35,313 nt of DNA from Actinomycetota bacterium (GTDB lineage Bacteria; Actinomycetota; Actinomycetes; S36-B12): assembly GCA_947449945.1 (NCBI GenBank), contig CANFTO010000009.1, forward strand, positions 1 to 35,313, read 5' to 3'. The position numbers were made by a program, and so were the translations under genes. Positions 1 to 35,313 of the stretch are shown in pieces. How positions within the stretch are numbered: the stretch's first letter is position 1; every line of letters begins with the position of its first letter. The notes below the pieces were generated by a model. The model was given only the letters and a program-made list of their open reading frames with translations, searched no databases and had not been told where the DNA came from.

Positions 1-476
1 GTGACCAGGCCTTCGCCGATCTTTGTGCCCACTGCCACGTTGTCGAATGACACGTAGTAGCTAGCGCCGCCGCCGAGGGTCAGGCGGTCGTAGTCAACGA
101 CTGGAACGCCCTGGTCGGAAGCCTTCTTGATCACGGCAGCAGCGGATGGGCTGTCAAGGTTCACGATCATGAGTGAAGTGACGCCACTTGCCAACATCTG
201 GTCAGCGATGGTGGCGAACTTAGCCTTGTCACCGTTTGCGTTCTGAATATCGAATTGAACACCAGCGCTGTTGAAAGCCTCTTCGAGGAACTTTCGGTCA
301 GCTGTCTCCCAACGTGCCGATGAAGCAGCATCCGGAAGAATGACACCCACCTTTGCGTTGGCATTAGTTGCAGGTGCAGATGCATCACTGCTTCCTGAGT
401 CACTGCTACTGCAAGCAGTCATGAGCAACGAGGCGGCAGCGATGCCGACAATTGCTCCGAATAACTTCTTGGACAT
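1..476 (-). CDS. XylF-like xylose/sugar ABC transporter substrate-binding lipoprotein (3' part beyond window)
   Basis: Reading the minus strand from the ATG at 476 gives an open frame that runs off the window edge, so about 158 N-terminal residues are visible. They begin with a lipoprotein signal (charged MSKK, hydrophobic stretch, lipobox-like LLMTAC with Cys near residue 22) and a Ser/Ala-rich linker. The body starts at KVGVILPD and contains ANGDKAKF, a VDYDR segment and YYVSFDNVAVG, the pattern of D-xylose-binding XylF and related periplasmic-binding-protein-1 proteins. A good Shine-Dalgarno (GAGGAAAGGA, 484-493) precedes the start. It lies 84 nt downstream of xylA, so the ABC ATPase and permease genes probably follow outside the window. 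Extracellular xylose capture is the likely role. The exact sugar cannot be proven from half a protein. Confidence 0.85.
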   Translation of the reverse strand, partial: MSKKLFGAIVGIAAASLLMTACSSSDSGSSDASAPATNANAKVGVILPDAASSARWETADRKFLEEAFNSAGVQFDIQNANGDKAKFATIADQMLASGVTSLMIVNLDSPSAAAVIKKASDQGVPVVDYDRLTLGGGASYYVSFDNVAVGTKIGEGLV

Positions 477-493
477 ATGAACTGTCCTTTCCT

Positions 494-509
494 CGCAAGA
501 TTCCTTGCG
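494..509 (-). promoter_or_regulatory. Intercistronic hairpin just upstream of the xylF-like RBS
   Basis: Perfect inverted repeat: arms CGCAAG (494-499) and CTTGCG (504-509) with a 4-nt loop. It lies between xylA and the binding-protein gene and directly abuts the Shine-Dalgarno of the latter. In sugar ABC operons such hairpins often stabilise or separate the abundant binding-protein message. There is no T-tract, so it is probably not a terminator. Confidence 0.5.
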
Positions 510-560
510 CCTATGTTGGTTAGGGACTTCATTTCATGCGTTTGCCCCGACGGAACTCGA

Positions 561-1721
561 CTAGACGCCGAGAATCCGATCGATGACTAACTGATCAAGC
601 GCTTCGTTTCCATAGCTTCGCTGTGCGAGTTGCTCTGGATCGAATTGCTCAGCCAGCAACCGGTCGGATGCCTCGCGTGTATACGAGCCAACCGTCGGTA
701 CCGCGAGTTCGGTTACACCGGCAAACGCCTGTGCTTCCTTGACGCGGGGATCGTTGTCGAACTCGCGAGCTTTCTCAGCGAGAACGAGATAGGTGCGCAT
801 GCACCCCCGTGCGAATTCCCAAATGCCTGCACCGAGTTCATTTCGATAAGGGCGGCAATCAAAGTGCTTTGGACCCGAGTACCCAGTTGATTCCAAGAGA
901 CGCACTAAAAAGAAGTCATCCTTGATGCCTTCTGAACCGAATCTGAAGTCTTGGTCATAACGACCAATTTTTTGATCATTAAGGTCGATGTGAAAAAGCT
1001 TGTCCTGCCACATTGCCTGCGCAACACCTTGATAAAAACTCAAACCCGCCATCGTTTCGTGAGCAACCTCGGGGTTCAGTCCAACCATCTCTGAATGCTC
1101 AAGTTGATTGATGAACGACATTGCGTGGCCGATAGTTGGCAGGAAGGTATCCCCACGAGGTTCATTCGGCTTTGGTTCAATAGCAAATCGGATGTTGTAA
1201 CCCTTGTCTTTGACGTAACCGCAAAGAAAATCAAGAGCTTCTTTGTAACGCGAAAGCGCATCAGAGGGTTCCTTGCTTGCTGCACTCTCAACGCCTTCAC
1301 GCCCACCCCACAGAACATAGGTTGGTGCACCAAGTTCCGCGGCAACATCGAGGTTGCGCAATGTTTTTTGAATAGCTAGTCGTCGAACATTGCGATCGTT
1401 CGATGTAAAAGCACCGTCTTTAAACATCGGATGCCAAAAAAGGTTTGTGGTTGCCATTGAGCACACAATCCCGGTTTCTTCGAGACCCTTCTTGAAACGA
1501 TCAAGTTCTTCGCGGCGCTGCTTTTCAGGTGCACCAAATGTCATGAGATCGTCGTCATGAAACGAGACGCCCCATGCGCCAATTTCCGCAAGCCCGCGAA
1601 TGAAGTCAAGAGAGTCAATAGGTGGTCGCGTTGCTTCGCCGAATGGATCACGCCCAGAATGACCGATTGTCCAGAGCCCAAAAGCGAACTTATGTTCTGG
1701 CTTGGGTTCCAAATCGCTCAT
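561..1721 (-). CDS. xylA: Xylose isomerase
   Basis: Converts D-xylose to D-xylulose (also glucose to fructose in vitro) in the cytoplasm. The 386-residue length matches actinobacterial class I enzymes. Visible signatures are FGLWTIG and GRDPFG near residues 14-28, the catalytic SFHDDDL segment (His55, Asp58), the metal-binding FAIEPKPNEPRGD, GLNPEVAHETMAG, HIDLNDQKIGRYDQD and HFDCRPYR. All metal ligands expected for the family appear present. The frame is open 48 nt further upstream. The ATG at 1721 is preferred because it gives the family length, has a GGGAAAGAGAG Shine-Dalgarno, and leaves the promoter/operator at 1749-1793 outside the gene. It follows xylB on the same strand with its own promoter and is followed by the XylF-like lipoprotein. 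Confidence 0.96.
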   Translation of the reverse strand: MSDLEPKPEHKFAFGLWTIGHSGRDPFGEATRPPIDSLDFIRGLAEIGAWGVSFHDDDLMTFGAPEKQRREELDRFKKGLEETGIVCSMATTNLFWHPMFKDGAFTSNDRNVRRLAIQKTLRNLDVAAELGAPTYVLWGGREGVESAASKEPSDALSRYKEALDFLCGYVKDKGYNIRFAIEPKPNEPRGDTFLPTIGHAMSFINQLEHSEMVGLNPEVAHETMAGLSFYQGVAQAMWQDKLFHIDLNDQKIGRYDQDFRFGSEGIKDDFFLVRLLESTGYSGPKHFDCRPYRNELGAGIWEFARGCMRTYLVLAEKAREFDNDPRVKEAQAFAGVTELAVPTVGSYTREASDRLLAEQFDPEQLAQRSYGNEALDQLVIDRILGV

Positions 1722-1748
1722 AACTCTCTTTCCCAGTGCTCGGAATAG

Positions 1749-1771
1749 ATATGTTGTGCGCCACAACATAT
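1749..1771 (-). promoter_or_regulatory. Palindromic operator over the xylA promoter
   Basis: Perfect inverted repeat with 10-bp arms ATATGTTGTG and CACAACATAT around a 3-bp centre, 28-50 nt upstream of the xylA start. It covers the proposed -10 and transcription start. A further GTTGTGCG half-site lies upstream on the minus strand at 1787-1794. The form is that of a dimeric repressor site. A xylose-responsive ROK-type or LacI-type regulator is plausible, but no regulator gene is in the window, so the family is not assigned. Confidence 0.7.
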
Positions 1772-1793
1772 GGCCCGGTAATCATCCGCACAA
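1765..1793 (-). promoter_or_regulatory. Putative xylA promoter
   Basis: On the minus strand a -35-like TTGTGC (1793-1788) is separated by 17 bp from a -10-like TATGTT (1770-1765), placing the start near 1757. Both hexamers are imperfect (3/6 and 4/6). The case rests on the spacing and on overlap with the strong palindrome at 1749-1771. Confidence 0.4.
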
Positions 1794-1859
1794 CAGTTTC
1801 TTGAAATTTTTCAAAAAATACTTGCGAGTTTTCCTATGAATTGAAAGGTGAAATCGCTT

Positions 1860-3257
1860 TCATCGGGACAAGTCGTACAAAGCGCCTCGATAGTCCTGAT
1901 ATGCACGCAACACGGCCGCGTTGAAATGTCCAGCAATAGGTGCGGCTGATGTCTGATCAGATTCATTCCATGTCGGAGGCGCAGACCCCTCCATCGCACA
2001 CCAGGCTGCTTGTTTTGCAGCACCAAGTGCCACGTACTCATCAGGCGCTGGAATGAACACAGGCTGAGCAAAGATTGTTGCAGCAATCTGCGCCACTGCA
2101 TGATTCGCTGCAGCACCACCGATGATCAATATTCGCTGGGCGATAACACCTTGGTGCTCCAAAGCTTGAACGGCCTCAGCCATTCCCATGAGCATGCCTT
2201 CCACCGCAGCTCGCGCAATATTTGCATCAACAAAGTTTGTGCGCGTTATTCCATGCAATGAGCCATGTGAATCGGGGAGATTTGGCGTTCGCTCACCATC
2301 AAAATATGGAATCAAAACTAAGCCTTCCGCACCCGAAGGGGCAATTAACGCCAGCTCTCCGAGTCGATCAAGGGAAACGCCCAACATTGCAGCGGTTGAG
2401 TCAAGAATGCGAGCAGCATTCAGCGTGCACACAAGTGGCAGAAAATTCCCAGTCGCGTCTGCAAAGCCCGCCACGATTCCAGTGGGGTCTGCACTTGGAA
2501 CTCGTGACCCTGCAAATGCTGTACCTGAGGTACCAAGTGAAACAACGACGTCACCAGGTTGCACATTGAGGCCAAGAGCGGCGGCCATATTGTCACCCGT
2601 ACCGGCCCCAAGAATGAGCCCGTTTGATGTTTCATACGCAGCATCACTCGGACCTAAAACCGTGGGTAACTGTGGAACATGCCCCAACGCACGCTGAACT
2701 AATTCGGGTTGATAGCTGTTTAAGGCTGGGGACCAGTAACCAGTGCCTGATGCATCGCCGCAATCGGTGAAGAACTCATCAGGCTTCCCCGCAAGTCTCC
2801 AACTGAGGTAGTCATGCGGAAGCATTAACTTGGCAACTCGTGACGCCTGCGTTGGTTCGCATCGTGCTAACCAACGTATTTTGGAAACAGTGAACGAAGC
2901 AACCGGAACGCTGCCCACCGCATTCGCCCAGAACTCTGGGCCGCCTTCCTCATCAATCAGGTCGAGCGCATCTTGCGCAGACCTCGTGTCATTCCAGAGA
3001 AGGGCTGGTCGAATAACTTCGCCATGTTCATCCAACACAACCATCCCGTGTTGTTGACCGGCGATGGACATGGCAGTCACGCCATCTAAAATTCCATCAA
3101 GTGCCTGCGATAACGCTGCTACCCAGATTTCTGGGTCAACTTCTGTTGCATCTGGGTGCGGGGCCCGTGCTTGCCGCAGGAGTTCACCGGTATCGGCATT
3201 TCTGACGACTACTTTTACTGACTGGGTAGAAGAGTCAACACCTGCAACAAGAGTCAT
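1860..3257 (-). CDS. xylB: Xylulokinase (FGGY family)
   Basis: Phosphorylates D-xylulose to D-xylulose 5-phosphate, which enters the pentose phosphate pathway. The 465-residue protein has the two-domain FGGY layout: phosphate-binding GVDSSTQSVK at residues 6-15, IAGQQHGMV and LLWNDTRS at about 65-93, DCGDASGTGYW at 165-175, and GAGTGDNMAAALG near 217-229 with Asp222 as probable catalytic base, followed by the VVSLGTSGTAFA phosphate loop. Its ATG is 18 nt after the stop of the FAD oxidoreductase and is embedded in a nested inverted repeat (3250-3276), with no convincing Shine-Dalgarno. It may therefore be co-transcribed with the upstream genes. Other FGGY kinases are possible in principle, but pairing with xylA makes xylulokinase the clear choice. 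Confidence 0.95.
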   Translation of the reverse strand: MTLVAGVDSSTQSVKVVVRNADTGELLRQARAPHPDATEVDPEIWVAALSQALDGILDGVTAMSIAGQQHGMVVLDEHGEVIRPALLWNDTRSAQDALDLIDEEGGPEFWANAVGSVPVASFTVSKIRWLARCEPTQASRVAKLMLPHDYLSWRLAGKPDEFFTDCGDASGTGYWSPALNSYQPELVQRALGHVPQLPTVLGPSDAAYETSNGLILGAGTGDNMAAALGLNVQPGDVVVSLGTSGTAFAGSRVPSADPTGIVAGFADATGNFLPLVCTLNAARILDSTAAMLGVSLDRLGELALIAPSGAEGLVLIPYFDGERTPNLPDSHGSLHGITRTNFVDANIARAAVEGMLMGMAEAVQALEHQGVIAQRILIIGGAAANHAVAQIAATIFAQPVFIPAPDEYVALGAAKQAAWCAMEGSAPPTWNESDQTSAAPIAGHFNAAVLRAYQDYRGALYDLSR

Positions 3258-3276
3258 GCCTGCAGGCTAAGACTCT
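3250..3276 (-). repeat. Nested inverted repeat containing the xylB start codon
   Basis: Outer arms AGAGTC (3250-3255) and GACTCT (3271-3276) enclose the perfect palindrome GCCTGCAGGC (3258-3267). The xylB ATG (3257-3255) sits between an outer and an inner arm, and the oxidoreductase TGA touches the other end. In RNA it could fold over the start codon; in DNA it could be an operator. It is seen directly; function is inferred. Confidence 0.5.
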
Positions 3277-4286
3277 CAAAGCCTTTGGTTCCACCATTTC
3301 GCCAAACGAATTCCCAGTTCATGACCTGACTTCCAGGCAGCTTCAACCTTTGGCCCGCCAGCCCACGAATCACCTGCGAAGCCAATGTGAGTGATCTCGT
3401 CGAAAGCACATAGTTCATCTCTTGCCGAAGTTGGCTTGGCAAATGTCCAGCGCATGGCTGATGACCACTGCGGATGTTCAGTCAAACCAAGAATCGGCAA
3501 CACCGCATCGAGTGCTTGTGGAATGACACCCACTGGATCCGCGAGGTGTTGCGCTGCGAGTTGTGGATGAACATGCGCGACTACTACTGGATCTTCATTG
3601 CCACGGCGATGACCGTCATTGGCAATCCAAGTGATCACCGGATGATCGTTGACGAAGACCCCATCGAACTTCGGCAACATTCCTGATTCAAAAACTGCCG
3701 TGACAGCAATAACTGCTTCCCACTGAATCTGATCAAGAAGTTTATGAGTTGAAACGAGTGAAGCATCGAGGAACTGCTTTGCCTGCGGATCAGGCACGCA
3801 TACCGCGACAGCACTGAAGGATTCACCATCAACGACAACGTGCTTGTCTTCAACAGCAATCGACTCGACCTGCGTCGACGGCTGAATCTGTTCAGTGGGA
3901 ATGACTTTCGCCTGATGTTCAATAATCGAGCGCAGGCCCTCAGTTGCTGAATAACGCATCGGCCCAGTGCGAATTCCACTGATTCCTGCTGGTGTTGCAA
4001 CATGAAAGGTGTCGGTCCATTCGCGTGCCGTACCAGCGTCAATCCACGAATTCACAACCGTTGCAAAGTCGGGATCTTGCACGGTGAAATACGAAGCACC
4101 GATATCGGTGATGTGGCCATCGAAGGGTGTTCCCGATTCGCGAATGCGTCGGCTTGCCATGCGGCCACCGACAACCCGTCCGCGATCAATCAGGTGAAAT
4201 GGGATGTTGTGATGATGCAGCACTCGTGCGCAGGCCACGCCGCTCATGCCTGCGCCGATGACAGCAATCGGTAATTGATTAGTCAC
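3276..4286 (-). CDS. NAD(P)/FAD-dependent oxidoreductase (renalase-like, COG3380 type)
   Basis: Predicted cytoplasmic flavoprotein of 336 residues. The N-terminal Rossmann dinucleotide motif VIGAGMSGVACA (residues about 9-20) is followed by an acidic end of the second strand, GRVVGGRMASRR and DIGASYFTV, the pattern of amine-oxidase/renalase-like FAD proteins. Near the C-terminus IGFAGDSWAGGPKVEAAWKSG fits the second FAD-contacting segment. The substrate cannot be read from sequence. The start is GTG at 4286, overlapping the end of the DUF3151 gene by 8 bp, so the two are probably translationally coupled. xylB follows 18 nt later. A link to xylose metabolism is not evident. Confidence 0.82.
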   Translation of the reverse strand: MTNQLPIAVIGAGMSGVACARVLHHHNIPFHLIDRGRVVGGRMASRRIRESGTPFDGHITDIGASYFTVQDPDFATVVNSWIDAGTAREWTDTFHVATPAGISGIRTGPMRYSATEGLRSIIEHQAKVIPTEQIQPSTQVESIAVEDKHVVVDGESFSAVAVCVPDPQAKQFLDASLVSTHKLLDQIQWEAVIAVTAVFESGMLPKFDGVFVNDHPVITWIANDGHRRGNEDPVVVAHVHPQLAAQHLADPVGVIPQALDAVLPILGLTEHPQWSSAMRWTFAKPTSARDELCAFDEITHIGFAGDSWAGGPKVEAAWKSGHELGIRLAKWWNQRL

Positions 4287-4686
4287 GAGGAATGCTCGGG
4301 TCGCAATCAGTCAGGAACGCTTCAATGCGTACAGACTCTTCGGTCTCATTGATCGCTGCAGCCGCGCGCCCAAGTGCCTTCAAGCAGCGCAGGAACCCTT
4401 GGTTACCTTCGTGGCTCCATGGCACTGGTCCATGACCCTTCCAGCCATTGCGACGCAAAGCATCGAGACCTCGGTGATAGCCCACGCGAGCAAAGGCATA
4501 CGACTCAATCACGCGTCCGTTCGCCCAAGCCTCATCACTCATCGCAGCCCAGGCAAGTGAACTTGATGGGAATCGCGCTGCTGCACCTTCATGTGAATCA
4601 CCCGCAGCAAACGCAGCAACGACCTCGGAATCAAGGGGAAGCAGGGTTGGTGGTGGTCCGCCGAGAAGGTCTTTACCGATGTCCAT
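4279..4686 (-). CDS. DUF3151 family protein
   Basis: Small actinobacterial protein of 135 residues. The stretches DLLGGPPPTLLPLD, SSLAWAAMSDEAWA, ESYAFARVGYHRGLDALRRNGWKGHGPVPWSHE and GFLRCLKALGRAAAAI match the DUF3151 family, whose molecular role is unknown and which commonly sits beside class II fba in Actinobacteria. The frame is open back to 4812, but that extension would run through the fba terminator and into fba. The ATG at 4686 begins exactly where the conserved region starts, although its Shine-Dalgarno is weak. It overlaps the following oxidoreductase by 8 bp. Confidence 0.88.
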   Translation of the reverse strand: MDIGKDLLGGPPPTLLPLDSEVVAAFAAGDSHEGAAARFPSSSLAWAAMSDEAWANGRVIESYAFARVGYHRGLDALRRNGWKGHGPVPWSHEGNQGFLRCLKALGRAAAAINETEESVRIEAFLTDCDPSIPRD

Positions 4687-4719
4687 TTGCTTAGAGTGCC
4701 ACTGCCCCTGCAAATGGAA

Positions 4720-4746
4720 AATGCCGGGTGCATCGCACCCGGCATT
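4720..4746 (-). terminator. Rho-independent terminator of fba
   Basis: Perfect 12-bp stem with a 3-nt loop (arms 4720-4731 and 4735-4746, core TGCCGGGTGC), followed on the minus strand by a T-rich stretch (ATTTTCCATTT). It begins 14 nt after the fba stop and lies before the DUF3151 start, separating fba from the downstream genes or giving partial read-through. Confidence 0.8.
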
Positions 4747-4759
4747 CCAAGGATTCTTG

Positions 4760-5782
<1,023 letters not shown>

Positions 5783-5827
5783 AACTCACTCCTAGATCAG
5801 TAGTAGTGCCTACATTCTTCCATTCCC

Positions 5828-5842
5828 TGTAAGCGTTTTCAA
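5828..5842 (-). promoter_or_regulatory. LacI-family-type operator upstream of fba
   Basis: The 15-mer TGTAAGCGTTTTCAA (minus strand TTGAAAACGCTTACA) fits the LacI-family half-site pattern TGnnAnCGnTnnCA with a central CG. It also fits the cre consensus WTGNNARCGNWWWCA at every position. It lies 46-60 nt upstream of the fba ATG. CcpA itself is a Firmicutes protein, so an actinobacterial LacI-family sugar regulator is the likelier binder. Confidence 0.55.
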
Positions 5843-5860
5843 TAGCGGGCTCGAAGGTGT

Positions 5861-5879
5861 CCTATATGAGGCTTATAGG
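5861..5879 (-). promoter_or_regulatory. Inverted repeat with -10-like TATAAG, possible fba promoter
   Basis: Arms CCTATA (5861-5866) and TATAGG (5874-5879) flank a 7-bp spacer. On the minus strand TATAAG (5877-5872) is a 5/6 match to the -10 consensus, preceded by an A-rich tract but no good -35. A start near 5865 would put the LacI-type site just downstream as a roadblock. An alternative promoter is TTGAAA (overlapping the operator), 17 bp, then AAGAAT. Confidence 0.35.
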
Positions 5880-5891
5880 GCGACTCTTTTT

Positions 5892-6515
5892 TTATTTAAT
5901 GTCTAGCGACTTCAGTACTGAGAGCAAAACTTCCTTCTTAGATGCATTGGTTTCTTGAACAGATCCTGTCGCACCTTGTGCCGCTAATCCAGCAAAGCCA
6001 TGGACCATGCTCCAAGCAATCATTGGAGCAATTTTAAAGTTCTTATCTGACAAGCACCCAATTTCATTTAACTCAGTGAGTGAGGCTATTAACAACTCAG
6101 ATGGATTTGGAGAGTCTGGTTCAAGTTCTGGGGAATCAAAGCAAATAAATGCAATCTCACAGAGGTTTGATTTCTTAATTCCAAAATCGATATACGCGCC
6201 GCCGATTGCAAGGAAGCGAGCTATTGCCCCCTTTTCAGTTTTATTGGCTGGCGCAGATTTAAGGGCATCCACCATCATCTTCCCCAAAACTTCTCGAGCA
6301 GCCTTCGCAACAGAAGCCTTCAAATGCTCTAGATCTTCAAAGTGGCGATAAACAGCTGTGGGACTAACTCCAGTAACAAGAGCTAATTGGCGAAGGCCTA
6401 AAGAGTTCAACCCGTGCTTTTCAACATGGCGAAGCCCCGCAGTAACTAGAGCAGCTTGTAAATCCCCATGGTGGAACTCTGCATCGGATTTCTTTAATGT
6501 TGACATTGTTAACAT
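5892..6515 (-). CDS. TetR/AcrR-family transcriptional regulator
   Basis: A 207-residue TetR-type repressor. Residues about 15-60 form the DNA-binding domain (HHGDLQAALVTAGLRHVEKHG, then helix-turn-helix LRQLALVTGVSPTAVYRHF). The C-terminal ligand domain contains KMMVDALK, IARFLAIGGAYIDFGI and MIAWSMVHGFAGLAAQG, resembling the WHG-type C-domains. The longer frame to 6575 would overlap the divergent SDR gene. ATG 6515 has AAGGAT 9 nt upstream and is preferred over ATG 6506. Both ATGs lie inside the 21-bp palindrome 6496-6516, implying autorepression. GC is visibly lower than in neighbours. The likely target is the divergent SDR gene; the ligand is unknown. Confidence 0.88.
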   Translation of the reverse strand: MLTMSTLKKSDAEFHHGDLQAALVTAGLRHVEKHGLNSLGLRQLALVTGVSPTAVYRHFEDLEHLKASVAKAAREVLGKMMVDALKSAPANKTEKGAIARFLAIGGAYIDFGIKKSNLCEIAFICFDSPELEPDSPNPSELLIASLTELNEIGCLSDKNFKIAPMIAWSMVHGFAGLAAQGATGSVQETNASKKEVLLSVLKSLDIK

Positions 6516-6516
6516 T
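6496..6516. promoter_or_regulatory. TetR-type operator between the regulator and SDR genes
   Basis: A 21-bp near-perfect palindrome centred at 6506: outer arms AATGTT/AACATT and inner ACA/TGT, with only one mismatched pair besides the central base. It covers the TetR start codon and, on the plus strand, the -35 and spacer of the SDR promoter, so one bound dimer could block both genes. Confidence 0.7.
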
Positions 6517-6529
6517 GTGCCATTATCCT
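6500..6529 (+). promoter_or_regulatory. Promoter of the SDR gene
   Basis: Consensus -35 TTGACA (6500-6505), 18-bp spacer, -10 TATCCT (6524-6529; 4/6). A start near 6536 would give a leader of about 25 nt containing GGAAGAG (6548-6554) in front of ATG 6561. The -35 and spacer lie in the TetR-type palindrome. Confidence 0.6.
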
Positions 6530-6560
6530 TCGGCTTAGTCAATTTCTGGAAGAGCGTGTC

Positions 6561-7493
6561 ATGAGTGGAATACATGTAGTTGTTGGGGCTGGAATAGTCG
6601 GAAGCACACTTGCCGAATTACTGGCTAATGATGGCCAAGATGTCGTAGTTGTTACCCGCTCAGGCTCTGGGCCGACTCATAAGAACATTAAGCGAATAGC
6701 AGCAGATGTCAGTGACCTTTCAAATCTCCTACAGATTGCTCCAAGTGCGGTTGCAATCTATAACTGCGCTAACCCTCCGTATCACCAATGGGCCAAAGAG
6801 TGGCCACCCATTGCAGAAAGCTTTCTTGGCTATGCAGAAAAAACTGGCGCAGTACTCGTGACTTGTTCAAATCTTTATGGATATGGCCCGGTAGAAGTTC
6901 CTATGACTGAGTCACTTCCACTTAACGCTCCTGGCATTAATGGAAAAGTAAGAGCCCAGATGTGGTTAGAAGCAAAAGCATTACATGATGCGGGAAGAAT
7001 TAAAGCAACTGAAGTTCGTGGTTCTGATTATGTATGTGCAGGTGAGCAAAGCCGAGTTGGATCACGAGTTCTACCTAAGATCCTTGCAGGAAAGCCAGCA
7101 AATGTATTGGGAAGTATCGATGTACAGCACACTTGGACATATCCATTAGATGTTGCACGATTAATGCAGATTATTGCCACAGATTCAAAAGCGTGGGGCA
7201 AGCCTTGGCATGTTCCAAGTAATGAACCCAAAACACAGAAAGAGTTAGTAAATGAATTGGCCGCAGTGGCTGGAGTAAAGAACCCAAAGCTTTCATCGGT
7301 TCCAAAAGTTATGTGGAATCTATTAGGTCTGTTTAATCCTTTATTGAAGGCACTTAAAGAAACTGCATATCAATTCCAGCGTCCGTACATTTTGGATGAC
7401 AGTGCAGCCCGTAAGACATTCGGAATGCAACCAACCGAATGGAAACAGATCCTTAAAGAGGTTGTGGCTGAAACTAGAGCCTCCGACTTATAG
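6561..7493 (+). CDS. NAD(P)-dependent epimerase/dehydratase-like protein (atypical SDR)
   Basis: A 310-residue extended-SDR protein. The dinucleotide motif is GAGIVGSTLA (residues about 9-18), followed by VVVVTRS. The middle has YNCANPPYHQW, CSNLYGYGP and EVRGSDYVCAG, and the C-terminal half VQHTWTYPLDVARLM. These match NAD-dependent epimerase-like proteins. I find no canonical Tyr-x3-Lys active-site pair: the segment where it should fall reads PGINGKVRAQMW, so this is an atypical SDR and may not perform classical epimerisation. ATG 6561 has a GGAAGAG Shine-Dalgarno. It is divergent from, and probably controlled by, the adjacent TetR protein. Codon use (AGA, TTA, many A/T third positions) is unlike the flanking genes. 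Confidence 0.8.
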   Translation: MSGIHVVVGAGIVGSTLAELLANDGQDVVVVTRSGSGPTHKNIKRIAADVSDLSNLLQIAPSAVAIYNCANPPYHQWAKEWPPIAESFLGYAEKTGAVLVTCSNLYGYGPVEVPMTESLPLNAPGINGKVRAQMWLEAKALHDAGRIKATEVRGSDYVCAGEQSRVGSRVLPKILAGKPANVLGSIDVQHTWTYPLDVARLMQIIATDSKAWGKPWHVPSNEPKTQKELVNELAAVAGVKNPKLSSVPKVMWNLLGLFNPLLKALKETAYQFQRPYILDDSAARKTFGMQPTEWKQILKEVVAETRASDL

Positions 7494-7582
7494 GACGGTT
7501 TTTCTTCTGAACTTTATGTAACTTTGTATGGGAGAAAGTATGGGCAATTAGCCAAATTAGGCCTGAAGTGAATTCTTCCGGC

Positions 7583-8800
7583 TTATGCCGCGAGTTTGCG
7601 CACAGATGGAGCCGCAAGCGACGCGGCTATTGCAAGGAATGCCGTAATCGCCGCAATAAGAAAGGCACCTTGTAATCCGATTGCAGCAGCAAGTGGGCCT
7701 GCCAATGCCAAGCCAAGTGGCCCAAGCATTAATGAGCCCATCGCGTCATAAGCACTCACCCGCGAAAGTGACTCACGCGGTATGTGCGTCTGTAATGCGG
7801 TGAACCACAAGATGCCAAGTGATTCATATGCAATACCCAGCAACAACGCCGCAAGCGCGATGAGCCATAAAGGTAGAGCGAAGGATAAAAACACGAGTAA
7901 CACTGGGAGTGCGAATGTCAGTGACATGGCGAACACCATGGGGCGCTTCACTCTTAGTTTCGAAACTAAGAATGCGCCAAGGAATAGTCCAAGTGATTGA
8001 CAAGCCAATACCGCCGACCAACCCGCAGCACCACCGTAATGATCGACAGCGAGCACTGGCCCAAGTACTTCAAGTGCACCGCGTCCAGCGAGTAACACCA
8101 CTGAAAACGCAGCCACAATCACTACTACCCAGCGATAAGAGACAAATACTCGCCAACCTTCAGCGAGATCACCCATCATCGATTCGCCTGAATCATGTGG
8201 TTTTGCAATATGTCTTATTGTGAAAATCAGCCACGCAGAAATTAGGAAACTCCAAGCATCAATCGCTATTGCTAAACCAGGCCCGAAAAGCGCAACGAGA
8301 ATGCCACCTAGTGCACTGCCCAAGATGAGCCCGCCATTGGAGGCAATACTCAAATATGCATTGGCTGGCTGAAGAAATTCATCTTCGACAGCATCAGGGA
8401 CCATGCCTGCATACGCAGGCCACCACAATCCATTGAGGCACCCTGCAATGGCACCAAGTAGTGCCAGCCAGAACACAGTCGCACTATCGGTGAGAAACAA
8501 CACCGCAATAGTCATCACCACTGCGCCAAGCACGGTGTCACTCAATGCAATCACTTTTGCTCGGCCTAAACGATCCGCGATCACACCGCCAAAAGGCAAC
8601 ACCAAAATAAGCGGGATTGCTTGAGCTGCAAGCACGATGCTCAGTGACGTTGCATCAGTGCCAGGAATCGCAAGGACACCAAAAGCCAACGCAATAGGTG
8701 CAATGCCATTGCCGAGATTGCTAATAAAACGAGAAATGAAGATACGGCGGTACGTCTGAATTCGCAGAACTGAATTCATCGGTATGAGTCGCGCAAACAT
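7583..8800 (-). CDS. MFS exporter (EntS/MFS_3-like, 12 TM)
   Basis: Integral membrane protein of 405 residues with about twelve hydrophobic segments. FISRFISNLGNGIAPIALAFGVL in TM1 and GGVIADRLGRAKVI in the loop between TM2 and TM3 (residues about 75-88) mark the major facilitator superfamily. Overall layout resembles the EntS/multidrug exporter group. Substrate is unknown. The ATG at 8800 is 3 nt after the SpoU methyltransferase stop, so the two are probably co-transcribed. ATG 8779 is an alternative start. Neither has a strong Shine-Dalgarno. It converges on the SDR gene across about 90 bp with no clear terminator. Confidence 0.87.
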   Translation of the reverse strand: MFARLIPMNSVLRIQTYRRIFISRFISNLGNGIAPIALAFGVLAIPGTDATSLSIVLAAQAIPLILVLPFGGVIADRLGRAKVIALSDTVLGAVVMTIAVLFLTDSATVFWLALLGAIAGCLNGLWWPAYAGMVPDAVEDEFLQPANAYLSIASNGGLILGSALGGILVALFGPGLAIAIDAWSFLISAWLIFTIRHIAKPHDSGESMMGDLAEGWRVFVSYRWVVVIVAAFSVVLLAGRGALEVLGPVLAVDHYGGAAGWSAVLACQSLGLFLGAFLVSKLRVKRPMVFAMSLTFALPVLLVFLSFALPLWLIALAALLLGIAYESLGILWFTALQTHIPRESLSRVSAYDAMGSLMLGPLGLALAGPLAAAIGLQGAFLIAAITAFLAIAASLAAPSVRKLAA

Positions 8801-8803
8801 GAG

Positions 8804-9496
8804 TTATGCCAACGGCCAATTATGTTGACGAATCCAGGCATGCATTGCAATAGCCGCAGCAGCACCAACATTCATCGATCGCGTTGATCCATATTGACTG
8901 ATTTCGAAAAGTCCATCACACGCCGTTCGGGCATCATCTGATAATCCTGAGCCCTCCTGCCCAAAGAGCAAGACGCACTGCTCGGGTAGATCAGCGGTTT
9001 CAAGTGGTACCGATCCTTCAACGTTGTCCAAGCCAAGTATTGGCAGACCCTCAGCTTTAGCCCACTGTTGAAAATCTTGTGGTGTTTCGTGATGCCGCAC
9101 ATGTTGATAGCGGTCAGTCACCATGGCACCGCGACGATTCCAGCGCTTTTTCCCAATGATGTGAATTTCCTTGGCAAGGAAAGCATTCGCGGTGCGCACA
9201 ATCGATCCAATATTGAAGTCATGTTCAAGGTTTTCGATGGCAACATGAAATCCGTGACGGCGAGTGTCTAGTTCAGAAACGATCGCCTCCATGCGCCAGT
9301 AGCGGAATTCATCAACCACATTGCGGCGATCGCCCTGTTCAAGGAGTTCGGGATCGAAATGCTCCTCGGTCGGCCACGGCAAAGGATGTGGGCCAACTCC
9401 TACCGAGATGTCATGGGGATCCACGTGCGCGACGATAGCCTGCGGGAGTGAATCTCGTGATAGCAGCCGCAGCGTCCGTACAAGCCCTTGGTCCAA
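8804..9496 (-). CDS. SpoU/TrmH-family RNA 2'-O-methyltransferase
   Basis: SAM-dependent methyltransferase of the SPOUT fold, predicted to methylate a ribose in tRNA or rRNA. The three SpoU motifs are visible: FNIGSIVRTANAF (motif 1), VLLFGQEGSGLS (motif 2) and RSMNVGAAAAIAMHAW (motif 3). An upstream segment GDRRNVVDEFRYWR and TRRHGFHVAIENLEHD is typical of the actinobacterial subgroup; the substrate nucleotide is unknown. The longest start is TTG at 9496, overlapping the divergent dedA start by 40 bp. GTG at 9424 is a possible shorter start, but neither has a clear ribosome site. It is followed 3 nt later by the MFS gene. Confidence 0.88.
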   Translation of the reverse strand: MDQGLVRTLRLLSRDSLPQAIVAHVDPHDISVGVGPHPLPWPTEEHFDPELLEQGDRRNVVDEFRYWRMEAIVSELDTRRHGFHVAIENLEHDFNIGSIVRTANAFLAKEIHIIGKKRWNRRGAMVTDRYQHVRHHETPQDFQQWAKAEGLPILGLDNVEGSVPLETADLPEQCVLLFGQEGSGLSDDARTACDGLFEISQYGSTRSMNVGAAAAIAMHAWIRQHNWPLA

Positions 9497-10107
9497 GCTG
9501 GATGGATCCTCAGCAGCTCATCAACAATCTTGGTGATGTGGCGTTCTGGGTTGTCCTGGCGATCATTTTCGCCGAATGCGGAATTCTTCTTGGCTTCTTC
9601 CTTCCTGGTGACTCGCTTCTCTTCATCACAGGCTTATGTATTGCCAGCGGCATCATCACGATGAATATCTGGGTGGCCACGATTCTGCTGATCATCGCCG
9701 CGATCATCGGCAACCTCACCGGCTATTGGATTGGCCACAAGGCAGGCCCGGCACTTTTCAAGAAACCTGATTCAAAGCTTTTCCGAAAGGAATACGTCGA
9801 CAAGACTCACGGGTTCTTTGAAAAGTACGGCGCTCGAGCCATCATCTTGGCGCGCTTTGTGCCAATAGTTCGTACGTTTATTACTGCTGTCGCCGGCATC
9901 GGACGGATGAATTTTCGCCAATACTTCATCTACAGCTCTATTGGCGCGATTCTTTGGGCAGGGTTGGTAACAGTCGCTGGTTACTACCTGGGTGACATTG
10001 ACATCATCAAGAACAACATCGAAAAGGTGTTGATTTTGATCGTGCTTATCAGCGTTATCCCGATCGTGATCGAATTTATTCGCCACAAGCGCCAACACCG
10101 CGCTTAA
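9457..10107 (+). CDS. DedA-family membrane protein
   Basis: Inner-membrane protein of 216 residues. Signature segments are IFAECGILLGFFLPGDSLLFITG near the N-terminus, GNLTGYWIGHKAG, and FFEKYGARAIILARFVPIVRTFITAVAGIGRM, the conserved DedA/SNARE-associated domain with its Arg residues. The family is implicated in lipid carrier recycling (undecaprenyl-phosphate or phosphatidylethanolamine translocation) and membrane potential homeostasis. The specific substrate here is unknown. GTG 9457 is chosen because GGGAG lies 8 nt upstream; GTG 9448 is in frame but has no ribosome site. The C-terminus is basic (RHKRQHRA). It converges on pyrE. Confidence 0.92.
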   Translation: MIAAAASVQALGPSWMDPQQLINNLGDVAFWVVLAIIFAECGILLGFFLPGDSLLFITGLCIASGIITMNIWVATILLIIAAIIGNLTGYWIGHKAGPALFKKPDSKLFRKEYVDKTHGFFEKYGARAIILARFVPIVRTFITAVAGIGRMNFRQYFIYSSIGAILWAGLVTVAGYYLGDIDIIKNNIEKVLILIVLISVIPIVIEFIRHKRQHRA

Positions 10108-10122
10108 TGATTGTGGTTAAGC
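10102..10122. repeat. Short inverted repeat at the dedA/pyrE convergence
   Basis: Arms GCTTAA (10102-10107) and TTAAGC (10117-10122) with a 9-bp spacer carry the stop codons of both convergent genes. The stem is weak and has no T-tract, so a bidirectional terminator is only possible. Confidence 0.3.
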
Positions 10123-10659
10123 AAGACCAAGATCTGCAAGTGAATACGCAGCACGGTATTCATAGCCTGCATCAATAACCTTGGGCCCTGCGCCACGGTC
10201 CACGATCACTGCGACAGCAATGGTCTTGGCACCTACTTCATCGAGTGCTTCCACTGCTGTCAGCACTGAACCACCGGTTGTTGACGTGTCTTCCACTGCG
10301 AGCACGTTTTTGCCTGTCACATCAGGGCCTTCGATGCGGCGCTGCAAGCCGTGAGCCTTGCCTTCTTTGCGTACGACGAATGCATCAAGCACCTTGCCGT
10401 TGCGGGCTGAATCGTGAAGCATCGCGGTGGCAACTGGGTCAGCGCCAAGGGTCAACCCTCCAACAGCGTCGAAACTCAGATCCGCGGTCAGTTCATTCAT
10501 TACTGCACCGACGAGTGGCGCAGCTTCGCCATCAAGGGTGACCCGGCGAAGGTCAACGTAGTAGTCGGCCTCTTTGCCGCTAGAAAGAATGACCTTGCCA
10601 TGCACCACGGCACGTTCGATGATCAACTGACGAAGTTTTTCCCAAGATTCTGAAGGCAC
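10117..10659 (-). CDS. pyrE: Orotate phosphoribosyltransferase
   Basis: Converts orotate and PRPP to orotidine 5'-monophosphate in de novo pyrimidine synthesis. The 180-residue protein shows LSSGKEADYYVDLRRVTLDGEA near the N-terminus, VGGLTLGADPVATAM, the FVVRKEGKAHG segment and the PRPP-binding NVLAVEDTSTTGGSVL loop (near residues 114-129), all diagnostic of PyrE. The start is GTG at 10659. A TAGGAT sequence 7 nt upstream could act either as Shine-Dalgarno (AGGA) or as a -10 element for a leaderless message. The start codon is separated by only 2 bp from that of the divergent protease gene. Confidence 0.96.
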   Translation of the reverse strand: MPSESWEKLRQLIIERAVVHGKVILSSGKEADYYVDLRRVTLDGEAAPLVGAVMNELTADLSFDAVGGLTLGADPVATAMLHDSARNGKVLDAFVVRKEGKAHGLQRRIEGPDVTGKNVLAVEDTSTTGGSVLTAVEALDEVGAKTIAVAVIVDRGAGPKVIDAGYEYRAAYSLADLGLA

Positions 10660-10661
10660 AG

Positions 10662-12122
10662 ATGAATCCTAGAGGAACCTTGCTGCGTCCAAGCCTGGTG
10701 GCGACATACCGTAGGCAGGTGCGCAGACTGCTAACGCTCCTCATGGCCCTGGCCCTCGGGCTTGGTCTGGCTGCGCCCGCTGGAGCCATTGTGAATGGCG
10801 CCCCATCGACCCCGGGCACGTTTGGATTCCTCGTTGCTCTGCTGGATACCTCCCGTATGAGCACTCAAAATGCCTTCCAATCACAATTTTGCGGTGGGTC
10901 CCTCACCACCCCAACCACAGTTGTCACTGCTGCCCATTGCGTTGTCGACCAGCAATCTGGGGTCCGTGATCTGCCCGCCAGCGTCACTGTGGGATTCGGT
11001 CGGTCACTGAATGACCCAGCCATCCGCACTGTCGCGGTAACACTCATCACCGTTCACCCCAACTACAGCATTGCTACTGGTGAAAACGACGTCGCTGTAC
11101 TCACTCTCGCTTCACCCGTCACAGACGTCTCAACAATCAAGCCGATAACTTCTGCAGATATCGCAACTTTGGAAACTCCTGGAACCAAGGCCACTGTTGC
11201 TGGCTGGGGAGCGCTTGGTTCATTTGGAAAAAATTTTTCCGACGTTTCCCGCGTCGGTGATCTCGTACTCATGCCCGCAGCAACCTGCGGTCAGGGGCAG
11301 AACACATCAGTGAGCGGTGTGAATTTTTTGGCTTATCAACCTGGAGAAGCAAACTCTTCAGTAATGCTGTGCGCTATTGGAATTGCGACGACCGGCAAGA
11401 TTATTGATAGTTGTAATGGAGATTCCGGCGGCCCACTCGTTGCAGGTGAAGGTGAAGCGCAACGACTTATTGGCGTTGTGAGTTGGGGTATCAACTGCGC
11501 GACTCGACATCCGGGTGTCTACACAAGGCTTTCAGCAATGACTGATTTTCTTAGCGCCACGGGTGCGCTAGGTGTGGCCGCGCCGCCGCAACTATCACTC
11601 ACTGCACTGAATCAACGCATTCGGGTCACTTTTGCAAAGCTCCCACCCAATGCGAATTTCGCAGCATTTACTGCCACCGTCGTTGGAAGTACTACTGAGC
11701 AGTGTTCGGCTGCTGCAACAACGGATGGGCGGGATGCATCCTGCGACATCACAGGATTAACAAATGGAACTCCCTACATCATTGCGGCGACTGGAACGTC
11801 ATCGAGCGGAATATCGGCAGCGAGTAGCTCGCAGACGACCACGCCTGTAGCTGTACCCGACGCTGGACGTATCAAAAAGGCCATATTGACGGGACCTCGA
11901 CTCGAGGTAAGCACGACCCCAAGCGTCAGTGCAACTCCTGTGTTGGGCGAACGCGTCTCATGTATTCCTATTACGGGCGGTAGCGGGCAGAGCGCACGAG
12001 TCATTGAACGAAAAGCCACCGTGAAGCACTTGTCGGCCGGCAATTACATCTGTGCGGTGACTGCTCGCAATGACATTGGTTCCGCTCGAGGCCCCGAGCG
12101 TCTCGTTCACATCGGTGCCTAA
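10662..12122 (+). CDS. Secreted trypsin-like serine protease with C-terminal FN3-like and Cys-containing domains
   Basis: A 486-residue S1-family protease. A signal peptide (basic RRQVRR, hydrophobic core, AAPAGA) is predicted to be cut after Ala42, leaving the N-terminus IVNGAPS. The catalytic triad is His92 (VVTAAHC), Asp143 (ENDVAVL) and Ser255 (CNGDSGGPLV). Asp249, six residues before the Ser, predicts cleavage after Arg/Lys. Paired Cys residues fit S1 disulfides. Residues about 308-395 look like a fibronectin-III-like module (VTGLTNGTPY-type pattern in CDITGLTNGTPYIIAATG), followed by a C-terminal region with two Cys (VSCIPI, YICAVTA). ATG 10662 has GAAGG 5 nt upstream. Substrates are unknown; extracellular proteolysis is likely. 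Confidence 0.93.
   Translation: MNPRGTLLRPSLVATYRRQVRRLLTLLMALALGLGLAAPAGAIVNGAPSTPGTFGFLVALLDTSRMSTQNAFQSQFCGGSLTTPTTVVTAAHCVVDQQSGVRDLPASVTVGFGRSLNDPAIRTVAVTLITVHPNYSIATGENDVAVLTLASPVTDVSTIKPITSADIATLETPGTKATVAGWGALGSFGKNFSDVSRVGDLVLMPAATCGQGQNTSVSGVNFLAYQPGEANSSVMLCAIGIATTGKIIDSCNGDSGGPLVAGEGEAQRLIGVVSWGINCATRHPGVYTRLSAMTDFLSATGALGVAAPPQLSLTALNQRIRVTFAKLPPNANFAAFTATVVGSTTEQCSAAATTDGRDASCDITGLTNGTPYIIAATGTSSSGISAASSSQTTTPVAVPDAGRIKKAILTGPRLEVSTTPSVSATPVLGERVSCIPITGGSGQSARVIERKATVKHLSAGNYICAVTARNDIGSARGPERLVHIGA
11226..11257. repeat. Adjacent palindromes inside the protease gene
   Basis: GGAAAAAATTTTTCC (11226-11240, 7-bp arms) abuts an inverted repeat CCGACG (11239-11244) / CGTCGG (11252-11257). 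The coding region encodes FGKNFSDVSRVG. On the minus strand the GC stem is followed by A5T6, a weak antisense-terminator look. It may be a coincidence of codon choice. Confidence 0.3.
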
Positions 12123-12138
12123 CCGATAACGTTTTGTT

Positions 12139-13314
12139 ATGGCTCGACGCAACCCAACTCTTGTTCCTCGAATGGTTCAACATTCCACGTCTATCTTTGG
12201 TGAGATGTCGAAATTGGCGTTAGAACTCAACGCAATCAACCTTGGCCAAGGTTTCCCGGATACTGACGGGCCGCAATCTCTCAAGGATGCTGCCACACGA
12301 GCGATCACCCAAGGGCGTGGCAACCAGTACCCACCCGTACATGGTGTTCCCGAGTTACGTTCCGCCATTGCCGACCATCAGCAGCGTTTCTACGGAATCT
12401 CACTGAATCCAGACACGGATGTTGTCGTGACTACCGGAGCCTCTGAAGCTCTCGCTGCTTCCATGCTCGCGCTTGTTGAACCAGGCGATGAAGTGATTCT
12501 GTTTGAACCATGGTTCGACGTGTATGAGGCCATCGTTGATCTAGCCCACGGAGTACGAATCGGCGTTCCAATGAACAGCAATGGGTTACGGCCGAATCTC
12601 GAGCGGCTTGCAACTGCGATCACCGCACGCACGCGCGTCATCTTGTTGAACTCGCCACACAATCCAACTGGAACGGTATTTACACGCGAAGAACTTCAAG
12701 TTGTCGCTGATCTAGCGATTAAGCACGACCTCATCGTAATTTCCGATGAAGCGTATGAGCATTTGTGGTTTGACGAAGCGCGTCATGTACCAATTGCGAC
12801 CTTGCCTGGCATGTTCGAACGCACCATCACTGTTGGTTCAGGTGGCAAGACATTTTCATTCACTGGTTGGAAAATCGGATGGGCTAGCGGACCTGCCGAC
12901 TTGATAGGTGCCGTGCGCACAGTGCGCCAACATCTCTCCTATGTTTCCGGCGGCCCTTTTCAATGGGCAATTGCCGAAGGCCTTGCATTTCCAGATACCT
13001 ACTTTGAGAATTTGCGATCTGATTTACTCATGAAGCGAGATCTCCTTGGTTCTGGATTGCGTGAACTTGGCTTTGATGTGATCACTCCACAGGGGACTTA
13101 CTTCATTACTACTGACGTCCGCCCACTTGGTTTTACAGACGGCCTTGAGTTTTGTCGTGAAATTCCGCATACAGCTGGCGTTGTTGCCATTCCGCACCAA
13201 GTGTTTTGTGCCGATGTTTCGATCGGTGCCCCTTTTGTTCGCTGGGCATTTTGCAAGCAACCAGCAGTGTTACAAGGGGCACTCGATCGAATGGCTTCAA
13301 CAATTACACGGTGA
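12139..13314 (+). CDS. PLP-dependent class I/II aminotransferase, DapC-like
   Basis: Fold-type I aminotransferase of 391 residues. It shows INLGQGFPDTDGP (residues 33-44), NQYPPVHGVPELR, VVVTTGASEALAA, LLNSPHNPTGTVF (Asn171 and the NPTG turn), VISDEAYEHL (Asp203, Tyr206), SGGKTFSFTGWKIGW with Lys237 as the PLP Schiff-base lysine, and FVRWAFCK carrying the carboxylate-binding Arg. It is strongly reminiscent of the actinobacterial N-succinyldiaminopimelate aminotransferase DapC (lysine/peptidoglycan synthesis). The methionine/kynurenine aminotransferase group is a close alternative. It starts 16 nt after the protease stop without a clear Shine-Dalgarno and overlaps the convergent clpB by 11 bp at the 3' ends. 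Confidence 0.88.
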   Translation: MARRNPTLVPRMVQHSTSIFGEMSKLALELNAINLGQGFPDTDGPQSLKDAATRAITQGRGNQYPPVHGVPELRSAIADHQQRFYGISLNPDTDVVVTTGASEALAASMLALVEPGDEVILFEPWFDVYEAIVDLAHGVRIGVPMNSNGLRPNLERLATAITARTRVILLNSPHNPTGTVFTREELQVVADLAIKHDLIVISDEAYEHLWFDEARHVPIATLPGMFERTITVGSGGKTFSFTGWKIGWASGPADLIGAVRTVRQHLSYVSGGPFQWAIAEGLAFPDTYFENLRSDLLMKRDLLGSGLRELGFDVITPQGTYFITTDVRPLGFTDGLEFCREIPHTAGVVAIPHQVFCADVSIGAPFVRWAFCKQPAVLQGALDRMASTITR

Positions 13315-15883
13315 CGGTGAGTTCCGACCCATCACTTGCTACACCGATATGCACAGTGTCTCCATCATGGGCTTGGCCACTAAGAATGACCTTGGCCAAC
13401 TTGTCGCCAATCGCGGTTTGAACAAGCCGACGTAGTGGTCGAGCGCCATATGCGGGATCAAATCCCTTGTTCACCAACCAGAGCTTTGCATCTTCAGAAA
13501 GATCTAGCGTGATGCGACGATCTTCAAGGCGCTGCTGCAGAGCAGCGATCTGAATATCGGCAACCTTGGTGAGTTGAGCGCGATCGAGTGGCTCAAAGGT
13601 GATCATGCCGTCGAGACGGTTCAAAAATTCCGGTCGGAACTGCTGACGCACAACTGAAAGCACCTGCTCCTTGCGCTCTGCAAAAGGCACATCAGTTTCA
13701 ATGAGGAACTGACTTCCCATGTTCGACGTGAGAATCAAGATCACGTTGCGGAAATCCACGGTGCGACCTTGGCCATCTGTCAGCCGACCATCGTCGAGCA
13801 CCTGCAACAAAATGTCGAAGACTTCTGGGTGCGCCTTCTCAACTTCGTCGAGTAACACCACTGAATAAGGGCGACGGCGCACTGCTTCCGTGAGTTGACC
13901 ACCCTCTTCATAGCCGACGTAACCCGGAGGTGCACCCACTAAGCGCGAGACCGAATGCTTCTCGGAGTATTCACTCATGTCGATTCGCACCATTGCGCGC
14001 TCGTCATCGAACAAGAATTCAGCAAGTGCCTTTGCTAGTTCAGTTTTACCTACGCCCGTTGGCCCAAGGAACATGAAGGAACCAGTCGGGCGGTTCGGAT
14101 CTGAGATGCCAGCACGCGCACGACGAACAGCGTCACTGACTTCTTGCACCGCTTCATGTTGACCGATGACTCGCTTACCGAGTTCATCTTCCATGCGCAG
14201 CAATTTGGCAGTTTCACCTTCAAGTAGGCGACCTGCGGGAATGCCAGTCCATGCGGCAACCACTTCAGCAATATCGTCGGCTGTAACTTCTTCTTTCACC
14301 ATCGCTGACCGCTCATTTGCCTCATTGGAAACGCGCGCAAGCTCTTCATCCAAGCCCGGGATTTCTGCATAAAGAATTCTCGATGCCTGTTCGAAATCGC
14401 CTTCACGTTGAGCACGCTCCGCTATGGCGCGGAGGTCATCAATACGTACCTTGATTTCACCTACGCGATCAAGGCCTGCCTTTTCGGCATCCCAACGTGC
14501 GCGTAGGCCTTTGAGCTCCTCATCTTTATCTGCAATTTCATCCCGAATCTTTTTCAGTCGATCCTTTGATGCTTCGTCAGTTTCCTTTGCGACTGCAAGC
14601 TCTTCCATGCGTAGACGGTCAACCTGACGCTGCAACACATCGATCTCAACTGGTGATGAATCAATTTCCATCCGCAACCGAGACGCAGACTCATCCATCA
14701 GGTCGATTGCTTTGTCTGGCAGGAATCTCGCCGTGATGTAGCGATCCGAAAGTGTTGCTGCGGCAACCAATGCTGAGTCCGAAATAACAACCTTGTGATG
14801 AGCCTCGTATTTCTCTTTAATGCCACGCAAGATTGCAATAGTGTCTTCGACCGATGGTTGATTGACCATCACTTGCTGGAAACGGCGCTCAAGGGCAGCA
14901 TCCTTTTCAATGTATTGGCGATACTCATCAAGAGTTGTCGCACCAATCATGCGAAGTTCGCCGCGAGCAAGCATTGGCTTCAGCATGTTGCCAGCATCCA
15001 TCGCGCCTTCGCCACCAGCTCCGGCACCAACAACGGTATGTAGTTCGTCGATGAAGGTAATGATCTGGCCGTCAGATTCCTTGATTTCATCAAGAACAGC
15101 TTTTAAGCGCTCTTCAAACTCACCGCGGTACTTGGCTCCCGCAACCATGGCTCCCAAGTCAAGGGAGTACAAGGTTTTACCTTGCAGTGATGTCGGAACG
15201 TCACCTTCAACAATGCGTCGAGCAAGACCTTCGACCACTGCGGTCTTACCGACTCCAGGCTCGCCGATCAGTACTGGATTGTTCTTGGTGCGGCGTGAAA
15301 GTACTTGAATCGTGCGACGCACTTCCTCATCACGACCAATAACTGGATCGATCTTTCCTTCGCGGGCTCGAGCAGTGAGGTCAATGCCAAACTTTTCGAG
15401 CGCTTGGAAGGTTTGTTCTGGATCTTGAGATGTCACGCGTGCTGACCCCCGTACATTTTGTAGTGCATCAATAAGTGCAGCAGGCGTTGCGCCAACCTGA
15501 GCGAGTCGATCACTGACTCCAATGCCACCGTCTTTGGACAGTCCAATCAAAAGATGTTCTGTGCTGACATATTCATCTCCGCGTTCTTTGGCGAGATCTT
15601 GTGCAGCATTGAGCACTTTGTACGTGGCATTACTGAGTTGCGGAGATGAAACAGATGTTCCACTTGCGCTTGGAAGTGCATCAAGTGCCTGCCGAACTTG
15701 TGCGGTAAGCGCGGATACATCAGCGCCAACCGCATCGAGCAGGGCGCTGGCTATGCCTTCACCTTGTTGAAGCAAGGAATCCAGTACATGAAGTGGTTCA
15801 ACTTGCGGATTGCCTTTCGCAGCTGCAATTCGCACAGCAGCGCCAAGAGCATCCTGGCTTTTCGTTGTGAATTGAATATCCAT
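13304..15883 (-). CDS. clpB: ATP-dependent disaggregase ClpB
   Basis: Hexameric AAA+ chaperone that dissolves protein aggregates with DnaK. The 859-residue protein has Clp-N repeats (residues about 1-145), AAA-1 with Walker A GEPGVGKT (207-214), a coiled-coil middle domain (about 400-520, Glu/Lys/Arg-rich) that separates ClpB from ClpA/ClpC, and AAA-2 with a second Walker [17 protein letters not shown] and [13 protein letters not shown] are the Walker B regions. The frame is open to 15925, but ATG 15883 gives the usual N-terminus ([10 protein letters not shown]) and has AAGGA 8 nt upstream. It is the last gene of dnaK-grpE-dnaJ-hspR-clpB, 11 nt after hspR, and is presumably under HspR control. 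The 3' end overlaps the aminotransferase gene by 11 bp. Confidence 0.97.
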
Positions 15884-15894
15884 CGTTATTTTCC

Positions 15895-16239
15895 TTATCG
15901 CTGGGAGCGGCGATTTGGGCGCCACACCACAAGTGCAGTCGAGGACTTTTCCTTATGGAATTCACGCAGTTGATTGCGTAATACTTCGACTTCTTCTTGT
16001 AGCGCAAGAATGCGTCGAATACCTTCGAGGGAAAGGCCTTCAGCAGAGAGATCAGCGATCTCTCGTAAGTGCGCGATATCTCGCGCAGAGTAGAGCCGGT
16101 TTCGACCACCAACTCGCGTTGGCGACACCAGACCTAGTCGGTCGTATTGACGCAGGGTTTGTGGATGCAAGGCTGCAAGCTGCGCCGCGACCGAAATAGC
16201 GAAGACTGGATGGTCATCGGCTACCTGGAAGCGATCCAT
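15895..16239 (-). CDS. hspR: Heat-shock repressor HspR (MerR family)
   Basis: MerR-type transcription factor of 114 residues. The winged-helix segment (residues about 13-60) includes VFAISVAAQLAALHPQTLRQYDRLGLVSPTRVGGRNRLYSARDIAHLREI; the coiled C-terminal half has SLEGIRRILALQEEVEVLRNQLREF. In Streptomyces and Mycobacterium HspR represses the dnaK operon by binding HAIR sites, with DnaK as co-repressor. A HAIR-like site is seen upstream of dnaK here (19892-19912), so autoregulation is expected. Its ATG is 1 nt after the dnaJ stop, indicating translational coupling. clpB follows 11 nt downstream. Confidence 0.95.
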   Translation of the reverse strand: MDRFQVADDHPVFAISVAAQLAALHPQTLRQYDRLGLVSPTRVGGRNRLYSARDIAHLREIADLSAEGLSLEGIRRILALQEEVEVLRNQLREFHKEKSSTALVVWRPNRRSQR

Positions 16240-16240
16240 A

Positions 16241-17395
16241 TCACTGCCCTGCCAGAGTCATGAGATCTCGACGAGGGTCGTGATCCTCAGTGAGACCTGC
16301 ATACGTTTCTAGGGCCACACGTGCTTCATCGCTGAGTTTTTGTGGCACTGCAACTTCAACGGTGACAAGAACATCTCCTTGCTTGCCGTCCTTGCGCTTA
16401 ATTCCTTTGCCTTTCACCCGGAAAGTTTTCCCTGTGGTGGTGCCGGCTGGAATTTTCAGCGTGACGTTGCCATCACGCGGAGTAGGCACGGTGATCTGTG
16501 AACCCAAGGCTGCTTCGCTGAATGTGACAGGTGCAGTGAACGTGATGTTGTCACCTTTGCGAGTGAACAGCGGGTGCGCTGCCACATGGATGTTCACCAT
16601 GAGGTCACCGGCTGGGCCACCTCGCTCACCTGGTGTTCCCTTACCTGCCAAACGAATACGAGCATCGTCTTTCACCCCGGCAGGAATGCGAGCTTGAACC
16701 GTTCGCGTTTTCATCGCTCGCCCAGCACCGCGGCAGGCGGCGCAAGGGTCATCAATGATTTGGCCGCGGCCTCGACACGTCGGACAGGTTTCAGGGAAGG
16801 CAAACCCGCCTGCGTTACGTGCAACTTGACCTTGACCACCGCAACTTTGGCAAGTGTGCGGCATCGTTCCTGGCTTTGCGCCAGTTCCGCGACAGCTGTC
16901 ACAGGCTGCCTCAGTGCGTAGGTTCAACGGCACAGTGACCCCATCAAGAGCATCATCGAAACTGAGGTTCAACTCGGTTTCGAGATCTTCACCGCGACGT
17001 GGCTGTGGTGAACGTGCGCCGCCTCGACCGCGGTTGAAAATGCCGCCGAGTAGATCGCTGAAGTCACCGCCCTGCCCGCCGAAGAGGTCATCCATATTGA
17101 CGTTATACGAACCGCCACCTGGTGCACCCGCGCCATAACTGCCCGGTCCAAATCCACCTGAAGCAAACATCGTGCGAGCTTCGTCGTATTCCCGACGCTT
17201 GTCTGCATCAGACAACACGTCGTAGGCCTCAGAAACTTCCTTGAATTTCTCTTCAGCCTTTGGATTGTCTGGATTCTTATCCGGATGCAATTCACGGGCT
17301 AGCTTGCGGTACTTCTTTTTGATCTCATCAGCTGTGGCATCCTTGCTCACACCTAATGAGGCATAGAAGTCCTTTTCAAGCCAATCCTTATTCAC
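16241..17395 (-). CDS. dnaJ: Chaperone DnaJ (Hsp40)
   Basis: Co-chaperone that delivers substrates to DnaK and stimulates its ATPase. The 384-residue protein has a J domain (residues about 9-75) with the HPD tripeptide in [11 protein letters not shown], a Gly/Phe-rich linker, four CxxCxGxG zinc-binding repeats ([32 protein letters not shown]) and a C-terminal substrate-binding domain (VTIKIPAG-type [22 protein letters not shown]). The start is GTG at 17395 with AAGGAAG upstream, 13 nt after the grpE stop. It is the third gene of the heat-shock operon. Confidence 0.97.
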
Positions 17396-17408
17396 AATTC
17401 TTCCTTGC

Positions 17409-17966
17409 TTAGTCCGTTCCAGCTACGGCTACCCGAGCTGGGCGAAGCACTCTTCCTGCGTATCGGTAACCAACTTGGTACACAGAAACCACGGTTGGTT
17501 CTGCAACTGCATCATTTGATTCACTCGTGAGTGCTTCATGCACTGCGGGATCAAATGGTTCATTCGCTTGGCCAAAGGTTTCTAGACCGAGCTTTGTGCA
17601 AGTTGCTTCAAGTGATTCACCAATGGTTTTGAACGCACCTTCGAGTTCACCGTGTTCACGTGCCCGATTGATGTCGTCAAGCAATGGGAGCAGTTCGTTA
17701 AGTACACCCCCGATTGCGTTTTCGCGACTTACTTCTCGGTCACGATCAACACGCTTGCGGTAGTTGGCGTACTCGGCGTGAACACGCTGTAAATCTCCAG
17801 TGAGTTCAGCGACTTTGGCTTCCACTTCATTGATTTCACCTTCGACCTCGGCGCCATCTTCAGGTACGTCAGCAGTTTCCTGCTGACGTACCTCGAAGGT
17901 GTCCGGATCGATGCGGCGTTTATCGGTTACCCGAACGCCTACTTCGTCGGTTTCATCATTGTTCAC
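17409..17966 (-). CDS. grpE: Nucleotide exchange factor GrpE
   Basis: Releases ADP from DnaK. Of 185 residues, the acidic N-terminal third is low-complexity. The long helix ([47 protein letters not shown]) and the C-terminal beta domain ([37 protein letters not shown]) are typical GrpE. It starts with GTG overlapping the dnaK stop by 4 bp (GTGA), implying translational coupling. A perfect 14-bp hairpin lies within codons about 25-35 (17862-17893) in the part encoding the variable N-terminus, so the protein tolerates it easily. Confidence 0.96.
17862..17893 (-). promoter_or_regulatory. Perfect 14-bp hairpin with GAAA loop inside grpE
   Basis: Arms AGGTACGTCAGCAG (17862-17875) and CTGCTGACGTACCT (17880-17893) are exactly complementary, with a 4-nt loop. 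In the grpE mRNA the loop reads GAAA, a GNRA tetraloop. It lies 74-105 nt into the coding region. No T-tract follows, so it is not a standard terminator. Candidate roles are RNA processing or stability between dnaK and grpE-dnaJ, ribosome pausing, or protein binding. Confidence 0.6.
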
Positions 17967-19789
17967 TTGGTTTCGTCCTCATCAACGATCTCAGCGTCAA
18001 CAACGTCGTCATCGTTATCAGCTTGCGCTTCACCAGCGGCTGCATCAGCAGCTGCAGTTGCTTCGTACATTGCTGCACCCAGTGCCTGGCTTGCTTGAGC
18101 AACCTTTTCGGTCGCTTCGCGCATTGCTGGCAGGTCATTGGCTTCGATTGCCTTCTTGAGTTCTTCAAGTGGGCCGTCGACATTAGCCTTTGCATCTGCT
18201 GGCACCTTGTCGGCGTTGTCTGCCAAGAACTTTTCAGTTTGGTAGACGAGTGACTCAGCGGTGTTGCGAACCTCAGCTTCTTCGCGACGAGCCTTGTCTT
18301 CATCAGCGTGTGCCTCTGCATCACGCATCATGCGATCAATGTCGTCCTTGCTCAGTGCTGAACCACCAGAGATCGTCATCGACTGTTCCTTGCTCGTTGC
18401 GCGGTCCTTAGCAGAAACGTGCACGATGCCGTTGGCGTCGATGTCGAAGGTCACTTCGATCTGAGGAATGCCGCGTGGAGCTGGTGGCAGACCTGTGAGC
18501 TCGAAGGTTCCAAGGCGCTTGTTGTAGGCAGCCATCTCACGCTCACCTTGGTACACCGAAATCAACACAGATGGTTGGTTATCTTCAGCGGTTGTGAAGG
18601 TTTCCGAGCGCTTGGTTGGGATGGTGGTGTTGCGCTCAATGAGTTTGGTCATCACGCCGCCCTTGGTTTCAATACCAAGTGACAGTGGAGTCACATCCAG
18701 GAGAAGAACATCCTTCACCTCACCCTTGAGTACACCGGCCTGAAGAGCTGCGCCGATAGCAACAACCTCGTCAGGGTTAACACCCTTATTTGGCTCCTTA
18801 CCGGTTTCAGCCTTCACCAATTCACTCACTGCTGGCATACGCGTGGAACCACCAACGAGAACAACCTGATCGATGTTCTTGATATCGATACCTGCGTCTT
18901 TCAACACTGCACGCACAGGCTTCTTTGTGCGCTCAAGAAGATCGGCAGTCATCTGCTCGAACTGTGAGCGTGACAAGGTTTCTTCCAAGTGCAATGGGCC
19001 TTCAGCGCTTGCTGTGATGTACGGCAAGTTGATGGAAGTGGACATTGAACTTGAGAGTTCGATCTTTGCCTTTTCAGCTGCTTCGCGCAGACGCTGCATC
19101 GCCATCTTGTCTTTCGACAAGTCCACGCCGTGTGCGTTCTTGAATGAAGTCACCATCCAGTCGACAACTGCGTTATCCCAGTCATCGCCACCAAGGTGGT
19201 TGTCACCACTGGTTGCCTTCACTTCAACAACACCGTCGCCAATTTCGAGAAGTGAAACGTCAAAGGTTCCGCCACCAAGGTCGAATACCAAGATGGTTTG
19301 TTCGATGTCACCTTTATCAAGACCGTATGCAAGTGCTGCCGACGTTGGCTCGTTAATGATGCGCAGAACGTTGAGACCTGCAATTTCGCCAGCTTCTTTG
19401 GTTGCTTGACGTTCAGCATCGCTGAAGTACGCAGGAACGGTGATGACTGCGTCGGTTACGTTTTCGCCGAGGTAAGCCTCTGCGTCGCGCTTCAACTTCA
19501 TCAATGTGCGAGCACTGATTTCTTGTGGGGTGTACGCCTTGCCATCAATGTCGACGGTCCAATTGGTACCCATGTGACGCTTAACCGACCGAATGGTGCG
19601 ATCAACGTTGGTCACAGCTTGGCGCTTGGCAACTTCACCAACGAGCACCTCGCCGTTCTTTGCGAAAGCCACAACGGACGGGGTGGTCCGAGCACCTTCA
19701 GCATTAGCGATGACGACGGGTTCTCCGCCTTCAAGAACTGAGACAACGGAGTTGGTCGTTCCCAGGTCGATACCTACTGCACGGGACAT
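17963..19789 (-). CDS. dnaK: Chaperone DnaK (Hsp70)
   Basis: ATP-dependent chaperone of 608 residues. The nucleotide-binding domain begins with [15 protein letters not shown] and contains [43 protein letters not shown] and [13 protein letters not shown]. The substrate domain begins at about residue 360 with [20 protein letters not shown] and ends in an Ala/Asp-rich tail closing with DEDETK. ATG 19789 is preceded by GAAGGAG about 10 nt upstream. It heads the dnaK-grpE-dnaJ-hspR-clpB operon. The 235-nt upstream region carries a HAIR-like operator, a leader hairpin and a CRP-like site. It also acts as HspR co-repressor in relatives. Confidence 0.98.
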
Positions 19790-19814
19790 AGCGGTCGTAC
19801 TCCTTCATAGTTAC

Positions 19815-19831
19815 CTGGCCGGGATGGCCAG
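19815..19831 (-). promoter_or_regulatory. Hairpin in the dnaK 5' leader
   Basis: Arms CTGGCC (19815-19820) and GGCCAG (19826-19831) with a 5-nt loop lie a short distance upstream of the dnaK Shine-Dalgarno. It could stabilise the message. It does not itself cover the ribosome site, so an RNA-thermometer role is not supported. Confidence 0.4.
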
Positions 19832-19887
19832 AAGTTCGATAGTTCAAGTCTCCTCACCCCAAGGCCCTGTTGCAAGTCCTGCATCAG

Positions 19888-19916
19888 ATCCTTTGAGTCG
19901 GGTGGACTCATATCAA
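19888..19916 (-). promoter_or_regulatory. Putative dnaK promoter
   Basis: On the minus strand TTGATA (19916-19911; 5/6 to -35) is 17 bp from AAGGAT (19893-19888; 3/6 to -10), giving a start near 19881 and a leader of about 92 nt. The HAIR-like operator occupies the spacer, the expected geometry for HspR repression. Confidence 0.5.
19892..19912. promoter_or_regulatory. HAIR-like HspR operator
   Basis: TTTGAGT, 7 bp, ACTCATA against the HspR consensus CTTGAGT-N7-ACTCAAG: six of seven positions match on the left and five of seven on the right, with exact N7 spacing. It overlaps the proposed dnaK promoter, and hspR is in the same operon, supporting autoregulation. Confidence 0.75.
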
Positions 19917-19965
19917 TACAACTCAGGAGCAGCAGGTTTCATTCCCGGTATCTTCAGGTGATTTT

Positions 19966-19981
19966 TGTGATCTGGGTCACA
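19966..19981. promoter_or_regulatory. CRP/GlxR-type binding site
   Basis: TGTGA-N6-TCACA, a perfect match to the CRP/GlxR core palindrome, between the dcd terminator and the dnaK promoter. Its centre is about 92 bp upstream of the proposed dnaK start. Binding by a cAMP-dependent CRP-family protein is inferred from motif only. Confidence 0.5.
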
Positions 19982-19990
19982 TAAAACAAA

Positions 19991-20010
19991 AGCCGCCCCG
20001 GAGGGCGGCT
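19991..20010 (-). terminator. Rho-independent terminator of dcd
   Basis: An 8-bp stem (AGCCGCCC / GGGCGGCT) with a 4-nt loop is followed on the minus strand by TTTTGTTTTAT. It begins 15 nt past the dcd stop and insulates the dnaK operon from dcd. Confidence 0.85.
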
Positions 20011-20024
20011 GATGCGGAGTGGAT

Positions 20025-20600
20025 CTAGATCGAGGTGCGATGGAAATTCGCAAATGACCGGCTAGGGGTTGGTCCGCGCTGGCCTTGATAGCGCGAGCCG
20101 TACTTTTCTGAGCCGTATGGGTGTTCGGCTGGGCTGGACAACCGGAAGAGGCACAACTGGCCGATCTTCATGCCCGGGTACAACAGGATCGGAAGGTTTG
20201 CCACGTTTGCGAGCTCAAGGGTGACGTGACCAGAAAAGCCTGGATCAATGAATCCAGCCGTTGAGTGGGTGAGCAAACCAAGGCGCCCGAGGGAGGACTT
20301 TCCCTCAAGACGGCCGGCCAAATCATCAGGAAGTGACACCACTTCGTACGTTGAACCGAGCACAAATTCACCTGGATGCAGCACAAACGGTTCATCGCCT
20401 TCTGGCTCAATCAGGCGCGTCAGCTCTGGTTGCTCGGTGCTTGGATCAATAAAGGGGTACTTGTGGTTCTCGAATACACGAAACCAACGGTCTAGGCGCA
20501 CATCGATACTCGACGGTTGAATCATCGCCTCGTCATAAGGCTCAACAGCAACTCGACCCGAAGCGATCTCGGCCTTGAAATCTCCATCTGAAAGCAGCAC
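20025..20600 (-). CDS. dcd: dCTP deaminase (probably bifunctional, dUMP-forming)
   Basis: Deaminates dCTP on the route to dUMP/dTTP. The 191-residue sequence is close along its length to the mycobacterial enzyme, which performs both deamination and dUTP hydrolysis: [45 protein letters not shown], the nucleotide-binding [47 protein letters not shown] and the C-terminal [17 protein letters not shown]. Bifunctionality is inferred from that similarity. The start is GTG at 20600 without a clear Shine-Dalgarno; TAGATA about 10 nt upstream could be a -10 for a nearly leaderless transcript. A strong terminator follows. Confidence 0.95.
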
Positions 20601-20619
20601 GGGACGAGGCTATCTAACC

Positions 20620-20645
20620 CCGGGCTTGATTGCACAGACGCCCGG
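20620..20645. repeat. Inverted repeat in the dcd/secreted-protein divergent region
   Basis: Arms CCGGGC (20620-20625) and GCCCGG (20640-20645) with a 14-bp spacer lie between the divergent dcd and the small secreted-protein gene. It could be an operator or leader hairpin; no family match. Confidence 0.3.
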
Positions 20646-20682
20646 CAAAGAATCCGCCCTTCGGCTTTTCGGGGAACTTCCC

Positions 20683-21216
20683 TTGCGTGCTATTCGTCAA
20701 AAGCTCGTGAAGCGCTCTTGGGTACCACGCCTACTTATCGCACCGATGGCACTCGTTGTCATCGCAATGATTCCCACTGCGTCCCAGGCAGCGCCACAGC
20801 TGAATCCCACATCTGTCTCTTCCAGTGTTACCGATTTTCGGCAATCCATCGGCACCGTGTTGAACTCGTATTACTCCACGTATGGAAGTCGGCTCTCCCC
20901 TGCAGAGCAGTCTCAGATGAGCACACTGATGAAACAGGTTGATCAAGAACTTTCCGCACTTCAGATCAAAACTCAAACAAGCGCGAAACTTGCACAACAG
21001 CACGCAGCTAAGAGCAAGCAAAAGGACGCAGCTCGCGCAGCGGCAAAGTCGTTCGACATGGCGTACACACATGCGATGGTCAGCCTTGAGCAGGTGCAAC
21101 CAATATTGCAGCCAAAACTTTCACTCTTTGAAGCACTTCGGGCGAAATCTGATTTGGATAAGTCACTTCAAGCCTTTGAAACCTTGGGCCTTCAACTACA
21201 TGAGCTCGCCAAATAG
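20683..21216 (+). CDS. Small secreted helical protein of unknown function
   Basis: I do not recognise a family. The frame encodes a signal peptide (basic RQKLVKRSWVPR, hydrophobic LLIAPMALVVIAMI, cut predicted after PTASQA) and a mature part of about 140 residues rich in Gln, Ser, Ala and Lys. It looks entirely alpha-helical: SVTDFRQSIGTVL, AEQSQMSTLMKQVDQELSALQIKTQ, AKLAQQHAAKSKQKDAARAAAKSFDMAYTH, and a heptad-like C-terminus. There are no Cys. TTG 20683 is chosen because GGGGAA lies 6 nt upstream (177 aa). GTG 20707 is a good alternative with a more typical 28-residue signal. It is divergent from dcd and ends 0 nt from the convergent arfB. Confidence 0.65.
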   Translation: MRAIRQKLVKRSWVPRLLIAPMALVVIAMIPTASQAAPQLNPTSVSSSVTDFRQSIGTVLNSYYSTYGSRLSPAEQSQMSTLMKQVDQELSALQIKTQTSAKLAQQHAAKSKQKDAARAAAKSFDMAYTHAMVSLEQVQPILQPKLSLFEALRAKSDLDKSLQAFETLGLQLHELAK

Positions 21217-21645
21217 TTACTCGTGTTCCTTGGAACGACGTAGTCGTTTTGTTTCACCACGAGACTTCTTCGAATTGAGCCTGCGCTCCACTGATCCCTT
21301 TGTTGGTCGCGTTGCTTTGCGTGTTCGCGCGGGCGGTGCAATTGCTTCACGCAGGAGTTGAGCCAAGCGTTGCTCGGCGGCTTTTCGGTTTTGCAATTGT
21401 GACCGCTGTTCGGAAGCAGCAATGGTGACGCACCCGTCAACGAGTTTTGATCGCAAATTATTAATCGCTCGTTCGCGAAGGTAATCCGGCAAACTCGGAG
21501 AGTTAGCCACATCGAAACTGAGTTGGACTCGTGAATCTGCAGTGTTGACGCCTTGGCCCCCAGGTCCAGAAGACCGAGAAAACTTCACGACCAATTCGGC
21601 CTGCGGAATTACCACAGCGCCACGAATCACTAGGTCGTCTGCCAT
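21217..21645 (-). CDS. arfB: Ribosome-rescue peptidyl-tRNA hydrolase ArfB (YaeJ-like)
   Basis: Codon-independent release factor that frees ribosomes stalled on non-stop mRNAs. The 142-residue protein has an RF-1-type catalytic domain with the GGQ motif in FSRSSGPGGQGVNTADSRVQLSFDV (residues about 23-47). It ends with the strongly basic tail (RTRKATRPTKGSVERRLNSKKSRGETKRLRRSKEHE) that ArfB inserts into the empty mRNA channel. It lacks the codon-recognition domains of PrfA/PrfB, consistent with its length. ATG 21645 is the family-typical start; the stop is directly adjacent to that of the convergent secreted protein gene. Confidence 0.92.
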   Translation of the reverse strand: MADDLVIRGAVVIPQAELVVKFSRSSGPGGQGVNTADSRVQLSFDVANSPSLPDYLRERAINNLRSKLVDGCVTIAASEQRSQLQNRKAAEQRLAQLLREAIAPPARTRKATRPTKGSVERRLNSKKSRGETKRLRRSKEHE

Positions 21646-21705
21646 TCCATAAGCATGAAGCAGAACACTGAGAATTGAAAACCGCTAAAGTGGTTGCGCA
21701 CCTTC

Positions 21706-21776
21706 GCGGGCGTAGTTCAGTGGTAGAACACCAGCTTCCCAAGCTGGATATGCGGGTTCGATTCCCGTCGCCCGCT
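21706..21776 (+). tRNA. tRNA-Gly (anticodon CCC)
   Basis: A 71-nt cloverleaf: acceptor GCGGGCG pairs with CGCCCGC (21769-21775), discriminator T at 21776. The D arm begins GTTCAGTGGTAGAAC, the anticodon stem CCAGC/GCTGG encloses loop TTCCCAA (anticodon CCC), and the T arm is CGGGTTCGATTCCCG. The 3' CCA is not encoded. It reads the GGG codon. It lies on the plus strand between minus-strand genes and ends 4 nt before the next stop codon. Confidence 0.97.
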
Positions 21777-21780
21777 CTGA

Positions 21781-22200
21781 TCAGCCGTCGCCACACATGT
21801 CTTCGTTAATTAACAACGAACCGAGCTTGCCTGGCGTGATATTGGCACCCGACCAGTGGTATTTCGCGTACTGGTACGTGTAGGCGTTAACAACGAGTGG
21901 GTTCGATGCACTCTTGACATCGCTGCACACAGATTCGGTGATAGCCGATGATGTCGCATTGGCCGGCAACGCCATGATGCTTGGCGCGGCCTCCATAAGC
22001 CTGTTCAGCACATATGGATTCGGTTTGCCATTCGTGCAAAGAATCGGGCCGAAGGTGCCGTTGGCATAGGTCTTGACCGCCGGGCACGGATTCTTCGCCG
22101 ACGGTGCTGCGTGTGCGACTGGAGCCAGCATGGCCAACATCGCCAGTGCGGAGGATGAGGCAAAGCCCAGGCTGACGAGGACTAGATTTCGATCACGCAT
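21781..22200 (-). CDS. Small secreted four-cysteine protein of unknown function
   Basis: No family recognised. It has 139 residues: a signal peptide MRDRNLVLVSLGFASSSALA plus further hydrophobic residues, cut predicted after PVAHA, then about 108 mature residues. Four Cys (NPCPAVK, ILCTNG, SVCSDV, DMCGDG) could form two disulfides outside the cell. ATG 22200 is chosen over 22218 because AAGGGAG lies just upstream and the resulting signal peptide is canonical. The last Cys is four residues from the C-terminus. The upstream region contains two overlapping inverted repeats (22233-22294). The 3' end is only 4 nt from tRNA-Gly on the opposite strand. Confidence 0.75.
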   Translation of the reverse strand: MRDRNLVLVSLGFASSSALAMLAMLAPVAHAAPSAKNPCPAVKTYANGTFGPILCTNGKPNPYVLNRLMEAAPSIMALPANATSSAITESVCSDVKSASNPLVVNAYTYQYAKYHWSGANITPGKLGSLLINEDMCGDG

Positions 22201-22232
22201 GTTCACTCCCTTAAACAAGTGACATGAACGTA

Positions 22233-22294
22233 CCCTAAAAAATGCTAATACACCAATTTTTAGGGAAATCTCTGGATTTCTTCGGTGTTTCCCT
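22233..22294. repeat. Two overlapping inverted repeats upstream of the four-Cys protein
   Basis: Repeat A: CCCTAAAAA (22233-22241) / TTTTTAGGG (22257-22265), 9-bp arms. Repeat B: AGGGAAA (22262-22268) / TTTCCCT (22288-22294), 7-bp arms. They share 22262-22265, so only one can form at a time. Repeat A spans a weak promoter-like arrangement (TTGGTG, 18 bp, TACGTT on the minus strand), so it may be an operator. Confidence 0.45.
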
Positions 22295-22305
22295 CAGGGA
22301 ATTGG

Positions 22306-22707
22306 CTAGTCCGTGTCCCCTAAAAGTTCCGACAGATCATTGGGAACATCGGCCATACATTCGCGCAACGCCCAACTCGGGATGATTTCTAGCGCTGACT
22401 CATTGGTTGCTTGAAGCACGACAGGCGCCTTGATGCCATCCTCAAATGCCTGCCACCAGCGACCTGCGCATACCGCCCAACGATCACCAGGCTGCAATCC
22501 AGCAAACCCGAACTGCGGCATGGGCGTTGAAAGATCGTTGCCAATTGATTTTTGGTGCTCGAGAAATTCAGCCGAAACCACCGTGCACACGGTGTGCGAA
22601 CCAATGTCTTCTGGGCCTGTGTTGCAGTAACCATCACGATAAAACCCCGTGACTGGCTCGAGGCTGCACACTTCGAGTTCGTCTCCGAACACATTGCGCT
22701 GACTCAT
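22306..22707 (-). CDS. DUF2237 family protein
   Basis: Cytoplasmic protein of 133 residues with the conserved DUF2237 features NVFGDELEVCSLEPVTGFYRDGYCNTGPEDIGSHTVC, FLEHQKSIGNDLSTPMPQFGFAGLQPGDRWAVCAGRWWQAFEDG and APVVLQATNESALEII. The family is widespread and has no established biochemical function. The conserved Cys/Asp/His-rich segments suggest a metal or redox site, which is inference. The ATG at 22707 begins MSQRNVFG, matching the usual start. It follows the acyltransferase gene on the same strand with a 55-bp gap. Confidence 0.88.
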   Translation of the reverse strand: MSQRNVFGDELEVCSLEPVTGFYRDGYCNTGPEDIGSHTVCTVVSAEFLEHQKSIGNDLSTPMPQFGFAGLQPGDRWAVCAGRWWQAFEDGIKAPVVLQATNESALEIIPSWALRECMADVPNDLSELLGDTD

Positions 22708-22762
22708 GATGTGAGTCTATGAATAAAGAGGGCGTTCGCTAAGTACGACACTGCTTGCGATC

Positions 22763-24799
22763 TCAGCGCCGCAACGTTTGGGCAAACAACGAAGTGAGAG
22801 TCTTTGCGGCACCGATCGAGATGTGCCCGTCATCACGATAGAGGTAGGTCGCGCCCAACTGAGTGGTGCAGAGATTTTTCGGGCAGAAATGATCACGCAG
22901 GTCGACCACCGTTGCGCCTGTTTTTTCACCGACGGCATCGATGGCATCGCGGGCAGCTTGCTGATTCTGGTCAGCAAAACTGCGCGGCATCTGGGTGCCG
23001 AGGTTCTCGCCGCTTGCTATCTGTAGCACTGAGAACTGATGTGGATCTGATGCGTATGGGCTGGCGAAGTACGGAACGTCCTGAACCAGAATTACTCGGT
23101 GGCCCGAAGCCTGTAGCTGTTCGACCGTCGACTTCAATCCAGATTGAAGACTGTGCCGCTTTGCATCAACTTCGTTTGTTAACGAGTCTTTCGTGAGACC
23201 TGCACTAAATACTTTGGAATTCCAATAGACACTGGAAGAGGAAAGAATCACGGTTCCGGGTGGCTGTTGCTTGAGCCATGTCAATGTTTTTTGCACAAAT
23301 GCGCGGCACGGTGATTTTGGTGCGGCCGTTGAGTGCAAATAGACGTCAAAGAACGGGCAAGCGTTTGCTGTGTCAATGGTGAGTGGATCATTAAGTTCCT
23401 TAGTTGCAGCAATGACTGCTTCGCTTAGATGATCAGCATGCGAATCACCGATGAGATACACAGGAGTGCCTGTGCCATCCGCATTCCAGACACATTTCGT
23501 TGCTTTGCGATCACTCGGAGCAATTGACTTGTTACATCCAGCTGCATTTCCAGCATGCATTGGTTGAACGGTTGCGATGAATTGCTGGACCCTAGTGTTC
23601 CAAAAACCGTTGTCAGCCGCATTCCACAATCCCATGGCCAACACGATCGGTGGAATCATCGTGCAGGCGATGATCACCGACATTTTGCGTTTGCTGACTT
23701 TGCGGAGGTTGCGAATCGGCTGTTCAAGCCATTGGTACGAAAGCAACGAAGGAACGAGCGAGAGCCCTGCCGCGATGACTGCGATACCTGGCACGGTTGG
23801 CCACAGCATGAGGGCGAAAACGATGAACGGCCAATGCCAGAGGTATAGCGAATACGAAATATTGCCGACGTGCACGAATGGCGACCGTCCAAGGAAATGG
23901 CTCACTGCATTGGATTGCGCATATCCCGCAGCCAGCAACAACATCGTGCTGACAACCGGCAAGATTGTGAGCGGCCCAGGCCAGATGGTCTGGTCATTTA
24001 CCAAGTAGAGCGAAAGCGCAAGCCCCGCAATGCCGAGCGAACCGAGTACTAAACCAAGATGTTTGGAAACAGCTGGTTCAATTTTGAAGGCAAACAAAGC
24101 CAAGATCGCGCCAGCTGCGAACTCCCATGCGCGACTCGTCGGGCCGTAGAAACCGCTCAGCCAACTTGGCAGCAATGGAATCGTGCGCCCTGCAGCCTCA
24201 AGCATCGCAATAGCGAACGAAACTGCACCGACAATTCCCACGAACACAAAAGGCATAAAGCGGGTTGTCTTCTTGCGTGCCAATTTCCAACCGAGGAAAA
24301 GCACGAGCGGAAAGATCAAATAGAACTGCTCTTCAACTGATAACGACCACGTATTCAAAAGTGGGTTTGATGCAGCAGGTGCATCAAAGTAACCACCCGT
24401 GGTTTTCGCAATCACAATGTTGGCGCTCAGGAGTAGTGCACCTATGCCAGTTTTTGCTGCAACTTGTTGATCGCCCATAGGCGAAGCAATAAACACCGAT
24501 AGAACCACTACACCCACAACAAGTAGTGCAAGTGCTGGTGTTAAGCGACGAAATCTTCGTGCATAAAAGGTAGAGAAGCGCAGGGTTTGATCCTTTGCCC
24601 ATTCTCGCCCAAGCATCGCTGTGATCACGAAACCAGAAATCACAAAGAAAACGTCAACGCCCAGAAAACCGCCTGGAACGGGCAAGCCAGCATGGAAGGC
24701 GACCACTGTTCCAACTGCGATTGCGCGCAAGCCTTGAATGTCATCACGCCGATTTTGATGGACGGGGCTCTGGATCGCAGAGGGACTGCTGTGTGCCAT
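22763..24799 (-). CDS. Acyltransferase-3 (OafA/YrhL-type) with C-terminal SGNH domain
   Basis: Membrane O-acyltransferase of 678 residues. The N-terminal acyltransferase-3 domain (residues about 18-370, roughly ten TM segments) starts with RRDDIQGLRAIAVGTVVAFHAG and GGFLGVDVFFVISGFVIT, and SLSVEEQFYLIFP carries the conserved motif. The C-terminal periplasmic SGNH domain has YLIGDSHADHLSEAV (nucleophile Ser) and RDDGHISIGAAKTL (catalytic Asp/His). Such fusions transfer acetyl or other acyl groups to surface glycans. ATG 24799 has GGAGGG 4 nt upstream. It is divergent from the sulfatase gene across 171 bp. The polymer acylated is unknown; the surface-polymer genes downstream on the other side suggest a candidate. 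Confidence 0.93.
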   Translation of the reverse strand: MAHSSPSAIQSPVHQNRRDDIQGLRAIAVGTVVAFHAGLPVPGGFLGVDVFFVISGFVITAMLGREWAKDQTLRFSTFYARRFRRLTPALALLVVGVVVLSVFIASPMGDQQVAAKTGIGALLLSANIVIAKTTGGYFDAPAASNPLLNTWSLSVEEQFYLIFPLVLFLGWKLARKKTTRFMPFVFVGIVGAVSFAIAMLEAAGRTIPLLPSWLSGFYGPTSRAWEFAAGAILALFAFKIEPAVSKHLGLVLGSLGIAGLALSLYLVNDQTIWPGPLTILPVVSTMLLLAAGYAQSNAVSHFLGRSPFVHVGNISYSLYLWHWPFIVFALMLWPTVPGIAVIAAGLSLVPSLLSYQWLEQPIRNLRKVSKRKMSVIIACTMIPPIVLAMGLWNAADNGFWNTRVQQFIATVQPMHAGNAAGCNKSIAPSDRKATKCVWNADGTGTPVYLIGDSHADHLSEAVIAATKELNDPLTIDTANACPFFDVYLHSTAAPKSPCRAFVQKTLTWLKQQPPGTVILSSSSVYWNSKVFSAGLTKDSLTNEVDAKRHSLQSGLKSTVEQLQASGHRVILVQDVPYFASPYASDPHQFSVLQIASGENLGTQMPRSFADQNQQAARDAIDAVGEKTGATVVDLRDHFCPKNLCTTQLGATYLYRDDGHISIGAAKTLTSLFAQTLRR

Positions 24800-24970
24800 T
24801 TACCCTCCTGAACCAGTTCACTGCGGATGCGAATCGGCAGTCTATGGGGCCATTTCGGGTCAGGAACGAGAGCAACACCACCCACGTGCGGTCTCGTATG
24901 GGTCAATTACTGACGTATTCTTGAAGACCTGTCTCTAGGACAGTCCACAACCTTCCCCGGGAGCGCCACC

Positions 24971-26656
24971 TTGACCGAAGTGCACGGCCGAAAGCGGGCC
25001 GAACTCACGACAGCCACGTTGGTCACCATCGGTGTTGTCGTCGCTGTGTTCGCACTGATTTTGGTTGGAACAACGAAGGCAGCCCGCGCGGGAGAAGCTG
25101 GGCCCGATGCCACGCCTACAACAGGCGCGAGTGCAGATGCCACATCATCGCCCGAAATTCAGCCTGCAGTTGGGTCACTCACCGATATTAAAAATGTTGT
25201 CATGATCTTGGCTGATGACCTTGATTGGGCAGCCTTTGATCAAGTACCTCGTTTAGCGGCACTCAAGAACGAGGGCACCACGCTTTCTGACTTCGTCGTC
25301 ACCGATTCCTTGTGCTGCCCATCGCGAACATCGTTCATGCGAAGCCAATATGTGCACAACCATCGAGTGATCTCGAATGTGAAAGCAACCGGTGGCGGTT
25401 GGGAGAAGTTCTTTTCACGTGGCCTTGAAAAGGATTGCCTGCCAACCTGGCTACAGAAGTCAGGAGTGAATACCTCACTCATTGGTAAGTACCTCAATGG
25501 TTTCCCAAATGGAACGCCCGCACCTACCTACATTCCTCCTGGCTACAACTACTTCGTCACATCAACGTCGAAGAATCAGGCGTATCAAGGTTTTGATTAC
25601 ACTTTAAATGAAAATGGGACATTAAAGGATTACGGTCATGCGCCGGCAGACTTTCTCAATGGTGTTCTGTTAAAGAACGCAGCGTCGTACATGAAAACTC
25701 TGAAGACACCGTTTTTCATGGAATTCGCTTCCTATAACCCACACACACCTGCACCGTATGAAGCTAAGTACGCAAATACGCACACCAATGACACCATTCC
25801 GCGTACCGCTGCTTTCAATGCGGTAGGGACAAATGAATTGGGATGGATTGCCGCACGCAAGGTCCTCACGCCGCATCGCGTTGCAAACCTTGATCGTCTG
25901 TGGCAAAAGCGCTTACGTTCCGCCGAATCGATTGCAGACACATATGAGGTTCTGCAAGCGCAACTCAAAGCAACGGGTCATGCTGATGACACACTCATCA
26001 TTCTCACTTCAGACAATGGCTACCACGCCGGCGTTCATCGCCTTGCAACCGGGAAACAAACGGCTTTTAAGGAAGATGCTGTTGTCCCTACGCTCTTCAT
26101 CGGCCCAGGTATTTCTAAAGGCGCAGTGATTTCTCAGGTCACTTCTATGGTTGATCTTGGACCAACAATCAGCTCAATCTTTGGAGCGAAGACTCCTTCA
26201 TATGTTGATGGAAGAAATCTTGCGCCACTCCTACGTGGTGAGGCAGCAACACCATGGCGCACTGCAACACTGACCGAAAACCTCAGCCGCACGCGTCCCG
26301 GTGATCCTGACTACTCACCATTCGAAGCACCTGCATTCCATGCCTTGCGCAGTAACCAGTGGCTGTACATCGAGTACGTGAATGGCGATGTTGAGCTGTA
26401 TGACCTTAAGAATGACCCGCTGGAAATGAACAATGTGCAAGCGGCAACTAATCCAGCCATCGTTGCGCAACTACACGCCCAACTACATGCGTTACGTAAC
26501 TGCGAAGGTGCAAGTTGCCGAGTTGCCGATGCAATGCCAAATGGCACTTCGATCCTGCCATTTCCTCAAGTAACTGGTGAGCCAACTGCGACTCCGTCGG
26601 TATCAAATACTGCGACACCAACGCCGACTACTTCTGCAACATCACTCGTTCAATAA
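24971..26656 (+). CDS. Membrane-anchored type I sulfatase
   Basis: Hydrolase of sulfate esters, 561 residues. An N-terminal membrane anchor (residues about 13-34, ATLVTIGVVVAVFALILVG) precedes a low-complexity Thr/Ala linker. The catalytic domain has metal ligands in MILADDLDWAAF (Asp82, Asp83), the formylglycine signature CCPSR (Cys115 as C-x-P-S-R) and LTSDNGYHAGVH. The tail is Pro/Thr-rich (TATPSVSNTATPTPTTS). Activity requires a formylglycine-generating enzyme not seen in this window. The start is TTG at 24971 with GGGAG 7 nt upstream. It overlaps the convergent GT2/glycerophosphotransferase gene by 29 bp at the 3' end. Substrate is unknown; sulfated glycan is likely. Confidence 0.92.
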   Translation: MTEVHGRKRAELTTATLVTIGVVVAVFALILVGTTKAARAGEAGPDATPTTGASADATSSPEIQPAVGSLTDIKNVVMILADDLDWAAFDQVPRLAALKNEGTTLSDFVVTDSLCCPSRTSFMRSQYVHNHRVISNVKATGGGWEKFFSRGLEKDCLPTWLQKSGVNTSLIGKYLNGFPNGTPAPTYIPPGYNYFVTSTSKNQAYQGFDYTLNENGTLKDYGHAPADFLNGVLLKNAASYMKTLKTPFFMEFASYNPHTPAPYEAKYANTHTNDTIPRTAAFNAVGTNELGWIAARKVLTPHRVANLDRLWQKRLRSAESIADTYEVLQAQLKATGHADDTLIILTSDNGYHAGVHRLATGKQTAFKEDAVVPTLFIGPGISKGAVISQVTSMVDLGPTISSIFGAKTPSYVDGRNLAPLLRGEAATPWRTATLTENLSRTRPGDPDYSPFEAPAFHALRSNQWLYIEYVNGDVELYDLKNDPLEMNNVQAATNPAIVAQLHAQLHALRNCEGASCRVADAMPNGTSILPFPQVTGEPTATPSVSNTATPTPTTSATSLVQ

Positions 26657-28871
26657 CTTGTTGCGCTGCAGTTCCTTGGTCAAACTCACAAAAACGAGCA
26701 CGGAAGGCACGTAGTCGTTCGTTGCTTTCAGCGGAAGCAAAAAGTTCAGCCGCAAAGATCTCATTAACTTGCGCTTGGTTAGTGGCCACCGCTCCTGGTG
26801 GAGTTTCTAAGAGATCAAAGTAAGTCCCTCGCGCATCGCCATATGCTTCCCAATCATCGGCGAAGATCACGATTGGTCGATTCAGTACGGCATAGTCGAA
26901 CATCACTGACGAATAATCCGTGATGAGAACATCAGCCGCAAGATAGCAATCGATAATCGATGGGAATGCAGAACCATCAATAACGCGACCTGACTTCACA
27001 AGTTCTTTTACTTTCGGGCCAAGAGTTGTCGTGTGATGAGCGCGCAAAATGAATACGTATGAATCGTCAACGCGGCCAATCAGTTCTTCGAAATTTATGC
27101 GAAGTGAACTATCGCCTTCGACATCTCGGTACGTGGGCGCGTAGAGCACCACTTTCTGATCTGCTCGTACCCCGATCCGGGCCCGGGCCTCCGCGATGTC
27201 ATTGACACCAGCATTCACAAGTACGTCATTGCGCGGATAGCCCACTTCAAGCCAGGTGTACTGACATGGGTAGGCATGGCCCCACATTTCGGTGGAATAA
27301 GCGTTGGAACTAATCGCGTAATCCCAGTTGTCACTTCTGCGTAAGAGGTCAGCAAATTCTTGACGACTGCGCGAAGGATCAAGGGCCACTACTTGGTCAC
27401 CCTTGCGTGGGGCAACGCGTTTTGGATCGATTGCGGAGCTTGCAACAGCGTTGTTCATGACATCAAGGCCACAGTATTTCAACGGAGTTCCATGCATCGT
27501 TTGAATAACAATTTGCTCAGGACGCTTCTTAAAGGCCCCGGGGAAGTTCACGTTGTTCACGAAGAATTTTGCTCTTGCAAATACGGCCCACTGCTTCAAG
27601 GTGTTGGGTGCCACATGCTTCACCCCTGGCGGCAATTTGCTGACCTTGTCCTTTTCAATTACCCACACGGCAGTGAGATTCGGTGCATGCAGTGGCATCG
27701 CTTCATAAATTGCACGTGGGTTGCAGCCATAACCAGTTCCCCAATATTCGGAGAACACCACAACATTTTTCTTGATAGGCAACATGCGAAAGAAGCCATA
27801 CCAAAGGCGACCAACTGCACGGACTTTGCGCACAGTTCGGCGCACGGGCCAGTAGATCTTGCCTACGAAGCGACGAGTGGGTACGCGGCGCTCGTCAACC
27901 CAGCTATACAACTTGAATGTTGTGTACGAGTTATTGCGAAAAAGTTTTCCGCGGATGTTGCTCGGAAGATTTTTGCCATGTTCATCGGAATTTTTGGGAT
28001 AGTGCTTTCTGGATGATTCCGAAGCAGCTGCAAAGAAACGTTTCCGTTCTGCCTTTGCAATGCGACCACGGTGACGAATGATCGTGACGTAGTGATTCAC
28101 CATGATGTCGTACAAATGTTTACGCATTCCATCACTCACATCTGCGCGGTCTGCTTCAACAAACACTCGGTCGTACTGCGCAAATACATCAAAGTGTCGA
28201 GGACTTGGAGTCCCAAGAATGTTGCCACCTGAGCGACGCTGCCGATACAGCAACACCACTCTGTTCAAGGAAACTGCGCGCTGAGCGTTTAGGAGCACTG
28301 CGTAGGTGTAAGAAATATCTTCATACAGACCAGTCGGGAATTGCACACCAAGGGCTTGCAAAAAATCACGGCGATACGCCTTGTTGCAGGCAATCGGTAA
28401 GAGATTAAATAGTCGCCGATGATCCTGTGGTCTAAAAGTTCCAACAGACAGGTTCGCAAGAAGCTCCGCACCCCAGCTCACTGCTTCCTTACCGTCCCAC
28501 CACACTCGCGAATAGTTGTAGATCAAAATTTCTGGAAGTTGATTGCGTTGAAGTTTCTCCGCAATAGCTTTGAGCGAACCCGGCGCAAAAGTGTCATCAC
28601 CGTCAAGGAACAAGATGTAGTCGCCGTGAGCGGCTTCCACTCCCGTGTTGCGCGCCTGCCCCAGACCAACATTTTTTTCAAGATGAAGAACGCGAACCCT
28701 TGAGTCTGCGCAGGCTAGTTCGTCAGCAATCTGACCACTGTGATCCGGCGTGCAGTCATCAACGATGACAACCTCAAAATCTTCGAAGTCCTGCTCGAGC
28801 ACAGATTCCACCGCAGCGCGCAGGTACGACTGCACGTTGTAGACCGGAACGATGATGGAGAAGAACGCCAT
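26628..28871 (-). CDS. GT2 glycosyltransferase - CDP-glycerol glycerophosphotransferase fusion (TagF-like)
   Basis: Two-domain protein of 747 residues. Residues 3-220 are a GT-A family 2 glycosyltransferase (FFSIIVPVYNVQSYL, DFEVVIVDDCTPD, FLDGDD as metal/nucleotide site at 88-93, GLYEDISYTY). Residues about 365-740 are a TagF/TagB-like glycerophosphotransferase: VVVFSEYWGTGYGCNPRAIYEAM, QTMHGTPLKYCG (His460), LYAPTYRD (577-583), ILRAHH and LITDYSSVMFDY (649-660). Together they could add a sugar and polymerise glycerol-phosphate at the cytoplasmic face. ATG 28871 is preferred to GTG 28910 since the GT2 fold begins there; TATTCT just upstream suggests a leaderless message. It is divergent from the sulfotransferase and convergent with the sulfatase. 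Confidence 0.92.
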   Translation of the reverse strand: MAFFSIIVPVYNVQSYLRAAVESVLEQDFEDFEVVIVDDCTPDHSGQIADELACADSRVRVLHLEKNVGLGQARNTGVEAAHGDYILFLDGDDTFAPGSLKAIAEKLQRNQLPEILIYNYSRVWWDGKEAVSWGAELLANLSVGTFRPQDHRRLFNLLPIACNKAYRRDFLQALGVQFPTGLYEDISYTYAVLLNAQRAVSLNRVVLLYRQRRSGGNILGTPSPRHFDVFAQYDRVFVEADRADVSDGMRKHLYDIMVNHYVTIIRHRGRIAKAERKRFFAAASESSRKHYPKNSDEHGKNLPSNIRGKLFRNNSYTTFKLYSWVDERRVPTRRFVGKIYWPVRRTVRKVRAVGRLWYGFFRMLPIKKNVVVFSEYWGTGYGCNPRAIYEAMPLHAPNLTAVWVIEKDKVSKLPPGVKHVAPNTLKQWAVFARAKFFVNNVNFPGAFKKRPEQIVIQTMHGTPLKYCGLDVMNNAVASSAIDPKRVAPRKGDQVVALDPSRSRQEFADLLRRSDNWDYAISSNAYSTEMWGHAYPCQYTWLEVGYPRNDVLVNAGVNDIAEARARIGVRADQKVVLYAPTYRDVEGDSSLRINFEELIGRVDDSYVFILRAHHTTTLGPKVKELVKSGRVIDGSAFPSIIDCYLAADVLITDYSSVMFDYAVLNRPIVIFADDWEAYGDARGTYFDLLETPPGAVATNQAQVNEIFAAELFASAESNERLRAFRARFCEFDQGTAAQQVIERVMLQK

Positions 28872-28959
28872 AGGTGATGAGAATAGGCGGTGACCTTGCG
28901 ACTCTCCCACGCACGAAACTTTGAGAAGGGAAAAAGCCGCGCTGTAGTAGGGTCAACAG

Positions 28960-29856
28960 GTGAATTCAGGCGGAGCAGATTGCTTAAATCCCGTTCTCGT
29001 TGGTGGAACCGGCCGTAGCGGCTCAACCATCACAGGTCAGCTCTTGGGGCAGCATCCCGACCTCTTTTTGACCGATCCACCTGAGATTCGGTTTCTGGCC
29101 AATGACCATGGTGTTGCTGAGGCACTGACCATGACTCGTGGCGGCTGGATGACCCGTCGCAAGGCCAAATCAGAAGCTAAATTCTGCCTAGAACGCACAA
29201 AAACTCTCTGGTTCTGGCGTGCCGCAAAAATCGGGCTGCATACGTCAATTTCCATCGAAGAAGTTGATGCTCTAGGTAAGACCTACCTCGATGATTTTGG
29301 TCGCGATCCTGTCGCAGCTTCGCAAGCCTTCACATACGCGATTATGCGAAAAGTTGCTGCACTTGCGAATGGGCGCCGCTGGGTTGATACGACTCCAGCA
29401 AATTCACGAATCTCAGAACAAATTGAGCCGATCTATCCAGATTCACAGGTCATTTCAATGATTCGTGATGGTCGAGATGTCGCGGCATCCTTTGTTGCTC
29501 AGACTTTTGGACCCAACGAGATCTTTGCCTCCCTTCGTCAATGGGAGAAGCGTTCACTTCTGATTCATCAGGCCACATTGGCAAGTCGCCCAGGGCGATG
29601 CATCATCGTCGACATGCTTGATCTTGTTGATCGGGATCGCGACAACACACTTCAACTCATTTGTGACTTCATTGACGTTCCCGTTGACCCAGGCATGAAG
29701 GCTTGGTTTGACGAAACTGTTAACGCACAAAATGCGAATGTCGGCCGATGGCGTACGCAATTTGACGCGGAAACCACGAAGGAAATCGACCGGGTCTACG
29801 GGGAAATGGTCGAACGCCTTCGGGCGCAAGGCGTGCAAATCCCGCTTGAGTCATAG
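28960..29856 (+). CDS. Sulfotransferase family protein (PAPS-dependent)
   Basis: Cytoplasmic enzyme of 298 residues. The 5'-phosphosulfate loop is VLVGGTGRSGSTITGQLL (residues about 12-29), and the 3'-phosphate-binding region is SQVISMIRDGRDVAASFV, the hallmark pair of Sulfotransferase_3-type proteins that use PAPS. C-terminal residues include QNANVGRWRTQF, common in this family. The acceptor is unknown. Start GTG 28960 has TAGGG upstream. It opens a plus-strand gene row followed 12 nt later by the TagG-like permease and then the TagH-like ATPase, so sulfation of the exported polymer or its precursor is the natural hypothesis. Sulfation of another molecule cannot be excluded. Confidence 0.9.
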   Translation: MNSGGADCLNPVLVGGTGRSGSTITGQLLGQHPDLFLTDPPEIRFLANDHGVAEALTMTRGGWMTRRKAKSEAKFCLERTKTLWFWRAAKIGLHTSISIEEVDALGKTYLDDFGRDPVAASQAFTYAIMRKVAALANGRRWVDTTPANSRISEQIEPIYPDSQVISMIRDGRDVAASFVAQTFGPNEIFASLRQWEKRSLLIHQATLASRPGRCIIVDMLDLVDRDRDNTLQLICDFIDVPVDPGMKAWFDETVNAQNANVGRWRTQFDAETTKEIDRVYGEMVERLRAQGVQIPLES

Positions 29857-29868
29857 ACTGAAGTGGTC

Positions 29869-30783
29869 ATGAACCCTCCTACTCCAGCAGAAACTCGCCC
29901 TGTGCAGGTTTTTCTGCCACATCGAGCTGGATTGCCTCGCCTTGCCCCATATTTCAGGAACCTGTGGAATCGTCGTCACTTCGCCGTTGAGCTATCGCGT
30001 GCCTCCATGCGATCGGCACACACGAACACCTTCTTTGGTCAGTTTTGGCTTGTTATTGGCCCGGCACTCAATGCTGCGGTGTACTTCCTGCTTGTTAACG
30101 TTATTCGCGGCGGTAACGCGGGACCTAACTTCTTTATGCACTTGCTGGCCGGTCTCTTTGCTTTCAACTTCATCCAAGCTGTGATGACCAATGGTGCAAC
30201 CTCGGTTACTAAGGGTGGGAATCTTGTACTCAATACAGCATTCCCACTGCTGTTGCTGCCCTTCTCAGCCTTGCGAACGGCATTTTTCCGCTTCGTTCCT
30301 TCTCTGATTATTTTGTTTGCATTCTTCATTTACTTTGATTACTTCGGTTCACACGCTCAACATTGTGTTGCGGCAACTGGGGTTTGTGAAGAACTCAATA
30401 CCATTCACTTTTCCCCAGTGATGTTCATGGCCATCCCAGCAATGCTGCTGATATTTGTTTTTGCTGCAGGGCTTTCCGCTCTTATGGCTTCCGTTCAAAT
30501 TTACTTCCGAGACACCACGCAGATTCTTCCGTATGCAACACGAATCTGGTTGTACTTGTCACCTGTGCTCTACTACGCGGATCAGATGAAGCCGTGGATG
30601 CTCAAATTCGAGATGTTCAACCCTCTGTACCCGCTCCTTGGTATCTGGAGCGAAAGTCTTGTTGAAGGCAAAATGCCTCCATTGACCTGGTGGATTGCTT
30701 CTGCTGCTTGGGCCTTCGGTTCGCTCCTCGTGGGTGTGCTGTTCTTTATGTCTCGCGAACGTGAGTTCGCGGTGCGGATTTGA
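29869..30783 (+). CDS. ABC-2 type polysaccharide/teichoic acid export permease (TagG-like)
   Basis: Membrane subunit of a glycan exporter, 304 residues from ATG 29869 (GTG 29863 is in frame and possible). An N-terminal amphipathic segment (YFRNLWNRRHFAVELSRASMRSAHTNTFFGQFWLVIGPALNAAVYFLLV) and about six TM segments are typical of ABC-2 permeases; SVQIYFRDTTQILPYATRIWLYLSPVLYYADQMKPWM and LFNPLYPLLG-like FEMFNPLYPLLGIW are the family's conserved cytoplasmic and loop motifs. It pairs with the ATPase encoded immediately downstream, separated by a hairpin at 30754-30771 and a strong Shine-Dalgarno. Lipid-linked polymer would be the cargo. Confidence 0.9.
   Translation: MNPPTPAETRPVQVFLPHRAGLPRLAPYFRNLWNRRHFAVELSRASMRSAHTNTFFGQFWLVIGPALNAAVYFLLVNVIRGGNAGPNFFMHLLAGLFAFNFIQAVMTNGATSVTKGGNLVLNTAFPLLLLPFSALRTAFFRFVPSLIILFAFFIYFDYFGSHAQHCVAATGVCEELNTIHFSPVMFMAIPAMLLIFVFAAGLSALMASVQIYFRDTTQILPYATRIWLYLSPVLYYADQMKPWMLKFEMFNPLYPLLGIWSESLVEGKMPPLTWWIASAAWAFGSLLVGVLFFMSREREFAVRI
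30754..30771 (+). promoter_or_regulatory. Hairpin at the permease/ATPase junction
   Basis: Perfect 7-bp stem CGCGAAC (30754-30760) / GTTCGCG (30765-30771) with loop GTGA, a GNRA-type tetraloop. It lies in the last codons of the permease and 19 nt before the GGAGG of the ATPase gene. It could affect relative translation or RNA processing, or be coincidental codon use. Confidence 0.4.
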
Positions 30784-30800
30784 TGCGGAAGGAGGCAGAG

Positions 30801-31625
30801 ATGATTGATGAAGAAACTGGCGCAACGATTCCCACTGCCCCTGAGCGTGCGATCTCAGACGAAATTGCAATTTCTGTACAAGAGCTCGATGTCACGTATC
30901 GCACTACCTTTGAAAAACGCCCAACTCTGAAGCAGGCAATTGTTCGCCTTGGTCGCGGAAAACGATCTGTGAAAACAGTTGAAGCGCTGAAGAATGTTTC
31001 ATTCGATGTGAATCGCGGATCAGTTCTTGGAATCGTTGGCCACAATGGCGCTGGCAAGAGCACGCTGATGCGAGCCATTGCAGGCATTGTGCCTCCGACT
31101 CAGGGGCGCATTGAAGTTGTTGGTCGCACAAGTACTTTGCTTTCCCTTGGTGTCGGTTTCAACCGGGCACTGACTGGCCGTGAAAACGTGATTCTTGGCG
31201 GTCTTGCCGCAGGACTCACTAAGGATGAGCTCGAAGATCGTTATGAACGCATCGCGGAATTTGCAGGCTTGGGCGACTTCATTGACATGCCAATGAATAC
31301 GTACTCATCTGGCATGGGAGCGCGCCTTGCTTTTAGCGTTGCAGTGCACCTCGATCCAGACATCCTTCTTATCGATGAGGCACTCTCTACTGGCGATGCC
31401 GTCTTTAAAGAAAAAGCAACCGCAAGAATGCAAGAACTTGTCGACAACTCAAGCACCATGCTTCTCATCTCCCATGCTCTGCGCACAATCATCAACATGA
31501 GCACTGAATGCATCTGGCTTGATCACGGAAAATTGATGATGCGCGGCAATCCCGAGGAAGTTGTTGATGCGTACACCGAGTTCGTGCATGTCAAGAAGAC
31601 CAGCGCGACCATGAACGACATGTAG
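30801..31625 (+). CDS. ABC polysaccharide/teichoic acid export ATPase (TagH-like)
   Basis: Nucleotide-binding subunit of 274 residues. Walker A is GHNGAGKST (80-88), the signature TYSSGMGARLAFS (167-179), Walker B DILLIDEAL (187-195), and the switch His is in LLISHALRTI. The N-terminal insertion RTTFEKRPTLKQAIVRLGRGKRSVKTVEALKNVSF is characteristic of TagH/Wzt-type exporters. There is no C-terminal carbohydrate-binding extension as in long Wzt proteins. ATG 30801 is chosen because GGAGG lies 5 nt upstream; the frame is open back to 30780, overlapping the permease stop. It works with the preceding permease. It converges on the DHA2 transporter with a 2-bp gap. Confidence 0.94.
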   Translation: MIDEETGATIPTAPERAISDEIAISVQELDVTYRTTFEKRPTLKQAIVRLGRGKRSVKTVEALKNVSFDVNRGSVLGIVGHNGAGKSTLMRAIAGIVPPTQGRIEVVGRTSTLLSLGVGFNRALTGRENVILGGLAAGLTKDELEDRYERIAEFAGLGDFIDMPMNTYSSGMGARLAFSVAVHLDPDILLIDEALSTGDAVFKEKATARMQELVDNSSTMLLISHALRTIINMSTECIWLDHGKLMMRGNPEEVVDAYTEFVHVKKTSATMNDM

Positions 31626-31627
31626 AG

Positions 31628-33151
31628 CTATTCCTCTATCCGCTCGACATGTTGTGGCAAGAATTTCCAAGCGATAAGTACACCTGCGAAGGTAATCATC
31701 GCCCCAATGAACAACGCCCAAGTCATACCAGTCACAAATGCTTGGCCAGCTACACCACGATAAATCTTGCTGATCTCATCTGGGATGCGTGCTGCCTCAA
31801 TCGAAGCCGCTGCTAGAGATTCGCGTGCAGCCTCCACTGCATGTGGTGGCAATAGGTTGATTTTGTCACCGGCGTCAGTTATGGCTTGTTCAATATTTTG
31901 TCGATAGAAGACCGACATAGTCGCACCCAAAATCGCGACACCAAAGGATCCACCCAACTCACTCATCGCATCATTGACTGCCGAGCCCATTCCGGAACGT
32001 TGCGTAGGAACCGAGGCAAGAACGCCATTTGTAGCCTGGGGCAATGTCAGACCGAGTCCTGCACCAATTGATCCAAACACCACAGCGATCAAGATGTAGG
32101 CGGTGTCTGTCTGTAAGTAACTAAAGGCGAGCATGCCCACGGTCACCACAGACATTCCAATAACTACGAGCCGGCGAGTACCGAACCGTTCTGCAAGCTT
32201 TGGGCTGACAAGAGATGCCAAGAGCAGCCCACCCGCACCGGGTAAAACTGCAATACCGGATTGAAGAGGCGACATTCCTTTCACAAGTTGCAAGAACTGC
32301 GGAAGGAAGAACATTGCCCCCATCAATGCGAAATACACCAAGGCAACGATCACGATGGATGCTGAGAACAATCGTTCTTTGAAGTACTGCATAGGCAAAA
32401 GCGGTCGAATCACTCGCTTCTCCCACAGCACAAAGCCAATTAGGAACACCGCCGCACACAGTGAAGCGGAAATCGTGAATGCCTCGATACCAACTTCCGG
32501 CAATTCGATAATTGTTACGACGAGGGCAATGAGACCGAGGCCAGAAAGTAACGCGCCAATCAGATCCAACTGTGGTTTCGATTGATCTGCTGACTCAGGC
32601 ACATACAGGAGAACAGCGACCATCACTGCCAGTGCGATCGGTGGGTTTACCCAAAAGATCGCGTGCCAAGTGAAATGTTCAAGTAGGAGACCGCCCACGA
32701 TAGGTCCGATTGCCACACCGAGACCGGCTACTGCGGCCCACGTGCCAATTGCCTGTGCTCGTTCTTTGGGATCTTTGAATACCTGCACCAAGATGCTCAG
32801 CGTCGAAGGCATGATGAAGGCCCCGCCTATGCCCATCAGAGCCCGGCACAGGGTCAAAGTGGTCGCCTGATTTACGAATATGGCCAGCAACGAGCCAGCC
32901 GTGAAGATGACCAGGCCAAGGAGCAACATCTTCCTGCGACCGAACCGGTCTCCAAGTGAGCCCGCAAGGAGCAAAGAGCCGGCGAACATCACGGAATAGG
33001 CGTCGACCACCCACTGCAACTGTGAGGTGGTTGCAGCCAGATCCTCCTGCAGGCGAGGCAGGGCGACGTTCACGATCGTGTTGTCCAGGGAAATGATCGC
33101 TAGAGCTGCTGACAGCACAATCAGGACTGCCCAACGGTTGACCTGTCTCAT
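31628..33151 (-). CDS. DHA2-family MFS multidrug transporter (EmrB/QacA-type, 14 TM)
   Basis: Drug:proton antiporter-like membrane protein of 507 residues with about fourteen TM segments. TM1 contains SLDNTIVNVALPRLQEDL (the DHA2 motif D1), the TM2-3 loop is GSLGDRFGRRKMLLLG (motif A), and GPIVGGLLLEHFTWHAIFWVNPP is motif C followed by the characteristic WR/WH-IFxxN-P element. Length and motifs fit EmrB/QacA. Substrate is unknown, with toxic compound efflux likely. ATG 33151 lies 27 bp from the divergent AI-2E family gene, sharing a palindromic -10 (33161-33168), and would give a nearly leaderless transcript. Confidence 0.93.
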   Translation of the reverse strand: MRQVNRWAVLIVLSAALAIISLDNTIVNVALPRLQEDLAATTSQLQWVVDAYSVMFAGSLLLAGSLGDRFGRRKMLLLGLVIFTAGSLLAIFVNQATTLTLCRALMGIGGAFIMPSTLSILVQVFKDPKERAQAIGTWAAVAGLGVAIGPIVGGLLLEHFTWHAIFWVNPPIALAVMVAVLLYVPESADQSKPQLDLIGALLSGLGLIALVVTIIELPEVGIEAFTISASLCAAVFLIGFVLWEKRVIRPLLPMQYFKERLFSASIVIVALVYFALMGAMFFLPQFLQLVKGMSPLQSGIAVLPGAGGLLLASLVSPKLAERFGTRRLVVIGMSVVTVGMLAFSYLQTDTAYILIAVVFGSIGAGLGLTLPQATNGVLASVPTQRSGMGSAVNDAMSELGGSFGVAILGATMSVFYRQNIEQAITDAGDKINLLPPHAVEAARESLAAASIEAARIPDEISKIYRGVAGQAFVTGMTWALFIGAMITFAGVLIAWKFLPQHVERIEE

Positions 33152-33168
33152 GCCGGCACTCTATATAG
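33138..33168. promoter_or_regulatory. Shared divergent promoter with symmetric -10
   Basis: Plus strand: -35 TTGACC (33138-33143), 18 bp, -10 TATATA (33162-33167), start about 5 nt before ATG 33179. The palindrome CTATATAG (33161-33168) also places TATATA 10 nt upstream of the minus-strand ATG 33151. A -35 for the minus direction is weak. Both genes would be nearly leaderless. Confidence 0.6.
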
Positions 33169-33178
33169 GGTCTTCCTC

Positions 33179-34282
33179 ATGAGTGAGGAACCAGGCGCCC
33201 CAACCAAGACAACTATTAAGCTCGATCCGCGCAATATTTGGCAAATCGGTTTTGTGGTGCTCGGCGTTGTTGCAGTAGCTCTCTTCGCCAAATTTCTCAT
33301 GGAAGATGGCGGCTCGGTTATTTTCACGCTACTCATGGCTTGGTTTGCTTCCATTGCCATGGAGCCAGCAGTGCGTCGTTTTTCAAAACGAATGAAGCGC
33401 GGATTAGCCACTTTGCTCGTGATGGGCATGGTCATCGCATTTATGGTGGTGTTTACCGTGGCATTTGGTTCACTGTTTGTCGATCAAATCGCACAACTCA
33501 TCAAAGCCTTGCCGGCACTCATCGATCAAGTAATCGCGTGGGCGAATGAAAAATTCAATTCGAATTATCAGCCTCAAGATGTATTGAATCAACTTAACCT
33601 CACGCCAAATGATGTTGCTTCCTACGCCACTCAGGTACTCGGCGGCGTTCTGGGAATTCTTGGATCAGTTGTGGGAAGTGTCTTTGGCTTATTTACCTTC
33701 GGTCTATTCACCTTCTATTTCTCAGCCGACGGCCCTCGCGTCAAGAAGTACTTCGCTTCGCTGTTTCCACAACAAGCACAAGCTGGGGCGATGCAAGTTT
33801 GGACAATTACGCAAGACAAAGTTGGCGGATATGTCGCAGCTCGCGTTCTTCTCGCAGCTATCAATGGATCAACCACAGCCCTGGTCTTCTGGATCATTGG
33901 AATGCCGTCTTGGCTTGCCTTGGGTATATGGGTAGGCATTGTCGCTCAATTCGTACCAACCATTGGTACCTACATTGCAGTTATCTTTCCCGCAATTGTT
34001 GGCTTCCTTAGCCCTAACCCGTGGATCGGCGTGATGGCCTTGGCTTGGGCCTTGATTTATCAGCAGGTGGAGAACCTGACGATTGAGCCGAAGATCAGTG
34101 CTCGTGCTGTGAACGTTCATCCAGCAGTTGCATTCGCTTCAGTGATGCTGGGTGCAGCACTCTTTGGCGTAGCAGGTGCCCTTCTTGCGGTTCCCGTCTG
34201 CGCAATGATCATTGCACTGGGTGAAGCGAACAATGCTCGGCATACAGTTCGTGCTGATGTCGCTGCCCAGATTGACGAGTAG
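33179..34282 (+). CDS. AI-2E/PerM-family membrane transporter
   Basis: Polytopic membrane protein of 367 residues, about eight TM segments, of the AI-2 exporter-like (UPF0118/PerM) family. Visible are the early helix pair (GFVVLGVVAVALFAKF, VIFTLLMAWFASIAMEPAVRRFSKRMKRGLATLLV), a soluble helical insertion (VDQIAQLIKALPALIDQVIAWANEKF), and the conserved C-terminal half with FVPTIGTYIAVIFPAIVGFL, YQQVENLTIEPKISARAVNVHPAVAFASVMLGAALFGVAGALLAVP. The cargo is not established; family members include exporters of small molecules and sodium/proton antiporters. The start at 33179 follows the strong promoter at 33138-33167. It converges on the final MFS gene with a 4-bp gap. Confidence 0.9.
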   Translation: MSEEPGAPTKTTIKLDPRNIWQIGFVVLGVVAVALFAKFLMEDGGSVIFTLLMAWFASIAMEPAVRRFSKRMKRGLATLLVMGMVIAFMVVFTVAFGSLFVDQIAQLIKALPALIDQVIAWANEKFNSNYQPQDVLNQLNLTPNDVASYATQVLGGVLGILGSVVGSVFGLFTFGLFTFYFSADGPRVKKYFASLFPQQAQAGAMQVWTITQDKVGGYVAARVLLAAINGSTTALVFWIIGMPSWLALGIWVGIVAQFVPTIGTYIAVIFPAIVGFLSPNPWIGVMALAWALIYQQVENLTIEPKISARAVNVHPAVAFASVMLGAALFGVAGALLAVPVCAMIIALGEANNARHTVRADVAAQIDE

Positions 34283-34286
34283 CTAT

Positions 34287-35313
34287 CTAGCTAGGGATTT
34301 CTGAGCGATGCATACGCATCGCCCATTTCGCGCCATAGATTCCAGCAGTAACTGCCGCTGCGGCTCCCAGGCCTAAGGCCCATCGTGGACCAGCAGTTTC
34401 TGCAACCCAACCAACAATTGGCGCACCAACTGGAGTACTGCCGATAAACGCCACCGTCCACAGGGACATCACTCGACCACGCATATGTGGTTCAGCATGC
34501 AGTTGCACTGCACTGTTGCCAGCTGACATAAACCAAATACTCGCTGCTCCCACAGGTATCAAAGCGACACATGCCCAAAGGACATTCGGCATGAGTGCGG
34601 TGCCGGCAACAGCGATACCGAAGCAAACTGCGGCTAATGCGATTACCGATATTCCAGATGTTGGTCGCGTGGCACTCCAGAGCCCACCAAACACAGCCCC
34701 CAGCCCCATGGCGGCAGAGAGCCAGCCCAAGCTTTGCGCACCACTTGAGAATGTTTCAGATGCGAAGGCCGGTAATACGACATTGAATTCATAGGTCAAT
34801 GTGCCTACTACCGCCATCATGATGAGAGGCACACGCAAGTTTGGATTCGCAAAAACATATCGAAGACCTTCTCTGAGTTGCCCCGGTGCGCGCACAACTG
34901 GTTCAACGGGAATGAGTTCGGAAGTCTTCATCAAGGCATAGGCGGTAATCACCCCAATAAAACTTGCTGCGTTCGCCGCAAAGCACCAACCTAGGCCGAT
35001 GGTGGCAATCATCACGCCAGCTAATGCAGGTCCAATCACTCGTGCACCGTTGACGACAACAGAATTCAAACTCACGGCATTTCGAACGAGATCGCTAGGC
35101 ACCATTTCGCGAATAAACGCAGATCGGGCTGGCATATCAAGCACATAAATACAACCGAGAAAAAGCGATAACACGAGTACTAGAGCGATATTTTCGTTAT
35201 GCGTTAAGACCATTACAGCAAGGAGTAACGCTTGTACTCCTGACAATGCTTGAGTCTTGATGAGTAATTTGCGTTTATCGGTGCGATCGACGAGCACTCC
35301 GCCATAGGGCCCA
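34287..35313 (-). CDS. MFS exporter (MFS_3-like), 5' part beyond window
   Basis: The frame continues past the window edge without a start. The first visible residues, GPYGGVLVDRTDKRKLL, are the loop between TM2 and TM3 of a major facilitator, so about 55-60 N-terminal residues are missing. The remainder has about ten hydrophobic segments, including FLGCIYVLDMPARSAFIREMVP, the hallmark of this exporter group, and FMSAGNSAVQLHAEPHMRGRVMSLWT. An internal ATG at 35297 would not give a complete transporter. Substrate is unknown. It resembles the group of the exporter at 7583-8800 but is clearly a different gene. Confidence 0.9.
   Translation of the reverse strand, partial: GPYGGVLVDRTDKRKLLIKTQALSGVQALLLAVMVLTHNENIALVLVLSLFLGCIYVLDMPARSAFIREMVPSDLVRNAVSLNSVVVNGARVIGPALAGVMIATIGLGWCFAANAASFIGVITAYALMKTSELIPVEPVVRAPGQLREGLRYVFANPNLRVPLIMMAVVGTLTYEFNVVLPAFASETFSSGAQSLGWLSAAMGLGAVFGGLWSATRPTSGISVIALAAVCFGIAVAGTALMPNVLWACVALIPVGAASIWFMSAGNSAVQLHAEPHMRGRVMSLWTVAFIGSTPVGAPIVGWVAETAGPRWALGLGAAAAVTAGIYGAKWAMRMHRSEIPS

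Follow-up and report, generated by a model that had tools for sequence, protein, structure and literature searches.

We identified six adjacent genes in the genome of an uncultured planktonic actinobacterium, a member of Candidatus Nanopelagicales, that probably form an envelope-polymer module for making a sulfated, phosphodiester-linked surface polymer. The window, that is, the whole stretch of 35,313 nucleotides that was analysed, is contig C9 of this genome (1.9 Mb, 88% complete). A sulfated surface polymer is a well-supported proposal because the three genes at the centre of the module are conserved and co-inherited, a conserved polymer locus is linked to them and the genome encodes PAPS synthesis.

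The six genes lie at positions 22763-31625 of the window. An AT3 acyltransferase with SGNH domain (OafA-like; 22763-24799, minus strand; PF01757, Acyl_transf_3, E value 4.6e-26; PF19040, 5e-39) is followed by a sulfatase with an N-terminal membrane segment and a CCPSR motif (24971-26656, plus strand; PF00884, 9.3e-40; SGSH_C, 3.7e-13) and by a GT2 (GT-A) plus TagF-like polymerase (26628-28910, minus strand; PF00535, 8e-39; PF04464, Glyphos_transf, 9.6e-106). Next come a PAPS-dependent sulfotransferase of the Sulfotransfer_3 family (28960-29856, plus strand; PF13469, 6.9e-20), an ABC-2 exporter permease of the Wzm/TagG class (29863-30783, plus strand; galactan exporter permease, 4e-14; PF01061, 6e-6) and an ABC exporter ATPase of the Wzt/TagH class (30780-31625, plus strand; galactan Wzt, 6e-64; TagH, 1e-52). 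The genes named in the original prediction, for polymerase, sulfotransferase, exporter, sulfatase and acyltransferase-SGNH protein, are thus all present where it had placed them. The sulfatase and polymerase genes are convergent and overlap by 29 bases, and the polymerase and sulfotransferase genes are divergent with 49 bases between them. Only 6 bases separate the sulfotransferase gene from that of the permease, which in turn overlaps the ATPase gene by 4 bases. Elsewhere in the window, a gene for a 145-amino-acid secreted protein without a Pfam match (21781-22218, minus strand) adjoins a tRNA-Gly(ccc) at 21706-21777.

We refer to the sulfatase, polymerase and sulfotransferase genes as the triad, and surveyed them in 85 genomes of the family, 41 of which are at least 90% complete. 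A full-length polymerase (~55-100% identity) is encoded in 25 of the 85, spread over the genus of the window (g1, 9 of 9 genomes) and four others (g2, 2 of 3; g5, 4 of 10; g9, 1 of 1; g11, 9 of 14); the remaining family genomes contain only distant matches to GT2 or TagF domains. In every one of the 25, the polymerase gene is flanked directly by those of the sulfatase and the sulfotransferase, in fixed order and orientation. Persistence of these two neighbours in relatives had been set beforehand as a test of the proposed system, and the triad is conserved across the five genera even where protein identities fall to ~46-58%. Twenty-two of the triads are on one contig and three have contig ends between the genes. 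The 22 include one from a 65% complete genome (L225, G059:C159) with frame breaks in all three genes, which are probably assembly errors.

Triad sulfotransferases group in a single, fully supported clade (100/100), separate from all others, and in the family genomes its members are always accompanied by the polymerase. Trees of the polymerase, sulfatase and sulfotransferase concur on the main groupings (g1 with g2; G034 of g9 with G046 of g11; g5 with G056 of g11), indicating that the three genes travelled together; the sequences point to transfer of the triad as a whole unit. Conservation in 25 of 25 genomes and congruent trees rule out a chance neighbourhood. Synonymous differences in the triad genes are near saturation and non-synonymous differences are few; in the pairs that are closest and least saturated, dN/dS is ~0.01-0.06. 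When 395 genomes were scanned across the class, polymerase homologs turned up in other orders, and one genus with 6-11 Mb genomes supplied many of them. Of ten 20-kb loci around polymerase homologs from outside the family, nine belong to other orders and the tenth to a different Nanopelagicales family; none contained a relative of the sulfatase or sulfotransferase, so the triad is known here from one family only. In a further genome from another family of the order (G116), the 4.4-kb contig that carries a polymerase fragment has no sulfatase gene.

The polymerase combines a GT2 domain (residues 18-187) and a TagF-like domain (residues 373-757) in one chain, and its DGDD, HGTP, RAHH and TDYSS motifs are invariant in 14 orthologs. 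The same arrangement, with GT-A at the N terminus and TagF-like at the C terminus, is found in the Gram-negative capsule polymerases Cps1B, CslB and Cps12B (PMC5974469). Those GT-A/TagF-like polymerases that have been characterised are linked to poly(oligosaccharide phosphate), and their TagF-like domain can transfer hexose-phosphate (PMC5974469). A further shared feature is that the gene adjoins an ABC exporter in many of the loci studied here. In contrast to those systems, the enzymes described here are from Actinobacteria and have dedicated sulfotransferase and sulfatase neighbours, and their donors are predicted. By analogy of domain architecture, we predict that the backbone is probably sugar-phosphate and not glycerophosphate. 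Gene content fits this prediction: TagD (TIGR01518) is over cut-off in none of the 85 family genomes, and each has one true IspD, hence no TarI paralog, so that neither the classical CDP-glycerol nor the classical CDP-ribitol supply is visible. The glycerophosphate polymer originally proposed is therefore unsupported. We consider it improbable that a teichoic polymer is made from CDP-glycerol, sulfated and exported by TagGH: the PF04464 domain agrees with such a product, TarF is the best NCBIfam match of the polymerase (214 bits against a cut-off of 550, with no TarF or TagF equivalog cut-off reached), and the linked polymer locus encodes a MobA-like NTP transferase and a CDP-alcohol transferase that could make and use another CDP-alcohol, but against it stand the missing TagD, in a sample with 41 genomes at least 90% complete, the single IspD, and an exporter nearer to galactan Wzm/Wzt models than to TagGH. 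Wall teichoic acid systems of Bacillus and Staphylococcus (TagBDFGH) share with the present genes a TagF-type domain, an ABC-2 exporter and an LCP gene (here in the linked locus), and differ from them in that here no TagD or TarI was found, a GT2 domain is fused to the polymerase, and a sulfotransferase and sulfatase are present.

The exporter is predicted to belong to the Wzm/Wzt-TagGH class and to be Wzm/Wzt-like, not specifically TagGH. For the permease, PF01061 falls just under the cut-off and the best NCBIfam match is a galactan exporter permease. The ATPase scores 215 bits with galactan Wzt (cut-off 400) and 179 bits with TagH (cut-off 320), both below the equivalog cut-offs. The exporter pair of the original prediction stands, and its TagG/TagH label was over-specific; with TagH at 179 against 320 bits and galactan Wzt higher, a TagGH identity is not diagnosable. 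This exporter pair is beside the triad only in g1 and, on the opposite side, in G002, and is missing from several triad-bearing genera; in g9 and g11, the ABC exporter beside the triad is a different one. The AT3-SGNH gene adjoins the triad in g1 and g2, and a homolog stands beside the triad in G034 and G046. Its product, an accessory of the module, may O-acylate surface glycans, and it is this gene that suggests acylation of the polymer.

Genomes lacking the triad contain a conserved polymer locus in the order EpsGT2, GT, GT2/TagF, GT4, NTP transferase, TagF-like protein, ABC permease, ABC ATPase, ST2, CDP-alcohol transferases, GT2 and LCP. The GT2 protein occurs with or without a TagF domain, the second TagF-like protein is small, the NTP transferase is MobA-like and divergent, and there are one or two CDP-alcohol transferases. 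In G034, the triad separates the ABC ATPase gene of this locus from ST2, and an AT3-SGNH gene is also present, a gene order that links the triad locus to the conserved polymer locus. Genera other than that of the window carry the triad inside the conserved locus, near a different ABC exporter, GT4, ST2 and sometimes an acyltransferase. In g11, a block of GT4, ABC exporter, triad and ST2 is set apart from the remaining locus. In g1, contig C32 carries the remaining locus, which there lacks ABC genes and ST2; the triad is accompanied by an exporter pair of its own. The part on C32 of the window's genome (G000:C32) includes an LCP gene, through which the polymer may be attached to the wall. We predict from a structure model (pLDDT 84) that ST2, a protein of 345-376 amino acids without a Pfam match, has a sulfotransferase-like fold: its best PDB match is a bacterial sulfotransferase (E value 5.7e-4), 3-O-sulfotransferases are among the next, weaker matches, and KTGTT and R-x7-S motifs are present in all copies. 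This second sulfotransferase-fold protein is beside the triad in g5, g9 and g11. A 675-amino-acid secreted protein without a Pfam match (L074:966-2993 and orthologs) is also encoded beside ST2 in the triad loci of g11. In the linked locus, the CDP-alcohol transferase (L218:9775-10593 and orthologs) has an invariant His at the expected fourth Asp (DCCDGEVAR...GxxxDRVGH).

In the sulfotransferase, the 5' motif GGTGRSGST and the 3' motif RDGRDVAAS are invariant, and the structure model (pLDDT 90) finds PAPS/PAP sulfotransferases as its best PDB matches. Its named relatives are mostly from metagenome-assembled genomes labelled Candidatus Nanopelagicales or Actinomycetota, one of them acSTL. Adjacent CysD and CysNC genes (G000:C33) provide for the PAPS synthesis on which the original prediction depended, and an APS kinase is encoded in 84 of the 85 family genomes. 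Sulfotransferase homologs outside the triad (L084, L092, L095 and L100) have a phytoene-desaturase/PYROXD2-like FAD oxidoreductase downstream. The family is therefore not tied to polymers, which rules out the sulfotransferase as a general polymer marker, and the pairing suggests another sulfated product. These different neighbours, together with closest folds that include tyrosylprotein sulfotransferases and polyketide-synthase sulfotransferase domains, would be expected if the triad enzyme sulfated a lipid, a protein or a secreted metabolite and the neighbourhood were a shared surface island, not one pathway. We give this explanation little credence, as the triad clade is separate and its members always accompany the polymerase in family genomes, the three genes are co-inherited, and other genomes have a second sulfotransferase-fold protein next to the exporter of that same locus. 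The polymer thus appears to us the likelier substrate of sulfation.

The sulfatase is predicted to be an exported or membrane-anchored member of the alkaline-phosphatase superfamily with a formylglycine motif (CCPSR). The Cys of CxPSR is invariant in 20 triad sulfatases, and DDLD and DNGYH are also conserved, in keeping with the active-site motif and metal ligands of a type I sulfatase. The original prediction had named a search for a formylglycine-generating enzyme (FGE, PF03781) elsewhere in the genome as a check; none was found in any g1 or g2 genome, that of the window included. Matches to anSME over the cut-off were found only in G065, G047, G050 and G058, of which G065 alone is from g1, and not in the window's genome. 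Most triad genomes therefore contain no known formylglycine-forming enzyme, and the sulfatase may be unmodified or act otherwise. In Escherichia coli, some sulfatases are modified although no maturation enzyme has been identified there, and an enzyme that keeps its Cys unmodified can be slow yet active (PMC6189696), so that the missing FGE and anSME are compatible with activity of the predicted sulfatase. Stand-alone sulfatase paralogs (L226-L234; ~43-60% identical), found in most family genomes and several genera, also keep CCPSR while FGE and anSME are mostly absent, making maturation a family-wide puzzle.

The sulfatase-family protein could instead resemble a phosphodiesterase or phosphonate monoester hydrolase and cut the phosphodiester backbone, setting chain length or recycling phosphate. 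The best PDB sequence match is the phosphonate monoester hydrolase 4upk (5.9e-23), PehA (a phosphoric/sulfuric ester hydrolase) is the top NCBIfam match, and the proposed substrate is itself a phosphodiester. That no FGE or anSME was found to make an efficient sulfatase might be added to these points, but phosphonate monoester hydrolases have the same formylglycine-type sulfatase sequence and their activity is raised by FGE co-expression (PMC6189696), so the missing FGE does not favour them. Given the SGSH_C domain, the sulfatase profile and a sulfotransferase linked in every triad, we regard backbone cleavage as unlikely, though deserving attention, and take the protein to be a sulfatase that may act on the polymer. 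Desulfation outside the cell is plausible and is the weakest step of the pathway, because neither FGE nor anSME was found in the window's genome although the Cys is kept. Accordingly, of the sulfated, exported and externally edited polymer first envisaged, triad linkage and PAPS synthesis argue for the sulfated surface polymer, and external editing is uncertain.

According to recent papers, few bacteria, mostly cyanobacteria, are known to make sulfated polysaccharides (PMC8205485, PMC13390465). We found no described sulfated teichoic acid, or TagF-type polymer with a sulfotransferase, in the open-access literature, in agreement with the initial claim that no such pathway had been described. 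The capsule of Cobetia marina KMM 1449 resembles our proposal in joining sulfate and phosphodiester (Rha2S, Man6PGro) in one polymer, and its cluster likewise has ABC export, PAPS and sulfotransferase genes (PMC11766843). However, it is a Gram-negative group 3 capsule, for which an LTA-synthase-like enzyme is proposed to attach GroP as a side group, and the part of the published account drawn on here describes no TagF polymerase or sulfatase (PMC11766843). The wps-1 cluster of Actinoplanes missouriensis is likewise an actinobacterial polymer cluster with two sulfotransferases and inferred sulfation, but is Wzx/Wzy-dependent, with no mention of a TagF-like polymerase or sulfatase (PMC13390465). 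Two sulfotransferases of different subfamilies are also found in the surface-polymer cluster (xss) for synechan in Synechocystis, which, unlike the genes studied here, directs a Wzx/Wzy exopolysaccharide that is not TagF-type and has a verified product (PMC8205485).

In the proposed pathway, the GT2 plus TagF-like enzyme would alternate sugar and phospho-sugar (or another phospho-alcohol) to build a phosphodiester-linked chain inside the cell, and the sulfotransferase would add sulfate to this chain with PAPS supplied by CysD/CysNC. The ABC-2 transporter would export the finished sulfated chain, the AT3-SGNH protein may acylate it, and the membrane-anchored sulfatase may remove some of the sulfate outside the cell, in editing or turnover. 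More tentatively, and with clearly less confidence than in the sulfated polymer itself, we speculate that this is a teichoic-like sulfated phosphodiester wall polymer of Gram-positive planktonic bacteria, in which one or two sulfotransferases place the sulfate inside the cell and a co-inherited sulfatase, maturing with neither FGE nor anSME, edits it outside, and in which the triad is exchanged in the manner of a serotype cassette while the locus around it is conserved. The triad makes testable the function of a Cys-type sulfatase in cells without a found maturation enzyme (FGE, anSME). If our proposal is true, sulfated surface polymers would extend to phosphodiester backbone chemistry and to a new group, the freshwater planktonic actinobacteria, and this could affect how phages attach and how sulfur and phosphorus are cycled in lakes.
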